Source: Chitinophagales bacterium (GTDB lineage Bacteria; Bacteroidota; Bacteroidia; Chitinophagales; LD1). From it: a DNA stretch of 64,000 nt. The stretch is taken from positions 446,295 to 510,294 of the forward strand of contig JAEUVA010000008.1 of assembly GCA_016787045.1 (NCBI GenBank), written 5' to 3'. How positions within the stretch are numbered: position 1 is the first letter of the stretch; every line of letters begins with the position of its first letter. The notes below the pieces were generated by a model. The model was not told the DNA's origin, searched no databases, and saw only the letters and a list, made by a program, of their open reading frames with translations. Below are positions 1-64,000 of the stretch, one piece after another. The translations under genes were made by a program, and so were the position numbers.

Positions 1-935
1 AATTCGTCAAAGTTAAGTTGCTGCTCTGCATCGCTCTTAGCCACCTTAGGGTTCGGGTGCGATTCTATCAATACTCCATCTATGCCCATGGCCATGCAGG
101 CGCGTGCTAAATCGGGTACTCCATAACTGTAACCAATGGCGTGGCTAGGGTCAAGTATCACCGGTAGATTTGTGTTTTGTTTTAGCCAAGCTACACCGCA
201 TAAATCAAGTGTAAACCTTGTTTTAGTTTCAAACGTGCGGATTCCGCGCTCGCACAAAATGACATTCGGATTTCCTCCACTTAAAATAAATTCTGCACTT
301 TGCACAAACTCCTGAAGCGTAGTACCAAAGCCGCGTTTAAGCAAAACAGGTTTTGTTGTTTTGCCGCACTGGCGGAGTATGCCATGGTCGTACATAGACT
401 TGGCTCCTATCTGAATAACATCAGCGTATTCAATCACTTCGTTGATATGCGTACTGTCGCGTACTTCAGTAATTATTTGCAGGCCATACTTACTGCGCAT
501 TTTGTCTAACAACTTTAGCCCCTCCAAGCCCATGCCCTGAAAGGTGTAAGGAGAAGTTCGTGGCTTATAGCACCCTGCCCTTAATATTCTTACACCAAGT
601 TCTACACACAGTTGTGCTGCGCTCTCTATTTGCTCTTCGCTTTCTACACTGCAAGGTCCGGTAATCACAATAGAGTTAGCAGAACTTCCTCCAATAGATA
701 AGTCTTTCAATTTTATTTCTCGCTTGGTAGCAATGTATTGCTTACCGGCCAACTGAATATCGGTATCGGTAACAAATATGTCACTGGCTACAAGTTGTAG
801 CCCTTCATCGGCTTGCTTTAGTTTAGATGTAGTAACCAACACTAACGGATTCCCTTCTATCAATACCGCTTGATATTTAGCCGCTAATGATTGTGCTTCC
901 GTGATAGATATGTTATTTTTTAAATGTATAATCAT
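1..935 (-). CDS. aroF: 3-deoxy-7-phosphoheptulonate (DAHP) synthase, class I-beta; 3' end outside the window
   Basis: First enzyme of the shikimate pathway, condensing phosphoenolpyruvate with erythrose 4-phosphate. Reading the minus strand from ATG at 935 gives 311 residues with no stop before the window edge. Hallmarks of the AroAI-beta (KDO8P-synthase-like) family are visible: GPCSVES at about residues 93-99, KPRTSPYTFQG at about 124-134, then ILCERGIRTFET and DPSHAIGYSYG. The N-terminal 80 or so residues look like the small ferredoxin-like regulatory domain of this class. The ATG overlaps the stop of the upstream epimerase-like gene by one base (TAATG), so the two are probably translationally coupled. 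The C-terminal end (perhaps 25 residues) is missing. Family assignment is secure; in vivo substrate is inferred. Confidence 0.93.
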   Translation of the reverse strand, partial: MIIHLKNNISITEAQSLAAKYQAVLIEGNPLVLVTTSKLKQADEGLQLVASDIFVTDTDIQLAGKQYIATKREIKLKDLSIGGSSANSIVITGPCSVESEEQIESAAQLCVELGVRILRAGCYKPRTSPYTFQGMGLEGLKLLDKMRSKYGLQIITEVRDSTHINEVIEYADVIQIGAKSMYDHGILRQCGKTTKPVLLKRGFGTTLQEFVQSAEFILSGGNPNVILCERGIRTFETKTRFTLDLCGVAWLKQNTNLPVILDPSHAIGYSYGVPDLARACMAMGIDGVLIESHPNPKVAKSDAEQQLNFDE

Positions 936-1939
936 TAAACTCTGGTTAAATGGTTTAATAAAATGGCTCCTACCAGTTTATTGTTAGTGTCTACTACCGG
1001 TAAAAATAGGATGATAAAATTCAGCTCATTAATCAATTGAATCATTTGGCTCAATGTTGCGCTTTGCTGTAAAGTGGTGGGCTGGCGATTAATCAGTGTA
1101 TCAACAGTAACTTCTCTCAAATTATTTTTTGCCCCTAGCAATGCTCTTCGTATATCGGCATTGGTCACCACACCGGTTAATTCGCTCTGTTGGTTGGTGA
1201 TTAGCACAAAACCCTTGCGGTGTACTTCTATGGTTTGAAGTATAGTGCTAAAAGTACATTCACTTTCTTTAAGTACCGGTAAAAATTTAGCCGGAAAACA
1301 AAAGTCAACCAATGGTAAATCAGAATTGGTGTTACCCGATTTGTATAAACTCATTAACCCAACACCCAGTGAGGGTTGGTTCATCAGGTAACTCCCGGAT
1401 ACTACAGCACGAACCCCCATCAGCCGCAGTACAAATGCAATTTCGTTAGTTACTCCGCCATCTACATGAATCTGCATTTTTGGAAAATTGCCGAGTAACT
1501 GGTTAACAGCACTAAAATTTTCTTTTTGAAACACGCCACCGCTTATTCCGGGTGAGGTGCTCATAAATAGCAGAAATGAAAAATCGCTTACCCAAGATTC
1601 GTAGTCAGAAATTGAAGTATCTGCCTGCACGCACAAACCCCATTTTGTACCGTACAAATGTGGCAGCTCCGGTTTTGCACTAAGTTGCTCAAACTGCAAA
1701 CTGACATATTCAATTTTAAGTTCTTCTATTAGAGGTAGATATTTTTCTGGCGTAGCCGAAATGATATGTAAATCGATAGGTGTAGATGAGTACTGCCGAA
1801 TACTTCGGATGTCGTCAAACACTCGCATATCATCTACACAATCAACATGCAACATATCTATGTGCAGCGCATCCAATTCTTCCACTATTTGTTGCAGTGG
1901 TTTTAATTGGTTGGCATAAATAGAGGCAGATATTTTCAC
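935..1939 (-). CDS. Ribulose-phosphate 3-epimerase-like TIM barrel fused to a C-terminal CBS domain pair
   Basis: 334 residues. Residues 1 to about 215 resemble ribulose-5-phosphate 3-epimerase: HVDCVDD (metal His/Asp of the usual HVDVMDG), DLHIIS (second His), FMSTSPGISGGVF (phosphate-side loop, normally M.VNPGFGGQ.F) and IHVDGGVT (catalytic Asp), so all metal ligands appear kept. Residues from about 220 to the end look like two CBS modules (FVLITNQQSELTGVVT, DIRRALLG, FLPVVDTNNKLVGAI), which normally bind adenine nucleotides. The start is GTG and overlaps the stop of the ABC transporter by one base (TAGTG); its own stop overlaps the DAHP synthase ATG. Sequence identity to housekeeping Rpe looks low, so it may be a specialised, nucleotide-regulated epimerase rather than the pentose-pathway enzyme. 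CBS fusions are better known on KpsF/GutQ isomerases. Confidence 0.8.
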   Translation of the reverse strand: MKISASIYANQLKPLQQIVEELDALHIDMLHVDCVDDMRVFDDIRSIRQYSSTPIDLHIISATPEKYLPLIEELKIEYVSLQFEQLSAKPELPHLYGTKWGLCVQADTSISDYESWVSDFSFLLFMSTSPGISGGVFQKENFSAVNQLLGNFPKMQIHVDGGVTNEIAFVLRLMGVRAVVSGSYLMNQPSLGVGLMSLYKSGNTNSDLPLVDFCFPAKFLPVLKESECTFSTILQTIEVHRKGFVLITNQQSELTGVVTNADIRRALLGAKNNLREVTVDTLINRQPTTLQQSATLSQMIQLINELNFIILFLPVVDTNNKLVGAILLNHLTRV

Positions 1940-3810
1940 TATTCTTCGTATTGAAGTTTTAGCAAGTTAGCATAAAGCCCATTGGTAAGTTGACTCAATT
2001 CTTCGTGCGTACCTTGTTCCACTATTTTACCTTTGTTAATAACCAGTATTCTATCCGCTTTGCGAATGGTGCTTAACCGATGAGCAATGATAAATGTGGT
2101 GCGGTTGTGCATCAGTTTATCTAATGCCTCTTTCACCAACTTTTCGCTTTCGCTATCTAAGGCAGAGGTGGCCTCATCTAAAATTAAAATTTTAGGGTTT
2201 CGTAAAATTGCTCTTGCTATTGCTATGCGTTGCTTTTGTCCGCCACTTAGTTTTACTCCCCTTTCTCCTACAAGTGTATTCAACCCCTCCGGAAAATTTT
2301 GAATGAAAGACAGTGCATTGGCCTGCTCTGCTGCGCTCCTTATTTCCGCATCGGTGGCAGTGGGTTTGCCATAGGCAATATTTTCACGAATGCTGCCGCC
2401 AAACAAAATAGTATCTTGTGGAACGGTGCCAAAATTTTTACGCAACGCGGTAATGTTGTATTGCTTTATGCTTTTGCCGTCAATCAAAATATCGCCTTCA
2501 TTAAAGGCATACATACCGCTTAATAACTTAACGATAGTTGACTTACCCGCACCGCTTGGTCCTACCAATGCAATCTTGCTGCCCGGCTGTACAGTAAAAG
2601 ACAAGCCATTAAACAGTTGCACGTCTTTGCGTGATGGGTAGGCAAAATGTACTCCCTTAAATTCTACCGCTCCATTGATGGGTTCAATACGGTTGGTGTC
2701 AGTAATATGTGTTTCCGAAACTTCGCCAAGTATTTCGTTAATGCGCTCAGAGGCGCCAATTGTTTTTTGTAACACAGTGTAGCTTTCACTCAACCCAGCT
2801 AGTGAACTGCCAACAAAAATGGTGAGGAAAAAAAACTCAATGAGTTGACCCATCTTGAGCGCTCCGGTGGCCACCTCATTCATGCCCGCATATACTAAAC
2901 CCACTATGGCACCAAACATGATGAAGATGATAAACGACACAAAACCCGCGCGGTACTTTGCGGCATTCATACCAATAGCTACAACGCGCTGATTGATTTT
3001 GCCATACCGGAGTGTTTCATACGCTTCGTTGGTAAATGCCTTTACTACATCAATAGCGGTAAATGTTTCTTCCACTATCGTGTTGCTCTCTGCCAGTTCA
3101 TCTTGTGCCTGTCGCGAAATCTTGCGGATAAATCTTCCAAACAAAACAGCCGATACCACCAGCACCGGCAACACGGCAATAATAATAGCGGCCAACTTCC
3201 ACGACAAAGCAACTAGCAGCGGAATGCAGACAATGGGCAAAACCAACTGCCGCACAAAAAATGCCAACTGATTACTCAACGCATCTTGCAATTGCGATAC
3301 ATCACTACTGATGCGAGAAGTGAGGTTACCCACTCTGTTTTCTTCAAAAAAATGGATAGGTAGGGTAACTATTTTTTCATAGAGCGTTCTGCGTATAGCC
3401 GCCATGGCATGCTGGCTCACATACTCAAAAAGATAAATTCTAAAAAAAGATAACACCGCCTGTATCAGCAAAATGACCCCGAGCAAAATTCCCGTATCTT
3501 TCAGGTGTTGAGGATTCATCTGGTTTTTGTACTGCAACACCAACTGCTCTACTTGTTTCAATTTTTCATCGGGTGGTAGCGTAGAGTTAAGTGCGGTGTA
3601 TGCTTTCTCAATAGTTTCTTTAGCCGGCAATCCGGCATCTATCAACTGGCCAAAACCACCAGGAATAAAAGACACTACCCCGGTAGAAACCACCAAACAT
3701 ATCATACCCACCATAAACTGCCATTTGTATGGGATAATAAAGCGGTAAATGCGCAGTGAGGTAGAAATCTGCTTAAACGAAAAATTGTTGCGTGGTGAGT
3801 TGGTGGCCAT
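1939..3810 (-). CDS. ABC transporter, fused permease and ATP-binding protein (MsbA/exporter type)
   Basis: 623 residues, the usual length for a half-size ABC exporter. The N-terminal 340 residues carry about six hydrophobic membrane segments (for example FMVGMICLVVSTGVVSFIPG and the paired helices around 190-225). The nucleotide-binding domain follows, with Walker A GPSGAGKST near 415-423, the signature LSGGQKQR near 518-525, Walker B ILILDEATSALD near 535-546 and the H-loop IIAHRLST near 575. It works as a homodimer or heterodimer in the inner membrane, exporting lipid or a hydrophobic substrate. It is the first gene of a tightly packed minus-strand operon with the epimerase-like gene and DAHP synthase. 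Substrate cannot be told from sequence. Confidence 0.92.
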   Translation of the reverse strand: MATNSPRNNFSFKQISTSLRIYRFIIPYKWQFMVGMICLVVSTGVVSFIPGGFGQLIDAGLPAKETIEKAYTALNSTLPPDEKLKQVEQLVLQYKNQMNPQHLKDTGILLGVILLIQAVLSFFRIYLFEYVSQHAMAAIRRTLYEKIVTLPIHFFEENRVGNLTSRISSDVSQLQDALSNQLAFFVRQLVLPIVCIPLLVALSWKLAAIIIAVLPVLVVSAVLFGRFIRKISRQAQDELAESNTIVEETFTAIDVVKAFTNEAYETLRYGKINQRVVAIGMNAAKYRAGFVSFIIFIMFGAIVGLVYAGMNEVATGALKMGQLIEFFFLTIFVGSSLAGLSESYTVLQKTIGASERINEILGEVSETHITDTNRIEPINGAVEFKGVHFAYPSRKDVQLFNGLSFTVQPGSKIALVGPSGAGKSTIVKLLSGMYAFNEGDILIDGKSIKQYNITALRKNFGTVPQDTILFGGSIRENIAYGKPTATDAEIRSAAEQANALSFIQNFPEGLNTLVGERGVKLSGGQKQRIAIARAILRNPKILILDEATSALDSESEKLVKEALDKLMHNRTTFIIAHRLSTIRKADRILVINKGKIVEQGTHEELSQLTNGLYANLLKLQYEE

Positions 3811-3925
3811 AAATAGCGGGTGCTAAAATAGAATTTGCAGGTAGAGTACTTCTAAGAACTGTAAGGAATTCAAAACAATCAGAAAAGAAAAAACCGAACG
3901 AATGTCGTCCGGTTTTGTCTGGCAG

Positions 3926-4008
3926 TGCCCCAGGAGGGAATCGAACCCCCACGCCTTTTGGACACACGATTTTGAGTCGTGCGCGTCTACCAATTCCGCC
4001 ACTAGGGC
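3926..4008 (-). tRNA. tRNA-Leu (anticodon CAA)
   Basis: The minus strand reads an 83-nt tRNA. The acceptor stem is GCCCTAG with CTGGGGC (one G-T wobble), followed by discriminator A. The D-arm is GGCGGAATTGGTAGACGC, and the anticodon stem CACGA/TCGTG has loop CTCAAAA, giving anticodon CAA. A variable arm of class II size and the T-arm GGTTCGATTCC follow. CCA is not encoded. A Bacteroidota promoter sits directly upstream. Confidence 0.96.
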
Positions 4009-4023
4009 TTTTTTAGAGAGCCG

Positions 4024-4053
4024 CAAATGTAAACCGAAATTCAAACTATGCAA
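4024..4053 (-). promoter_or_regulatory. Promoter of tRNA-Leu, Bacteroidota type
   Basis: On the minus strand, TTG (4053-4051) is followed by 19 bases and TACATTTG (4031-4024). This matches the Bacteroidota sigma consensus TTG / TAnnTTTG with its usual spacing. Transcription would start about 8 bases before the mature tRNA end. Confidence 0.75.
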
Positions 4054-4135
4054 CACTAACCACGCTTATATAACGAGCTGTTTTCACTTGCAAACAAATT
4101 GTTGGAAACACGGTTTTATTTGTGCGTGGCAGGTT

Positions 4136-4143
4136 TATTTTTG
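4136..4143 (+). promoter_or_regulatory. Candidate -7 element of the nuoABC promoter
   Basis: TATTTTTG fits TAnnTTTG and lies 17 bases before the nuoA ATG, implying a very short leader. No TTG at the ideal -33 distance was found. Confidence 0.45.
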
Positions 4144-4160
4144 CCGTACAGCATTTCCTT

Positions 4161-4526
4161 ATGAACGAAACATATATCAGTTATTTTCCTATACTCATGC
4201 AAGTGTTGTTTGCTGCAGGGTTTGTAGCTTTCACTATAGCAGTATCGCACTACATAGGCCCCAAAAGAAGCTCCAAAAACAAAGATGCCAACTTTGAGTG
4301 TGGCATTCCCCAACATGGTAATGCGCGTATTCCTTTTTCGGTAAAATATTTTTTAGTGGCTATTTTGTTTGTATTGTTTGATGTAGAAGTCATCTTCATG
4401 TACCCGTGGGCTGTCAATTTTAGAAGCATGGGTATGGAAGGTTTGTTAAAGATGATGCTTTTTATGGGCTTACTTTTGATTGGCTTTTATTACATTATTA
4501 AAAAAGGTGCCTTAGAATGGGAGTAG
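4161..4526 (+). CDS. nuoA: NADH-quinone oxidoreductase subunit A
   Basis: 121 residues starting MNETYISYFP. Small membrane subunit of respiratory complex I, which helps connect the peripheral arm to the membrane arm. Three hydrophobic helices are visible, together with the family signatures KDANFECGIPQHGNAR and FDVEVIFMYPWA (the acidic residues near the quinone channel). A start 13 codons upstream is possible in frame, but the ATG at 4161 gives the normal family N-terminus and leaves room for the TATTTTTG promoter element. First gene of nuoABC. Confidence 0.95.
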   Translation: MNETYISYFPILMQVLFAAGFVAFTIAVSHYIGPKRSSKNKDANFECGIPQHGNARIPFSVKYFLVAILFVLFDVEVIFMYPWAVNFRSMGMEGLLKMMLFMGLLLIGFYYIIKKGALEWE

Positions 4527-4580
4527 TTTGCAGAACACCAGTTTCTGCTAACATAAAACCCGCAATTCATAACTTAGTAT

Positions 4581-5132
4581 ATGGCTAACGAACTGTTATT
4601 AAAACAAACCGCAGAGGGCTATCATGGCGAGGGGTTTCAGCTCACCACTCTAGATAAATTTGTGGGATTAGCCCGCAGTAAGAGCTTGTGGCCGTTGCCA
4701 TTTGCCACCTCTTGTTGTGGAATAGAATTTATGGCTACCATGGCATCTACTTACGACTTGGCTCGTTTTGGCTCAGAGCGTCCTAGTTTTTCTCCACGTC
4801 AGGCCGATATGCTGTTGGTAATGGGCACCATTGCCAAAAAAATGGGACCCGTTCTACGGCAGGTTTACGAACAAATGGCAGAACCACGTTGGGTAATTGC
4901 AGTAGGTGCTTGCGCTTGTTCGGGCGGTGTGTTTGATACTTACAGTGTATTGCAAGGAATTGACAAAGTAATACCCGTAGATGTGTATGTGCCGGGTTGC
5001 CCTCCGCGCCCCGAGCAAATTTTAGATGGCATTATGAAGTTGCAAGACCTGGTAAAAAACGAAAGTTTCAGCCGTAGAAATTCGCCCGAGTACAAGGCCA
5101 TGTTGGCTACTTATGGCATTAATGTAAACTAA
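4581..5132 (+). CDS. nuoB: NADH-quinone oxidoreductase subunit B
   Basis: 183 residues. Carries cluster N2, the last [4Fe-4S] centre before quinone. The ligands are visible: the cysteine pair in [10 protein letters not shown] (residues 45-46), the cysteine in GACACSGG, and the cysteine in VPGCPPRPE. The cytoplasmic-face PSST-type fold is of normal length. Sits 54 bases after nuoA and 6 bases before nuoC, clearly in the same transcript. Confidence 0.97.
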
Positions 5133-5138
5133 CAACCA

Positions 5139-5666
5139 ATGGCTTTAGATACTACTACCGTTCAAGAAAAACTAACCGAAAAGTTTGGCGAAAGCGTAAC
5201 CGCTTTCAGCACAGAGTTTGGCATGTTTCACTTTGAAGCAACCCGGGATAAGAATGTGGAAATAGTGCAATACCTGCGCGATTCACTTGGCTTCAATTTT
5301 TTGACCGATGTGTGTGGTGTGCATTTTCCGGATAACGAAATAGAAAAACAGTTTGCCGTAGTTTATCATTTACACAACTGGGCAGAGAATGTTCGGGTTC
5401 GTTTTAAGGTTTTTTTAAACGGAGAAAATCCGGAAGTAGAAAGTTTGTCTTCCCTTTTCAACTCTGCCAACTGGCAGGAGAGAGAAACGTATGATTTTTA
5501 TGGTATCATATTTACCGGCCATCCCGACCTCAAACGTATTTTGAATATGGACGAAATGGTCTCTTTTCCTATGCGTAAAGAATTTCCGATGGAAGATGCC
5601 AACCGCACCGATAAAGACGACCGCTACTTTGGTCGCATTCCGCAAAATGCCGGAAATCTCAATTAG
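5139..5666 (+). CDS. nuoC: NADH-quinone oxidoreductase subunit C
   Basis: 175 residues, 30-kDa subunit of complex I that packs against NuoD at the quinone site. Family motifs include DVCGVHFPDNE, the signature ERETYDFYGIIFTGHPDLKRIL and FPMRKEFPMED. Not fused to NuoD. The expected next gene, nuoD, is absent: a transpeptidase gene follows after 73 bases, so the remaining complex I genes must be elsewhere in the genome. Confidence 0.96.
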   Translation: MALDTTTVQEKLTEKFGESVTAFSTEFGMFHFEATRDKNVEIVQYLRDSLGFNFLTDVCGVHFPDNEIEKQFAVVYHLHNWAENVRVRFKVFLNGENPEVESLSSLFNSANWQERETYDFYGIIFTGHPDLKRILNMDEMVSFPMRKEFPMEDANRTDKDDRYFGRIPQNAGNLN

Positions 5667-5739
5667 CGTTAAAATCTGTTGGGCTCTGTTGGCCACATAC
5701 TAAACCGAAACGAACAAACGTTGTAAAAAAAACAACGGT

Positions 5740-6324
5740 ATGTTTCGCCCCACATCATCAACCTACTTCATGCTGTTGGTCTTTTACCTCAGCAGTTGCC
5801 ACAGCACTACCACTAAAGCAAAAGACGATGCCACATCGGTAGATGCACACATTAAAGACAGCATCTATTTCAATGCCGTTTTACCTGCACAAATTGTAAT
5901 AGATAGTATAGTACTAGAAAAGAAAAGCCACATCCTGATGGTGTTTAACCAAGGAGTATTATTGAAAAAATACCGCGTTGCACTGGGCACACAACCCATA
6001 GGCCACAAACAATTTGAAGGCGACCGCAAAACTCCGGAGGGCATGTATTACATCAATGGAAAAAACCCCAACAGCAGCTATTACAAAAACCTCGGCATAT
6101 CCTACCCCAATGCAAACGATTTGGCGTACGCCAAAAAACACGGCAAAAGTGCCGGTGGTGATGTAAAAATACATGGGCTACCCCCATCATGGGCAGATAT
6201 AGGCAAAGCACAATGCGAAAGCGACTGGACATGGGGCTGCATTGCACTCAGCAATGAAGAAATGGAGGAACTATACACTCATGTAAATATTGGTGCTCCA
6301 ATTTTCATCTATTATCAAAAGTAG
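5740..6324 (+). CDS. L,D-transpeptidase family lipoprotein (YafK-like)
   Basis: 194 residues. The N-terminus has a lipoprotein signal ending in the lipobox LSSC (Cys20), so it should be anchored in the envelope. The YkuD-type catalytic region contains IHGLPPSW (His145) and DWTWGCIALS (Cys167), the W/T-x-GCIAL form typical of the YafK branch rather than the SHGCIRM form. Members cross-link peptidoglycan, or cleave lipoprotein-peptidoglycan links. The preceding stretch GDRKTPEGMYYINGKNPNS is also characteristic. Independent of nuoABC in function. Confidence 0.88.
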   Translation: MFRPTSSTYFMLLVFYLSSCHSTTTKAKDDATSVDAHIKDSIYFNAVLPAQIVIDSIVLEKKSHILMVFNQGVLLKKYRVALGTQPIGHKQFEGDRKTPEGMYYINGKNPNSSYYKNLGISYPNANDLAYAKKHGKSAGGDVKIHGLPPSWADIGKAQCESDWTWGCIALSNEEMEELYTHVNIGAPIFIYYQK

Positions 6325-6384
6325 TTTGTTGCTTTAGCGCAAATTGATTTTAATTGTAGTATTCCTCACTACAAAAAATATTAG

Positions 6385-7197
6385 ATGAAATACATTTACA
6401 CTTTAGTACTTTTTACCATTCATTTTATGGCCATGGCCGGTGGTGGATGCACCATCGATTCTACTAACGTTAACTTTTTCAACCCAAGCCCCGATACGAT
6501 GGCCTGCGTTGAACGCAACAAGCAATACGATCAGATTATTCAGATATATGTACCCGGTGATTTTGATTTACAGACCATAGCGCCCAACCTTCCGTTTCCG
6601 GTACCGGTTACTATTGATAGTCTGGTTATTACTAACGTAAACGGACTACCAACCGGACTTAGCTATTACTTAAACCCTTCGAGCGGAGTATTGTATGGAG
6701 ATAGCTGGGCTTGTGTACAACTATTGGGTACCACCAACGACACTACAGGCCGTTATACCTTAAATCTCAGTGGCTTCATTTCGCTGAGCAACTTGCCCAT
6801 TTTTCCGGGTGTGAATGCCAACCCAGACACCACACTAAGTTTAGCCACTGTTCAATCTATTAACCCTACATCTTTTTCGCTATTTGTAGATGTGATAGAG
6901 CAAGGCGACCAATGCCGCGTAGGTACAGCAGTACCACAAATAGCAGAAAGCGTTAGTAGCTTGCACGTTTACCCTAATCCGGCTAAAGACCAATTAATAG
7001 CCACCTGGACAAGCTCTGCCAAAGAGGGTGTCATGGCGCTATCTAACGCCTTTGGCCAAGTAGTTTACCAACAAAACTACACCGGAGCCGGATTTCATCT
7101 GCAACAAATTGCCACCGATGGGTTAGCTGCAGGTGTTTACACACTAGGCGTGAATAATACATTGGGTAGCAGCTACAAAAAAGTGATTATCAAATAA
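6385..7197 (+). CDS. Secreted protein with T9SS type A sorting domain, function unknown
   Basis: 270 residues. An N-terminal signal peptide (MKYIYTLVLFTIHFMAMAGG) precedes a mature part rich in Asn, Thr and Pro, with beta-sandwich-like character. The C-terminal 75 residues begin with VYPNPAKDQL and continue with GVYTLGVNN and KKVIIK, which is the T9SS type A sorting domain removed or anchored during secretion. No enzymatic motif was recognised in residues 20-190. Confidence 0.8.
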   Translation: MKYIYTLVLFTIHFMAMAGGGCTIDSTNVNFFNPSPDTMACVERNKQYDQIIQIYVPGDFDLQTIAPNLPFPVPVTIDSLVITNVNGLPTGLSYYLNPSSGVLYGDSWACVQLLGTTNDTTGRYTLNLSGFISLSNLPIFPGVNANPDTTLSLATVQSINPTSFSLFVDVIEQGDQCRVGTAVPQIAESVSSLHVYPNPAKDQLIATWTSSAKEGVMALSNAFGQVVYQQNYTGAGFHLQQIATDGLAAGVYTLGVNNTLGSSYKKVIIK

Positions 7198-7367
7198 GTA
7201 TGGCATTACTCCACCGAGCTATGCCGGCAATCATTAAAAAAGCATTAATCCCTAAAAACGGGTAAAACATTTTTTGGGGTGTTTCGTTAACTTTAGTGTG
7301 GTTTTGTGGTAACAATTTTATTACTTAGAACCGCGAACCGATTTATTCACCCTAAAAATTGTTCTTT

Positions 7368-7667
7368 ATGAATGTGGTCATCCGTCCGGTGCACTTTGAT
7401 GCATCAACCCAGCTCGTGGATTTTATTAACCGCAAGCTCAAAAAATTAGAAACATTTTTTGACAGGATAGTAGAAGCCGAAGTATTTCTAAAATTAGGAA
7501 CTAAACAAAGTATCAAAGACAAAACGGTAGAAATCAAACTACATGTACCCGGCAAAACGCTCTTTGTGAGCAAAACAGCCAAAACGTTTGAAGAAGGTAC
7601 GGACCTTGCCATGCACACCATAGCCGGTCAGTTAAAAAAAACGAAAGAGAAACAACAAGAACATTAA
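7368..7667 (+). CDS. hpf: Ribosome hibernation-promoting factor, short HPF/YfiA type
   Basis: 99 residues starting MNVVIRPVHFDAS. The sigma54-modulation/S30Ae fold binds in the 30S decoding channel and inactivates ribosomes in stationary phase. The family pattern is visible: an amphipathic helix FINRKLKKLETFFD, strand EAEVFLKL, VEIKLHVPGKTLFV, and a helix with the lysine-rich tail KKTKEKQQEH. It is the short form, lacking the C-terminal dimerisation domain of long HPF. ATG at 7368 is preferred over an upstream TTG. The 170 bases before it contain no gene and may be a long leader. A hairpin terminator follows. Confidence 0.9.
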   Translation: MNVVIRPVHFDASTQLVDFINRKLKKLETFFDRIVEAEVFLKLGTKQSIKDKTVEIKLHVPGKTLFVSKTAKTFEEGTDLAMHTIAGQLKKTKEKQQEH

Positions 7668-7686
7668 ACATTTTCTAAAACAAAAA

Positions 7687-7711
7687 AGCCACCGCAACGG
7701 TGGCTTTTTTG
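7687..7711. terminator. Bidirectional rho-independent terminator
   Basis: GCCACCG-CAA-CGGTGGC with A-tract on one side and TTTTTT on the other, lying between the convergent hpf (+) and the lipoprotein gene (-). Confidence 0.85.
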
Positions 7712-7713
7712 TT

Positions 7714-8721
7714 TTAATACTTATTCAAATACTGTTCTGATATCCCTTTCAGTTTATCGGTACCGGCATCCAATATTTTTTGAGAATTGTCGGTAACCAG
7801 CTTGGTAATAAATTTTTGCTTGCCGCTCTCCTTCACTTTTACACTTACCGAATACTTGCCTTGACTATACACATCTTTCAAATTGTAATCTTTGTTTACA
7901 GCATGGCCATACGAGCGGGGTATAAGCATGGCGTAGCCGCCAATGCGCTTATCTAACAAACCATTGTAAGCAGTTTGCTTGGCCGGGTCATCGGGCTTTA
8001 GCGGAAAATCGCGCAGCGAAAACATAAACTTACCTACCGGACTATCGTAAAAGTAGCTGCCCCCTTTGGTTACATAACTGCTCGCAAAGTTGATTTCCAA
8101 ATCTAAGTTCAGTTTATCGTCTTTCTTTTTGTTGCCCCAACTCCAGGGTATATACCAGCGCGTAGTGGGCACTTTGGCTTTGGCATACTGCACATCCAAC
8201 TCTTTTAGTTTCAGATAAAACACCGAGCCGTTTATCATATCATATACGTTTGTGGTGTCAATTTCAAAATAGGCATAAAACACCGTGTCCTGAACCTTCT
8301 TCTTTACATCGGCAATGCGGTATAGTTTGAATCCTTTAAACTGAATGCCGGTAGGGTCAAACGGATTGCTTTCAGAAATCTGGTCATAGAAATAAAGCTC
8401 ATTCATGCTTTGCTGCCATTCGGCTGTGTACTTGGCTTTTTCTACTTCTATGAGTTTAGCTACACCCTGTGCCGCCAAACTAATAGCTTGCCCAATAAGT
8501 GGGAACAAGAAGCCGCGCGTGCTGCTGCGCTGCGCCAGCAATGGAGCATCTTGTTCTTTTAATAAATGTAGAGCCACTGCATTGGTTTGTTCCACTACCT
8601 GCATCACCACTTTTTCGTTTTTCTGCTTGTACGAATATTTAGAGCCCACACAAGAAGTGGCAATTATTGTTGCACAAACACAAAGTGCTAGCAACCTGAT
8701 TAATTCAAGATTTTTTTGCAT
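7714..8721 (-). CDS. Conserved hypothetical lipoprotein
   Basis: 335 residues. Signal sequence MQKNLELIRLLALCVCATII is followed by lipobox ATSC, then VGSKYSYKQ, so it should be lipidated and exported. The rest is a soluble mixed alpha/beta protein with several aromatic-rich strands and no cofactor motif I recognise. It is transcribed with the 318-aa gene upstream (2-base gap), suggesting that the pair acts together in the outer envelope. Function unknown. Confidence 0.72.
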   Translation of the reverse strand: MQKNLELIRLLALCVCATIIATSCVGSKYSYKQKNEKVVMQVVEQTNAVALHLLKEQDAPLLAQRSSTRGFLFPLIGQAISLAAQGVAKLIEVEKAKYTAEWQQSMNELYFYDQISESNPFDPTGIQFKGFKLYRIADVKKKVQDTVFYAYFEIDTTNVYDMINGSVFYLKLKELDVQYAKAKVPTTRWYIPWSWGNKKKDDKLNLDLEINFASSYVTKGGSYFYDSPVGKFMFSLRDFPLKPDDPAKQTAYNGLLDKRIGGYAMLIPRSYGHAVNKDYNLKDVYSQGKYSVSVKVKESGKQKFITKLVTDNSQKILDAGTDKLKGISEQYLNKY

Positions 8722-8723
8722 AG

Positions 8724-9680
8724 TTAAAATTGTACGGGTTGCATACTTAGCCGGATGGTAAAGTTTTCAGGAAGTAGTTTTTTGTTATCCCAACTGGCAC
8801 CAATATCTAACTGTGCGGGGCCTAAGGAAATATAGCCCGTGCCGGTAATCAAAATCATGTTATTGGTTCGTCTGTCCACATCATTACGAGCCGAGTAGCG
8901 GGCATTAAATAAGTTAAACAATGTGCGTCCGCGTATGCCTATCTTGCAAAAATTACCCACTTGGTTGCTTTCTCTACGGCTAAAAATCCAATCGCGGGTA
9001 TTGGCAAAAAGTTGTAAGTCAAAGTCCACGCTTGGCTGAAAAGCAAAGCCGGGGTTATATATTTTTTGATCCATTTTGGGCACATCAAAACTGGCATTGG
9101 TGGCCACATTCAAATTCAAAAACCCGTTTTTGCTTTTGTAAAACGGTACAAAAACCACTGGGCGGTTAAACTGCAAAATCATACTACCACCGCCATTCAT
9201 TATTTTTTGCAGCGAAAGATTTTCCAAATTGGCGGTAGTATCGCCTACACCATTGCTGTAGGCCACTTGCAAGCCAAGTGCCACACGCCCAACACTAATT
9301 TTGGGCAAAAAAGAAAGAATATCTACATAAGTACCTATAGCATTAAGGTCGCCAAAAGGCAACCCAAGACCTGCTGTTTGCAGAGCATTGAACGAAGAGT
9401 TTTTTTTGCCAAAAAAGTTACCGCTAAACACTTCCTTCAGCTCACATTTGTTGCGAAAGGGGATAAAGCCAATTTTGTACGACTCCCCCTCTCCATCGCA
9501 AAAGTTGGTATTTGCACCTCGTTTTTTAATCTCCTTTTCTCCGCCCCGGCTAATTACAGTATCATATACATAGTTAGGGGTGGTGAGTGGTTTTTCTTTG
9601 AATTTAAAGTTGGGAGCCAGCGTTTGAGCACCGGCCAGCATGGCATAGAGCAGCATGGCTGGTAGTAATAATTTCTGCAT
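8724..9680 (-). CDS. Hypothetical outer-membrane beta-barrel-like protein
   Basis: 318 residues with a signal peptide ending AGAQ (about residue 19). The mature part has alternating hydrophobic strands and many Asn/Phe/Tyr turns, and ends ENFTIRLSMQPVQF, with a terminal Phe as in outer-membrane barrels. First gene of a two-gene unit with the lipoprotein gene downstream. No named family recognised. Confidence 0.65.
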   Translation of the reverse strand: MQKLLLPAMLLYAMLAGAQTLAPNFKFKEKPLTTPNYVYDTVISRGGEKEIKKRGANTNFCDGEGESYKIGFIPFRNKCELKEVFSGNFFGKKNSSFNALQTAGLGLPFGDLNAIGTYVDILSFLPKISVGRVALGLQVAYSNGVGDTTANLENLSLQKIMNGGGSMILQFNRPVVFVPFYKSKNGFLNLNVATNASFDVPKMDQKIYNPGFAFQPSVDFDLQLFANTRDWIFSRRESNQVGNFCKIGIRGRTLFNLFNARYSARNDVDRRTNNMILITGTGYISLGPAQLDIGASWDNKKLLPENFTIRLSMQPVQF

Positions 9681-9796
9681 AGTTTGATTTTTGGGTTAGC
9701 AGCATAAATCTACAAGCCGCTTACACAAATGCAAAACATTGTGCAGGCAGTGCTGTTAAAAGCGCTTGTTAATTAACACGTTGTGTAATAGGAAAT

Positions 9797-9827
9797 AAAA
9801 AAAGCCGCTCTTTGCGGAGCGGCTTTT
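9797..9827 (-). terminator. Rho-independent terminator after rplL
   Basis: Stem GCCGCTC (9804-9810) / GAGCGGC (9817-9823), loop of six. The minus strand continues with seven T residues, so it ends the rplL transcript 28 bases past the stop codon. Confidence 0.85.
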
Positions 9828-9850
9828 TATGTATTGAAAGCTGAGGTAAA

Positions 9851-10225
9851 TTACTTTACTTCTACTTCGGCACCTGCTTCTTCCAATTTCTTTTTCAAAT
9901 CTTCGGCAGTTGCTTTGTCTACTTTCTCTTTTACTGGTTTTGGAGCACCATCTACCAGGTCTTTTGCTTCTTTCAAGCCCAAGCCGGTAAGGTCTTTTAC
10001 AATTTTCACTACGTTCAGTTTCTGAGCGCCAGCGCTTTTCAGAATTACATCAAACTCTGTTTTTTCAGCTACAGCAGCAGCACCTGCAGCAGGACCTGCA
10101 GCAACTGCAACAGCAGCAGCAGCCGGCTCAATACCGTAGTCAGCTTTAAGGATGTTTGCTAATTCTTGTACGTCTTTTACAGTTAAGTTTACTAACTGAT
10201 CAGCTAATGCTTTTAAATCGGCCAT
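9851..10225 (-). CDS. rplL: 50S ribosomal protein L7/L12
   Basis: 124 residues starting [12 protein letters not shown]. Forms the flexible stalk that recruits translation GTPases. The dimerisation N-terminal domain (1-33), Ala/Gly/Pro-rich hinge (about 36-55) and C-terminal domain are all present, with the factor-binding sequence [20 protein letters not shown]. The true start is the ATG at 10225; an upstream in-frame extension covers leader sequence. It is flanked by its own promoter element and terminator and has no rplJ, rplA, rplK or rpoB next to it, although these normally accompany it. Confidence 0.97.
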
Positions 10226-10365
10226 GTTATTTTGTTTTTTGTTGTTTAACCATTTTGCACCTTGGCCTTCTGCTCGTAAAATCTCACAAATTTCACAAAG
10301 CAAATCAGCGGTAGTGCGTTTGCCCAATTCCGGAAAAGTTGGAAGCGGTTCCGAAATCGGGGCTG

Positions 10366-10373
10366 CAAATATA
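10366..10373 (-). promoter_or_regulatory. Candidate -7 element of the rplL promoter
   Basis: The minus strand reads TATATTTG (fits TAnnTTTG) 140 bases before the rplL start. This implies a leader of roughly 130 nt containing GGAACCGCTTCC. The leader is long enough for translational autoregulation, but no specific protein-binding fold was identified. Confidence 0.5.
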
Positions 10374-10494
10374 ATTTCTTGTCTGAAATTTAAAAGCCCC
10401 CAAAGAATATTTTTACAATGAACACTTACCTAATATTCGGTATGGCAAAGGTCTGTAAATGCTATGCTAAAATAAGTAGCTTGCAGCCGCACAA

Positions 10495-12387
10495 ATGAGC
10501 CCCCAAATTAGCGAACTCAGCGAGAAAATAGCTTCAACTGCCGTGGTCAACAGGCAGTTAATAGATAATCTGCTGGAGTTATCTACCCTGCAAATGGAGC
10601 ACTCGCTGGCCGATAGTTTAGCGACCGCACAACGAGCTTCCACCGAAGCAAATACCATAAGATACGATGAGGGCGAGGCCGCTGCTGCTTTTCAGGCCGG
10701 CAACTGTGCTGCACAACTGCGCGATTATCATAAAGCAAGAGGGTACTACCGCAGAGCGGTACAGCTTTTCAACCGGCTAAAACTACCCGAAAAAGAATCG
10801 GCTGCTTTGGCCAAACTGGGCAATGCTAACCTGCACGATAGTAAGTTTGCTGATGCCTTGCATTGCTACGAAGCGGCTATAGATATTCGCGAAAAACTCA
10901 ACGACCTTTCTGGCGCGGCAGACCTGTTTACTAACTCAGGAATCATCCATGGCTTTCAGGGTAATTATGCACAGGCGCTTCAATTGCACCTCAAAGCACA
11001 AAAAATATATGAAGAGCTTCATCTCTCTTCGCGGTTAGCCAGCTCAGCTACCAATGTAGGCGTAATCTATTTAGAGCAAAATAACTATGAAGAGGCACTT
11101 AAGGTATTTAAAACCGCGCTGGAAATTAGAGAGCAGGAACAAAACAATGCCGAAGTCAGCAAATTGCTCAATAACATAGGCAATGTGTATCACGCCATGA
11201 GCAACTACACCGAGGCCATAACCACCCATCACCGGGCGTTAGAAATCAACCGGCAAATTGGCGATGACGTGCGCATAGCTACGTCTTTCACCAATATGGG
11301 GAACTCCTACAGAGCTACAGGGCAGTTAGAAACAGCTTTAAAAAACTACAACGAGGCCAAACATCTGTTTACCAAAGCAAAAGACAAACGTGGCTTGGTA
11401 CAATCTTATTTGAACTTAGGTGAGTTGAGCGAGCAATTGCTACGAAACGAAGAAGCTCATGCACACTTTGCCAAGGCAATGGTACTGGCCGAAGAAACCG
11501 GTCTAAAAAACCAATTGGCAAATGCAATGGAATTTTCTGCCCGATTGCACGCTGCAGACGGTAATTTTGCTGAAGCATATCAACTTCAAACCAACTTTAT
11601 GAAGTTGGAAAAGGAATTGAACAATACAGAGACTAAGCGATTGATGGCGCAAATGACCGTGCGACATGAGATGGAGCAAAAAGAGCGCGAGGCACAATTA
11701 GAAAAACAGAAAAACGAAGAACTGACCAAGGCATACCATGCGTTGGATGCAGAGAAAAAAAGGTCAGATGATTTACTGCTCAATATTCTACCCTTTGAAA
11801 TAAGCGAAGAGTTAAAAACCTATGGCAAAACATCGCCCCGCAGTTATGCAGCCACCTCTGTTCTGTTTGCCGATATCAAGGGCTTCACCATCATTAGCGA
11901 GCAACTCACAGCCGAAGAAATAGTGAGTGGTATAGATGAGTACTTTGAGGCATTTGACTTAATCATGGAAAAACATGGCATTGAAAAAATAAAAACTATT
12001 GGAGATGCATATTTATGTGTGAGCGGCATACCCATACCCGATGAGCAACACGCCACAAAAATGGTGCGCGCTGCAAAAGACATGCAGCAAGTGTTGCTGC
12101 AACTAAAACAAAAACGCGAGTCAGCGGGCAAGCCCGGTTTCGCGTTCCGTATTGGAATTCACTCCGGACCGCTGGTAGCGGGCGTGGTTGGCATCAAAAA
12201 ATTTGCCTATGATATTTGGGGCGATTCGGTAAACACCGCAGCCCGAATGGAGCAAAACAGCGAGGCATGGAAAATTAATATTTCAGAAAGTACTTATCAA
12301 TTAGTTAAAGATGAGTTTAATTGCATATATCGTGGCGAGATAAGCGCCAAAAATAAAGGCGCGTTGAAAATGTATTTTGTAGAATAA
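10495..12387 (+). CDS. TPR-repeat adenylate cyclase, class III
   Basis: 630 residues, no signal peptide or membrane helix, so probably cytoplasmic. Residues about 50-370 are tandem tetratricopeptide repeats (for example GRYYRRAVQLF-like and AKFADALHCYEAA-like helices). About 375-425 is a charged coiled coil (MEQKEREAQLEKQKNEELTK). The cyclase domain from about 445 has VLFADIKGF (metal Asp460), KTIGDAY (Asp504), and the transition-state pair in VNTAARM (Asn580, Arg584). Lys500 before TIGD and Asp573 in YDIWG are the adenine-specifying residues, so the product should be cAMP rather than cGMP. The TPR domain presumably senses a partner. The gene stands alone, divergent from rplL. Confidence 0.9.
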   Translation: MSPQISELSEKIASTAVVNRQLIDNLLELSTLQMEHSLADSLATAQRASTEANTIRYDEGEAAAAFQAGNCAAQLRDYHKARGYYRRAVQLFNRLKLPEKESAALAKLGNANLHDSKFADALHCYEAAIDIREKLNDLSGAADLFTNSGIIHGFQGNYAQALQLHLKAQKIYEELHLSSRLASSATNVGVIYLEQNNYEEALKVFKTALEIREQEQNNAEVSKLLNNIGNVYHAMSNYTEAITTHHRALEINRQIGDDVRIATSFTNMGNSYRATGQLETALKNYNEAKHLFTKAKDKRGLVQSYLNLGELSEQLLRNEEAHAHFAKAMVLAEETGLKNQLANAMEFSARLHAADGNFAEAYQLQTNFMKLEKELNNTETKRLMAQMTVRHEMEQKEREAQLEKQKNEELTKAYHALDAEKKRSDDLLLNILPFEISEELKTYGKTSPRSYAATSVLFADIKGFTIISEQLTAEEIVSGIDEYFEAFDLIMEKHGIEKIKTIGDAYLCVSGIPIPDEQHATKMVRAAKDMQQVLLQLKQKRESAGKPGFAFRIGIHSGPLVAGVVGIKKFAYDIWGDSVNTAARMEQNSEAWKINISESTYQLVKDEFNCIYRGEISAKNKGALKMYFVE

Positions 12388-12434
12388 ACTTTTGTTAACT
12401 TTTTGAGTCATCATTAAACCAAAACACAACCCCA

Positions 12435-13688
12435 ATGAAAAAATACGCATTAACTCCTCTCCTGCTTATTTTATTGGTTACACACACATTCAGTCAAAAA
12501 GTTCGCAGCACTCAAGGCATTGGGCTAAACGAAGTAAGCGTAATAGAACTGGCGGCTAATGGCGATATATGGGCCGGTTCATTTGGGCAAGGCATAGCTT
12601 TTTACAATGCCGCACAACAACAATGGACCTATTTCGACAAAACCAATACACCTGTACTGCGCAGCGATACCATTTACGACTTGCAAGTAGCCGTTTTTAA
12701 TAATCAGCAACGAACCATAGCCGGCACTGCCGATGGTGCATTTTTTACAATGGCCGGTGGTTGGGATTCGTTAGATAACCTGACAACGAAAAAGGTATGG
12801 GGTGTTACCTACAAACCCGATACAATATGGACTGTAGGCCCTGCCGGTTTAGTTACTTTTGATTCTACTTCTACTTTTCGCCAAACATACCCATCGCCTT
12901 TTTTACCTATCAGCTGCATACAGCGAAGAAACTTGTGTAGCGGAGTATGGGTGGGTACAGCTACCAAGGGTTTGTTTTACACCGACAACGGCACCAACTT
13001 TGTATATATAGATACCACTCCGGCCAATCAAAGCTTGGTAGATATGCGCGTAAACGCCATCACATTAGATATGAATTGCAACGCAAAAATGGTAGGCACC
13101 AAAGGAGGTTTTTCCATTTGCCCCAACGGTTTGCCCTGCCAAAACTTTACCACTGCCAATAGCAATTTGCCGCAAAATGATGTAACTGATGTAGTAATAG
13201 ATTGTAAAAACAGAGTTTGGTTAGCCACTCGCGATTCGGGCATTGCTGTATTTACTCCCCCCGCTAACTTTTCCCGCATTACCAAGGCAGATGGGCTACC
13301 TGATAACAGAATATCTACCTTGAGCGTAAACGAAATGACCTGCGAGGTAGTAGCCGGTTCTATAGACGGAAATGTAACGGTCATTGACACTGCCAAGAGC
13401 GTAAAAGAGGTACTATCGGGCTTCTATGGGCTTGGCAAAAACGATTTAGCAGCGCAAGTTTTCCCACAACCGGCAAGCCACTCTGTTACGCTTAGTTTCG
13501 GTACCGATTATGTAACAGGCACCCTGCAAGTTTTTGATTTGCTTGGCACTTTACTGCAATCGCATACAGTACTCAACCGGCAAAGTTTTACGGTATCTAC
13601 TTCGGCCCTCACATCTGGGGCTTACTTTATTTCTGTAAACACAGATGAAGGCACCAGATATACAGCACGACTAACGGTGGTACATTAG
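12435..13688 (+). CDS. Secreted beta-propeller protein with T9SS type A sorting domain
   Basis: 417 residues. Signal peptide MKKYALTPLLLILLVTHTFS, cleavage near SQK. The body contains repeated short motifs of the two-component-regulator/ligand-biosensor propeller type (NGDIWAGSFGQGIAFY, GVWVGTATKGLFY, NRVWLATRDSGIAVF, DNRISTLSV). The C-terminus VFPQPASHSVTL ... GAYFISVNTDEG is a T9SS sorting domain (Q replacing N in the usual YPNP). Probably a surface or secreted binding protein. Ligand unknown. Confidence 0.8.
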   Translation: MKKYALTPLLLILLVTHTFSQKVRSTQGIGLNEVSVIELAANGDIWAGSFGQGIAFYNAAQQQWTYFDKTNTPVLRSDTIYDLQVAVFNNQQRTIAGTADGAFFTMAGGWDSLDNLTTKKVWGVTYKPDTIWTVGPAGLVTFDSTSTFRQTYPSPFLPISCIQRRNLCSGVWVGTATKGLFYTDNGTNFVYIDTTPANQSLVDMRVNAITLDMNCNAKMVGTKGGFSICPNGLPCQNFTTANSNLPQNDVTDVVIDCKNRVWLATRDSGIAVFTPPANFSRITKADGLPDNRISTLSVNEMTCEVVAGSIDGNVTVIDTAKSVKEVLSGFYGLGKNDLAAQVFPQPASHSVTLSFGTDYVTGTLQVFDLLGTLLQSHTVLNRQSFTVSTSALTSGAYFISVNTDEGTRYTARLTVVH

Positions 13689-13776
13689 TATTTTTAACCT
13701 TCCGGGGTAGAATTTGGCACGAGCTTTGGCATAATGGCTGCGATTAATAATTTCGCCAACACAAACCTTACTTATC

Positions 13777-14187
13777 ATGAAAAAGATTCACTTGTACCTT
13801 ACCCTAATTTTTGCCTCCGTATTTTTTGCTGCTCATGCTGCCGACCCCGAAATTGCTGTGTATTTTTGTGCCGGTAAAGGCGAAAACTGCGAACCCATTG
13901 GCCACAAAGGCACCTGGGATGTGGACGATGCCAACAAATGCAAAGTACTTATTGAGGGTAAAAACCTAAAGGGAAAAAAACTGACCGTTAAAATTTTTCG
14001 CGAAGGACGTGCCGCTACCAAATCAAAAATAGACGACATGTTTACCATTGATATTGAAGGCAGCAAAGTATGCCAGATATTGCCTTTCAAATTTGAAGCC
14101 CGTGGCGATTACTATGTAAAAGTATTTGATGAAGATGGTGAAGAAATAGGCAAAGGCCATGTGGATATGGAAGAGGACATGTTCTAA
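13777..14187 (+). CDS. Small secreted hypothetical protein
   Basis: 136 residues with a signal peptide ending AAHAAD (about residue 21). Mature part is about 115 residues with three cysteines (CAGKGENCEP, KCKVL, VCQIL), compact beta-strand character and a very acidic tail DMEEDMF. No family recognised. Its stop is 3 bases before the dioxygenase ATG, so the two are probably cotranscribed, though one is exported and the other cytoplasmic. Confidence 0.65.
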   Translation: MKKIHLYLTLIFASVFFAAHAADPEIAVYFCAGKGENCEPIGHKGTWDVDDANKCKVLIEGKNLKGKKLTVKIFREGRAATKSKIDDMFTIDIEGSKVCQILPFKFEARGDYYVKVFDEDGEEIGKGHVDMEEDMF

Positions 14188-14190
14188 CCC

Positions 14191-15222
14191 ATGCAGTCAG
14201 CAAATCAGTTTCCACTCATCATACAACCCGAGGGCAGTTCATCCAAAGCTGCCCTCGCTCAGTTTTTATCGGCCAATAAGCAGCAGATACAAAATCAACT
14301 TTTGCAGCACGGTGCCATTCTCTTTAGAGGGTTTAATTTGCCAACCCCAAAAGACTTTGAAGAAGTAGCTTTGCTTATTGACCATCGCTTGCGCGATGAT
14401 TACTATGGCACCTCACCGCGAAACATTGTAAAAAACACCAAATACATCTACACAGCCAGCGAGTTGCCGGGCTACTACCCTATTCCGCAACACTGCGAGA
14501 TGAGTTATGTAGAGCAGCCGCCCATCAACATCTTTTTTTACTGCCATATACAGCCGCAGTATGGTGGCGAAACTCCACTCTGCGATTTCCGAAAAGTATA
14601 TGCACAGATGGACAACGGCATACGAAATGAATTTGATACCAAAGGCGTAACCACCGTCCGAAACTACTCTGGTCTATCAAACGCATCGCGCTTCAATCTT
14701 TTTGAACTAAAAAAGTGGAACGAAATTTTTCACACCACTGACAAAACCGAAGTAGAGCGCCAATGCCGCGAACAGCACATAGATTTTGAATGGACAGGCA
14801 ACGACCAACTTCGTTTGCTGCACCGCACACCTGCAGCTAAAGCCCATCCGGTTACTGGCGAAAAAGTTTGGTTCAACCACCTACAGGTTTTTCATCCATA
14901 TAGCGCAAAAGTGGAATACAACTTTATACACCAGCGCCAGCAACGCGCAAAAACATTTTTTTGGAAAAACCTGATTGCTCTTATGGTGGCTGTAAAACAA
15001 AAAGCCAAAACACCCATTGAACAAAGTATGAATGTACTGTTTGGCGATGGCAGCCCGGTACCTAACGAATACGTGCAACACATTCAAGAAATTATTTGGC
15101 AAAACATGGTCATTATTCCGTGGCAACACCGCGATGTGATTGCGATTGATAATTTCAGTACCGCTCATGGCCGCTTGCCTTATGAGGGAGAGCGGGATAT
15201 TCTGGCTTGTTGGAGCGCTTAA
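14191..15222 (+). CDS. TauD/TfdA-family Fe(II)/2-oxoglutarate-dependent dioxygenase
   Basis: 343 residues. The double-stranded beta-helix family is shown by the metal triad: His101 and Glu103 in QHCEMSY (the H-x-D/E element) and His326 in STAHGRLPYEGER, with the 2-oxoglutarate-binding Arg a few residues later. GGETPLCDFRKVY matches the typical GGET.l.d segment. The N-terminal QHGAILFRGFNLPT is also characteristic. Related enzymes hydroxylate amino-acid-like substrates (clavaminate synthase, SyrP) or taurine. The actual substrate is unknown. Confidence 0.88.
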   Translation: MQSANQFPLIIQPEGSSSKAALAQFLSANKQQIQNQLLQHGAILFRGFNLPTPKDFEEVALLIDHRLRDDYYGTSPRNIVKNTKYIYTASELPGYYPIPQHCEMSYVEQPPINIFFYCHIQPQYGGETPLCDFRKVYAQMDNGIRNEFDTKGVTTVRNYSGLSNASRFNLFELKKWNEIFHTTDKTEVERQCREQHIDFEWTGNDQLRLLHRTPAAKAHPVTGEKVWFNHLQVFHPYSAKVEYNFIHQRQQRAKTFFWKNLIALMVAVKQKAKTPIEQSMNVLFGDGSPVPNEYVQHIQEIIWQNMVIIPWQHRDVIAIDNFSTAHGRLPYEGERDILACWSA

Positions 15223-15287
15223 TTTCAATGCGCAGGTGTGTATAAACCGGGTTTGTACTTTTTTGTTAGCTTGTACCCCGCTTTTGC

Positions 15288-15845
15288 ATGGCTTCAAAAA
15301 TTACTCTAAAACTTATTGCCGTATTCTTCTTGCTGCTACTGGTTTTTCAATCTGTACTAAGCATTTTTTTTTATGACTATGAACTCAAAAAATACAAGCG
15401 AAAGTTTAAGTGGGATACTCTGCTTAGTTTACCAAACGAAAAACTGACACTGGTTAAGGTAGCCAAATATTTAGAGCAAAAATCCAATCCTTATTTCATC
15501 CGCATACACGGAAAAGAATTTAGATTCATGGATGAAATGTACGATATAGTCCGCAAGAAAGAAGTTGGCGATACCACTTACTATTTTTGCTTTCACGACC
15601 ACGCAGAAAACGAGATTCTCCAGGATATTCACCGGTGGATGCACGATAATTTTGGAGATAAGAAAAATCAAAAATCAACAACAACAGCGTTTTACGATAT
15701 TTTTAAACAACTGTATGTAACCGATAATGGTTGCTTTTCTAACGGTCATTTCATCATAGACATTGTATATTCGCCAACATCGGCATTCTTCTATTCCAAC
15801 AACTCTCCTGTGGTATTTTCTCCTCCCCCTGAGTTACAAGTGTAG
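15288..15845 (+). CDS. Hypothetical protein with one N-terminal membrane anchor
   Basis: 185 residues. A hydrophobic segment at about 8-26 (LIAVFFLLLLVFQSVLSIFF) is followed by a positively charged stretch and a soluble domain with many aromatic and charged residues, and a Pro-rich tail. Probably anchored in the inner membrane. No family recognised. A hairpin terminator follows. Confidence 0.55.
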   Translation: MASKITLKLIAVFFLLLLVFQSVLSIFFYDYELKKYKRKFKWDTLLSLPNEKLTLVKVAKYLEQKSNPYFIRIHGKEFRFMDEMYDIVRKKEVGDTTYYFCFHDHAENEILQDIHRWMHDNFGDKKNQKSTTTAFYDIFKQLYVTDNGCFSNGHFIIDIVYSPTSAFFYSNNSPVVFSPPPELQV

Positions 15846-15863
15846 CCCTCGCAGTTATTTGGC

Positions 15864-15892
15864 TAAAAGGCCATTGCTGGCACGGCCTTTTA
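15864..15892 (+). terminator. Hairpin terminator after the 185-aa gene
   Basis: TAAAAGGCC / GGCCTTTTA perfect 9-bp inverted repeat with an 11-base loop. The T stretch lies within the stem, so termination strength is uncertain. Confidence 0.5.
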
Positions 15893-15981
15893 TGGCAATA
15901 CTTTCACTTGTCTGCTTAAGATAAAGCATGTGAGAATTGTGCCATGAATGTGGCTATACTTTTTTACGAACAATAACGAAT

Positions 15982-18411
15982 ATGAAAAAAAACATAGTTG
16001 TTGCATTGCTTTGCATTGCAGTAACGCACCTAAGTGCTCAAACAGTAACCGTATTAGATAAGGTTACACAGCAGTTGGTTAGTGGCGTTTTGGTATATTC
16101 CAATAACCCATACCATGCCGCTCAGACCAATGCCCGTGGGCAATTTGAGTTTGCTCCATTTGCAGAAGCCGATAGCATTTTCATTAAATCTATCGGATAC
16201 GAAACTATTGTAATACAGCCAACTGAAATAGCTACACGCAAGTACAAAATAGAGTTGGTTGAAGCCATGTTTCAATTGACAGATGTTGTTGTTTCTTCTA
16301 CTCGTTTTGCAGAAAGCAAATTAGATGCTGCCACTCGTGTAGAAAAAATAAGCATGAAAGAAGCGGCTTTTCAAAACCCGCAAACCGCTGCCGATTTGCT
16401 GGGGATGAGTGGTTATGCGTTTATTCAAAAAAGTCAAATGGGTGGCGGCTCGCCCATGCTGCGCGGTATGGCAACCAATCGGGTGCTGCTGGTGGTAGAT
16501 GGTGTGCGGATGAACACCGCCATTTTTCGTTCTGGGAATTTGCAAAATGTAATTTCTCTGGATGCTAATGCGATGGAAGGAACAGAAATACTTTTTGGCC
16601 CCGGTTCGGTAATGTATGGTAGCGATGCGGTGGGTGGTGTAATGAGTTTTCAAACTTTGCAGCCCAAACTATCGGGAGCCAGCAACAACAAACCCTTGGT
16701 TACGGGCAATGCAATGGCGCGTTTTTCTTCCGCTAACATGGAGGGCACCGGCCATTTAGATTTTAATATCGGGTTGAAAAAACTGGCGTTTACCAGCAGT
16801 GTTACCTTTTCTAACTACAACGATTTGCGCTCCGGTTTGCAGGGTGGTGTGCATCATTTCTATCGGCCAAGCTATGTAATGACCATTGACAATAAAGATT
16901 ACATGGTGCCCAATTCAGATTCTACATTACAGGTAGGTTCCAAATACAGCCAGTGGAATTTTATGCAAAAAGTGCGTTACCGGCCGCTAAGTTTTCTTGA
17001 ACTGGAATACGGTTTTCATTTTTCGCAAACCTCCAAGTACAACCGTTACGACCGATTGTATGTAATGCGTTTTGATGGGCCTTACAAAGACAAACTGCGC
17101 TGGGCAGAGTGGTATTACGGTCCGCAGAAATGGCAAATGCACCGCCTGGGTATAAACTATACAAAGGGAAACATTGTGTTTGATAATATGCGCTTAGTGG
17201 CGGCTTATCAGTTTTTTGAAGAAAGCCGTTACGACCGCGAATTTATGTATCGCGAGTTGATGATGCAGAAAGAAAGAGTAAGAGCCGTTTCGGTAAATCT
17301 GGATTTTGAAAAAAAGATAACGGAAAAAATTTCGGTGTCTTATGGGTTTGAATCGGTTTACAACAAAGTGCATTCGGTAGCCGACCTCACGCATGTGGTT
17401 ACTAAAAAAGTAGATTCCACCGTTACACGCTATCCCGATGGCTCCACTTGGCAATCGTATGGTGTGTATATGAGTGTAAAGTATAAGCCGCATCCAAAAT
17501 GGACGATGAGTGCCGGTGTGCGCTACAATCATTTTCTGATTGATGCGGTGTTTGATACTACTTTCTTTCCGTTTCCATACACCACTGCAAAAATGCGCAG
17601 CGGCTCTGCCAGCGGAAGCGTGGGCTTGGTGTATTCGCCTTTTAAATCGTGGCAGATTTATGTAAACGGCTCTACGGGTTTTCGCGCACCAAACATTGAC
17701 GACATGGGCAAAGTATTTGAATCGGTGCCGGGTTATCTGGTAGTGCCGAATCCTAAACTGAAACCCGAACAGGTTTACAATGCAGAAATCGGAACAGTAA
17801 AAACCTTCGGCAGCTTTGTAAAAATAGATGCCACCTTTTACTACACCTGGTTGTTTGATGCTATGGTGCGTAAGGATTTTACACTAAATGGCGATACCAC
17901 TATTCGTTTTTTGGGAAATAAAAGCCGCATACAAGCAGTACAAAACGTAACACGAATACAAGTGTATGGTGTGCAGGCGGGCATTGAGTTTTACTACAAA
18001 GGCGTTGGTCTGCGCAGCAATATTTCGTATCAAAACGGAAGAGAGCAAGCGCCCGACAGTTTGGTTTACTATCCGCTGCGCCATGCTGCGCCTACTTTCG
18101 GAAGCACGCATTTAACCTACGAACATCGCAAGTTCAAGTTTGACTTCAATATTGTTTACAACCTGAAAATGGACTACAAAGATTTGGCATTAACCGAGCG
18201 CACCAATGCTTCTTATGCGCGCGATTCGCTGGGTAGAGCGTATGTAGCAAGTTGGTTTACCCTCAACTTTAAAGCAGCGTACTACCCCAGCCAGTATGTA
18301 GCCATTACCGCAGGTGTTGAAAATATTTTGGACAAAATGTATCGCCCATATTCATCGGGCATTAATGCTCCCGGGCGCAATTTTATTGTATCGGTAAGAG
18401 CAAGATTTTAA
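15982..18411 (+). CDS. TonB-dependent outer-membrane receptor, heme/iron-complex receptor-like
   Basis: 809 residues from ATG 15982. Signal peptide ends LSAQ (about residue 20). Residues 22-100 form a CarboxypepD-regulatory-like beta-sandwich (LVSGVLVYSNNPYHAAQTNA, DSIFIKSIGYE). The plug domain has SPMLRGMATNRVLLVVDG and RMNTAIFRSGNLQNV, strongly reminiscent of heme receptors such as HmuR, and GSVMYGSDAVGGVMSF. A 22-strand barrel follows, ending GRNFIVSVRARF. It imports an iron complex or heme using TonB energy. No hemophore or ABC importer genes lie nearby, so the substrate is an inference. Confidence 0.88.
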   Translation: MKKNIVVALLCIAVTHLSAQTVTVLDKVTQQLVSGVLVYSNNPYHAAQTNARGQFEFAPFAEADSIFIKSIGYETIVIQPTEIATRKYKIELVEAMFQLTDVVVSSTRFAESKLDAATRVEKISMKEAAFQNPQTAADLLGMSGYAFIQKSQMGGGSPMLRGMATNRVLLVVDGVRMNTAIFRSGNLQNVISLDANAMEGTEILFGPGSVMYGSDAVGGVMSFQTLQPKLSGASNNKPLVTGNAMARFSSANMEGTGHLDFNIGLKKLAFTSSVTFSNYNDLRSGLQGGVHHFYRPSYVMTIDNKDYMVPNSDSTLQVGSKYSQWNFMQKVRYRPLSFLELEYGFHFSQTSKYNRYDRLYVMRFDGPYKDKLRWAEWYYGPQKWQMHRLGINYTKGNIVFDNMRLVAAYQFFEESRYDREFMYRELMMQKERVRAVSVNLDFEKKITEKISVSYGFESVYNKVHSVADLTHVVTKKVDSTVTRYPDGSTWQSYGVYMSVKYKPHPKWTMSAGVRYNHFLIDAVFDTTFFPFPYTTAKMRSGSASGSVGLVYSPFKSWQIYVNGSTGFRAPNIDDMGKVFESVPGYLVVPNPKLKPEQVYNAEIGTVKTFGSFVKIDATFYYTWLFDAMVRKDFTLNGDTTIRFLGNKSRIQAVQNVTRIQVYGVQAGIEFYYKGVGLRSNISYQNGREQAPDSLVYYPLRHAAPTFGSTHLTYEHRKFKFDFNIVYNLKMDYKDLALTERTNASYARDSLGRAYVASWFTLNFKAAYYPSQYVAITAGVENILDKMYRPYSSGINAPGRNFIVSVRARF

Positions 18412-18433
18412 ACCATTTAAAAACAACAATTGA

Positions 18434-19876
18434 ATGAAAACAATTTACACAAAAACAGTTTGCAGTTTTTTGCTGGCGTTGGGTTTACACGCCACCGTAA
18501 ATGCGCAACGTATTGCCTGTGGCGGCTGGCACTCGGCAGTAATTTGTGCTGATAGCACCGTTAAGTGCTTTGGCGAAAATGCTACCGGTCAGTTGGGCAA
18601 TAGCGACAATACTTATACCGACAGCAATGTGCCTGTAGCTGCCGGAACACTCACCAACATTGTTGCCGTTTCTGCCGGAGGCGACCAGTTAGAAGCGCAC
18701 ACCATGGCATTGAAAGCCGATGGCACGGTGTGGGCTTGGGGCAGCAATTTGTATGGCGGGCTTGGCAACGGAAGCACCAACAGCACCACAGCGCCCGTGC
18801 AGTCTATTTTACTTTCAAACATGGTTGCCATATCAGCCGGTGGTTGGCATTCGGTGGCGTTAAAGAGCGATAGCACCGTGTGGACATGGGGCTGGAACAC
18901 CGATGGACAATTAGGCGATGGCACCACTACCGACAGAACCATTGCGGCACAGGTTCCCAACCTAACAGGAGTGGTGGCTATTGCAGCAGGAACTTACCAT
19001 GTACTGGCGCTAAAAGCCGATGGCACGGTGTGGGCTTGGGGCGATAATGTAAAAGGGCAAATTGGTAACGGCACAGTAACTACCGATTTATTAGCACCTG
19101 TGCAGGTTTCGGGGTTAACCGATGTAGTGAAAATTAAATCCGGAAGGTTTTTCTCGCTGGCTGTAAAAAGCGATAGCACGGTTTGGACCTGGGGCGAAAA
19201 CCTGTACGGACAACTCGGTGACGGCACTACCACCGACCGCTACACACCGGTGCAGGTTCCAAATTTAACCGGAGTTACCGATGTAACCTGTGGTGCATTT
19301 GAAGTGCACGTAACCAAAAGCGATAACACCGTTTGGGCATGGGGCAGAAACACCTACGGAAACATTGGCGATAATACATTAACACACCGCTCATCGCCTG
19401 TGCAAATGCTGGGGATAGCTGATGTAGCTGGCATGGCTGCGGGAACCAACTTCTGCATTGTTTACAAAACCGATGGCACCCTTTGGGGCTGCGGAAGAAA
19501 TTTGAGCGGGCAGTTGGGCGATGGAAGTTTTACGCAACACAATGTGCTTACCAAATCAAACGGAGTTTGCCCTATTGTAACACAACCGATAAGTGGAATA
19601 AACGAGGCAGATTTTTTTGCCACCGTTTCTACTTTTCCTAATCCATCGGCAAGCGGAAAATTTAATGTGCAGTTCAGCGACATTTCTTTTTCCTATGCAA
19701 ATACACTTTTAGAAGTGTTTGATGTGGTGGGCAAAAAAATAGCTCAATTAAACGTAGTAGTAAGCGCTTTGAACACTACCCTTTCTGTTGACCTTGCTGA
19801 CCAAGCCAATGGAATTTATTTCATGACAATTTCAGCAGACGGCCAGCGCATTTCTCAAAAACTCATTAAACAATAA
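18434..19876 (+). CDS. RCC1-repeat beta-propeller protein with T9SS sorting domain (single propeller)
   Basis: 480 residues, signal peptide ending NAQ (about residue 24). Seven RCC1-type blades follow, each with the pattern KADGTVWAWG.N..GQLGDGT...PVQV. The C-terminal domain VSTFPNPSASGKFNV ... NGIYFMTISADG is a T9SS type A sorting signal. Secreted or cell-surface. RCC1 propellers mediate protein binding; no enzymatic motif is present. Directly upstream (31 bases) of a longer paralogue. Confidence 0.87.
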   Translation: MKTIYTKTVCSFLLALGLHATVNAQRIACGGWHSAVICADSTVKCFGENATGQLGNSDNTYTDSNVPVAAGTLTNIVAVSAGGDQLEAHTMALKADGTVWAWGSNLYGGLGNGSTNSTTAPVQSILLSNMVAISAGGWHSVALKSDSTVWTWGWNTDGQLGDGTTTDRTIAAQVPNLTGVVAIAAGTYHVLALKADGTVWAWGDNVKGQIGNGTVTTDLLAPVQVSGLTDVVKIKSGRFFSLAVKSDSTVWTWGENLYGQLGDGTTTDRYTPVQVPNLTGVTDVTCGAFEVHVTKSDNTVWAWGRNTYGNIGDNTLTHRSSPVQMLGIADVAGMAAGTNFCIVYKTDGTLWGCGRNLSGQLGDGSFTQHNVLTKSNGVCPIVTQPISGINEADFFATVSTFPNPSASGKFNVQFSDISFSYANTLLEVFDVVGKKIAQLNVVVSALNTTLSVDLADQANGIYFMTISADGQRISQKLIKQ

Positions 19877-19907
19877 TTCAACACGAATAATTAAAAAAAC
19901 TCAATCA

Positions 19908-22778
19908 ATGAAAAATTCAAATTCTATACATCACAAAATAAGGAGCAAGTTCAAAGCAATCTTGCTGGTCCTGATTTCGTTTAGCGCCATCACAACTTAT
20001 GCTCAAAAAATTGCAGCCGGTTGGTCGCACTCTTATTATTTGTGCAACAACGGCAACACCGTAAACGCGTGGGGAGCCGATACCTTAGGGCAACTTGGTA
20101 ACGGGCAAGTGGATATGAATCCTCATCCTGTTCCCGGAACGGTAAACAACCTTACCGGAGTTTGGAAAATACGTTCGGGATACGAGCACGGTATTGCCTT
20201 GAAAAAAGACAGCATGGTGTGGACCTGGGGCAGCAACCAATTTGGGCAATTAGGCAATGGAAGTTTCATCAGCACCTCAGCACCTGTAAAAGTAAACGGG
20301 CTTTCAGGAATTATTGCTGTTACCGGTGGACAAGCGGGCAATCATACACTCGCACTTAAAGAGGATGGCACTGTATGGGCTTGGGGAAAAAATACCGAAG
20401 GACAATTAGGTGATGGAACACTCATCAACTCAAACGTGCCGGTGCAGGTAAGCGGGCTTACCGATGTAGTTGCTATTTCGGGCGGTGAATTTCATTCACT
20501 TGCGGTAAAGAGCGATGGCACTGCCTGGGCTTGGGGAAGAAACAGTAATGGTCAACTTGGCGATAGCACAACCACACTTAGCAATGTGCCGGTGCAGGTA
20601 AAAAATATAACCACCGCTATAGATATTAAAGGTGGAAGATATTGGTCTATGGTATTGTTGAGCGATAGCACAGTTTGGGCTTGGGGGCAAAATGGCGATG
20701 GACAATTGGGTAACGGAAACAACACGCAGCAACTCATTCCGGTGCAAGTAAGCGGACTGAACAATGTAGTTGCTATTACAGGTGCTGCATTTCACGGTTT
20801 GGCTTTAAAAAGCGATGGCACTATTCGTGCATGGGGTCGCGGTAGTGATGGGCAGTTGGGTGATGGGCTTATTGCCGCTTCCAATGTTCCGGTGCAGGTT
20901 TCAGGAATAAACAATGCGGTGGAAATTGTTTCGGGCACTAATTATTCTTTTGCGCTTACAGCTACCGATTCTATTTACGCATGGGGAAGAAATATTTACG
21001 GTCAATTAGGCGATGGCACTTCGGGTAACTATCGTTACACACCTGTAGCAACAATTGGTTTGTGTGCCACAAGTTTAGTACCCCCAGCGGTGTTTAAGAT
21101 TTCTGCCGGTTGGTCACACACTTTGTATTTATGCAACAGCGGTGCTTCTGTAAACTCGTGGGGAGCGAACTTGTTTGGGCAATTGGGTAATGGAGCAACC
21201 AGTCAAAATCCTAACCCGACACCTTCCGTAATTTCGGGAGTTACCAACGTAAAATCTATTGCAGCGGGCTACCAGAACACCCTGGTATTGGCTAACGATA
21301 GTACCGTGTGGGCTTGGGGCGATAATGCAAGCGGACAATTAGGCAATGGAACTTTCAATAGCGATTCAACTCCAGCACAAGTACCCGGATTAACTCAAGT
21401 AGTATCAGTATCGGGTGGCACTGCTGCCTACCATTCATTGGCGCTAAAAGCGGATGGTACAGTATGGGCTTGGGGTAGAAATACTGACGGACAGTTAGGC
21501 ATAGGAACAACCGTAAACAGCAATGTGCCAATGCAGGTTCAAGGGCTTAGTCACATTGTAGCCATTTCGGGTGGCGAGTATCATTCTCTGGCTATAAGAA
21601 AAGACGGCACCGTATGGGCTTGGGGAAGAAACGGAAACGGTCAGTTGGGCGATAATACTGTAGCTAACAGCAATGTGCCGGTGCAGGTAATTGGTATGAC
21701 GGGTGCTATTGAAGTGGCAGCCGGAAGATTTTACTCCATTGCGTTGCGCTCCGACAGCACCGTGTGGACTTGGGGCGAAAACCTATACGGACAGTTAGGA
21801 AACGGAGCAACAGTTGATGCACACACTCCTGTGCAGGTAACCGGACTAACCGATGCCACAGCCATTGCCGGTGGTGCATTTCATGGCCTTGCCATTAAGA
21901 GCAACCAAACAGTAGTTTCATGGGGCAGAAACTCTTATGGTAACTTAGGCAACGGAACACTTACCAACAGTTCAACTATTGTTCCTGTTTCATCACTCAC
22001 CAATGTAATAGCTATTGATGGCGGAACCAACTATTCTATTGCACTCCGCAGCGATGATTCATTGTTTGCTTTTGGCAGAAACACCTTCGGGCAAATTGGC
22101 GATGGAACGGTTACCGACCCGCAAGTGCCTAAAGCAGTTATAGGTTTATGCCCTACCTGTTCAAATACTACAAGCACTATTTCTATAACCGCATGTAAAA
22201 CCTACACCACACCAAGCGGAACACAAACTTTCACCGCTTCCGGCACTTATACCGATGTAATTCCTAATGCCGGTGGCTGCGATAGCATCATTACCATCAG
22301 CCTTACCATTGATACCGTAAACAAAACTGTAACCCAAAGCGGAGCTACTTTAACTGCTGCCGCAACGGGCTCTACTTTCCAATGGATAAATTGTGGAAAC
22401 AACAGTCAGGTTCAGGGTGCTACAAGTGCAACCTTTACTGCTACTGCTAATGGAAGCTATGCCGTGGTGGTTACAAAAAACAATTGTAGCGATACATCGG
22501 CTTGCTTTAGTGTAACCGGTGTGGGTATTGATGAAGTTGCTGGCCTAAAAGTTTCAGTATATCCAAATCCTTCAAACGGAATATTTACGATAGAAATGCC
22601 AACATACACACCTGAAAAAATAGTACTGGTACAAGCAAAAAATTTACTGGGACAAGTTGTTTTCAATACCACACAAGCTGTTTCTACGGTAGATCTATCT
22701 ACTTACCCTAATGGGCACTACATCCTTACCATCAAAACCGGCAATCTTACATACACCCGGTTATTGCAAAAAAGGTAA
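19908..22778 (+). CDS. Double RCC1-propeller protein with T9SS sorting domain
   Basis: 956 residues, signal peptide ending TYAQK. Two complete RCC1 propellers in tandem: the first begins KIAAGWSHSYYLCNNG (about residue 34) and the second KISAGWSHTLYLCNSG (about 395), showing whole-propeller duplication. From about 755 comes a linker with ITACKTYTTPSGTQTF and GGCDSIITISLTI, an Ig-like/adhesin type module, followed by the sorting domain YPNPSNGIFTIEM. Exported by T9SS and likely surface-attached. Shares an operon with the shorter paralogue, and a strong terminator follows. Confidence 0.87.
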   Translation: MKNSNSIHHKIRSKFKAILLVLISFSAITTYAQKIAAGWSHSYYLCNNGNTVNAWGADTLGQLGNGQVDMNPHPVPGTVNNLTGVWKIRSGYEHGIALKKDSMVWTWGSNQFGQLGNGSFISTSAPVKVNGLSGIIAVTGGQAGNHTLALKEDGTVWAWGKNTEGQLGDGTLINSNVPVQVSGLTDVVAISGGEFHSLAVKSDGTAWAWGRNSNGQLGDSTTTLSNVPVQVKNITTAIDIKGGRYWSMVLLSDSTVWAWGQNGDGQLGNGNNTQQLIPVQVSGLNNVVAITGAAFHGLALKSDGTIRAWGRGSDGQLGDGLIAASNVPVQVSGINNAVEIVSGTNYSFALTATDSIYAWGRNIYGQLGDGTSGNYRYTPVATIGLCATSLVPPAVFKISAGWSHTLYLCNSGASVNSWGANLFGQLGNGATSQNPNPTPSVISGVTNVKSIAAGYQNTLVLANDSTVWAWGDNASGQLGNGTFNSDSTPAQVPGLTQVVSVSGGTAAYHSLALKADGTVWAWGRNTDGQLGIGTTVNSNVPMQVQGLSHIVAISGGEYHSLAIRKDGTVWAWGRNGNGQLGDNTVANSNVPVQVIGMTGAIEVAAGRFYSIALRSDSTVWTWGENLYGQLGNGATVDAHTPVQVTGLTDATAIAGGAFHGLAIKSNQTVVSWGRNSYGNLGNGTLTNSSTIVPVSSLTNVIAIDGGTNYSIALRSDDSLFAFGRNTFGQIGDGTVTDPQVPKAVIGLCPTCSNTTSTISITACKTYTTPSGTQTFTASGTYTDVIPNAGGCDSIITISLTIDTVNKTVTQSGATLTAAATGSTFQWINCGNNSQVQGATSATFTATANGSYAVVVTKNNCSDTSACFSVTGVGIDEVAGLKVSVYPNPSNGIFTIEMPTYTPEKIVLVQAKNLLGQVVFNTTQAVSTVDLSTYPNGHYILTIKTGNLTYTRLLQKR

Positions 22779-22800
22779 GCCAATTACACCATATCTTTCT

Positions 22801-22840
22801 AGCACTTCTGAGGTACATTTGCATCAGAAGTGCTTTTTTT
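22801..22840 (+). terminator. Rho-independent terminator
   Basis: Perfect 11-bp stem AGCACTTCTGA / TCAGAAGTGCT with a 12-base loop, followed by TTTTTT. Ends the RCC1 operon. Confidence 0.88.
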
Positions 22841-22942
22841 ATGCTAAAAACATGACTCGCCAAAAACTGCCAATTGTGAAAATTTGAAAACAAATTTTAC
22901 GTTGGCAACAAAATTGGTCTTACTCGCATAAAATAAATAGTC

Positions 22943-23461
22943 ATGAAAAAGTTAATCGTACTTGCCTTTGCATTGGTTACCGGCTTTGCCACCTATGCAC
23001 AAAAATTTGCCTTTGTAGATATGGAGTACATGCTCAACCAAATGCCTACCTATACAGAAGCCCAAAAACAATTAGACAAAATAGCTGAGGGCTGGCAAAA
23101 AGAAGTAGAGGCCAAAATGAAAAACGTGGATGATTTGTACAAACAGTTTCAGGCCGAGCAGGTACTGATGACCGAAGCCATGAAACAGCAAAAAATAAAA
23201 CAGATAGAAGACAAAGAAAAAGAAGTAAAAGAGTTTCAGAAAGCCAAGTTTGGCCCTAATGGCGAACTGTTTAAAAAACGGCAGGAACTCATTAAACCCA
23301 TTCAAGAAAAAATTTACAACGAGATTCAAAAGTTTGCCGTGGCCAAGGGGTTTGATTTCATTTTTGACCGCAGCAGCGGAGCAAGCATGTTGTATGCAAA
23401 CGAAAAAATGAACAAGAGCGCAGAGCTGCTTCAAAGCATGGGTATTACCCCCAAACAGTAG
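22943..23461 (+). CDS. OmpH/Skp-family periplasmic chaperone (copy 1)
   Basis: 172 residues with a signal peptide ending TYAQ. The mature part opens with KFAFVDMEYMLNQMPTY, the family N-terminus, then a long charged coiled coil (about 45-120), and closes with AVAKGFDFIFDRS. Skp-like trimers hold unfolded outer-membrane proteins in the periplasm. First of three tandem paralogues that have clearly diverged in sequence. In many Bacteroidota such genes follow bamA, but bamA is not in this window. Confidence 0.9.
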   Translation: MKKLIVLAFALVTGFATYAQKFAFVDMEYMLNQMPTYTEAQKQLDKIAEGWQKEVEAKMKNVDDLYKQFQAEQVLMTEAMKQQKIKQIEDKEKEVKEFQKAKFGPNGELFKKRQELIKPIQEKIYNEIQKFAVAKGFDFIFDRSSGASMLYANEKMNKSAELLQSMGITPKQ

Positions 23462-23508
23462 CGTTTTCTGTTCTTCAAGCTCCTGAACTGAACTTACCTC
23501 TAAAAAAC

Positions 23509-23516
23509 TATATTTG
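23509..23516 (+). promoter_or_regulatory. Candidate -7 element before OmpH copy 2
   Basis: TATATTTG fits TAnnTTTG and ends 8 bases before the GTG start, so the transcript would be nearly leaderless. Its presence suggests that copies 1 and 2 can be expressed separately. Confidence 0.5.
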
Positions 23517-23524
23517 CGCCCGCT

Positions 23525-24034
23525 GTGAAAAAAACGCTGACGCTTGTATTTCTATCGTTCTTTGTATTAGCAAACCCTGTGTGGGCACAGCAAAAGTACG
23601 GGCATATTGACTCCGATGAAATTCGCGATGCCATGCCCGAGTACAAACAACTGGTGGCCACCATGCAAAAAGCAAGGCAACAAAAAGAAGCCAAGCTCAA
23701 AAGCATGTATGCCGATTACCAAAAGCGTACAGTTGAGCTAAGCGAGCACCAGTACACACTCATGGAAGCCGTGTTGGAAGAAAAGAGCATGGAACTAGCC
23801 AAACTACAAGAAGACATTCAAGTGTATGAGCAAAGTATTGAGTCTGACTTGGCCGAAATGCAAATGAAACGGCTGAAACCACTCAACGATAAGTATTTGA
23901 AAATAGTGAACCAGGTGGCGAGTGAAAATGGCTACGACTTTGTGTTTGACATTGCTACCGGCTCTTTAGCATATTACCCGGACAATGAAGGCGACATTAC
24001 AACGTTAGTGAAAAAGAAAATGGGAATACAATAG
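23525..24034 (+). CDS. OmpH/Skp-family periplasmic chaperone (copy 2)
   Basis: 169 residues from a GTG start, signal peptide ending VWAQQ. KYGHIDSDEIRDAMPEY is the family opening, followed by a coiled coil of about 85 residues and ASENGYDFVFDIATGSLAYY near the end. Closer to copy 3 than to copy 1 at both ends (GHxxSxxI and xLAYYP). Start chosen because it immediately precedes the Lys-rich signal peptide and lies just behind a promoter-like TATATTTG. Confidence 0.87.
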   Translation: MKKTLTLVFLSFFVLANPVWAQQKYGHIDSDEIRDAMPEYKQLVATMQKARQQKEAKLKSMYADYQKRTVELSEHQYTLMEAVLEEKSMELAKLQEDIQVYEQSIESDLAEMQMKRLKPLNDKYLKIVNQVASENGYDFVFDIATGSLAYYPDNEGDITTLVKKKMGIQ

Positions 24035-24056
24035 TGGTGAGTGGGAGATTTCCTGT

Positions 24057-24108
24057 ATTTATCCCCTCTTGAGGGGGAATAAGCAGGGTGAAGCGGAGCA
24101 GGGGTGTG
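24057..24108. repeat. Palindromic CCCCTCTTGAGGGGG repeat element
   Basis: ATCCCCTCTTGAGGGGG followed by GCAGGGGTGTG, the same family as the tandem block between cas1 and cas2. Lies between OmpH copies 2 and 3. Confidence 0.6.
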
Positions 24109-24189
24109 TTGGGTTTATTTAAACACCTCAAATTTTGAAATTTAGCATTTGATATTTTTTAAACATAAACAGTAAGTAAAAACAAACAG

Positions 24190-24747
24190 ATGAAAAAAGC
24201 AATCATTCTCTTAGCGTGTGTAGTAGGGTTAACTGCGGGTGTAAACGCACAACAAAAAGTAGGGCATCTTAACTCCTTGGATATCCTGCAATCTATGCCC
24301 GAGTTTAAAACCATGCAAACCGACCTGCAAAAACAAAAAGATGCCTTTACTAAAGTGCTTGAAGGCCTCTATGGCGACTACGACAAAAAACAAAAAGAAC
24401 TGCAAGGTATGGCCAACGACAAAAGCACACCAGATGCCATTTTAGATATGAAAGTGAAAGAACTGCAAGACCTGCAAACCCGTATTGGCGATTTTGAAGA
24501 CAAAGTGAATAACGACTTGCAAAAAATGCAGCAAGACAAGTTAAAACCCATCAACGACAAGTACCTCAAAGCCGTAAAAGAAGTAGCAGTTGCCAACGGA
24601 TACTCTTACATTATTGATGTAGTATCAGGCGCAGTAGCTTATTACCCAGAGGCACAAAACGATGTAACCAACCTGGTGGCCAAACAACTGGGCATTACCA
24701 TTACCCCAGCTGCTCCGGCAGAAGCGCCAAAAACTCCCGGTAAATAA
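24190..24747 (+). CDS. OmpH/Skp-family periplasmic chaperone (copy 3)
   Basis: 185 residues, signal peptide ending VNAQQ. KVGHLNSLDILQSMPEF, a long coiled coil rich in Lys/Asp/Gln, then VANGYSYIIDVVSGAVAYYP. Extra C-terminal tail TPAAPAEAPKTPGK, rich in Ala and Pro, not present in the other two copies. Followed after 12 bases by murI, so transcription of the chaperone and glutamate racemase genes is probably linked. Confidence 0.9.
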   Translation: MKKAIILLACVVGLTAGVNAQQKVGHLNSLDILQSMPEFKTMQTDLQKQKDAFTKVLEGLYGDYDKKQKELQGMANDKSTPDAILDMKVKELQDLQTRIGDFEDKVNNDLQKMQQDKLKPINDKYLKAVKEVAVANGYSYIIDVVSGAVAYYPEAQNDVTNLVAKQLGITITPAAPAEAPKTPGK

Positions 24748-24759
24748 TACATTAGCAAG

Positions 24760-25572
24760 GTGCAACGCCACCAGCAACCCATTGGAATTTTTGATTCCGG
24801 CATTGGCGGCCTTACGGTCGCCAATGCTGTTTCTAAGCTACTCCCCAGCGAGCAACTGATCTATTTTGGCGATACTGCCCATATGCCTTATGGCGATAAA
24901 TCAAAAGAACTTGTAAGCAGCTACGCCACGCGCATCACCGAATTTTTGCTGCACGAAAAAAAATGCAAGGCCGTCATCATTGCCTGCAACACGGCATCGG
25001 CAGCTGGCTACGAAACCCTGCGCGATAAGTTTAAAGGTATAGTGCCTGTTATTAATGTAATTGACCCTATGATAGAGGCCGTTATTACCGATGAGCAGGT
25101 AAAACACGTAGGCATTATTGCCACCAAAACCACCATTGGCTCCGGAGTTTATCAAGAAAAATTAACCCGCAGAAAACCTGAGCTAAAATTTAGCGCATTG
25201 GCTACTCCCCTGCTTGCCGGTATGATTGAAGAAGGATTTTACAACAACAACATCAGCCATGCCGTGCTGGAGAAATACTTTACTGACAAAACACTGCAAG
25301 GCATAGATTCTTTGGTACTGGCTTGTACGCATTATCCGCTAATTAAAAATGAAATTGATGCCTACTATGGTGGCAAAGTGAAAATTTTTGACTCAGCAGA
25401 AGTAGTGGCTCTTAAATTAAAAAGTATTCTAGAAAAAGAAAATCTGTTAGCCACAGAGCGCAAGGGTGCTGACTCGTTTTTAGTTTCTGACTACACACAA
25501 TCGTTTGAAATAGCCACACAAATTTTCTATGGCCAAGAGGTACACTTATCACTCACTAATATTTGGCAATAG
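24760..25572 (+). CDS. murI: Glutamate racemase
   Basis: 270 residues from GTG 24760. Interconverts L- and D-glutamate for peptidoglycan. Family motifs: GIFDSGIGGLTV at the N-terminus, YFGDTAHMPYG, the first catalytic cysteine in ACNTASA and the second in LACTHYPLI, all in their normal positions. Stop codon abuts the ATG of the following membrane-protein gene. Confidence 0.97.
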   Translation: MQRHQQPIGIFDSGIGGLTVANAVSKLLPSEQLIYFGDTAHMPYGDKSKELVSSYATRITEFLLHEKKCKAVIIACNTASAAGYETLRDKFKGIVPVINVIDPMIEAVITDEQVKHVGIIATKTTIGSGVYQEKLTRRKPELKFSALATPLLAGMIEEGFYNNNISHAVLEKYFTDKTLQGIDSLVLACTHYPLIKNEIDAYYGGKVKIFDSAEVVALKLKSILEKENLLATERKGADSFLVSDYTQSFEIATQIFYGQEVHLSLTNIWQ

Positions 25573-26115
25573 ATGACCACCATACCCACCGCAGATGGAG
25601 TAAGAATACCCGCCAGCAAATGGAAAGGAGCCGGCATATTTATCCTTGCATTGCTATTTATGGCACTCTCCACTTGGTTAGCAGTTTTTGCCAACGAAGT
25701 TTGGGAACTTAAACTGGTGGGCTACATAGGCATGGCATTCAGTTTGCTGGGTATTGGAGCGGTGGGGTCTGCTTTTTTTTCTAACCGAGTGCACATAGAA
25801 ATAACCCCGGCAAATTTTACCGTGTCGGGTGCCTGGGGAAAGCCCATTACAATAGAGTGGGCAGATGTAACCGGTTTCAGCGAATTTGAAGTTAACCGCA
25901 ACAAAATGCTGGTCGTGCATTTGGCCGATAATGAAAAGTACATTGAGCAACTTAGCCCAATCCTGCAAAAAATTGCAAAAGCCAATATCGGGTTAACCGG
26001 TTCACCGGTATCGGTTAGTGCCGGTATTTACCAATGTACACATGCAGAGCTAAAGGAATTTATGCTCGCTTGCTTTGAAAAGTACGGAAACCACTCCGCC
26101 ACTTTGGCACAATAA
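25573..26115 (+). CDS. Membrane protein of the STM3941-like type, function unknown
   Basis: 180 residues. Two hydrophobic helices (about 19-41 and 49-69) are followed by a soluble domain with alternating strands (HIEITPANFTVSG, ITIEWADVTGF, MLVVHLADN) resembling a PH-like bacterial domain. Begins at the base following the murI stop, suggesting translational coupling. Resembles proteins annotated STM3941 from memory; this is a weak assignment. Confidence 0.6.
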   Translation: MTTIPTADGVRIPASKWKGAGIFILALLFMALSTWLAVFANEVWELKLVGYIGMAFSLLGIGAVGSAFFSNRVHIEITPANFTVSGAWGKPITIEWADVTGFSEFEVNRNKMLVVHLADNEKYIEQLSPILQKIAKANIGLTGSPVSVSAGIYQCTHAELKEFMLACFEKYGNHSATLAQ

Positions 26116-26151
26116 TTATATGTTTATTTGCACCTCAATAATCACCAAAAA

Positions 26152-27339
26152 ATGTTTCAAAAAATCGCACTGTTTTTCGCACTGTCCATATTTACTTCTA
26201 CTGCATTTGCCGGGGGTATAGAGTTTGAACACGATAAAACCTTTGCACAACTATTGGCCGATGCCAAAAAGCAAAACAAACTCATCTTTATGGATTGCTA
26301 CACCACTTGGTGTGGGCCATGCAAACGCTTAGCCGCTGTTGTTTTTCCCGACTCTGCGGTGGGCGAATACTACAACGCCAACTTCATCAACACCAAGTTT
26401 GATATGGAAAAGGGCGAAGGCATTGAACTGGCCAACAAATATGCCATCCGCGCTTACCCCACCTTGCTGTGGATAGATGGTGACGGAAACGTGAAACACA
26501 AGTTAGTAGGCGGTACCGATGCAGCCGGACTAATAGCACAAGGCAAAAAAGCGCTTGACCCCACACCCGGTATTCTTACCGGCTACAAAAAACAATACAA
26601 CGAAGGCAACCGCGAAGTGGGTTTCTTAAATGATTTTATCAATGCCATGAACAATGCCAACGAAAACTACGATGCCTACTTTAAAGAGTATTTGGAAAAA
26701 GTAACCGAAAAAGATTTGGCCGATAAAAAACATACGCAAACTATTTTTAATCTCACCAAAGACATTAAATCGCCCGGCATTGCCTACATCAGCAAAAACA
26801 AAGAGTACTACACCAATACATTTGGAGCTGAAGTAGTGAACAAAAAGATAAATCAGTTGGCCGCCAAAGCCGTAACCGATGCCCACAAAACCAACGATGC
26901 TGCATTGTTTGATGCCGCTATGGATATGCTCAAGGCCTTTAAATTTGCCGATGCCCCCGAGCAAAGTATGAAGCTGAGTTTAGACTACTACTCGCATACC
27001 AACAACTGGGTAAAGTATGATGATGTAGCCACTCAATACATTAAAAAATATGCTGCCAAAAACGCTGCCGCCATCAACGATATTTGTTGGAATTACTATT
27101 TAAACATCAACGACAAAACGCTGCTCATCAAAGCCAACAAATGGGCTTACAGCGCCATCAACATAGATCAAAAATACACCTACTGCCTTACTTACGCTTA
27201 TCTGGTTTATAAGCTAGAAGATTACAAAGAAGCTGAAAAGGCCTGCGACTACGCCATCCTTCGCGCTAAAGAAGAAGCCGTGAGCGATAACTCTGCCACT
27301 ATGCTCAAAGAAGCCATCAAAAAATCGGTAAAAAACTGA
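26152..27339 (+). CDS. Periplasmic thioredoxin-like protein with C-terminal helical repeat region
   Basis: 395 residues from ATG 26152, signal peptide ending TAFAGG. Thioredoxin fold at about 25-135 with the redox motif CYTTWCGPCK and cis-Pro region AYPTLLW. The remaining 250 residues are mostly alpha-helical, TPR-like (AYLVYKLEDYKEAEKACDYA). Such proteins act in periplasmic thiol exchange in Bacteroidota. An upstream TTG in frame was rejected because the signal peptide begins at MFQKIALFF. The stop codon lies inside a 28-bp duplicated segment. Confidence 0.85.
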   Translation: MFQKIALFFALSIFTSTAFAGGIEFEHDKTFAQLLADAKKQNKLIFMDCYTTWCGPCKRLAAVVFPDSAVGEYYNANFINTKFDMEKGEGIELANKYAIRAYPTLLWIDGDGNVKHKLVGGTDAAGLIAQGKKALDPTPGILTGYKKQYNEGNREVGFLNDFINAMNNANENYDAYFKEYLEKVTEKDLADKKHTQTIFNLTKDIKSPGIAYISKNKEYYTNTFGAEVVNKKINQLAAKAVTDAHKTNDAALFDAAMDMLKAFKFADAPEQSMKLSLDYYSHTNNWVKYDDVATQYIKKYAAKNAAAINDICWNYYLNINDKTLLIKANKWAYSAINIDQKYTYCLTYAYLVYKLEDYKEAEKACDYAILRAKEEAVSDNSATMLKEAIKKSVKN

Positions 27340-27419
27340 TTTAACAAACCCTGCACTTTTTCCGGTGGGTGAGACACCCACCGGTAAATACAAACTGATT
27401 TAACATACGCTGCACTTTT
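27333..27419. repeat. Perfect palindrome flanked by 28-bp direct repeats
   Basis: 27333-27360 and 27392-27419 are 28-bp direct repeats differing at two bases. Between them lies CCGGTGGGTG-AGA-CACCCACCGG (27362-27384), a perfect 10-bp hairpin. The left repeat includes the stop codon of the thioredoxin-like gene. Confidence 0.75.
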
Positions 27420-27476
27420 AACATTCCAATTGCCAGTTGTTTTGTTTTTTCACTCACACAAACCACGAGTGATAAA

Positions 27477-27773
27477 ATGAACCAATACATGATAACCGTA
27501 ATGCTTCCCGCGTTTTTGAGCGGTGAGTTTATGGAGCTAATCCCCCAACAGCGCAAATACATCAGCCAAATGTTTGATACCGGTATTATCAACGGCTATT
27601 CGCTATCTACCGACCGCTCTAAACTTTGGGTTGTGATGCTTTGCAAAAACGAAGCCGAGGTACACGCCACTATGGATAAGTTTCCTATTCGCGAATACGT
27701 GGAGTACACCGTTAACGAACTCATGTTTCACGAGTCTGCCAAGGTAATTGTACCGGCTATTTCTATGAATTAG
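27477..27773 (+). CDS. Small YciI/muconolactone-isomerase-like ferredoxin-fold protein
   Basis: 98 residues. The pattern of strand-helix-strand segments (YMITVMLP, QQRKYISQMFDTGIINGYSLS, LWVVMLCKNEAEVHATMDKFP, YVEYTVNELMF) fits a dimeric alpha/beta ferredoxin-like fold such as YciI or muconolactone delta-isomerase. No catalytic residue identified. Monocistronic, convergent with yajC. Confidence 0.6.
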   Translation: MNQYMITVMLPAFLSGEFMELIPQQRKYISQMFDTGIINGYSLSTDRSKLWVVMLCKNEAEVHATMDKFPIREYVEYTVNELMFHESAKVIVPAISMN

Positions 27774-27779
27774 AAAAAG

Positions 27780-28088
27780 CTATTTCGCTTCTTCCTTCTT
27801 CTCCTCTGCCAAGCCGTAAGCGGCCTTGGTCAAATCCATAGATATGGCAGAGCGCTCTATGCGAATGCGGGTGTTGCTGTCTATCTCTAAAGTAACGGCA
27901 GAGCCATCTTCATCGGCTTTTACTACTTTGCCGTGTATGCCACCGCTGGTTACTACCTTAGCGCCTTTAGCCAACTGTTTTTGGAAGCCCGCTTGCTCTT
28001 TGGCTTGCTTGCTCTGCGGGCGAATAATAAATAACCAAAATACTAAAAGCATACCTCCTAAAAGGAGCATGGTAATTGGATCGCCCAT
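27780..28088 (-). CDS. yajC: Preprotein translocase subunit YajC
   Basis: 102 residues. Single membrane helix (ITMLLLGGMLLVFWLFIIRP), then QSKQAKEQAGFQKQLAKG and the conserved KVVTSGGIHGKVVKADEDG, a hallmark of YajC. Accessory to SecDF in protein export. Immediately downstream (2 bases) of the DUF1573 lipoprotein gene. Confidence 0.95.
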   Translation of the reverse strand: MGDPITMLLLGGMLLVFWLFIIRPQSKQAKEQAGFQKQLAKGAKVVTSGGIHGKVVKADEDGSAVTLEIDSNTRIRIERSAISMDLTKAAYGLAEEKKEEAK

Positions 28089-28090
28089 AT

Positions 28091-28543
28091 CTATTTGTTT
28101 TCTTGTTTTTGTTTAGGAATGACGTACCCCTTAAGGTACAACGTTTCGTTGCGCTTGGCCGTGTTGCAAAACAGGGTAACGGTTTTGGTTTGCTCGCCTT
28201 GCTTGTTGGCGCTATTAAATTCCACATCTAAATTGTAAGTACCCCCCGGCTTTAATGGCTCTTTGCTGTAGGTAGGTACCGTGCAGCCACAGCTTCCGCG
28301 TGCATCGGCAATAATAAAGTTGGTGGTGCCCACATTCTTAATCATAAACGTATGCTTCACCACATCACCTTCGTTAATCGTATCAAATTCAAAAACCATA
28401 CTATCTGAAAACTGCACCACTGCAGTATCTTGCAGCATGGTGGTGGCTATTTTGTATTCCTCGGGTTGCTCACCGGGCTTGCGGCAACTGTAAGCAGCCA
28501 CCAAAATGGTAATAGTGGTAAGGATTAAAAACGGGTTTCTCAT
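28091..28543 (-). CDS. DUF1573 domain lipoprotein
   Basis: 150 residues with lipobox AYSC near residue 20. The Ig-like DUF1573 domain is recognised by FEFDTINEGDVVKHTFMIKN, GTTNFIIADARGSCGCTVP and KPGGTYNLDVEFN. Common in Bacteroidota and often located beside yajC. Role unknown, envelope-located. Confidence 0.9.
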   Translation of the reverse strand: MRNPFLILTTITILVAAYSCRKPGEQPEEYKIATTMLQDTAVVQFSDSMVFEFDTINEGDVVKHTFMIKNVGTTNFIIADARGSCGCTVPTYSKEPLKPGGTYNLDVEFNSANKQGEQTKTVTLFCNTAKRNETLYLKGYVIPKQKQENK

Positions 28544-28654
28544 AGCGGGCGCAAATATATTTTTTAAAAACTAAGGTGCTAATCTCCCACAAATACTACT
28601 GCGCAACCCCGTATTGGGTTATTATAGTATTGTTATATATTGCGGTATGGAAAT

Positions 28655-28679
28655 GAAAAAAGCCGAGTTGCCCCGGCTT
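28655..28679 (-). terminator. Second minus-strand hairpin terminator downstream of tracrRNA
   Basis: Minus strand AAGCCG-GGGCAACT-CGGCTT followed by TTTT. A back-up stop for tracrRNA read-through, about 60 bases beyond the first terminator. Shields the DUF1573-yajC operon. Confidence 0.6.
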
Positions 28680-28724
28680 AAAAGTTTTATTCATCTATAA
28701 TTTTTAGTAAAGTGGAATTCATGA

Positions 28725-28773
28725 AACATTTAGCAATAAAAAAGCCCCGCAGATAGGCGAGGCGCTAAATGTT
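28725..28773 (-). terminator. tracrRNA terminator hairpin nested in an outer 10-bp inverted repeat
   Basis: Inner stem on the minus strand GCCTCGC-CTATCT-GCGGGGC (28763-28744, one G-U pair) followed by TTTTTT. The G-U pair would be a C-A mismatch if read on the plus strand, which supports minus-strand use. AACATTTAGC (28725-28734) and GCTAAATGTT (28764-28773) flank it as an outer inverted repeat. Confidence 0.8.
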
Positions 28774-28820
28774 TTCACAACGGAATAATCCTTATTGTGA
28801 TTTGCTTTCAAAAACGAATA
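28736..28820 (-). ncRNA. tracrRNA of the type II-C CRISPR system
   Basis: The minus strand of 28813-28795 reads TTTTGAAAGCAAATCACAA, perfectly complementary over 19 nt to bases 2-20 of the crRNA repeat (GTTGTGATTTGCTTTC...). After this anti-repeat comes TAAGGATTATTCCG, a small nexus stem (GGA/TCC), then TTGTGAAAACATTTAGC and the terminator hairpin with its T tract. The order anti-repeat, nexus, terminator matches type II-C tracrRNAs. CACAA in the anti-repeat can also pair with TTGTG just after the nexus, an alternative fold that would compete with crRNA binding. Estimated length about 85 nt. The 5' end is inferred from a TATTTTTG element at 28834-28827; RNase III trimming is expected from the family. 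Confidence 0.88.
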
Positions 28821-28826
28821 TAAAAA

Positions 28827-28834
28827 CAAAAATA
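28827..28834 (-). promoter_or_regulatory. Candidate tracrRNA promoter -7 element
   Basis: Minus strand TATTTTTG fits TAnnTTTG and would start RNA near 28820, just before the anti-repeat. It lies only 8 bases from the cas9 ATG, so divergent tracrRNA and cas9 transcription overlap. No TTG at -33 was seen. Confidence 0.5.
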
Positions 28835-28841
28835 ATACACT

Positions 28842-31800
28842 ATGAAAAAAAATATCCTTGGACTTGACCTCGGCACAACCAGCATTGGTTTTGCCCATGT
28901 TATTGAAGGTGAAACAGCAGAACAATCTACTGTAGAGCGAATTGGGGTACGGGTAAATCCGCTTACAACAGACGAGCAAACAAATTTTGAAAAAGGTAAA
29001 CCTGTTTCGGTTAATGCCGATAGAACACTAAAACGAGGTGCAAGAAGAAACCTTGACCGCTGCCAACTGCGCAGAGAAAACCTGATTGAGTTGCTGAAAG
29101 ATGCTAAACTAATAACAGAAGAAAGCATACTCAACGAAGATGGCAAACAAACTACTTTTCAAACTTGGTATCTAAGAGCAAAAGCCGTTACCGAAAGAAT
29201 TGAAAAAGAAGAGTTGGCACGAGTGTTTTTATCCATCAACAAAAAACGCGGTTACAAAAGCAGTCGCAAGGCAAAAAATGAGGAAGAAGGAAAAGCCATA
29301 GATGGAATGGGTATTGCTAAACGCTTATATGAACAAAACCTTACACCCGGGCAATTAGCTTATCAACTATTGCAAGAAGGGAAAAAGTACATCCCTGATT
29401 TTTACCGGTCTGACTTGCAAGCCGAGTTTGATAAAGTGTGGAACACACAAAAGCAGTTTTACCCCGAAATTTTTACAGATGAATTTTACAAAGAACTACA
29501 AGGGAAAGGACAACGGGCAACTGCTACTTCATTTTGGGGAAAATACCAATTCAATATTGCCGAGATAAAAGATTTAGAAACTAAGCTAAAGAATGAGAAT
29601 ACCATAAAACTGCACCTCCGCGATAAAAAGAAACTGCAAGCATATAGCTGGCGCAGCCGAGCTGTTTCGGAGCAATTAGAAAAAGAGCAAGCGGCATATG
29701 TGCTGACTGAAATCAATAACAACCTCCACAACTCAAGCGGTTATTTGGGCAATATTTCTGACCGCAGCAAGGCGCTATACTTTAATAAAGAAACCGTAGG
29801 GCAAAATCAATACGCGCAATTAAAAAAGAATCCGCACGCACGTTTAAAAAAACAAGTGTTTTACCGGCAAGATTATCTGGATGAGTTTGAGGCAATATGG
29901 AGTGAACAAGCGAAACACCATAAGGAGTTGACGGATGAGTTAAAAACTGAGATTAGAGATATTGTAATCTTTTATCAACGCAAACTGAAATCGCAAAAGA
30001 GTTTGATTAGCTTTTGTGAGTTTGAAAACCGCGAGATTGAAGTAAACGGCAAAAAGAAAACTGTTGGATTAAAAGTAGCTCCAAAATCCTCGCCTTTGTT
30101 TCAGGAGTTTAAAATTTGGCAAATGCTGAACAATGTGTTGGTGAAGAAAAAAGGAAGTAAAAAACGAGTAGCCAAAGCCAGTGTTTCGGAAAACGATGAA
30201 GCAGAAATTTTATCGCTTGATTTAGATGCCAAACAAACTTTGTTTAATGAACTAAACCTGAAAGGGAATATAAAAGCTAGCAGAGCCATAGAGTTGTTAG
30301 GTTACAAAGCCAACGAATGGGAATTGAATTATGAAGAGTTGGAAGGCAACAGAACAAATGCAGCATTATATAACGCCTACTTAAAAATATTAGAAATAGA
30401 GGGCTACGATGAAGATTTATTGAAACTAACCGATAAAGACGATATAAATATTGCCGAATTAAAAACACCTGCCGCTGAAATTAGGCAGATGGTTAAACAG
30501 ATTTTTGACGTATTGGGCATCAACACCGAAATTTTAGAGTTTAACGCTGAGTTGGATGGAAAAGAATTTGAACAACAGGCATATTACCGGCTTTGGCATT
30601 TGCTGTATGCTGCCGAAGACGACACAAAGAAATATGACGAACAGGATAAACTATTATACGGCAACGACAACATCGGACTAAAAAAACAACTCTGTTCAAA
30701 ATTTGGGTTCAAACCGGAACATGCTAAAGTGCTGGCCAATGTTGTTTTCTCTGGCGACTATGGAAGTTTAAGCGCAAAAGCCATTCGAAAAATTTACCCT
30801 TACCTAAAAGAAAATAAATACAGCGAAGCGTGTGAACATGCCGGTTACCGTCATTCTGCTTCATCACTTGCAAAAGAGGAAATTGAAAACCGCCCTTTAA
30901 AAGACAAACTGGAACTGCTCAAGAAAAACAGTTTACGCAACCCGGTGGTAGAGAAAATTCTCAATCAGGTGGTGAATGTGGTAAACACATTGATTGAAAC
31001 GAACCGCAAAACAGACCCGAATTTTAGGTTTGATGAGGTAAGAATTGAATTAGCCCGTGAGCTAAAGAAAAATGCTAAAGAGCGGGCGGAGATGACCACA
31101 AACATCAACACGGCCAGAACAAAACACGAAAAGATAGTAAAGGTTTTGCAAAGCGAATTTGGTGTGCCTAACCCAAGCAGAAACGACATTATCAGATACA
31201 AGTTGTATGAGGAACTGAAAAGCAACGGCTATAAAGATTTATACACTAACCAATACATTCAAAAGGAAATACTGTTTAGTAAGCAGATAGATATAGACCA
31301 CATTATTCCGCAGGCACGTTTGTTTGATGATAGCTTTTCTAACAAAACATTGTGCTTTAGAGATATTAACCTCAAAAAGGGAAACCGCACCGCTATTGAT
31401 TACATAGAAAGCGAGTTTGGAAAGGACAGAGCAGAAGAGTTTTTGCAACGTTGTGAATCGCTCTGGGAAGTGAACAAAAAAAATCCTGAAGAAGGAATAA
31501 GCAAAGCCAAACTGAAAAAACTACAAAAGCACGAAAGCGAAATTGGCGATGGGTTTATTGAACGCGATTTGCGCGACAGCCAATACATAGCCAAGAAAGC
31601 AAAGAACATGCTGTTTGACATTACCCGCTCGGTAGTTTCAACATCGGGTAGCATAACTGACCGCCTGCGCGAAGATTGGGGCTTAATCAATATTATGCAG
31701 GAGTTGAATTTTGAAAAATTTAAGGCGCTTGGCTTAATCGAGAAAGTAGAAAAGAAAGACGGAACATTCAAAGAACGTATTGTGGACTGGAGCAAACGTA

Positions 31801-33188
31801 ACGACCACCGTCATCATGCTATGGATGCTCTAACAGTAGCATTTACCAAGCACAATCATATTCAATACCTGAACCACCTCAATGCCCGCTACAACGAAGC
31901 AGATAAGCACCACAAAATCATCAAAGCGATTGAAGGCAAAGAAACACACGTAGTGAAGGATGACAAAGGGAATAGCAATCGTGTATTTAATCTGCCTATC
32001 CCAAACTTCCGTGTAGTAGCTAAAGAGCATTTAGAAAATGTGCTGGTATCGCATAAAGCGAAAAATAAAGTAGTTACCAAAAACAAGAACAGGATTAAAG
32101 TCAAAAATGGCGAGAGAGTAAAAACGGAGCTTACTCCGCGCGGACAACTGCACAAAGAAACCGTTTACGGAAGAATAAAAGTGCCTGTAGTTAAGGAAGA
32201 AAAAGTAGGTGCAAAGTTTGATTTGGAAACAATTAACCTGATTGCTAATCTACAATTCAAACAATTGCTTTTACAACGCTTAACAGAAAACGACAACGAC
32301 CCCAAAAAAGCATTCACGGGAAAAAACAGCTTGCCTAAAAATCCTATTTATCTCAATGACGAGAAAACTGAAGTATTACCTGAAAAAGTGAAACTGCTTT
32401 GGTATGAAGACGGCTATACCATTCGTAAAGATGTAACACCTGATTTGAAGGTTGATAAAGTAATTGATGGCGCTCTAAAAACAGCTTTAGAAAATCGCTT
32501 GAAAGAATTTGGTAACGACCCCAAAAAAGCGTTTGTGGATTTAGAAAAAAATCCAATCTGGCTAAACCAAGCAAAAGGTATTTCCATCAAGCGGGTTACC
32601 ATAAGTGGGGTAAGCAATGCCGAACCGCTGCACTATAAAAAAGACCATTTTGGCAAACAGATATTAGATGAAAATGGGAACAAGATTCCGGTAGATTTCA
32701 TAAGCACCGGCAACAACCACCACGTAGCCATTTACAGAGACGCAAACGGTAATCTGCAAGACCGGGTTGTTTCGTTGTTTGAAGCTGTTCAATTGGTAAA
32801 TGCCGGAGAACCTGTAATAGACAAAACCTACAATCAGGGTTTGGGATGGCAGTTTTTATTTACTATGAAACAGAACGAATACTTTGTATTTCCGAATGAA
32901 AAAACTGGTTTCAATCCTAAGGGGATTGATTTGTTAGATCCCAAAAACAGCAAGTTAATTAGTCCCAATTTGTTTAGAGTTCAAACGCTTTCCAAAGTAT
33001 CATACGGTAATGCTGTTGTAAGAGACTTTTTATTTAGGCATCATCTGGATGCCACTAAAGCATCAGACTTAAATAAAACGTTACAAGGTATCTCTTACCA
33101 TCAATACAAAAGTTTGCCGCCCTTGGAACACATAGTTAAAGTTCGTATCAATCACATTGGGAAAATTGTAAAAGTTGGTGAATACTAA
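28842..33188 (+). CDS. cas9: Cas9, type II-C RNA-guided DNA endonuclease
   Basis: 1448 residues, within the usual range for Bacteroidota II-C Cas9. RuvC-I ILGLDLGTTSIGFAHV with Asp9; an arginine-rich bridge helix follows (RTLKRGARRNLDRCQLRREN). The REC lobe spans about 90-700. RuvC-II RIELARELKK has Glu736. HNH DIDHIIPQARLFDDSFSNK has the catalytic His820 and is followed by NLKKGNRTA. RuvC-III DHRHHAMDALTVAF has His992 and Asp995. The C-terminal 350 residues form the wedge and PAM-interacting region, with two NDPKKAF...NPI.LN motifs. All catalytic residues are intact, so it should cut both strands. Start ATG 28842 is only 29 bases from the tracrRNA anti-repeat. cas1 follows 14 bases after the stop. 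Confidence 0.98.
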   Translation: MKKNILGLDLGTTSIGFAHVIEGETAEQSTVERIGVRVNPLTTDEQTNFEKGKPVSVNADRTLKRGARRNLDRCQLRRENLIELLKDAKLITEESILNEDGKQTTFQTWYLRAKAVTERIEKEELARVFLSINKKRGYKSSRKAKNEEEGKAIDGMGIAKRLYEQNLTPGQLAYQLLQEGKKYIPDFYRSDLQAEFDKVWNTQKQFYPEIFTDEFYKELQGKGQRATATSFWGKYQFNIAEIKDLETKLKNENTIKLHLRDKKKLQAYSWRSRAVSEQLEKEQAAYVLTEINNNLHNSSGYLGNISDRSKALYFNKETVGQNQYAQLKKNPHARLKKQVFYRQDYLDEFEAIWSEQAKHHKELTDELKTEIRDIVIFYQRKLKSQKSLISFCEFENREIEVNGKKKTVGLKVAPKSSPLFQEFKIWQMLNNVLVKKKGSKKRVAKASVSENDEAEILSLDLDAKQTLFNELNLKGNIKASRAIELLGYKANEWELNYEELEGNRTNAALYNAYLKILEIEGYDEDLLKLTDKDDINIAELKTPAAEIRQMVKQIFDVLGINTEILEFNAELDGKEFEQQAYYRLWHLLYAAEDDTKKYDEQDKLLYGNDNIGLKKQLCSKFGFKPEHAKVLANVVFSGDYGSLSAKAIRKIYPYLKENKYSEACEHAGYRHSASSLAKEEIENRPLKDKLELLKKNSLRNPVVEKILNQVVNVVNTLIETNRKTDPNFRFDEVRIELARELKKNAKERAEMTTNINTARTKHEKIVKVLQSEFGVPNPSRNDIIRYKLYEELKSNGYKDLYTNQYIQKEILFSKQIDIDHIIPQARLFDDSFSNKTLCFRDINLKKGNRTAIDYIESEFGKDRAEEFLQRCESLWEVNKKNPEEGISKAKLKKLQKHESEIGDGFIERDLRDSQYIAKKAKNMLFDITRSVVSTSGSITDRLREDWGLINIMQELNFEKFKALGLIEKVEKKDGTFKERIVDWSKRNDHRHHAMDALTVAFTKHNHIQYLNHLNARYNEADKHHKIIKAIEGKETHVVKDDKGNSNRVFNLPIPNFRVVAKEHLENVLVSHKAKNKVVTKNKNRIKVKNGERVKTELTPRGQLHKETVYGRIKVPVVKEEKVGAKFDLETINLIANLQFKQLLLQRLTENDNDPKKAFTGKNSLPKNPIYLNDEKTEVLPEKVKLLWYEDGYTIRKDVTPDLKVDKVIDGALKTALENRLKEFGNDPKKAFVDLEKNPIWLNQAKGISIKRVTISGVSNAEPLHYKKDHFGKQILDENGNKIPVDFISTGNNHHVAIYRDANGNLQDRVVSLFEAVQLVNAGEPVIDKTYNQGLGWQFLFTMKQNEYFVFPNEKTGFNPKGIDLLDPKNSKLISPNLFRVQTLSKVSYGNAVVRDFLFRHHLDATKASDLNKTLQGISYHQYKSLPPLEHIVKVRINHIGKIVKVGEY

Positions 33189-33202
33189 AAGCTAGCTGCT
33201 TT

Positions 33203-34168
33203 ATGATTAAGCGCACCCTCTTCTTCAGCAACCCCACGCACATTTACAAAAAAAATGAGCAGTTGTGCTTTTCTGTAAACCGAAAGGGCGAAACTGAGAA
33301 TGAGGAGAAAGTGATAACTATACCTATAGAAGATATAGGGGTGGTGGTGCTTGACAATAAGCAAATTACCCTTAGCCATGCGGTAATGGATGCGCTGCTG
33401 CAAAACAATGCGGCCATTATTACCTGCAATGACCAGCACATGCCGAGCGGTATGTACCTGAACCTTGACGGACACCATACCCAAACCGAAAAGTTTAAAG
33501 CACAGTTAGAGGCCAGTGAGCCGCTAAAAAAGCAGCTTTGGCAGCAGACGGTAAGTGCTAAGTTGAGGAACCAAGGGAAGTTGTTGCACCTGTTGGCCAC
33601 CTCACCCCCAACCCCTCTCCTTAAAAAGGAGAGGGGGGAAAGAATGCTTGATGCTGCCGATTGGCTACTCTCCTTTTCGCGCGAAGTAAAAAGTGGAGAT
33701 ACCGATAACCATGAAGCACGTGGTGCTGCCATTTACTGGCAAAGTTTGTTTCCGGTTGAAATGAATTTTAGGCGAGAGCGGTTTGGTGAGCCGCCCAATA
33801 ATCTGCTGAATTATGGCTACTCTATTTTGCGCGGGGTTGTAGCACGCGGGTTAGTAGCCAGTGGGGCATTGCCTACTTTAGGGATTTTTCACCGCAATAA
33901 ATACAACGCTTACTGCTTAGCAGATGATATAATGGAGCCATACCGCCCTTATGTTGACCAAATTGTTTGCCGCATAATAAACAGTGGAGAGGACTGGAGG
34001 GAATTAACCCCTTCTATTAAAAAACAGTTTCTTGAAATTCCTGCTTTAGATATAGTAATTGATAATGAGCAAAGCCCATTAATGGTAGGTATGCAGCGCA
34101 CGACCTCTTCACTGATGAAATGCTATGAAGGTGAGTTGAGAAAAATATTGTATCCGGTATTAGAATAA
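33203..34168 (+). CDS. cas1: Cas1 spacer-acquisition integrase (type II) with an in-frame palindromic insertion
   Basis: 321 residues, somewhat longer than the usual 290-305 for type II Cas1. N-terminal beta domain (MIKRTLFFSNPTHIYKKNEQ, GVVVLDNKQITLSHAVMDAL) and C-terminal helical catalytic domain with Glu171 (NHEARGAAIYW), His230 (GIFHRNKYN) and the Asp pair 241-242 before IMEPYRP, which are the metal ligands. Residues 134-147 (SPPTPLLKKERGER) are encoded by a perfect 11-bp palindrome, a mobile-repeat insertion in the helical linker before the catalytic core. The reading frame is preserved and no key residue is lost, so activity is plausible but should be weaker-supported than for an uninterrupted gene. 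Confidence 0.96.
   Translation: MIKRTLFFSNPTHIYKKNEQLCFSVNRKGETENEEKVITIPIEDIGVVVLDNKQITLSHAVMDALLQNNAAIITCNDQHMPSGMYLNLDGHHTQTEKFKAQLEASEPLKKQLWQQTVSAKLRNQGKLLHLLATSPPTPLLKKERGERMLDAADWLLSFSREVKSGDTDNHEARGAAIYWQSLFPVEMNFRRERFGEPPNNLLNYGYSILRGVVARGLVASGALPTLGIFHRNKYNAYCLADDIMEPYRPYVDQIVCRIINSGEDWRELTPSIKKQFLEIPALDIVIDNEQSPLMVGMQRTTSSLMKCYEGELRKILYPVLE
33601..33642 (+). repeat. Palindromic repeat element inserted in frame inside cas1
   Basis: CCCCTCTCCTT (33612-33622), loop AAA, AAGGAGAGGGG (33626-33636): a perfect 11-bp stem. Peptides of the type SPPTPLLKKERGE are a known footprint of intergenic repeat elements that have entered Bacteroidota reading frames. A relative of the palindromes in the cas1-cas2 interval. 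Confidence 0.8.
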
Positions 34169-34173
34169 ATACA

Positions 34174-34534
34174 ACACACCCCTACCCCTCTCAAGAGGGG
34201 ATAAATACACTATACAGCAGTGAAATAGTGTCGGTGTGTGGCTGTTCATCCCCTCTTGAGAGGGGCGACACGAAGTGACGGGGTGTGTGGCTGTTTATCC
34301 CCTCTTGAGAGGGGCGACACGAAGTGACGGGGTGTGTGGCTGTTCATCCCCTCTTGAGAGGGGCGACACGAAGTGACGGGGTGTGTGGCTGTTTATCCCC
34401 TCTTGAGAGGGGAGTGCGCAGCATGTAGCTAAGCAGGGGTGTGTGGCTGTTTATCCCCTCTTGAGAGGGGAGTGCGCAGCATGTAGCTAAGCAGGGGTGT
34501 GTGGCTGTTAAATCAACACAATAAATATTACCTA
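34174..34534. repeat. Tandem palindromic repeat block between cas1 and cas2
   Basis: The 366-base interval between cas1 and cas2 holds no gene. An inverted copy (CCCCTCTCAAGAGGGG, near 34185-34200) is followed by three 49-bp units (34235-34381), two 58-bp units (34382-34497) and a 12-base partial unit. Each unit starts TGTGTGGCTGTT and contains the palindrome CCCCTCTTGAGAGGGG. The two unit sizes differ only in the tail (CGACACGAAGTGACGGGG versus AGTGCGCAGCATGTAGC...). A further inverted copy lies after cas2. Confidence 0.9.
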
Positions 34535-34870
34535 ATGGCTATCCGACTAAACCAATACCGTATTATGTGGATACTCGTATTTTTTGACCTGCCCACCGAA
34601 ACCAAGCAAGACAAAAAGAACTATACCAAATTTAGAGATGGTATGCTTGACGATGGTTTTACCATGTTTCAATACAGCATATATGTACGCCATTGCGCCA
34701 GCCGCGAAAACACCGAAGTACACCTTAAGCGCATCCGCTCCATACTACCACCAAAAGGCAAAGTGGTTATTATGAACATCACCGATAAGCAGTTTGGCAT
34801 GATGGAGATATTTGACGGGAAGGCAGAAGCCCCGCGACAAAAGTTGCCACAGCAGTTGGAGATGTTTTAA
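34535..34870 (+). CDS. cas2: Cas2, CRISPR adaptation subunit
   Basis: 111 residues from ATG 34535. Ferredoxin-like fold; forms the Cas1-Cas2 integrase with Cas1. MWILVFFDLPTETKQDKKN contains the conserved Asp after strand 1, FQYSIYVRHCASRENTEVH matches the Q-S-V/I-(Y/F)-x-R region, and GKVVIMNITDKQFGMM is the fourth strand. An in-frame GTG 12 codons upstream falls in the repeat block and is unlikely to be used. Separated from cas1 by the repeat block, so cotranscription may be affected. No csn2 or cas4 follows, supporting subtype II-C. Confidence 0.96.
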   Translation: MAIRLNQYRIMWILVFFDLPTETKQDKKNYTKFRDGMLDDGFTMFQYSIYVRHCASRENTEVHLKRIRSILPPKGKVVIMNITDKQFGMMEIFDGKAEAPRQKLPQQLEMF

Positions 34871-34904
34871 CCGAGCAGGTAGTCTGATAGACGCTTTTCA
34901 TGAA

Positions 34905-34938
34905 TTGCAACACACCCCTACCCCTCTCAAGAGGGGAT
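34905..34938. repeat. Inverted copy of the palindromic repeat after cas2
   Basis: CACACCCCTACCCCTCTCAAGAGGGG, opposite in orientation to the tandem block and identical in core to the copy directly after cas1. The cas2 gene is thus bracketed by copies. Confidence 0.7.
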
Positions 34939-34940
34939 AA

Positions 34941-34973
34941 AAAAAGCCCCGCCTTATGTTAAGCGGGGCTTTT
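34941..34973. terminator. Bidirectional terminator between cas2 and the array
   Basis: GCCCCGC (34946-34952) / GCGGGGC (34963-34969) with TTTT on the plus side and seven Ts on the minus side. Positioned to stop both the cas operon and minus-strand pre-crRNA. The stem GCCCCGC/GCGGGGC resembles that of the tracrRNA terminator. Confidence 0.8.
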
Positions 34974-35042
34974 AAATCTCGTTTTTTGCTATCCTATTTT
35001 TGGCATAGAACCCGCACCAGTGCTACGTTTTAGTGGGGGTAT

Positions 35043-38000
35043 GTTGTGTAGCAAAGAACGAGAAATACATTTTGAAAGCAAATCACAACAAACTTATGTG
35101 TCTAAAGATAATACATCAAGTTGTGTAGCAAAGAACGAGAAATACATTTTGAAAGCAAATCACAACTAAAATGTTCCATTTCCATTTCTGGATGAGTTGT
35201 GTAGCAAAGAACGAGAAATACATTTTGAAAGCAAATCACAACGATTAATTGGTTTAAAAAAACGTATGATTTGTTGTGTAGCAAAGAACGAGAAATACAT
35301 TTTGAAAGCAAATCACAACGGATGCAATAGGTAATAGATATACATGCAGTTGTGTAGCAAAGAACGAGAAATACATTTTGAAAGCAAATCACAACCTATA
35401 ACTACTCTCAGCAAACTCTCGGTCTGTTGTGTAGCAAAGAACGAGAAATACATTTTGAAAGCAAATCACAACAATTTTCATTGTTCATAATTATTTGTTT
35501 AAGTTGTGTAGCAAAGAACGAGAAATACATTTTGAAAGCAAATCACAACCCAATTTAGGAGTTTCAAAATTTACACTTGGTTGTGTAGCAAAGAACGAGA
35601 AATACATTTTGAAAGCAAATCACAACACGAATTGTACTTTACAACCAATGCTGATAGTTGTGTAGCAAAGAACGAGAAATACATTTTGAAAGCAAATCAC
35701 AACCTCTTCCAAACGCTCATCAACAATCTTTGGGTTGTGTAGCAAAGAACGAGAAATACATTTTGAAAGCAAATCACAACAAATGGCAGATTGCGTAGAT
35801 TTATTATCCGGTTGTGTAGCAAAGAACGAGAAATACATTTTGAAAGCAAATCACAACTTATTTAAAATTTCCCCACGCTTCGCATTTGTTGTGTAGCAAA
35901 GAACGAGAAATACATTTTGAAAGCAAATCACAACACCGCTGATAATGTTGACTTTTCGGGGATTGTTGTGTAGCAAAGAACGAGAAATACATTTTGAAAG
36001 CAAATCACAACCTACCCTGCATTTAGTGGGTTGAAAATTACGTTGTGTAGCAAAGAACGAGAAATACATTTTGAAAGCAAATCACAACATCGTTAACGAG
36101 ATAGCCGCCACATCTAAAGTTGTGTAGCAAAGAACGAGAAATACATTTTGAAAGCAAATCACAACACATAAAGCAAGCGGGACGTTATAGGTAAGGTTGT
36201 GTAGCAAAGAACGAGAAATACATTTTGAAAGCAAATCACAACAAGTGTGGATTTGGACTGAGGCATTGTATGGTTGTGTAGCAAAGAACGAGAAATACAT
36301 TTTGAAAGCAAATCACAACCCGCTCAACCTAACAACACTAAACAACTTGGTTGTGTAGCAAAGAACGAGAAATACATTTTGAAAGCAAATCACAACATAA
36401 TGTATCTGCTGTGTACATTTATCGCCGTTGTGTAGCAAAGAACGAGAAATACATTTTGAAAGCAAATCACAACCATACCCTGATGATAGGGTAACTGTTG
36501 AAGTTGTGTAGCAAAGAACGAGAAATACATTTTGAAAGCAAATCACAACCTGTATTTAGATTTTTACCCAGCTATACCAGTTGTGTAGCAAAGAACGAGA
36601 AATACATTTTGAAAGCAAATCACAACTATCATACAAATGATAAGCAGTTTCTTCATGTTGTGTAGCAAAGAACGAGAAATACATTTTGAAAGCAAATCAC
36701 AACTTGCCGTGTCAACAGTGGCGTTGACGGGGGGTTGTGTAGCAAAGAACGAGAAATACATTTTGAAAGCAAATCACAACAAGCCGAGCGAAAGGCCGCG
36801 CGTAAGAAGTGTTGTGTAGCAAAGAACGAGAAATACATTTTGAAAGCAAATCACAACGTCCAATGTTTTGTTGCTTGAAGTAGTTTTGTTGTGTAGCAAA
36901 GAACGAGAAATACATTTTGAAAGCAAATCACAACGGAAATTTAATCACCAACATACCGGCACAGTTGTGTAGCAAAGAACGAGAAATACATTTTGAAAGC
37001 AAATCACAACGAGTAGGCGTTAATCCGGCTTCAATGCTTTGTTGTGTAGCAAAGAACGAGAAATACATTTTGAAAGCAAATCACAACACAGGCATAAACG
37101 AATTAGACAAGGATTATGTTGTGTAGCAAAGAACGAGAAATACATTTTGAAAGCAAATCACAACAATTGACCAAAAAGCAAATAGGGATGCTGGGTTGTG
37201 TAGCAAAGAACGAGAAATACATTTTGAAAGCAAATCACAACCCCACAGTATAGTGGCAATGTGGCGTACAAGTTGTGTAGCAAAGAACGAGAAATACATT
37301 TTGAAAGCAAATCACAACAGTACCCATACAATGAAAAAGCAAAAACTCGTTGTGTAGCAAAGAACGAGAAATACATTTTGAAAGCAAATCACAACCAATT
37401 TTTAAAAGCTATACCATTGAAGTAGGTTGTGTAGCAAAGAACGAGAAATACATTTTGAAAGCAAATCACAACTAGGTAGTTGTTTACTGCTTACGGAAAA
37501 AGGTTGTGTAGCAAAGAACGAGAAATACATTTTGAAAGCAAATCACAACCCCCGCAAGTGTAGATATTTCAGAGAGCTAGTTGTGTAGCAAAGAACGAGA
37601 AATACATTTTGAAAGCAAATCACAACCTTCAGCTTCTTGCTTGGCCGCTTGTGCTTGTTGTGTAGCAAAGAACGAGAAATACATTTTGAAAGCAAATCAC
37701 AACCTCAATTAAGTAAATACATATAATATTTAAGTTGTGTAGCAAAGAACGAGAAATACATTTTGAAAGCAAATCACAACTATAGCAACGCGACAAAGCG
37801 GTAGAACTGAGTTGTGTAGCAAAGAACGAGAAATACATTTTGAAAGCAAATCACAACCAACCTGCGTTGTCGTTTTTGTTGGGCGTTGTTGTGTAGCAAA
37901 GAACGAGAAATACATTTTGAAAGCAAATCACAACGCACCTGCACCGCAGCCACAAACAGCTACTGTTGTGTAGCAAAGAACGAGAAATACATTTTGAAAG

Positions 38001-38838
38001 CAAATCACAACGCGTTTCGTTTTATTCAGTATCTCGTCTATGTTGTGTAGCAAAGAACGAGAAATACATTTTGAAAGCAAATCACAACAAAGCACCGGCA
38101 ACGGCCAACGCGCCCAAAGTTGTGTAGCAAAGAACGAGAAATACATTTTGAAAGCAAATCACAACGGCTTGTGCTTGTACATGGTATGGTTTCCAGTTGT
38201 GTAGCAAAGAACGAGAAATACATTTTGAAAGCAAATCACAACGGTGGTAAATTGATGTTTTTGTTTTCATAGTTGTGTAGCAAAGAACGAGAAATACATT
38301 TTGAAAGCAAATCACAACCTTCTCAAATCTGCTATGCCGGTTATCCATGTTGTGTAGCAAAGAACGAGAAATACATTTTGAAAGCAAATCACAACTCTGC
38401 AATACAGAGGCAAATGAGAGTGTAAGTTGTGTAGCAAAGAACGAGAAATACATTTTGAAAGCAAATCACAACGGACGCAAAGGAATAGGTTTTGAATTAA
38501 AAGTTGTGTAGCAAAGAACGAGAAATACATTTTGAAAGCAAATCACAACGAACACTATAAACACGTTGATAGATGCGTTGTTGTGTAGCAAAGAACGAGA
38601 AATACATTTTGAAAGCAAATCACAACTACATAGATAATACACACCGCGCTATTGAGTTGTGTAGCAAAGAACGAGAAATACATTTTGAAAGCAAATCACA
38701 ACGCTACTGCGGCCAAGGCAATCCAAGGCAAGTTGTGTAGCAAAGAACGAGAAATACATTTTGAAAGCAAATCACAACAACCTTGCCGCAGGCGCAACAC
38801 AAGGCTGGTTGTGTAGCAAAGAACGAGAAATACATTTT
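35043..38838 (-). CRISPR. Type II-C CRISPR array, 49 intact repeats plus one interrupted, 49 spacers
   Basis: Repeats are 47 bp at a spacing of 76-77 bp, leaving spacers of 29-30 bp. The first repeat is 35043-35089, the last intact one 38732-38778, and a damaged copy begins at 38808. As read, the 49 intact copies are identical. Read on the minus strand the repeat begins GTTGTGATTTGCTTTC and ends GCTACACAAC, with terminal inverted repeats GTTGTG/CACAAC. The tracrRNA anti-repeat is complementary to this minus-strand 5' end, so mature crRNAs come from the minus strand and are transcribed toward cas2. The beginning GTTGTGATTTGCTTTC is, from memory, shared with the Bacteroides fragilis II-C repeat. 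Spacer origins cannot be judged without searches. Long open frames across the array only translate the repeat. Confidence 0.98.
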
Positions 38839-38910
38839 TAAACCGACCAACGGGAGGTTCGCGAATACCGCTTAAAATAAATTAGACCAAATGAGCAAAG
38901 CAAATCACAC
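38808..38910 (-). repeat. Terminal repeat split by a 58-bp insertion
   Basis: 38808-38838 matches the first 31 bases of the plus-strand repeat. After 58 unrelated bases (38839-38896), AAAGCAAATCACA (38897-38909) matches the remaining 3' part, with one mismatch (C for A) before the final C. Lies at the transcription-proximal end of the array. Confidence 0.7.
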
Positions 38911-38986
38911 CTTGGGTTGCCCGGGTTGTTATTGCGGAGACTGCTTTAATGAGATTTCTGAAGTTTTTGAAACTTTGAAAATCTAG
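38891..38986 (+). CDS. Cysteine-rich micro-ORF (31 aa) at the array border
   Basis: ATG at 38891 opens a 31-codon frame containing GCPGCYCGDC, four cysteines spaced C-x2-C-x-C-x2-C, suitable for binding zinc or another metal, then FNEISEVFETLKI and TAG at 38984-38986. Its codons 3-7 (KANHT) are formed by the split 3' part of the terminal CRISPR repeat. Upstream bases are A/T-rich (TTAAAATAAATTAGACCAA), as is common before Bacteroidota starts. No family recognised. Could be a chance frame: the length is short and there is no promoter evidence. Confidence 0.35.
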   Translation: MSKANHTLGCPGCYCGDCFNEISEVFETLKI

Positions 38987-38989
38987 CTT

Positions 38990-39140
38990 CTGTACTTAGC
39001 CGCTCTGGCGCCAGCGGCTTAGGGATAGTAGCGGAAAGCCCGCAGTACCGATATAATCGGGACGAGGACTTGCAGCGGATAGCCCGACCTACCGATGCGA
39101 AGCACAGCCGGTAGCTGAGCGGATCGGGAGGTAAGCCCAT
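38990..39140. repeat. Intergenic multi-hairpin REP-like element
   Basis: About 150 bases, GC-rich compared with surroundings, built from nested inverted repeats: GCCGCT/AGCGGC, CCGAT/ATCGG and CTACCG/CGGTAG, with GCGGAAAGCCCG and GCGGATAGCCCG as tandem half-motifs. It resembles repeat elements scattered in related genomes (from memory). No open frame of note. Confidence 0.55.
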
Positions 39141-39210
39141 TACAAAAATGCAACTATCCACATCTTGCTTACCGCTGTAAAATCTGCCTTTTTTTTTCGG
39201 GTCAATACCC

Positions 39211-39218
39211 TATGTTTG
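39211..39218 (+). promoter_or_regulatory. Candidate pckA promoter -7 element
   Basis: TATGTTTG fits TAnnTTTG, 18 bases before the pckA ATG, implying a short leader. It also argues against the longer start at 39165. Confidence 0.5.
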
Positions 39219-39236
39219 CCCACCTTTAGCGAAAAA

Positions 39237-40862
39237 ATGAATAGCACCATGAATGTAGTTGGTCCCAAGAACCCCTCCGCAACACTTGAAACACTAGGCA
39301 TAAAAAACACCGCCACCCAATACTGGAACCTCAGCGCAGACGAACTCATCAACGAAACCATCAACCGGGGGCAAGGCACCATTACCGATACCGGTGCTTT
39401 AGCCGTAGATACCGGTGAGTTTACCGGCCGCGCACCCAAAGACAAATTCATTGTTAAAGACGAAAGCACTAAAGATAGTGTGGACTGGGGCAACTTCAAC
39501 AACCCCTGCACCCCCGAAACTTTTGACCTGCTCTACAACAAAGTAGTGAACTACTTTGCCGGTAAAGAAATTTTTGTGCGCGATTGCTACGCCTGTGCCG
39601 ATGATGCCTACCGGCTCAATGTACGCGTAGTAACCGAATACCCCTGGGCAAACCTCTTTGCCTACAACATGTTCCTCCGCCCCGAGCCAAGCGAACTAAG
39701 CAGCATAACACCCGACTGGGTGGTACTGCAAGCCCCCGGCTTGAAATGCGATGGCCCTGCCGATGGTGTACGCCAGGGCAACTTTGCCATCCTCAACTTT
39801 ACCAAAAAAATTGCCATTATAGGCGGAAGCGCATACACCGGAGAAATTAAAAAAGGCATTTTTACCGTGTTGAATTATGTACTGCCCCACGAAAAAAATG
39901 TACTCAGCATGCACTGCTCTGCCAACACCGGCAAAGATGGCGATACCGCCCTCTTTTTTGGCTTGAGTGGCACCGGCAAAACCACCCTTAGTGCAGACCC
40001 TAACCGCCCACTCATTGGTGATGATGAGCACGGCTGGACCAACCATGGCGTATTTAATTTTGAAGGTGGCTGCTACGCCAAAGTAATAGACCTAAGTGCC
40101 GAAAAAGAACCCGATATCTACAAAGCCATTCGCCACGGTGCCATCTTAGAAAACATCGGTTACCTGCCCGGCACCAATACGGTGGACTTTGCCTACAAAG
40201 CCAAAACCGAAAATACCCGCGTTAGCTACCCTATTCATTTTATTGATAATGCCTTGCCCAAGTCGGTAGGTGGCGAACCAAAAAACATTTTCTTCCTCAC
40301 GTACGATGCCTTTGGTGTGCTGCCTCCCATTTCTAAACTTAGTGTAGGCCAGGCCATGTACTTTTTCTTATCGGGCTTTACTTCAAAAGTAGCCGGTACC
40401 GAGGCCGGAGTTACCGAGCCGCAAACTACTTTCAGTACTTGTTTTGGCGCTCCGTTTTTACCCTTACACCCAACTAAGTACGCCTCTTTATTGGGCGAAA
40501 AACTACGCTCTAAAAACATTAACGTATGGTTGCTTAACACCGGCTACACCGGTGGAGTATATGGCGTAGGCAAGCGCATGAGTTTGCCACACACCCGCGC
40601 ACTCATTACCGAGGCATTAAATGGCAACCTTGAAAAAGTAAACTACGAAACACACCCCGTATTTGGTGTGGCTATGCCTACCGCTTGCCCCAACGTGCCC
40701 GCAGAAATACTAAACCCCCGCAATACCTGGGCCGATAAAGATGCCTACGATGCCAAAGCCAATGAACTGGCCCTAGCGTTCAACAAAAACTTTGAAAAAT
40801 TTGCTGCCAAATCTGAACAAGACATCTTAGACGCAGCACCCAGAGCTACACAAAGCGTTTAA
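39237..40862 (+). CDS. pckA: Phosphoenolpyruvate carboxykinase (ATP)
   Basis: 541 residues from MNSTMNVVG. Converts oxaloacetate and ATP to phosphoenolpyruvate, CO2 and ADP in gluconeogenesis (reverse direction in fermentation). Key motifs: GRAPKDKFIV, the Walker-type kinase-1a loop FGLSGTGKTTLS, kinase-2 LIGDDEHGW, and the adenine-binding and lid region NTGYTGGVYGVGKRM. Length is typical of the ATP-dependent family. A start at 39165 would include promoter sequence and was rejected. Followed by a terminator. Confidence 0.97.
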   Translation: MNSTMNVVGPKNPSATLETLGIKNTATQYWNLSADELINETINRGQGTITDTGALAVDTGEFTGRAPKDKFIVKDESTKDSVDWGNFNNPCTPETFDLLYNKVVNYFAGKEIFVRDCYACADDAYRLNVRVVTEYPWANLFAYNMFLRPEPSELSSITPDWVVLQAPGLKCDGPADGVRQGNFAILNFTKKIAIIGGSAYTGEIKKGIFTVLNYVLPHEKNVLSMHCSANTGKDGDTALFFGLSGTGKTTLSADPNRPLIGDDEHGWTNHGVFNFEGGCYAKVIDLSAEKEPDIYKAIRHGAILENIGYLPGTNTVDFAYKAKTENTRVSYPIHFIDNALPKSVGGEPKNIFFLTYDAFGVLPPISKLSVGQAMYFFLSGFTSKVAGTEAGVTEPQTTFSTCFGAPFLPLHPTKYASLLGEKLRSKNINVWLLNTGYTGGVYGVGKRMSLPHTRALITEALNGNLEKVNYETHPVFGVAMPTACPNVPAEILNPRNTWADKDAYDAKANELALAFNKNFEKFAAKSEQDILDAAPRATQSV

Positions 40863-40882
40863 TAACACAAGCACCACATACA

Positions 40883-40924
40883 AAACCCCGCAAAGTTTTA
40901 AAAAAAAATCTTGCGGGTTTTTTG
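40883..40924 (+). terminator. Rho-independent terminator after pckA
   Basis: AAAACCCCGCAA / TTGCGGGTTTT stem (one bulged C), followed by TTTTTTG. Confidence 0.8.
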
Positions 40925-40994
40925 TTACATTTTTACTTGCGGCCTCACCACTGCCCCCTCTCCACCCATGGATAGGGGCCGGGGGTGAGGCAAC

Positions 40995-41633
40995 TCACCG
41001 CGGCAACTGACTATTCCCTACCTCCTCAAAAAAGCGTTTGTCTTTTTCGGGCACAGTATTAACCGGCAGGTATTCTCTATCCATCCTACCAAACAAAAAC
41101 GCTGCTGCTACTCCGCATAGCGCACCATACAAATGCGATTGCCACGATATGCCCTGCTTAGGCAAAAAACCCTCGGCCATGGTGCCGTATAGCACTACCA
41201 CAAACACCGCTATCAACACCGGCACTCTGTGCCGCGTAAACAATGCTGAGCCCAATAAAAAAAAAGCCAAACCATAAATAACCCCGCTCATGCCAATATG
41301 CCGCGAGCCCTCTACGCCCAATAACCAAACGGCCGTGCCGCTACCCAACCATACTGTAAGTAATACCCAAAACGATGCCTTGGGGTAAGCGTTAATCACC
41401 ACCGTAAGCAGCACCATAAACGGCAAAGTGTTAGACATAATATGCTCCCAACTGCCATGTATAAATGGGGAAAAGAAAATGCCTTTTAACCCTTCTATCC
41501 GATGTGGCGCATTGGCTAAAAACGTAAAGTCTGTACCGGCCAGCTCCTGAAACAAAAACACCACCCACATCACCGCTAAAAACAGCAGCACAATCCAAAC
41601 ACTACTCCAAAATCTTTTTTGCTCGGTTGGCAT
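40995..41633 (-). CDS. Rhomboid-family intramembrane serine protease
   Basis: 212 residues with six hydrophobic helices. The active site is visible: WEHIMSNTLPF (the His/Asn loop of TM2), HIGMSGVIYGLAFF (catalytic Ser in GxSG, TM4) and WQSHLYGALCGV (catalytic His, TM6). Cleaves membrane proteins within the bilayer. Divergent from the penicillin acylase gene 47 bases away. Substrate unknown. Confidence 0.92.
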   Translation of the reverse strand: MPTEQKRFWSSVWIVLLFLAVMWVVFLFQELAGTDFTFLANAPHRIEGLKGIFFSPFIHGSWEHIMSNTLPFMVLLTVVINAYPKASFWVLLTVWLGSGTAVWLLGVEGSRHIGMSGVIYGLAFFLLGSALFTRHRVPVLIAVFVVVLYGTMAEGFLPKQGISWQSHLYGALCGVAAAFLFGRMDREYLPVNTVPEKDKRFFEEVGNSQLPR

Positions 41634-41680
41634 GAAGCGAATGAAGCAATTTCTATCTTCACCTCCACTAAATTTATTGC

Positions 41681-44167
41681 GTGAAATACTTTAAACTGCT
41701 CCTTCCGCTGAGCATTACCGTTGCCTTAGTTTTTATCCTCAACCACAAGCAAGGCAAAATACCCCCCATCGGCAAATTCATCAACCCGTTTACCGGTTTT
41801 TGGCAAAATGCCGAACCCATGAAATGGAACGATGCCACCGAAAACCTCTGCCGGCTGCAGCAAGAAGCTACCGTGGTTTTTGACGACCGCTTAGTGCCGC
41901 ACGTATTTGCAAAAACCGATGAAGACATGTACTACCTGCAAGGGTACATCACGGCCAAATACCGCTTGTTTCAAATGGAAATTTCTACCTATGTGGCAGG
42001 CGGAAGATTAACTGAAATAGTAGGAGAGGCCGGTTTAGAAAGCGACCGCCTGATGCGCAGAACCGGCATGGTGTATGGCGCAGAAAAAGCACAGGAGTTT
42101 ATAGAGCAAGATACCGCCAGCAGCAAACTTATCAATGCCTATTGCAAAGGGGTGAACGATTACATCAGCTCGCTTTCCGCAAAAGATTACCCCATTGAGT
42201 ACAAACTCTTAGACTTTAAGCCCGAAGAATGGAAACCCATCAAAGTAGCATTGCTACTCAAGTACATGGCCAACATGCTCTCTATTTTTGAGTACGATAT
42301 AGAGAACACCAACTTTACAAACAAATACGGCATGGAGGCATTCCACAAACTCTATCCCGATTTTATTAAAGACGAAGACCCTATTGTACCTAAAGGAACA
42401 GAGTGGAATTTCAAAACCCAAAACTCGAAATCTGAGGTTTCTCTCGTCCCTCGCCCCTCGTCCCTCGCCCCTCATCACCTATCCCTCGCAACTCACAACC
42501 CACAACTCACAACAAATTTATACCCCAACGCCCTTCCCAAACCCGATGAAATAACCGGCTCTAACAACTGGGCCGTAAGCGGCACCAAAACTAAAAGCGG
42601 CAAACCCATACTCTGCAACGACCCACACTTACGGCTCACCCTTCCTTCCATTTGGTACGAAATGCAATTGGTATCGCCAAACATGAATGTGTATGGTGCC
42701 ACACTGCCCGGCTCACCGGCTGTCATCATCGGCTTCAACGATTCTATTGCCTGGGGGGTAACCAATGCCGGCCGCGATGTGCGCGACTGGGTACAGGTAA
42801 GCGAAGTACAATTGCAGCAAGCCACCAAACGCAAAGAAGTGTACAAAATGAAAGGTGGCAAAGACTTTACCGAAGAAGTAAACTACACCGAGTTTGGCCC
42901 CATAGTGTTTGACGAAAACTTTGGCAAAGCCAAGAGCAAACAATACTTAGCCATGCGCTGGATTGCCCATTTGCCTTCCAACGAATTCAAAACATTTTAC
43001 CAAATGAACAAGGGCAAAAACCATGAAGATTATTTAGCCGCGCTAAACGAATACACCTGCCCCGGCCAAAACTTTGTATTTGCTTCACGCAGTGGCGATA
43101 TTGCTATTAAAGAGCAAGGCAAGTTTCCTATCATGACGGAGCAAAACCGCTTTGTACGCAGCAGCGAAAACAAGTTACCGTGGAGCGAATACATCCCCAG
43201 CGAGCATAACCCGCATGTAAAAAATCCAGCTCGCGGCTTTGTGAGTTCCGCCAACCAACACCCTACCGATAGCACCTACCCTTACTACTACCCCGGCTTG
43301 GGTGTGTATGAAAATTACCGCAACCGCAGAATCAACCAACTACTTACCGAAGCCAACGGGATAGATGCTGAGTTCATGAAAAAAATGCACAGCGATAATT
43401 ACAACCTGCACGCCAAAGAAGCAGTGCCGGTGTTGCTGACATTGTTAGACAAATCATCGCTTACCGATTCGCAAAAAAACATCATCAGTTCTTTAGAAAA
43501 ATGGAATTACTTTAATAACCCCGAAGAAGTAGCACCCGTATATTTTGAAGTATGGTGGAACAACCTCCGCACATTACTTTGGGATGAAATGATGCACGAA
43601 GACTTGCCCATGAAGCAACCCAACTTTTACACCACAGTTCAGTTGCTCGCCACAGACAGCTCATTAGTTTTTTATGACAACGAAAGTACCCCCGCAAAAG
43701 AATCGCGCAGCGATATAGTGAACCTTAGCTTCCGCGCCATTGAAGATACCCTAAAGAGCAAGTACTTTACCGAGGTCAGCGAACCCTATGGCACCGATGA
43801 AACCTACGAGCGCAAAAACAACGGCTCGCACGATTGGGGCACCTACAAAGCCACCAAAGTAGCGCACATGATCCCCGGCTTAGATGCCTTTAGCGCACTA
43901 AACGTATATAATGGCGGTAATCTTGGCATCATCAACGCCACCAACTCATCAAACGGCCCGTCATGGCGGATGGTAGTTGACTTTGGCGAAATGAAGGCAT
44001 ACACCATTTATCCGGGCGGCCAAAGCGGAAACCCCGGCAGCAAGTTCTACAAAAATGGTGTGGACGTATGGGCCAAGGGCGAGTACCACAACACCACTTT
44101 TGCTCAGCAATCTGCCGATTTGAATAGCAATAAACTTTTCTCTGTTACCTATAAACCCAAAAAATAA
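41681..44167 (+). CDS. Penicillin acylase (Ntn-hydrolase) family protein with a repeat-derived insert in the linker
   Basis: 828 residues from a GTG start. N-terminal hydrophobic segment (LLLPLSITVALVFIL) suggests export or anchoring. The alpha-chain part begins VVFDDRLVPHVFAKTDEDMYYLQGY. The autoproteolytic nucleophile is Ser294 in GSNNWAVSG, followed by KPILCNDPHLRLTLPS. The family matures by self-cleavage before this Ser and removal of a linker. Residues about 245-280 (SLVPRPSSLAPHHLSLATHN) come from low-complexity DNA, repeats of CTCGTCCCTCGCCC and AACTCACAACCC, which is not typical of the family. The insert therefore falls in the probable excised linker. Substrate class (beta-lactams, acyl-homoserine lactones, other amides) unknown. 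Confidence 0.92.
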   Translation: MKYFKLLLPLSITVALVFILNHKQGKIPPIGKFINPFTGFWQNAEPMKWNDATENLCRLQQEATVVFDDRLVPHVFAKTDEDMYYLQGYITAKYRLFQMEISTYVAGGRLTEIVGEAGLESDRLMRRTGMVYGAEKAQEFIEQDTASSKLINAYCKGVNDYISSLSAKDYPIEYKLLDFKPEEWKPIKVALLLKYMANMLSIFEYDIENTNFTNKYGMEAFHKLYPDFIKDEDPIVPKGTEWNFKTQNSKSEVSLVPRPSSLAPHHLSLATHNPQLTTNLYPNALPKPDEITGSNNWAVSGTKTKSGKPILCNDPHLRLTLPSIWYEMQLVSPNMNVYGATLPGSPAVIIGFNDSIAWGVTNAGRDVRDWVQVSEVQLQQATKRKEVYKMKGGKDFTEEVNYTEFGPIVFDENFGKAKSKQYLAMRWIAHLPSNEFKTFYQMNKGKNHEDYLAALNEYTCPGQNFVFASRSGDIAIKEQGKFPIMTEQNRFVRSSENKLPWSEYIPSEHNPHVKNPARGFVSSANQHPTDSTYPYYYPGLGVYENYRNRRINQLLTEANGIDAEFMKKMHSDNYNLHAKEAVPVLLTLLDKSSLTDSQKNIISSLEKWNYFNNPEEVAPVYFEVWWNNLRTLLWDEMMHEDLPMKQPNFYTTVQLLATDSSLVFYDNESTPAKESRSDIVNLSFRAIEDTLKSKYFTEVSEPYGTDETYERKNNGSHDWGTYKATKVAHMIPGLDAFSALNVYNGGNLGIINATNSSNGPSWRMVVDFGEMKAYTIYPGGQSGNPGSKFYKNGVDVWAKGEYHNTTFAQQSADLNSNKLFSVTYKPKK
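42440..42514 (+). repeat. Low-complexity repeat inside the penicillin acylase gene
   Basis: Repeated units CTCGTCCCTCGCCC (42442-42475) and AACTCACAACCC (42489-42512), in frame. Similar C/T-rich strings occur in intergenic DNA of related organisms (from memory). Confidence 0.7.
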
Positions 44168-44520
44168 TGCGTAATTTTTTAATCAGCGCTCTTGTTATTG
44201 CCATAATTTCAGCACTGTTGCAATTGTTTTTACCGTGGTGGATAATTGCGGTAGTGGCGTTTGGTGTTGCTTACCTTCATCAGCAAAGTATGTTATCGGC
44301 CTTTGCCGGAGCATTCATCGGCATATTTTTGTTGTGGGCTTTGTATGCCTTTGCCATTTCATCCGCCAATGAACATTTGCTGGCCAAAAAAATTGCCGAG
44401 TTGTTTCCGCTCAAAGGAAATGTGTTTGCACTCGCTGCCATTACCGGAGTTATTGGCGGTTTAGTAGCCGGCTTTGCTGCCATGAGTGGAGCAGCCGCCA
44501 GGCAAGTATTGAGCAAGTAA
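44167..44520 (+). CDS. Small integral membrane protein, unknown function
   Basis: 117 residues, three or four hydrophobic helices (ISALVIAIISALLQLFLPWW, AFAGAFIGIFLLWALYAFAI, FALAAITGVIGGLVAGFAAM). The ATG overlaps the stop of the acylase gene by one base (TAATG), so it is translationally coupled to it. No family recognised. Confidence 0.7.
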   Translation: MRNFLISALVIAIISALLQLFLPWWIIAVVAFGVAYLHQQSMLSAFAGAFIGIFLLWALYAFAISSANEHLLAKKIAELFPLKGNVFALAAITGVIGGLVAGFAAMSGAAARQVLSK

Positions 44521-44522
44521 AC

Positions 44523-45161
44523 CTACAAGGCAGCAAAGTTTTGCGTCACTTTTACGTAGTGATAATTGCCATCGCTCTTGGGCTCAAACTCAGCCGTACA
44601 ACCTAAGTGCGTATAGGTTTTATTGAGCATGTTTTTTTTGTGCCCGGAGCTTTTGTAAAAATCTTCCACAATTTCTAAAGCCAATTGCCAGTAGGTAGTA
44701 GAGCCATCTACATCTATATATGTATAGTCGCAGTTTTCGGCACTGGCCACGTTGGTAATGCCAAACAAAGCCAATCGCTTTTCCATGGTAGATAGCGCGG
44801 GGGTTTTGCGGTTCACATGATCAAAAAACTTTTTGCTAATCATTTGGTGCGTATGTACAGCAGCAGCATTGCGCAATAGCGATGAAAACCTAAAGAGCGG
44901 TTTGCGGCTCTTATCGCGCTGCCGGTTGGTAGCAAAAAAAACAGCGGCATTCAGCAAGTGGTAATCTAACTGTGCCGGATTCACCACCTGCTTTGCATCA
45001 CTCAACTGCTCAAAACTTTGCCACGTATGCTCCCCGTAAACCTGAGCAGTGTAGTAGTTATTCGTACTAAACCCCGGAACATCACTCAGCCATTTTTCGC
45101 CATCTTTTATAGGGGTAAAAGAGAACAACAAAAAAACTATTAGCCACTTGCTTTTTCTCAT
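44523..45161 (-). CDS. CAP (SCP/PR1)-domain protein, probably secreted
   Basis: 212 residues with an N-terminal hydrophobic segment (KWLIVFLLFSF). The CAP fold is indicated by LLRNAAAVHTHQMISKKFFDH (His/helix 1 region), ASAENCDYTY, and SSGHKKNMLNKTYTHLGC near the end. CAP proteins are generally extracytoplasmic. Convergent with the small membrane protein gene. Function unknown. Confidence 0.82.
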   Translation of the reverse strand: MRKSKWLIVFLLFSFTPIKDGEKWLSDVPGFSTNNYYTAQVYGEHTWQSFEQLSDAKQVVNPAQLDYHLLNAAVFFATNRQRDKSRKPLFRFSSLLRNAAAVHTHQMISKKFFDHVNRKTPALSTMEKRLALFGITNVASAENCDYTYIDVDGSTTYWQLALEIVEDFYKSSGHKKNMLNKTYTHLGCTAEFEPKSDGNYHYVKVTQNFAAL

Positions 45162-45197
45162 ACTTCAATAACGTTATTTTGGCCAAAACTATTACGC

Positions 45198-45767
45198 ATG
45201 AACGAAGCTACTTATGAAAAAATAACAGCGCTGCAAAAAGAGATAAACGAAAAGCACAAACAGATTACCGCACTTCGCAAAGAGCTGACCGATGAACAGA
45301 TAAATGATTATGTATTAAAAAATGGAGATGGTAAACCGGTGCTACTATCTTCTTTGTTTAACGAAAAAAACGAGTTGCTGGTGATTCACAACATGGGTAA
45401 AAAATGTGTGTATTGCACTTTATGGGCCGATGGCTTTAATGGCGTACTCCCGCATTTAACTAATCGCCTTCCGGTAGTTTTAGTAAGCCCAGATGAACCG
45501 CAAGTGCAAAAAGAATTTGCACAGAGCCGTGGCTGGGGTTTCAATATGCTTTCTGCACACGGCTCCACATTTATTGCTGACCTGGGCTTTGAACCTAAGC
45601 CGGGCATGCACTGGCCGGGGGTATCGGCACTGGTGCGCAGGGGCGATAAAATTTTCAGAGTATCTAAAGATAATTTTGGCCCGGGTGATAACTATTGCAG
45701 TGTGTGGCCCCTGCTAGACTTATTACCTAACGGAGCTAATGGATGGCAACCCAAGTATGAGTATTGA
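45198..45767 (+). CDS. DUF899-family thioredoxin-like protein
   Basis: 189 residues. A coiled helix at the N-terminus (ITALQKEINEKHKQITALRK) precedes a thioredoxin-like domain with MGKKCVYCTLWADGFNGVL, resembling the GC.(S/Y)C..WAD.f.G signature of DUF899 with both cysteines. Such proteins may be redox or peroxidatic. Its end overlaps the region just before MiaE. Confidence 0.75.
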   Translation: MNEATYEKITALQKEINEKHKQITALRKELTDEQINDYVLKNGDGKPVLLSSLFNEKNELLVIHNMGKKCVYCTLWADGFNGVLPHLTNRLPVVLVSPDEPQVQKEFAQSRGWGFNMLSAHGSTFIADLGFEPKPGMHWPGVSALVRRGDKIFRVSKDNFGPGDNYCSVWPLLDLLPNGANGWQPKYEY

Positions 45768-45835
45768 TAAACGCGATAAGCATTCTTGTAGCCAAAAAGA
45801 ATACTCAATTTTCATTCATCCATGCTCAATCTACT

Positions 45836-46417
45836 ATGCTTGGTCTAAAACTCCCCACCGACCCTCGCTGGGTTGATCTGGCTTCAAAATCTATAGAGGA
45901 GATTCTGACCGACCATGCTTACTGTGAGCAAAAAGCGGCCTCTACCGCTATATCTCTTATTCAAAACTATCCGGATTTTCCGCTTGTTTTTGATGCCCTC
46001 TCACCAATAGTAAAAGAAGAATGGGGGCACTTTGAAATGGTGATGCAGCAGTTAAAAAAACGCGATCTAAAACTGGGCTTGCAACGGAAAGATGAGTATG
46101 TGAGCCGGCTTTACCCATTTATACAAGCGGGCGGCAGCCGTGCCGATTCGTTGGTAGATAGGTTGTTGTTTGCGGCTTTGATAGAAGCCCGTAGCTGCGA
46201 AAGATTCAAATTGCTATCTAAAGAGATACCTGATGATGAACTAAAAACCTTTTACCGAAACCTAATGGTTAGCGAAGCCGGACATTACAAACTGTTTTTA
46301 GATATGGCTTGTAGTATTGGTAAAAAAGAAAAAGTACTGAACCGCTGGAAAGAATGGTTAGCACACGAAGCACAAATCATAAAAGAAATGGAATTGCGCG
46401 GAGACCGAATTCACTAA
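45836..46417 (+). CDS. miaE: tRNA-(ms2io6A37) hydroxylase MiaE
   Basis: 193 residues from MLGLKLPTDPRWV, the normal family N-terminus. Non-heme diiron enzyme that hydroxylates the isopentenyl group of 2-methylthio-N6-isopentenyladenosine at position 37 of tRNA. Diiron ligands: Glu in TDHAYCEQKA, EEWGHFEMV, EARSCERF and SEAGHYKLF, in a four-helix bundle. An in-frame upstream start at 45764 adds 24 non-conserved residues overlapping the previous gene and was rejected. Confidence 0.92.
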   Translation: MLGLKLPTDPRWVDLASKSIEEILTDHAYCEQKAASTAISLIQNYPDFPLVFDALSPIVKEEWGHFEMVMQQLKKRDLKLGLQRKDEYVSRLYPFIQAGGSRADSLVDRLLFAALIEARSCERFKLLSKEIPDDELKTFYRNLMVSEAGHYKLFLDMACSIGKKEKVLNRWKEWLAHEAQIIKEMELRGDRIH

Positions 46418-46427
46418 ATTAATTTAC

Positions 46428-46787
46428 ATGAAAGAAAAAAATATCTCCGCCTACTTTATGGGTATGCTATACATAGCAGCAGGCATCAACCACTTTGTAA
46501 ATGCCGATTTTTATTTGCGTATGATGCCGCATCCGTTTCCGTACCCCATGTATGCCGTGTATGTAAGCGGTATTGCCGAAATACTTTTGGGCGCTGGCGT
46601 GCTGTTTGCATTTACCCGCAAATGGAGTGCGTATGGAATTATTGCACTGCTTATTGCCATTTTCCCTGCCAACATCAACATGGCGTTGCACCCTCAAAGC
46701 TGGGATATACCGATGGCGGTATTGTATGCCCGATTGCCTTTGCAATTGGTATTGATATGGTGGGCGTGGCGGGTGAGTAAACGTTAG
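46428..46787 (+). CDS. DoxX-like family membrane protein
   Basis: 119 residues with four membrane helices. YFMGMLYIAAGINHFVNADF, YVSGIAEILLGAGVLF and the following segments fit the DoxX family of small quinone-associated or stress-linked membrane proteins. Role not determinable from sequence. Confidence 0.82.
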   Translation: MKEKNISAYFMGMLYIAAGINHFVNADFYLRMMPHPFPYPMYAVYVSGIAEILLGAGVLFAFTRKWSAYGIIALLIAIFPANINMALHPQSWDIPMAVLYARLPLQLVLIWWAWRVSKR

Positions 46788-49627
46788 CGGAGCAAAGTTA
46801 CATTACCGTAGTTCACTTCTTTTTCATCGGTACACTCGTTCCAGTACTCTGTGTAGTAGATAAATACACCCACGGGTTGTGCAGTTTGTTTATACGCGCC
46901 ATCCCAACCGTCCATCACATCAAAAGTTTGAAAAACCAACTCTCCCCAGCGGTTGTAGATGCGCATGGTAAAATCGCTTACTTGGCAAAATGTTACCGCC
47001 CTAAACACATCATTCACACCATCGCCATTGGGTGAAAATGCGGTGGGTATAGCCATCAAACAATCGTTATATTTTGAATAAATAAATAATGTATCTCTAA
47101 AAGTGCCGCAGACATTTGTTGCCTCTGCCCAATACAACCCCGGAGTATTGATGGTAATGGTGCTAGCAACAACACCGTTGCTCCACACCGTGCCATCTAA
47201 AGCAAAAAGCTGTTTTGAAAAATCACCACAAACAGTAGTATCGGACCCGAGGGAGAAGGATGGCGAATTTTGGCTTACCACTACAAAGCTGTCTATATAT
47301 GTACAACCTTGATCAATTGCTGTTACTGCGTATATACCAGATGAGAATACGACAATACTCTTAGTTGTTACTGAAGTATTCCAAACATAAGATTGTGCTT
47401 GAGCAGTTGATTCAATACTCACAGCACTACCGGGGCATACTACAGTATCAAACAACTGCGTTTTTAAGACACTAGTATCACCAATAACTGCTGCTGCAGT
47501 AACAGAACACCCATCAGCATCACTTACCGTGTAGCTATACAACCCACTTGACAAATTTTGTATAATATAAGATGTGTCTCCATTTGACCAAGAGAACGAG
47601 TAGGGTTGTACTCCCCCTGTTGCAGTTAATTCAACCTTTCCATCATTAAAGTTACAATACTCTGGCTTTATCACGTGAAATACTGATAGCATTGGAGTTT
47701 GTCCAACAACAGCGCCTGTAGTTGCTGAGCAGCCATTTGCAGAAGTTACCGTAACTGAGTAGTTGCCATTATGCAAATCGCTAATTGACGACAGAGTATC
47801 TCCAGTATTCCACAAATATGAACAGTCATTGCACTGAGGGATAACAACAACATTTGCCGAACCATTTGAGTTGTTGCATGATGCATTGGTAGTTGAAGCG
47901 TTTAAAACTAAGCTGCCATTAAAATCACTCTGGTAAACGGTGTCGGTGATTACAACACTGTCGGAGCCACATATAACACTAGCAGAGTATATTCCCGGAG
48001 AAGTAACTACTGTTGTATTGCCACTCGTGCCATTACTCCAAGCTACGTTGCCAGAAGAGTTAATCTGTAACGTAACTGAAGTACAGTTTGCACTAGATTT
48101 CAAAATTGTAAAAACTGAAAGATTCAAGGGCAAAACTGATAAAATTGAACCGCTTGCTCCCATAGTAGCACCATTTGGAGTAAACCCTAACACCCCCCCT
48201 GAATTAGTAGTACCATTCAAACCACCGGTAACAACAATTGATGGGGAACCCGATTGTTTGGCAACTACCCCACCACCACCGCCACCACCGGGACCTTCAC
48301 TTTCATTGGTTGTAATAAACTGGTTCCCTCCGTTACCACCTTTCGCAATAAGACTAATTGAATGTGCAACATCAGCAAAAACAACCACACTTCCACCACC
48401 ACCGCCACCACCGGCTCCATCTTTACCAATGGAGGTGGAAGTAGTTAGTGCATTACCTCCGTTTGAAACGATAGCTCCGGTACCAATAACACTTTTTGCA
48501 TGAACAAAAATGCAACCACCACCGTTTTCACCACTTGTACCAAAATCATTATTTGCTTCACCCGCCCCACCGCCTCCACCCATAAAAAATCTTTGCCCTG
48601 AAAAATTATTGAGTGGCCTCCCTCCTAATCCACCCACATTTCTTCTGTAATCACCGCCCCAATTGGAATTACCTGGCGGTGTAGTGGCTGCATTCATACT
48701 GTATAATCCGTATGAGTATCCCCCTCTACCACCTCCTGATGTATTGTTCTGTGAAAAATTACCGCCCTCTAGATTCCACGCACTAACCCAAGCAGCACCA
48801 CCAGTCAAATCAGGGTTGCCATAACCGTTCCACAATAAGCCATTATCTCCATTACCACCACCACCTCCTCCTGAATTATGAGAACAACCACCCCCACCAC
48901 CATTTGCAGGTGCACCTCTACTGTATGCTCCAGAGGTCAAAGTGTACTCATATTGATTTCCAAAAATACTCTCCCCTTTTTGTGCGCCTAAAGTATTATT
49001 GGCTGTTACATAATCAGATTGGTTTACCACCTGATGTGAAGATGTGTATACAACTCCTCCTCTGTACCCTTTCTGAGAGGCATCAACAGAACCGTGTATG
49101 GAAATTGTGTCTAATACATCTAAAGCCAAAACTCCTCCTATATCTCCATTCCATGGCGAAGCTGTTAAGCTGGCATTTGCGTCTATCACTAATGACTTGT
49201 ACAACGGAACCCTTACAACTTGAACTCTATTACGCCCACCAACCGAATAGGTATTTACTAATGGCGAAAACAATTGAACTGAATTAGGCGAAGATACACC
49301 ACATACAAACACAAACTCGTACAAACCGACACTGTTATATCCGGTAATGTCTCCATAATTTATTGTATTAGTAGTTATCATTTCAGCTCCTTGCATACCA
49401 ATAACTAACAACAGGTCGCCAAATGAAAGTGGCGAACCATTGTCTAGCATAGCAACATCCACGTTTAGCGACAAATCACCTGCATTTGCTGATTGAAAAA
49501 GCGGACTATACGCATTAACAACTGTACCCTGCTGCACTACAACAGCATTTCCGTCCTTGCCAAACTGTGCAAAAGCAGCTTGAATAAAGAAAGTACTCAG
49601 CAAACAAAAGGTCCCTAAAACCCTCAT
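46784..49627 (-). CDS. Large secreted adhesin-like protein with gliding-motility (T9SS type B) sorting domain
   Basis: 947 residues, signal peptide ending AFAQF. Residues about 215-480 are extremely Gly/Asn/Ser-rich (GGGGGCSHNSGGGGGGNG and similar). About 540-780 contain SprB-like repeats (NGNYSVTVTSANGCSA, SGLYSYTVSDADGCSV). The C-terminus AIPTAFSPNGDGVNDVF, MRIYNRWGELVF, DGWDGAY is the CHU_C/T9SS type B sorting domain. Related proteins are adhesins or gliding surface components. Stop codon overlaps the 3' end of doxX by 4 bases on the opposite strand. Confidence 0.88.
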   Translation of the reverse strand: MRVLGTFCLLSTFFIQAAFAQFGKDGNAVVVQQGTVVNAYSPLFQSANAGDLSLNVDVAMLDNGSPLSFGDLLLVIGMQGAEMITTNTINYGDITGYNSVGLYEFVFVCGVSSPNSVQLFSPLVNTYSVGGRNRVQVVRVPLYKSLVIDANASLTASPWNGDIGGVLALDVLDTISIHGSVDASQKGYRGGVVYTSSHQVVNQSDYVTANNTLGAQKGESIFGNQYEYTLTSGAYSRGAPANGGGGGCSHNSGGGGGGNGDNGLLWNGYGNPDLTGGAAWVSAWNLEGGNFSQNNTSGGGRGGYSYGLYSMNAATTPPGNSNWGGDYRRNVGGLGGRPLNNFSGQRFFMGGGGGAGEANNDFGTSGENGGGCIFVHAKSVIGTGAIVSNGGNALTTSTSIGKDGAGGGGGGGSVVVFADVAHSISLIAKGGNGGNQFITTNESEGPGGGGGGGVVAKQSGSPSIVVTGGLNGTTNSGGVLGFTPNGATMGASGSILSVLPLNLSVFTILKSSANCTSVTLQINSSGNVAWSNGTSGNTTVVTSPGIYSASVICGSDSVVITDTVYQSDFNGSLVLNASTTNASCNNSNGSANVVVIPQCNDCSYLWNTGDTLSSISDLHNGNYSVTVTSANGCSATTGAVVGQTPMLSVFHVIKPEYCNFNDGKVELTATGGVQPYSFSWSNGDTSYIIQNLSSGLYSYTVSDADGCSVTAAAVIGDTSVLKTQLFDTVVCPGSAVSIESTAQAQSYVWNTSVTTKSIVVFSSGIYAVTAIDQGCTYIDSFVVVSQNSPSFSLGSDTTVCGDFSKQLFALDGTVWSNGVVASTITINTPGLYWAEATNVCGTFRDTLFIYSKYNDCLMAIPTAFSPNGDGVNDVFRAVTFCQVSDFTMRIYNRWGELVFQTFDVMDGWDGAYKQTAQPVGVFIYYTEYWNECTDEKEVNYGNVTLLR

Positions 49628-49629
49628 TA

Positions 49630-50388
49630 CTATGATTTAGAGGTGATAACTGCCCATTCCATATATGTGCCTCTTTCATAAAGATACTTGTCTTGCCGGT
49701 ATTCTATGGGCAACATCTTTACATCAGGGTAACTGCAAATCATTTTCAATCTACTACCAACAAAAGCTATGTTGTGTGTTTTACTAAAGCAGTCTATCAT
49801 TTGCTGCTTAACATTCGGCACTACGTTTTCATGTAGTTCAATTATCACATCATGACCTACGATTCTTTCCGCTACTTTTTCATTAAACAACTCTGCCTCA
49901 TAACCCTCACAGTCGCAAACAATTAAAGTTTTGCCCTCATAGCTAAAGTCTACAAGTGTGTTTGAGGTGCATGTCTCTTTAACAATAACACGTTCGGATA
50001 CACCGTTTATCTTCGCCATATTACTACAAGACTTTCTCGCTACTGAATCTGTATCATAGGCATAAACTTTCAAATCAGGCAACATTCTTGCTAACCCTAC
50101 TGCGTAATACCCCTCTGCGCAACCAACATCAATTAGTGTCTTGTAATCTCGTTTAACCAGTTCTAATATAGTGGGATGCAACTCGTCTTCATAGCTTCCT
50201 AACAGTTTGCAAAACAAACTACTCCCGGATGATTTGTAAGCTGGATACTTCAACCCCCTAAAGATACCACCTAATACTTCCTTTTGTGGAGATAGCACAC
50301 TGCTTAAATATGATTCTTCTAAGCGGGAGTAGGTGTAATAAAACTTACGCAAGTATTTACGCAATAAGGGAATTTCAAAGAGGTTCAT
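49630..50388 (-). CDS. SAM-dependent methyltransferase, FkbM-like
   Basis: 252 residues. Class I fold: TLIDVGCAEGYYAVGLARM (SAM-binding loop), DLKVYAYDTDSVA, GKTLIVCDCEGYEAELF (the FkbM-like DCEG(Y/F)E motif). Adjacent to a flippase gene, so it may modify surface sugars. Follows the flippase on the same strand after 112 bases and precedes the T9SS adhesin gene by 2 bases. Confidence 0.72.
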   Translation of the reverse strand: MNLFEIPLLRKYLRKFYYTYSRLEESYLSSVLSPQKEVLGGIFRGLKYPAYKSSGSSLFCKLLGSYEDELHPTILELVKRDYKTLIDVGCAEGYYAVGLARMLPDLKVYAYDTDSVARKSCSNMAKINGVSERVIVKETCTSNTLVDFSYEGKTLIVCDCEGYEAELFNEKVAERIVGHDVIIELHENVVPNVKQQMIDCFSKTHNIAFVGSRLKMICSYPDVKMLPIEYRQDKYLYERGTYMEWAVITSKS

Positions 50389-50500
50389 GATTATTAAATT
50401 ACTACAATAATTAAAAAAATTTTACATATCAACTGCCTATTGCTAAATATATCTAATCAGCAGTATTCTAGCACATATCATAAGTTTGTCGTAAATATAA

Positions 50501-51967
50501 CTAAGGTCTTAATTGTTTTAATCGCTCAAACAATTCGGGGGCAGTTTGAGTGTAAAAAATGCCTATAGCATAAAAAGTAGCGCATAACGCTGTTTTAAGA
50601 AAAATCGACAATAAATGGTTGTTAACCTGCGGAAGTATGAAGCTAGCTAACACACAGAATACCACTAATACTAAATTTTTCAAAATCCCTATGTTGTATG
50701 GTTGAAACCCAAACTTCTTCCATACCATGTATACCCTAATAGCCGAATAGCCCCCCCATGAAATGGCTGTGGAAAATGCGGCTCCATCTACTCCCCACCG
50801 TGGTATCAGTAGCATATTTAATCCAAAAGTAATAACAACTAACACAACCGAAATGCTAGCTGCTACCCAATAACGGGAAGCGTACATAATTATTGAGTTA
50901 TTCGCACCACCCATCATATTCATCAAAGATCCAATAGAAATTATCCAAACTATTTTACCAGCGTTGGCATAATCCTTTCCAATAATGCTAAGCAGGTCGT
51001 CTATGTTAGTATTAACTAACACAAACAATAAACCGCCAATCAATGTAAGGTACTTTACAGATTGGTAGTATGTTTTCCGTAAATCCTCAATATTGTTTTC
51101 AGCCAAGGCATGCGAAACTTTAGCCGTAACCACCCGGTCTAACGCATTATAGGGAGCTTCGATCACTGTTGGTATAAATGAAACAATAGCATAAACCCCC
51201 ACCACACTTAGTGGCAAAAACTTACCGAGCAATACACTATCCAAAGTTTTAAGACCTAACACAGCAATAGCGGTAAATGACAGCATGAACCCAAACAACA
51301 ACATCTCCTTCAAATTTTTCGACTTGGCATATTGCCAATCGGGTACCAATACCGGATTGTCAACTCTATACATATACAGGATCATTGCCAATAGTTGAAT
51401 TGCATAAATACCTACATAAACCGTAATAAAGAGAGGGAGCGACATAAACTTGAAGTGGTAACAAACAATTAGGATGATATAAGCTACTCGTACATACACA
51501 TCACTCAGATACGATGGCACAGTGCTTTTAAATTGAGCAATAAGGTACGTACTGATAACCGTGTTACAGCTTAAAAAAACGCTAAAAGGCAGTATGAGTG
51601 AATAGTAGTCTATAAACAGTGGTGATTGGATGCGGTATTGTGCTATTATGAACTCCTTAAAAACTACCAAACAGATAGTACTTAGTAACAAACCAATTAA
51701 CGGAAACAGAAAAACTAACCCCAAAAAACCATGATGACCGTTTCGTTCGTTTTTGAAATATGGAAAGTACTTTAGAGTTACGTTAGCAACACCTAATGAA
51801 ATGAAGCTACTGATAAGCGTTGCAAACGCAAACAAAACCCTGGCCAACCCAATCTCCTCGGGCTTCAAAAATTTGGGTTGTATAATCAGCAGCGATACAA
51901 ACCCCAGCAGTATGCCTACGTAGGAACTGATGGTATTTTTTATGCCTTGCCTTTTAACTACGCCCAC
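50501..51967 (-). CDS. Polysaccharide/lipid-linked sugar flippase (MATE-like, Wzx type)
   Basis: 488 residues with 12-14 hydrophobic helices and no ATPase domain. The start GIKNTISSYVGILLGFVSLL and the pattern of the polysaccharide-export (PST/MVF) family suggest transport of lipid-linked oligosaccharides across the inner membrane. Lies with an FkbM-like methyltransferase, consistent with envelope glycan assembly, although no full polysaccharide cluster is present. Confidence 0.82.
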   Translation of the reverse strand: MGVVKRQGIKNTISSYVGILLGFVSLLIIQPKFLKPEEIGLARVLFAFATLISSFISLGVANVTLKYFPYFKNERNGHHGFLGLVFLFPLIGLLLSTICLVVFKEFIIAQYRIQSPLFIDYYSLILPFSVFLSCNTVISTYLIAQFKSTVPSYLSDVYVRVAYIILIVCYHFKFMSLPLFITVYVGIYAIQLLAMILYMYRVDNPVLVPDWQYAKSKNLKEMLLFGFMLSFTAIAVLGLKTLDSVLLGKFLPLSVVGVYAIVSFIPTVIEAPYNALDRVVTAKVSHALAENNIEDLRKTYYQSVKYLTLIGGLLFVLVNTNIDDLLSIIGKDYANAGKIVWIISIGSLMNMMGGANNSIIMYASRYWVAASISVVLVVITFGLNMLLIPRWGVDGAAFSTAISWGGYSAIRVYMVWKKFGFQPYNIGILKNLVLVVFCVLASFILPQVNNHLLSIFLKTALCATFYAIGIFYTQTAPELFERLKQLRP

Positions 51968-52123
51968 GGGTTCAACATTGAATATTGAAAATTGATGATT
52001 GAAAATTTATACAGCCGCCTACAAATCAAAACTATTTCTGCATTCGTTCAATTTTGTCATCCTCTCATTCGTTCAATTCCTCCCGTTCATTTATCGTTCA
52101 ATTAACTCATTACTTTAGCCACT

Positions 52124-53113
52124 GTGAAAATTCTCGTGCTTCGTTTTTCTTCTATTGGCGATATAGTGCTCACTACACCGGTGTTGCGCTGCTTGCGCAA
52201 AAAATATCCGGGGGCAGAAATTCATTATGCCACCAAACCGCAGTTTGCTGATGTGCTCAAGCACAATCCACACATCACTCAATTGCATTTACTGTCTTCC
52301 TCCTTATTGGGTTTTATTCAGCAACTCAAAAATGAGGAGTTTGATTACTTGATAGACCTACACAATAACCAACGGACCATGGTTATTAAATGGCTGCTGG
52401 GCATTCCTTCGTTTTCTTTCCCCAAACTTAATTTAAAGAAGTGGCTCTTGGTGAACTTTAAAATAAACCAACTGCCACAAACACACATCGTGGATAGGTA
52501 CTTTGAAACAGTGGCACAGTTAGGAGTTAAAAATGATGGGGAAGGTTTAGATTACTTCATCAGCAAAAATGACGCCCTGCCAGATCATACGCTTCCAACT
52601 ACATTTCAAAATGGTTATGTAGCTTGGGTAGTGGGCGCCAAACAAAAAACCAAGCAGTTTCCGGCAACAAAAATTATTGAAACCATCCAGCAATTTGCTA
52701 CACAACAAATACCGGTTGCATTGTTGGGAGGCCAAGAAGACGAACCAACTGCCTCTGAAATCATTTCTGCACTACCAGATTTACCAATAATAAACCTCTG
52801 CGGAAAACTATCACTCAATCAATCTGCCTCAGTAGTTCAGCAATCTAAATTGGTAGTAACCAACGATACCGGACTGATGCACATAGCTGCTGCTTTCAAA
52901 AAACCAACCATCTGTATTTGGGGAAACACCATACCGGATTTAGGCATGTATCCGTACAAAACACCACACTTTAACTTTGAGGTTAATGGGTTAAAATGCC
53001 GCCCTTGCAGCAAGTTGGGCTACTCTGCTTGCCCCAAAAAACATTTTAACTGTATGAACCAGCAAAACACAGCATCGTTAGCAGAACAAATTGTGGCCGT
53101 TTGCAGCACGTAA
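52124..53113 (+). CDS. Glycosyltransferase family 9 protein (heptosyltransferase-like)
   Basis: 329 residues from GTG 52124. KILVLRFSSIGDIVLTTPVLR at the N-terminus and VTNDTGLMHIAAAFKKPTI plus WGNTIPDLGMYPY in the C-domain are the GT9 hallmarks. Adds ADP-heptose or a related sugar to lipopolysaccharide core in the cytoplasm. Acceptor unknown. The C-terminus has four cysteines (KCRPCSKLGYSAC...C), seen in some members. Confidence 0.9.
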   Translation: MKILVLRFSSIGDIVLTTPVLRCLRKKYPGAEIHYATKPQFADVLKHNPHITQLHLLSSSLLGFIQQLKNEEFDYLIDLHNNQRTMVIKWLLGIPSFSFPKLNLKKWLLVNFKINQLPQTHIVDRYFETVAQLGVKNDGEGLDYFISKNDALPDHTLPTTFQNGYVAWVVGAKQKTKQFPATKIIETIQQFATQQIPVALLGGQEDEPTASEIISALPDLPIINLCGKLSLNQSASVVQQSKLVVTNDTGLMHIAAAFKKPTICIWGNTIPDLGMYPYKTPHFNFEVNGLKCRPCSKLGYSACPKKHFNCMNQQNTASLAEQIVAVCST

Positions 53114-53242
53114 TCTACACCCGCTAAATTCAAAAGAATCAACAACTAAAAACCGGTTAATGGCTGCTAACATGCTGCCCACTTGCAACTAAAATATTTC
53201 TCCTATACTCGCGTCAGTATTTCACACATAAACTATAATTTA

Positions 53243-53860
53243 ATGAACTATCCTATTCGCTCTAATGACCCCGATAAGCCCGGCAAACCCGATGAACTGA
53301 TTGAAAAATTTGCCGGTGGCATGATGAAATTTGACAACAAATTTCTGGAACAGCGCAGAGTATTTCTATGGGGGCCTGTGCACGATGAGAGTGCAGAAAA
53401 AATTGTGAACCGCTTGTTGTTTTTAGAGGCCAACGACCCCGGTAAAGACATCTTTTTTTACATCAACAGCCCGGGCGGTGTAGTAACCAGCGGTATGGTG
53501 ATATATGATGCTATGCAAATGATTACCTCACCGGTACACACCATTTGCATGGGCTTGGCGGCCTCAATGGGTTCAATATTACTGAGCGGGGGCAATAAAG
53601 GCACTCGTAAAATATGGAAGCACGGTAGGGTGATGATTCATCAACCATCGTTGGGCGGTATGTATGGTCAAGCTACTGATATAGAAATTACCGCTGCTGA
53701 AATTTTAAAAACTAAAGAACTGAGCGCCCGCATATTGGCCGATAATTCCGGCAAAACCTTTGAGCAAGTAATGAAAGATTTTGACCGCGACCACTGGATG
53801 AATGCCGAAGAATCAGTGAAGTATGGTATAGTAGATGGTATTGCCGATAGCTTGAGCTAA
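53243..53860 (+). CDS. clpP: ATP-dependent Clp protease proteolytic subunit
   Basis: 205 residues from ATG 53243. Catalytic triad: Ser108 in GLAASMGS, His133 in VMIHQPSLGG, Asp183 in DFDRDHWM. DIFFYINSPGGVVTSGMVIYD is conserved. Assembles as a tetradecamer with ClpX/ClpA-type ATPases, which are not in this window. An in-frame start 20 codons upstream gives a non-conserved extension and was rejected. Confidence 0.96.
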   Translation: MNYPIRSNDPDKPGKPDELIEKFAGGMMKFDNKFLEQRRVFLWGPVHDESAEKIVNRLLFLEANDPGKDIFFYINSPGGVVTSGMVIYDAMQMITSPVHTICMGLAASMGSILLSGGNKGTRKIWKHGRVMIHQPSLGGMYGQATDIEITAAEILKTKELSARILADNSGKTFEQVMKDFDRDHWMNAEESVKYGIVDGIADSLS

Positions 53861-53871
53861 TTATTGAATAC

Positions 53872-54276
53872 ATGACACGTACCGACCAAAATGTTGAAAC
53901 CGCCCGCTATCAAAAAGATATTGCCACGCGGTTAGGTATCGATTCAGATAACCTCATTTTTAACTACAAGCAAAAAAACGAAACGGTTCGTTTGGATTTG
54001 GTTACAGTAAACCCTAAACACGAGCAGTCGTTTTTGTTTCATACCGTTACCGGCACCGATAAGGTGGACGCATTAAAAAAAATGCTGGAGTATATTGATG
54101 AGCACTATCCATCGGCCAACAGCATGACCATACAATGGATAAAAATTGGCGATAACAAACTACACACCTCTTACTTCCGGGCACAAAACATGTACGAGGC
54201 CTTAGATAAATTCTACTATGGCCGCGATATGAGCCAATACAAAATTTTCAGCATAGTGCTTAATCCGTTGAGTTAA
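53872..54276 (+). CDS. Hypothetical protein downstream of clpP
   Basis: 134 residues, no signal peptide, mixed alpha/beta with many charged residues. MTIQWIKIGDNKLHTSYFRA and MYEALDKFYYGRDMSQY look ordered, but no family is recognised. Follows clpP by 11 bases, so it should be cotranscribed. Confidence 0.6.
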   Translation: MTRTDQNVETARYQKDIATRLGIDSDNLIFNYKQKNETVRLDLVTVNPKHEQSFLFHTVTGTDKVDALKKMLEYIDEHYPSANSMTIQWIKIGDNKLHTSYFRAQNMYEALDKFYYGRDMSQYKIFSIVLNPLS

Positions 54277-54349
54277 GGGGCACATAGCCACACCAACAGC
54301 ATAGCGGTCGGGCGACCGCTGCAAACATCACACTTCACATTAAAAAAAA

Positions 54350-56020
54350 TCAGGTTTGTATGACGCCTACACTAAACGGCTTGGTGATGGGTGCCTGGTT
54401 AGCTGCCTCAATGCCCATAGAGATTACCTTGCGGGTTTCAGCAGGGTCAATAATGCCATCGCACCAAAGGCGGGCTGCTGCATATTTGGGGTCCATCGTG
54501 CTGGTGTATTTATCCGTAATTTTTTTGAGTAGCGCGGCTTCTTCTTCGGCACTTACTTCTTTGCCTTTGGATTTCATAGCACTTACCTGAATTTGTAACA
54601 GTGTTTTTGCCGCCTGCTCCCCTCCCATTACCGCTAACCGCGAAGTGGGGTAACTAAAAATCAACCGTGGGCCAAATGCTTTGCCACACATGGCATAGTT
54701 GCCGGCACCATAACTGTTACCCACTATAATAGTAAACTTAGGCACCACACTATTAGATACGGCATTTACCATTTTAGCCCCATCTTTAATTATGCCACCA
54801 TGCTCGCTGCGGCTGCCTACCATAAAGCCCGTTACATCTTGCAAAAACACTAGCGGCACTTTTTTCTGATTGCAATTCATAATAAAGCGAGCGGCCTTAT
54901 CGGCACTATCACTGTAGATTACCCCGCCAAACTGCATCTCTGTATTAAAGCTGCCCGGCTCACCGCTCACCTTGGGTTTCTTGGCCTTTACTACCTCACG
55001 CTGATTGGCTACAATACCTACAGCCCATCCATCTATGCGGGCATAACAACAAACAATAGATTTACCATAGTCGGCTTTGTATTCTACCATTTCGCCCTCG
55101 TCCACAATACATTTTATGAATTCGTGCATATCATACTGTCCGGTTACTTTTTCGGGCAGTAAACCATATACGTCTGTTGCAGGGCGCTGGGGTGCCTTGG
55201 GCTCTACTCTGTCAAAACCGGCAACATCGGGTTTGCCCAATTTATCAATCAAATTGCGAACAGTTTTAATGCAATCTGCATCGTCTTTAGATTTGTAATC
55301 TGTAACACCGCTAATTTCGCAGTGTGTAACAGCACCGCCCAGTAATTCGTTATCTATGTTTTCACCAATGGCAGATTTCACCAAATAGCTGCCGGCCAAA
55401 AATACCGAGCCGGTTTTTTCTACAATCAATGCTTCATCGCTTAGTATAGGTAAATACGCGCCCCCGGCTACACAGCTACCCATAATAGCTGCAATCTGCG
55501 GAATACCAAGAGCACTCATTTGCGAGTTATTGTAAAATATACGCCCAAAGTTTTCCTTATCGGGGAATATCTCGTCTTGCATCGGCAAAAACACTCCTGC
55601 ACTATCTACCAGATAAATAATAGGAATGCGATTCTCTATAGAAATTTCCTGCGCGCGCAAATTCTTCTTACCTGTAATGGGGAACCAGGCACCGGCTTTT
55701 ACGGTGGCATCATTAGCCACTACTATACATAGCCGTTTATTGATGTAGCCCATCTGCACTACCACACCACCCGATGGGCAACCACCATACTCTTCGTACA
55801 TACCGTACCCGGCCAACTCACCAATTTCGGTTACGGGTTTGTTTTTATCAAACAGCAGTTCTAAACGCTCGCGGGCAGTGAGCTTACCTTTTTCTTTATG
55901 CTTTTCAATAGATTTTTTTCCGCCACCTAACTTTACCTGCTCGCTTACTTTGCGCAGCTCACTAATGGCCAGTTTCATGGCATCTTCATTCTTGTTGAAT
56001 TGTATATCGGTAGCACTCAT
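54350..56020 (-). CDS. Acyl-CoA carboxylase, beta (carboxyltransferase) subunit
   Basis: 556 residues. Carboxyltransferase of a biotin-dependent acyl-CoA carboxylase. GKLTARERLELLFD, LPMQDEIFPDKENFGRIFYN, IPQIAAIMGSCVAGGAYLP and GAGNYAMCGKAFGPRL place it in the branch containing methylcrotonyl-CoA carboxylase. Oxyanion-type glycines lie in GGVVV and MGSCVAGG. No alpha (biotin) subunit adjacent. Propionyl-, geranyl- or methylcrotonyl-CoA cannot be distinguished here; leucine catabolism is the favoured guess. Confidence 0.92.
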   Translation of the reverse strand: MSATDIQFNKNEDAMKLAISELRKVSEQVKLGGGKKSIEKHKEKGKLTARERLELLFDKNKPVTEIGELAGYGMYEEYGGCPSGGVVVQMGYINKRLCIVVANDATVKAGAWFPITGKKNLRAQEISIENRIPIIYLVDSAGVFLPMQDEIFPDKENFGRIFYNNSQMSALGIPQIAAIMGSCVAGGAYLPILSDEALIVEKTGSVFLAGSYLVKSAIGENIDNELLGGAVTHCEISGVTDYKSKDDADCIKTVRNLIDKLGKPDVAGFDRVEPKAPQRPATDVYGLLPEKVTGQYDMHEFIKCIVDEGEMVEYKADYGKSIVCCYARIDGWAVGIVANQREVVKAKKPKVSGEPGSFNTEMQFGGVIYSDSADKAARFIMNCNQKKVPLVFLQDVTGFMVGSRSEHGGIIKDGAKMVNAVSNSVVPKFTIIVGNSYGAGNYAMCGKAFGPRLIFSYPTSRLAVMGGEQAAKTLLQIQVSAMKSKGKEVSAEEEAALLKKITDKYTSTMDPKYAAARLWCDGIIDPAETRKVISMGIEAANQAPITKPFSVGVIQT

Positions 56021-56149
56021 AACTTTCCTGTTTTTAAGGCGGGCTAAAATAGAAGGATTATCGGGCGAAAAAACTCTTTACGAATAGTGTAAAATGGCCT
56101 TTACAGTCTTGCAAATTACCTTACTTTCGGCAAACAAAAATTGCCACAC

Positions 56150-57991
56150 ATGCGCCATCTTTTACTTGCATCTGTTCTACTGCTAAACCTTTCATTCAAA
56201 GCCAACTCGCAGGGGTATAACTCCGGCTCGCGAGCCGATGTGGATAATGCACTGGCTCCGTTTTATCACGGTGTGGCCTCCGGTGACCCTCTTACTGATA
56301 GAGTAATCTTGTGGACCCGAATAACCACCAACAATGCCTCTGAAACCCTAAACTGGCAAATAGCTACCGATACCGGATTTACCGCAGTAATAAATTCAGG
56401 CAGTGCCACCACAGATGCCTCGAAAGATTTTACTGTAAAAGTAGATGCCACCGGATTGCAACCCGGTACCTGGTACTATTATCGTTTTAACCACAATGGT
56501 GTAAACAGCATTACCGGTCGCACCCGTACCATGCCCACCGGCAGTGTAAGCAACGTTCGGTTTGCTGTAGTGGCTTGTTCTAACTACCAGAGTGGTTACT
56601 TTAATGCCTATAAAGATATAGTAACTAAAAATGATGTAGATGCAGTAATTCACCTGGGCGATTATTTTTATGAATACGGCCCTGATGATTTTGACCCGGG
56701 TGTAGATTCCTCTCGCATACAAGAGCCATTTAAGGAGATAACTGAATTGGAGGACTACCGCATGCGCCATTCATTTTACAAACTAGATCCTGACCTTCGT
56801 GCAGTGCATCAGCAATACCCCATGATAGCCGTATGGGATGACCACGAGAGCGCAAATGACAGCTGGAGTGGTGGCGCAGAAAACCATACACCGGGCACTG
56901 AAGGCAACTGGGCTGATCGTGTTTCTTACAGTAAAAAAAGCTACTTTGAGTGGATGCCTATACGTGATGTACACAATAGCGTAGATACCATACACCGCAC
57001 TATACCCATTGGAGACTTAGCGGATCTTATTATGGTGGATACCCGCATACAAGGCCGCGAACAACAAGCCGGCACTACCGGTAGTGTGGTTAATGATACC
57101 AACCGCACTATGCTAGGCCCTGCGCAGTTGCAGTGGCTCAAACAACAACTTTCCAACTCATCTACAAAATGGCATGTGATTGGTAATCAAGTAATGTTTG
57201 CCCCACTCAAAGTTTTTGGACAGGCACTCAACCAAGACCAATGGGATGGATATCCGGCAGAACGCACTAAAATTATTCGTCATTTGTCTGATAACGGCAT
57301 AAATAACATGGTGGTGCTTACCGGTGATATACATACTTCTTGGGCTAATGATATTCCTCATCCAGACTCTACTTATACCGCCAGCACCGGCAAAGGTTCT
57401 GCTGCGGTAGAATATGTTTGCACCAGTGTTACCAGTGGCAGCTTTATCACTTTCCCTGTACCGGGAAACATTATTCCATCTCTAGTAACTCACGTAAAAT
57501 ATGCAGAGCTATCAAAACGTGGCTATTTATTGCTTGATGTAACTCCGCAAAAAGTACATGGTGATTGGATATACATGAGTACCATCACGAGCAAAAACTT
57601 CACCTCATCTACTGCGGCCTCCTGGTGTTGCAACGATGGCAGCAACCGACTTACATCTTGTTCAGCACTATCACCGAGAGGTACAAATCCGGCTATTGCT
57701 CCAATTGTTACTTCGGCTAATGCTATTAAAAACAATGTGATTGTTATGGGCTGCTACCCCAACCCGGTGATAGATGAAGTAAAAGTACAATACTATTTGT
57801 TTGAAGCCGGCACACTATACATCAGCATTTATGATGTAAACGGCAAAGTAGTACAACGGTTGACTCAAAAAGTGAATGCCTCGGGGTTATACAACAGTAC
57901 TGTATCACTTCAAAATGTACCAAATGGTACTTACATAATAAGTGTAAATGCAGGAGGCAAAACGGTATCACAACAAGTAGTGAAGCAATAA
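56150..57991 (+). CDS. Secreted PhoD-like alkaline phosphatase with T9SS sorting domain
   Basis: 613 residues from ATG 56150 (a TTG three codons upstream is possible). Signal peptide ending ANSQ. N-terminal Fn3-like domain (LNWQIATDTGFTAV, LQPGTWYYYRFNH) then the PhoD catalytic region: VVACSNYQSGYFNAYKDI, IHLGDYFYEYG, AVWDDHESAND, VVLTGDIHTSWAND, giving the metal ligands for Fe/Ca. The C-terminal CYPNPVIDEVKVQ ... GTYIISVNAGGKTV is a T9SS type A sorting domain, so the enzyme is exported. Likely scavenges phosphate from diesters or monoesters. Confidence 0.92.
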   Translation: MRHLLLASVLLLNLSFKANSQGYNSGSRADVDNALAPFYHGVASGDPLTDRVILWTRITTNNASETLNWQIATDTGFTAVINSGSATTDASKDFTVKVDATGLQPGTWYYYRFNHNGVNSITGRTRTMPTGSVSNVRFAVVACSNYQSGYFNAYKDIVTKNDVDAVIHLGDYFYEYGPDDFDPGVDSSRIQEPFKEITELEDYRMRHSFYKLDPDLRAVHQQYPMIAVWDDHESANDSWSGGAENHTPGTEGNWADRVSYSKKSYFEWMPIRDVHNSVDTIHRTIPIGDLADLIMVDTRIQGREQQAGTTGSVVNDTNRTMLGPAQLQWLKQQLSNSSTKWHVIGNQVMFAPLKVFGQALNQDQWDGYPAERTKIIRHLSDNGINNMVVLTGDIHTSWANDIPHPDSTYTASTGKGSAAVEYVCTSVTSGSFITFPVPGNIIPSLVTHVKYAELSKRGYLLLDVTPQKVHGDWIYMSTITSKNFTSSTAASWCCNDGSNRLTSCSALSPRGTNPAIAPIVTSANAIKNNVIVMGCYPNPVIDEVKVQYYLFEAGTLYISIYDVNGKVVQRLTQKVNASGLYNSTVSLQNVPNGTYIISVNAGGKTVSQQVVKQ

Positions 57992-57995
57992 AAAA

Positions 57996-58019
57996 GGGCA
58001 GTAACTTTCGCTACTGCCC
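57996..58019 (+). terminator. Hairpin after the phosphatase gene
   Basis: GGGCAGTA / TACTGCCC perfect 8-bp stem with an 8-base loop, no T tract following. The 196 bases after it, up to 58215, hold no gene. Confidence 0.45.
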
Positions 58020-58215
58020 GCGCTAGACATGTGGCCCTCTTTCGGTGGCCCATGAATGGTTTGGCACCGCGGCAATAATAACACATGCTCATCAGCAGAT
58101 AAGATGTGTAGTTACCTTTTTAACATTTTACCTAAAAATTGTGGTCAACTTTTGAACCAAACTTGGTTTCAAATACGTTATACTTGTAACCGCTCTATGC
58201 AACGGTGAAGAAAAA

Positions 58216-58680
58216 ATGGAAAAACTACTCTCGGCAATTGGTATCTTCTTTGGCTCTATCATAAAATTTTCGTTAGCCACGATTACCGCACTTGAATCTA
58301 ACTTAGGTTTAGGTGGCAGCATTGCCAATATTATTGGCGGCATAATAGGTATTGTTCTTTTTACCTATTTGGGGGCTATCATTCAAGACTACTTTGTACA
58401 GAAATTTCCTAAGACTTTTGGCCGAAAATTTACTCGCTCCAATCGCTTATTGGTAAAAGTAAAACAGCGTTTTGGTTTGGGTGGTATTGCGGTACTTACA
58501 CCTATAGTACTTTCTATACCTGTTGGTGTGCTGTTTGCTACCACCATCACTCACGATAAGAAAAAGATTATCCTATCAATGGTGATGTCTGCCCTGTTTT
58601 GGGCGGTGCTCATCTCCTTGCCTTACTACCTGTTTGGCATCAGTATTATTGACTCTATTGCTAAACTCTTTGGCCGCTAA
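58216..58680 (+). CDS. Small multidrug-export-like integral membrane protein
   Basis: 154 residues with three to four hydrophobic helices. FGLGGIAVLTPIVLSIPVGV resembles the conserved loop of small-multidrug-export and related DedA-like proteins, but the assignment is weak. Ends four bases into the convergent methyltransferase gene. Confidence 0.6.
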   Translation: MEKLLSAIGIFFGSIIKFSLATITALESNLGLGGSIANIIGGIIGIVLFTYLGAIIQDYFVQKFPKTFGRKFTRSNRLLVKVKQRFGLGGIAVLTPIVLSIPVGVLFATTITHDKKKIILSMVMSALFWAVLISLPYYLFGISIIDSIAKLFGR

Positions 58681-59450
58681 TAGCGCAGCACAAAATCTTC
58701 TTTAGCCAGTTTTCCGGTGTTAAAAAAACAGATGCCGAATTGATATACGTCAATGGTTAAGCTAATGTGCTCATGCTGTTTGATTTCTTTCCATGCAGCA
58801 GTCATTTCATTACTCCAATATATATCATCAAATATCAATATGCTTTTCTGACACATGTTGGGCAAGAACGCTTTGAAATACCGTAGAGTGGCTTCGTAAG
58901 AATGGTTACCGTCTATATACACTAAGCAGGGTGTTTTTATCATTCCTAACAATTGTGGAAGTAACTCATCAAACAACCCATTGTATAGCTCAATGTTTTG
59001 CAAAGTCAAATCGCTTTGCAATTGTTTGGCAATAGCGGTAGTGTGTGGGTTACCATCTGCTGAATAAATTTTTGCTGATGGATTGCCCGCTGCAAGGTAG
59101 GCAGTGCTTATGCCTAATGAGGTACCCAACTCAACTATGGTAACCGGTTGACAATGCTTACTCAAAGCATAAAGTAATTTACCGTATTTGTGCCCAACAG
59201 CCACCTGCTGCTCTAGATAACCGGTGGTAGAAACGGTTACAACGTCTTTATCAAATTCAATTTTCTCAACAGCTATTTTTTGCTGACGTAACTGCTTTCG
59301 TGCTTGTCCTATCTTTTGCAAGTTATCATCATCAGCACACTCCAGCACATTTAAGTAAAAATTGTACACAAATGGTGAATGCAGGTAATATTTGCTTGAA
59401 GCATTTTTTTGATACTTAAGCCATGAAATAACTCTATGCAATATCTTCAT
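58677..59450 (-). CDS. Class I SAM-dependent methyltransferase (O-methyltransferase-like)
   Basis: 257 residues. TIVELGTSLGISTAYLA is the SAM-binding motif I, KIYSADGNPHTTAIAK motif II, and CLVYIDGNHSYEATLRYF with FDDIYWSNEM fit the catechol-O-methyltransferase/macrocin-O-methyltransferase branch (D...DD metal residues). Substrate unknown. Confidence 0.8.
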   Translation of the reverse strand: MKILHRVISWLKYQKNASSKYYLHSPFVYNFYLNVLECADDDNLQKIGQARKQLRQQKIAVEKIEFDKDVVTVSTTGYLEQQVAVGHKYGKLLYALSKHCQPVTIVELGTSLGISTAYLAAGNPSAKIYSADGNPHTTAIAKQLQSDLTLQNIELYNGLFDELLPQLLGMIKTPCLVYIDGNHSYEATLRYFKAFLPNMCQKSILIFDDIYWSNEMTAAWKEIKQHEHISLTIDVYQFGICFFNTGKLAKEDFVLRY

Positions 59451-59500
59451 GTAAAAATTAGCCGTTGTTTGCGATTTTTGCTTTGCTAAAATCGGTATAA

Positions 59501-60286
59501 ATGACGAAGATATTTACTCTGCTTACTGCATTGGTTACCCTAGGCCAAGCAATTACAGCACAAAAAGGATTTCACCTCGGGGCATCAGGCACATTTAACA
59601 GTACCTGGATACTTAACCAAAATAATTATGGCACGCTGGCACCGTTTACCAATTACATTGTGCGTACTTCAGAAATGGATTACAAATATACCTGGGGTGG
59701 CAATGCCGGTGTGGTGTTGGGCTATAACTTTACACCCAACTGGGGTATTAAAGGAGAAATTCAATACAACATCACCGGACAGCGCTACGAAGATAATTTT
59801 GAAGGGCCCGCCAAAATACCGCAGGGTACATTTGGTAGCGGTCAGAAATATGTGAATGTACAGCGCGACATTACATTGCATTATGTACAAATACCTATAC
59901 TAGCCAAATACACCACCTCTCCCGGGCATGTAGCAAAATTTTTTGTAGCACTAGGACCACAAATTGGTGTTAGAACTCTAGCTAAAGAACAAGTAAAAGT
60001 GGCAGGTTATGTATATGATACGCTCGCACTTGCTCCCAACGAAAAGTTCAAATCTACCGACTTCGGTTTTGCTTTGCAGTTTGGAACCGAAGTATATGCT
60101 ACAGACAATCTGTACTTTGACATCGGATTATCGTTTTACGGTGGAGTAACCGACCTTAACGGGCAAGTACTTAAAACACTAGGTTGGTACAGCCAAAACG
60201 ATGTAAAGTATCAGCGCAGCTACAACTTTCGCGCGGGGTTGATGACGGGCATCCACTACTTGTTTGGCCGTGGGCGCGAATACTAA
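59501..60286 (+). CDS. PorT-family outer-membrane beta-barrel protein
   Basis: 261 residues, signal peptide ending ITAQK. Repeated beta-strands with GYNFTPNWGIKGEIQYN, LHYVQIPILAKYT and ALGPQIGVRT fit the outer-membrane-protein-beta-brl_2 (PorT-like) family. Its stop overlaps the convergent helix-hairpin-helix gene by 4 bases. Function in the outer membrane unknown. Confidence 0.78.
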   Translation: MTKIFTLLTALVTLGQAITAQKGFHLGASGTFNSTWILNQNNYGTLAPFTNYIVRTSEMDYKYTWGGNAGVVLGYNFTPNWGIKGEIQYNITGQRYEDNFEGPAKIPQGTFGSGQKYVNVQRDITLHYVQIPILAKYTTSPGHVAKFFVALGPQIGVRTLAKEQVKVAGYVYDTLALAPNEKFKSTDFGFALQFGTEVYATDNLYFDIGLSFYGGVTDLNGQVLKTLGWYSQNDVKYQRSYNFRAGLMTGIHYLFGRGREY

Positions 60287-62343
60287 AACAGAAAACGCAC
60301 CTGCGCTTTTAACTCTGTGCGCTGTGTACCATTAATCTCATCTAAGCCACTGCCAATGGTTTTTGAATCAAACACATGGTTTTGCGCAACGCGAAACCAT
60401 ACATCAATATTGCGGGTAATAGCATACCGCGCAGTAAAGTACCAGCGCATACCGTTATAGTAATAAGCAGGTATACTAAACGAATACAACACATCGTTTT
60501 CGTAAGCATAAATGCGGGTGTTGTAGCTTTCGGTTTTGTAGATGGCCAAGCGGGCATTAAACGTGAGCGGGAAACCCAGCATCTTGAAATTGACATCCTG
60601 ATAAATCACAAAACCATTTTCGGGTTTAGTGCTGCCATTGCGATAATGGCTCCACTCTACACGGTTAGAGAGGGTGATGCTTTCGTTCACTTTATACTTT
60701 ACATTAAAGCGTAAAGATTGGCGAATGTCATCCACCAGATAATCAAAAGCAGATTCATTGTTAGTCTGGTTTTTCTTTTTCCACTCAAAACGATAACGCA
60801 CGTAAGCTTCCATTTTTTTGTTAGGGATAACAGTAAACTGTAAATAATTATCGCTACCCCACGATGGTGCATCGGTCAGGTACTTGAGCCAGTTGCTTTT
60901 ATACAAATCAAAATAACCATCAATACGTATCTGCCGGATAGGTTTAATGCTGATGCCCGCATATACTCCATGTTCGTTTTGCGGGCGGCTGCTTTCACCA
61001 AAGGCATTGGCATACAGCGATTGATAGTTGCGGGCAAAATAGCGGTGCACTACACTCAAATCTACTTTAGGGTCAACGCTAATCATAGCACCATTCAATA
61101 CGGCAAAACCCCGGTTATCGCTCATGGCTGCCTCGCCAAAAAGATGTACGTTACGAACCAACACATGATAATCTACACTGACATTTAGCAAAGAGTTTTT
61201 TTGAAGATTATATTGACTGTAAGGGTATAATGTGGGCTGATACTTGCCAAAAAAGCGGGTATAAAGCGCATTAGCGCCTACATGCCATTTTTTAGTATTG
61301 TAACTAAAGTTGCCTCCGGTATTGAGGGTAAGCAGACGGCTGCGGTCGGCTACTTCATTGGGAGTGCGATGAAAACCCGCTTCGTTGAAGGAGGTAAAAA
61401 ACTCTTCTTCGCTTACCGTAGTATCGGTGCCGATAACCACCGAATTAGCATCCAGTTGTTTAAGCGAGCCAAAGGCCGTAAACTCAAAACCTTTTTTGCC
61501 CAACGTAACCGCAGCACCGCGCATAAAATTAAATTCATTGAGCGATGTATAAGGCCGCAGCCGCATGCCCATGCGCTTTACATTCATCACAGCCGGGCTT
61601 TTGCGCACACCAAAGCCACTCCACATAATTAACCCTTGCCCCAGGCGTACTTCATAATCACCCAATGCAAGGGCGCGAAGCACTTTCATATCGCGTAAAA
61701 ACAAATGACCACTGTAATAATCGAAGCCCTGTTTATTGCTTCCCTTAAAAAATTCTTCACCGGCATCTTTCTCTGCGGTAAATCCGTAGCTCAACTTAGT
61801 GCCATACTGATACCTGAACCGAAAAAACAAATTAGCCGGATTGCCGAGGTAGCGGTTTCCATCGGTTAGTTTGTATCCTTTGCTTTTTTCTACCACTTGC
61901 TTATAGCGGCTCACGATGGTGAACTTCCCTTTACTCAACAGCTTTTTAAGCGGCACTATATTTTCATTCACATTATTATTCACTTCTATGTATGGCAATA
62001 GCAGTTGAATGGTTTTCAAATCGAACTTGGGTACGGCTTGTAATTCATACACCGAAATCAACTCGCCATGTAAGGCAATGTAGTTGATGAGAGAAGAAAT
62101 TTGCTGTGCGGTGAGCAAGCCCAAATCGTTGAGCTGCTCGGCTGTGGTGCGGTTAAGATTGATGGGATGTTTTTTGTAATACTCCAGTTCATCAATATTG
62201 GCATCATAATCAAAACTCTCGCTCTCTGTTTGTATGGCGTTGTTCTCAATTATTTCCTGCACATCGGTACCATCGGGGTTTTGCGCATATAACACAACCG
62301 ATAATCCAATCAGCAAAAAAGTGAGGAAGTAGTGTTTTACCAT
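60283..62343 (-). CDS. Helix-hairpin-helix N-terminal, beta-barrel C-terminal envelope protein
   Basis: 686 residues, signal peptide ending LYAQN. Residues about 55-120 contain a ComEA-like HhH segment (LNRTTAEQLNDLGLLTAQQI, ELQAVPKFD). The remainder is rich in amphipathic strands and aromatic residues, and ends RTELKAQVRFLF like an outer-membrane barrel. The combination of a DNA-binding-type HhH domain with a barrel is recurrent in Bacteroidota proteins annotated as helix-hairpin-helix; the role is unknown. Confidence 0.8.
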   Translation of the reverse strand: MVKHYFLTFLLIGLSVVLYAQNPDGTDVQEIIENNAIQTESESFDYDANIDELEYYKKHPINLNRTTAEQLNDLGLLTAQQISSLINYIALHGELISVYELQAVPKFDLKTIQLLLPYIEVNNNVNENIVPLKKLLSKGKFTIVSRYKQVVEKSKGYKLTDGNRYLGNPANLFFRFRYQYGTKLSYGFTAEKDAGEEFFKGSNKQGFDYYSGHLFLRDMKVLRALALGDYEVRLGQGLIMWSGFGVRKSPAVMNVKRMGMRLRPYTSLNEFNFMRGAAVTLGKKGFEFTAFGSLKQLDANSVVIGTDTTVSEEEFFTSFNEAGFHRTPNEVADRSRLLTLNTGGNFSYNTKKWHVGANALYTRFFGKYQPTLYPYSQYNLQKNSLLNVSVDYHVLVRNVHLFGEAAMSDNRGFAVLNGAMISVDPKVDLSVVHRYFARNYQSLYANAFGESSRPQNEHGVYAGISIKPIRQIRIDGYFDLYKSNWLKYLTDAPSWGSDNYLQFTVIPNKKMEAYVRYRFEWKKKNQTNNESAFDYLVDDIRQSLRFNVKYKVNESITLSNRVEWSHYRNGSTKPENGFVIYQDVNFKMLGFPLTFNARLAIYKTESYNTRIYAYENDVLYSFSIPAYYYNGMRWYFTARYAITRNIDVWFRVAQNHVFDSKTIGSGLDEINGTQRTELKAQVRFLF

Positions 62344-62387
62344 CAGCGACTTACAGAAAAACTAAAGTAAAAAAATACCAGTCAGCG

Positions 62388-63659
62388 CTATGCTTTTTGA
62401 TATGGCCTTATGATTAAGCGTATGTTACGGTCGTAGTTGATGTAATTCCAAAGCCAATTGATGAATACCACTATTTTATTGCGAAAACCCACCAACAGCA
62501 TGAGGTGCAACGCCATCCACACAAACCATCCGGCAAAGCCGCCAAAGCGAATATTGAACGCCTCTACCACAGCGCGGTTGCGCCCTACGGTGGCCATGGC
62601 TCCTTTGTCAAAATATTCAAACTTATCGGGCGTTTGCTGCTTCAATAACTTTTGAATGTTGCGGGCCACCAACTCAGCCATTTGTATTGCCACAGGCGCC
62701 ACCTGCGGATGCCCGTTGGGGAATTTTTCGGAGCTCATAGCTGCTACATCGCCAAGGGCGTAGATGTTTTCGTATCGCTTAACACGGCAATATTCATCAA
62801 TCACATATCTGCCGCGATTATTGAGCGCATCAGCATTAAGCCCGGGTATAGTTACACCTTTAATACCCGCAGCCCATAGCAAATTTTTGGTATGCAAACT
62901 TTTGCCATCCTGAAAATTAACTATGCTGCCATCATAACCGGCCACTTTGGTATTTAACCACACTTCGCATCCCAATTCTTCTAAATATGTTCTCGCCTTT
63001 TGCTGATTTGGCGCGCTCATGGCTTGCAGCACCTCGGGTCCGCTTTCAATCAACAGTACGCGCATTTTCCGGAAATCCAACTCCGGATAATCGTTGGGTA
63101 ATACATGTTTTTTCAATTCGCAAAGTGCACCGGCCAACTCTACGCCTGTGGGGCCGCCACCTACTACCGCAAAAGTCATCAGCGCTTCTTGCTCTTTGAT
63201 ATTGTCTGAAAGTAGTGCTTGTTCAAAGTTTTGCAAAATCATGCTGCGCAGATTCAGCGCCTCGGTTACGCTTTTCATGGGCATGGCATGTTGCTCAATA
63301 GCGGTGTTGCCAAAGTAGTTAGTAGTAGTGCCGGTGGCTATTATCAGATAGTCATAAGGCAAATCACCCACGGTGGTGCGTAACAGATTTTTATCGGCCA
63401 CTATCTGTTGCACCTCGCCCCAGCGAAAATGAAAGTTGGTTTGCCCTTTAAAAATTTTGCGGATGGGATAAGCAATAGAATCGGCCTCTAAACCGGCTGT
63501 GGCTACCTGATACAGCAGGGGCTGAAAAGTGTGATAATTGTTTTTGTCAATCAGCACCACTTGCACCGGTGCATTTTTAAGCGATTTAGCCAATTGCAAA
63601 CCACCAAAACCACAACCCACTATGACCACCCGTGGTACTTTTTGCTGAGGAATATTCAT
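62388..63659 (-). CDS. ndh: Type II NADH dehydrogenase (NDH-2)
   Basis: 423 residues. Two Rossmann folds: VVIVGCGFGGLQLAKSL (FAD, residues about 9-26) and FAVVGGGPTGVELAGAL (NADH, about 163-180). NIYALGDVAAM is the FAD ribityl-binding motif, and GMPxKSVTEALNLR-like residues follow the first fold. The C-terminal WMALHLMLLVGFRNK and a terminal amphipathic stretch anchor it to the membrane. Oxidises NADH and reduces quinone without proton pumping. Complements complex I. Confidence 0.93.
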   Translation of the reverse strand: MNIPQQKVPRVVIVGCGFGGLQLAKSLKNAPVQVVLIDKNNYHTFQPLLYQVATAGLEADSIAYPIRKIFKGQTNFHFRWGEVQQIVADKNLLRTTVGDLPYDYLIIATGTTTNYFGNTAIEQHAMPMKSVTEALNLRSMILQNFEQALLSDNIKEQEALMTFAVVGGGPTGVELAGALCELKKHVLPNDYPELDFRKMRVLLIESGPEVLQAMSAPNQQKARTYLEELGCEVWLNTKVAGYDGSIVNFQDGKSLHTKNLLWAAGIKGVTIPGLNADALNNRGRYVIDEYCRVKRYENIYALGDVAAMSSEKFPNGHPQVAPVAIQMAELVARNIQKLLKQQTPDKFEYFDKGAMATVGRNRAVVEAFNIRFGGFAGWFVWMALHLMLLVGFRNKIVVFINWLWNYINYDRNIRLIIRPYQKA

Positions 63660-63792
63660 ACCGCAAGGTTAGTGAATAATGGGGATGTAATACGTGACTG
63701 TGTAATTAGTTACAGAAGTTTATACCTATATGTTTTTATGAGAAAGTTGTTTGTTAGGAAGCTCTACAAATGGGCGAATGGTGCGAATGCTT

Positions 63793-63871
63793 ATTGCCAA
63801 CGGCTAAAGCCGCTTGCATTTTTTTGATAAACGGAACATGATTTTTTGACTGCGGGCTAAAGCCCGCGGGC
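63793..63871. repeat. Paired GGCTAAAGCC hairpin repeat element
   Basis: ACGGCTAAAGCCGCT near 63800 and GCGGGCTAAAGCCCGC near 63852-63867, each a self-complementary hairpin with the core GGCTAAAGCC. Abuts the stop codon of the next gene. Looks like an abundant Bacteroidota repeat (from memory). Confidence 0.65.
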
Positions 63872-63880
63872 TGTGCTAAT

Positions 63881-64000
63881 CTACCACCACTACTTTGCCT
63901 CTTTGCTCGGTGCCGTTGCTCATGCGGGTGTGCAGTGCATATACCCCTGCGGCTATGTTGCCTGCGTGCCATTGGTTTTGGTAGTTAGCGCTCTCATACA
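63881..64000 (-). CDS. C-terminal end of a T9SS-secreted protein; 5' part outside the window
   Basis: The last 39 codons are visible, ending AGVYALHTRMSNGTEQRGK then four valines, Asp and the stop codon. The GVYALHTR and terminal V-rich strand fit a T9SS type A sorting domain. Everything upstream is beyond the right edge. Confidence 0.7.

Follow-up and report, generated by a model that had tools for sequence, protein, structure and literature searches.

The crRNA-repeat likeness in the leader of a Bacteroidota type II-C cas9 is the complement of a tracrRNA gene, and probable antisense overlap of the two transcripts

The window, by which we mean the whole 64,000-nucleotide stretch of Chitinophagales DNA analyzed here, contains a type II-C CRISPR-Cas locus in which cas9 (28842-33188, plus strand, 1448 aa), cas1 (33203-34168, plus strand) and cas2 (34499-34870, plus strand) follow in this order and adjoin a CRISPR array (35043-38778) of 49 exact 47-nt repeats, whose crRNA strand is the minus strand. 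As regards csn2 and cas4, the interval between cas2 and the array holds no plus-strand open reading frame of at least 60 aa. Tandem G+C-rich repeats of 49-58 nt each lie between cas1 and cas2 (34231-34493). The upstream neighbor of cas9 is a DUF1573 gene on the minus strand (28091-28543), with a predicted promoter represented by the -7 box TATATTTG (28552-28559, minus strand); because this gene is divergent, no read-through from it into cas9 is expected.

Immediately upstream of cas9, the minus strand carries what is, judged from its sequence, a complete tracrRNA gene (28735-28822), with an anti-repeat complementary to the array repeat (28813 to 28795), a nexus hairpin and a Rho-independent terminator consisting of a hairpin and U tract (28739-28767). 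An 11-bp inverted repeat, AAACATTTAGC / GCTAAATGTTT (28724-28735 and 28763-28775), flanks the terminator hairpin. The 5' end of the tracrRNA was placed from the position of its -7 box: TATTTTTG, read from 28834 to 28827 on the minus strand, matches TAnnTTTG, the Bacteroidota -7 consensus that spans -12 to -5 (PMC9723704), and the predicted start is therefore 28822. This main box gives the tracrRNA a 9-nt extension before the anti-repeat, and weaker minus-strand boxes are located at 28852 and 28854. An exact TAnnTTTG box within 50 nt past the anti-repeat was found in 49 of 69 related loci, against 4.5 in shuffled sequences (maximum 9).

Read on the plus strand, 28795-28813 is TTGTGATTTGCTTTCAAAA, the same sequence as positions 2-20 of the 47-nt array repeat, just as the initial annotation of this region had stated. 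The identity is not due to chance, since this 19-mer occurs genome-wide once on the plus strand, at this site, and 49 times on the minus strand. It ends at repeat position 2, base 28794 being A where the repeat has G1, and the distance from this repeat mimic to the ATG of cas9 is 28 bases. Given that a complete tracrRNA is encoded on the minus strand, the 19-base match is the necessary complement of the anti-repeat. That origin, also proposed in the annotation, is supported by a covariance model (R1) that matches the minus strand at 28735-28809 with 89.1 bits (E 5.5e-19), the sole tracrRNA match in the genome, the window sequence being itself among the 42 divergent tracrRNAs from which R1 was built. 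In the alignment of these 42, 28 columns from the anti-repeat through the nexus are invariant, and covariation in the nexus is thin, with one pair changing from AU to GC on both sides in three tracrRNAs. The stretch before the mimic, which includes AAATGTTTTCACAACGGAAT (28767-28786), has the look of a guide; its bases 28773-28794 (plus strand) are the complement of the nexus.

To place this arrangement in context, we compared 82 sources (set 1), namely the window, the same-genus locus G015 and the best 80 of 185 relatives. R1 recognized a tracrRNA in 80 of them, missing L060 and L082; it is divergent to cas9 in 77 and co-directional in three (L056, L058 and L073). In L007, both tracrRNA and cas9 lie on the opposite strand relative to the other loci, and this locus was included in the promoter-box comparison after reversal. 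In L021, a HIRAN-domain gene (8482-8988, plus strand) is located between tracrRNA and cas9. Across overlapping genome samples, R1 matches were obtained in 72 of 396 genomes of the order, 55 of 355 of the class and 28 of 395 of the phylum. These samples supplied 137 further loci (set 2, which leaves out the tracrRNA matches G444, G476, G769 and G783), 112 of them with a recognized core and a divergent cas9 start; the 25 dropped comprise 15 without a recognized core and 10 without a divergent cas9 start. Five duplicates in set 2 were removed from the promoter-box counts and kept in the counts of spacing and solitary elements.

Additional tracrRNA pieces are present in the window and in some relatives. 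The 23 nt at 28657-28679 are identical to the tracrRNA terminator of G015; this sequence occurs once in the window's own genome (allowing up to 2 mismatches) and in two of the 18 genomes of the genus, the window's included, so an older tracrRNA probably stood there, of which this would be the relic terminator. Similarly, L048 has a second, weaker tracrRNA (8776-8850, 41 bits), and G953 (C38) has two adjacent tracrRNA matches. Such relic or duplicate pieces beside a working tracrRNA suggest replacement of the cas9-tracrRNA cassette.

The array repeats of set 1 also contain promoter-like sequences. An exact TAnnTTTG box is found in 31 of 58 repeats, against 1.3 in shuffles (maximum 5), and 29 of these repeats have a TTG 17-21 nt upstream of the box, so that many of them look, by sequence, like complete sigmaA promoters. 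The TTG in Flavobacterium repeats is named in passages of PMC8092290 and PMC10309648. The array repeat of the window lacks an exact TAnnTTTG box. A separate observation concerns the Riemerella phage vB_RanS_CRP19 (OR089151.1; L259 2500-2710), which carries an unannotated mini-CRISPR array. Its three repeats, almost the same as one another, are type II-C-like and contain a TATCTTTG box, and its two spacers, 30 nt long, are identical; the spacer has no full-length target in other phage records.

The initial annotation further proposed that tracrRNA might pair with the cas9 mRNA, leaving the matter to the position of the cas9 promoter. In the window, no promoter-like box was found on the plus strand between the mimic and the ATG, and the best plus-strand box anywhere in 28544-28841 scores 5.5, whereas the boxes of tracrRNA and DUF1573 score 10.4 and 11.5, respectively, on a -7 matrix whose training set combined tracrRNA boxes (including that of the window) with long-gap cas9 promoters. 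This matrix replaced one trained by EM on upstream regions of the window's own genome, which had drifted and did not separate the strands. Upstream of the tracrRNA, 28614-28643 (plus strand) offers one or more weak candidate cas9 promoters, TTG-N19-TATATTGC and TAGTATTG at 28625. A box of the SM5 type, TAnnTTGY (described in PMC9723704), at 28636 was rejected as a cas9 promoter, as the upstream regions of genes in the same genome show no enrichment of TAnnTTGY (37 vs 31.8).

The same comparison was extended to 91 short-gap loci (27 of set 1, the window included, and 64 of set 2), counting boxes that match at 5 of 6 positions against dinucleotide shuffles. Plus-strand boxes in the gap do not exceed expectation (6 vs 7.4 in set 1; 15 vs 18.0 in set 2), and 26 of 27 and 62 of 64 loci, respectively, have a -7 box on its minus strand. 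Plus-strand counts within the tracrRNA body are low (2 vs 17.2 and 10 vs 39.5), which means little because the tracrRNA fixes the sequence of the body. Just upstream of the tracrRNA 3' end, over 60 nt, the plus strand shows a weak excess that concerns the 5-of-6 boxes only: 20 of 27 loci in set 1 vs 16.5 expected, a level reached by 7 of 100 shuffles, and 42 of 64 in set 2 vs 34.0 expected, reached by 2 of 100. Exact boxes there show no clear excess (3 of 27 vs 2.1; 3 of 64 vs 3.6). The larger excess given by mononucleotide shuffles (20 of 27 vs 14.5) was discarded, as the expected value rose to 16.5 with dinucleotide shuffles. G015, whose gap is 50, has an exact TAGATTTG 96 nt upstream of its anti-repeat; another short-gap relative, the cultured Algoriphagus marinus (L016), has a gap of 60.

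Since neither the window nor the 91 short-gap loci have an above-chance promoter box in the gap, sense RNA over the anti-repeat is likely and pairing with tracrRNA plausible; this part of the earlier proposal is retained, as antisense pairing and not as a crRNA with a guide. In the window, transcription of cas9 thus likely begins upstream of the tracrRNA 3' end, so that its mRNA would traverse the tracrRNA gene in antisense. Our preferred reading, to which we assign a probability of roughly two in three, is that the mimic is the anti-repeat complement and that the cas9 mRNA, likely starting upstream, pairs with the head-to-head tracrRNA as plain antisense, not as a crRNA. The tracrRNA gene, with its consensus -7 box on the minus strand, would stand head-to-head with cas9, and the cas9 transcript would run through it against its direction because the gap to the ATG appears too small for a cas9 promoter. 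The likely consequences would be head-on transcriptional interference between cas9 and tracrRNA, and an RNase III-sensitive duplex that couples their levels.

A different start would remove this overlap. If a promoter that overlaps the anti-repeat made cas9 transcription begin past it, at 28814-28841, the two transcripts would lie back to back with no sense RNA crossing. Long-gap relatives appear to be built in this way: an exact plus-strand box between anti-repeat and ATG is present in 23 of 43 long-gap loci of set 1 (4.5 expected) and in 7 of 39 of set 2 (3.5 expected; 8 of 100 shuffles as high). In the window, TTGTGA-N18-TATAAA at 28795-28824 resembles a sigma70-type promoter, but TATAAT is not enriched upstream of genes in the same genome (11 vs 32.4 shuffled), and neither the window gap, which lacks a TAnnTTTG-like plus-strand box, nor the 91 short-gap loci support such a start above chance. 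Some weight is kept for a promoter overlapping the anti-repeat because the sigmaA boxes of this genome are degenerate (197 upstream regions contain 52, vs 33 on the reverse strand and 19.9 in shuffles); overall, we regard a downstream start as unlikely, though a serious contender.

The antisense reading could also be carried further, by supposing that the short-gap layout is kept under selection as a feedback switch in which cas9 is silenced, by RNase III or by collision, when tracrRNA is abundant. The layout is common: among 182 loci whose anti-repeat was located (five of them duplicates), the distance from it to the ATG is at most 72 nt in 94, 73-330 nt in 84 and longer in four, the window having 47 nt. 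In addition, the presumed cas9 leader contains the tracrRNA promoter. Its distribution points the other way, to loose packing. On a tree of 82 Cas9 proteins built by a quick method, the short-gap label requires 15 changes, at least 13 of them forced by well-supported branches, and it differs even between the close sisters L024 and L031. Given these changes, and given that long-gap cas9 promoters appear to lie downstream of the anti-repeat, the overlap is not a conserved device, and we consider a selected switch improbable.

The annotation also suggested that the leader itself could imitate a crRNA, with the preceding bases serving as guide, and our results speak against it. Pairing of the 19-nt mimic with tracrRNA does come close in energy to that of array-repeat positions 1-20 (ddG -18.3 vs -19.8). 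In the predicted fold of the leader, the guide-like bases form a stem with the beginning of the mimic (CACAA...TTGTG). The duplex of leader and tracrRNA reaches a ddG of -57 kcal/mol for a leader from 28773 and -110 for one from 28736, compared with -18 for the 19 nt alone, and such a continuous duplex would destroy the nexus that Cas9 needs.

The sense strand was compared in 69 of the 82 set-1 loci, the 13 others, without a close sense-strand match, being left out. Position 1 is A in all 69, whereas array repeats have G, and G1 of the array repeat forms a G-U wobble in the crRNA-tracrRNA pair. Among the 52 loci with a usable repeat, the sense strand matches its own array repeat at positions 2-15 in 21, and in another 21 it equals the repeat minus one base. 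Besides position 1, substitutions on the sense strand comprise 5 T>C and 13 others, so that wobble-compatible changes are not favored; this pattern argues against mimicry more clearly than for any pairing rule. A sense strand kept as a copy would follow the array repeat, and since it often differs, it is not conserved as a repeat.

The search for a target led to the same result. Against the cas9 upstream region, the leader guide has a best 3' seed of 8 nt, at -322 inside the DUF1573 gene, a length that about 3% of unrelated guide-region pairs also reach, and the 49 array spacers match this region over at most 8 nt (mean maximum in shuffles, 7.9). The leader thus appears to lack the guide with a defined target in the cas9 upstream region that would characterize a scaRNA or crRNA mimic, and, with no solitary repeat-like element found within 1.6 kb of the cas9 start, the window appears to lack a CreR-like autorepressor as well. 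A leader that truly mimics a crRNA, being processed together with tracrRNA and taken up by Cas9, is therefore very improbable in spite of the near-equal pairing and of the mRNA-derived crRNAs known in C. jejuni (PMC8224270): its guide is the complement of a nearly invariant nexus and folds onto the mimic, its best seed falls within a neighboring gene, its sense strand is not conserved as a repeat, and it would not be expected to target itself, because its own locus has, except at position 1, the flanking bases of an array spacer. On the antisense reading, the window leader is predicted not to guide Cas9, and guiding of Cas9 to the cas9 promoter is predicted instead for dedicated crRNA-like elements in seven related loci. 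The idea of Cas9-bound repression of cas9 through a crRNA-like RNA, also raised in the annotation, is consequently dropped for the window and kept, on sequence grounds, for those loci.

These elements were obtained from a survey of solitary repeat-like sites within 1.6 kb of cas9, which gave 52 sites in 194 loci. A null that included tracrRNA-like guides (7.9-10.7 expected) proved contaminated; the 11 sites with such guides were removed, and the sequence up to the anti-repeat was masked, which also took out a 9-nt match in L209 and an 8-nt match in L216. Of the remaining 41 sites (18 in set 1, 23 in set 2), five, three in set 1 and two in set 2, have a guide whose 3'-anchored seed matches the cas9 upstream region over at least 10 nt, against 0.15-0.19 expected, and nine have a seed of at least 8 nt, against 1.1-1.3 expected. 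The 8-nt seeds of L162, and of L148 at -49, were taken as chance.

The seven elements retained differ in the length and position of their seeds. The longest belongs to L196 (1981-1996), with 12 nt and a target at -44, followed by L161 (1897-1912), with 11 nt and a target at -273; the L161 element is situated in the cas9 leader itself, and its target ends 18 nt before a plus-strand TATCTTTG box at -244. Seeds of 10 nt are found in the minus-strand elements of L010 (8851-8866, target -60), L012 (8861-8876, target -61) and L028 (3015-3030, target -53), where guide and target covary (AGATTAGTAT, ATATTAGTAT, AGATTAGTAG). The weakest members are L035 (2795-2810, minus strand), with an 8-nt seed occurring twice (targets -80 and -54), and L148 (1298-1313), with an 8-nt seed and a target at -158; taken one by one, their seeds are near chance. 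The five target flanks of L010, L012, L028 and L035 fit NARTTTT, a predicted PAM, and those of L148, L161 and L196 do not; searches of arrays against phages for the PAM of L010 and L012 returned no usable protospacers.

Pairing between the repeat-like part and the tracrRNA of the same locus is stronger than in any of 200 shuffles in six of the seven loci, the exception being L010, which lies within the shuffle range (-9.4 vs a minimum of -10.5). A script identified exact closing stems of 14 bp in L012 and of 12 bp, followed by a U tract, in L148 and L161. The shorter closing stems of L010, L028 and L035 were read by eye with both arms present, the script having given other A+T-rich arms, and L196 has a 3' hairpin only.

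The elements of L010, L012, L028 and L035 are located in the leader of a DUF3800 gene (PF12686) that lies on the minus strand between tracrRNA and cas9 (8084-8818, 8094-8828, 2242-2976 and 1999-2733, respectively), and which may represent guarded cargo or a toxin. Homologues in the overlapping samples of 395 and 396 genomes (E <= 1e-40) amount to five distinct genes, and their flanks, inspected up to about 1.5 kb, contain neither a tracrRNA core nor repeat-like sequence.

As predicted from sequence, the seven loci combine the features of a CreR-like system: a solitary repeat-like element, a short 3' seed in the promoter region and pairing with their own tracrRNA. We find it quite likely that in some Bacteroidota type II-C loci (7 of 194, the window not among them) a dedicated crRNA-like RNA guides Cas9-tracrRNA to the cas9 promoter and acts as an autorepressor. 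We hold it to be just as credible that this proposed regulator, with its seed of 8-12 nt, would be the equivalent of CreR in types I and V-A and of the long-form tracrRNA in type II-A. Among the open-licence papers listed in our literature searches, none reports a crRNA-like cas9 autorepressor in type II-C in its title or abstract opening. The short covarying guide-target pairs of L010, L012 and L028 are suited to reporter testing.

The window, for its part, carries an ordinary divergent tracrRNA with probable antisense overlap of the cas9 mRNA. Its analysis separates a tempting motif, a repeat copy in a cas9 leader, from its ordinary cause, and provides a testable rule: compact divergent tracrRNA-cas9 loci, which make up 94 of the 182 with a located anti-repeat, should yield antisense pairs of cas9 and tracrRNA.

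A divergent tracrRNA upstream of cas9 is also a feature of Streptococcus. Closer to the window, type II-C loci of Riemerella anatipestifer (PMC5006608) and F. psychrophilum (PMC10309648) resemble the window in having cas1, cas2 and the array next to cas9 and an anti-repeat or a tracrRNA upstream of it. Antisense overlap with the leader of cas9, as in our reading of the window, is not a subject of the passages available from these two reports; the passage from PMC10309648 places the cas9 promoter, by inference, 153 bp upstream within an IS982 and does not settle the transcription of tracrRNA.

Several known systems link RNA from outside the array to tracrRNA and Cas9, including scaRNA (PMC6199352, PMC13431127) and noncanonical crRNAs derived from mRNA (PMC8224270). 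The window leader differs from these in being complementary to all of the tracrRNA and not to the anti-repeat alone. The target described for the scaRNA of type II-C Neisseria is efeUOB mRNA and not the cas9 promoter (PMC13431127). In the long-form tracrRNA of Streptococcus, a 9-bp sequence is complementary to the cas operon promoter (PMC8730458); the shared idea is Cas9-guided control of its own operon, and, unlike that form, the predicted tracrRNA of the window begins 9 nt before the anti-repeat. The seven related loci, each with a crRNA-like element that has a short match in the cas9 promoter region, resemble the CreR crRNA-like regulators described in types I and V-A (PMC12737573). The seven loci differ from CreR in being type II-C with a tracrRNA, in having six of the seven elements inside a closing stem and in the placement of four in the leader of a DUF3800 gene. 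If these elements do repress cas9, guide-based autoregulation by crRNA-like RNA would extend to type II-C.
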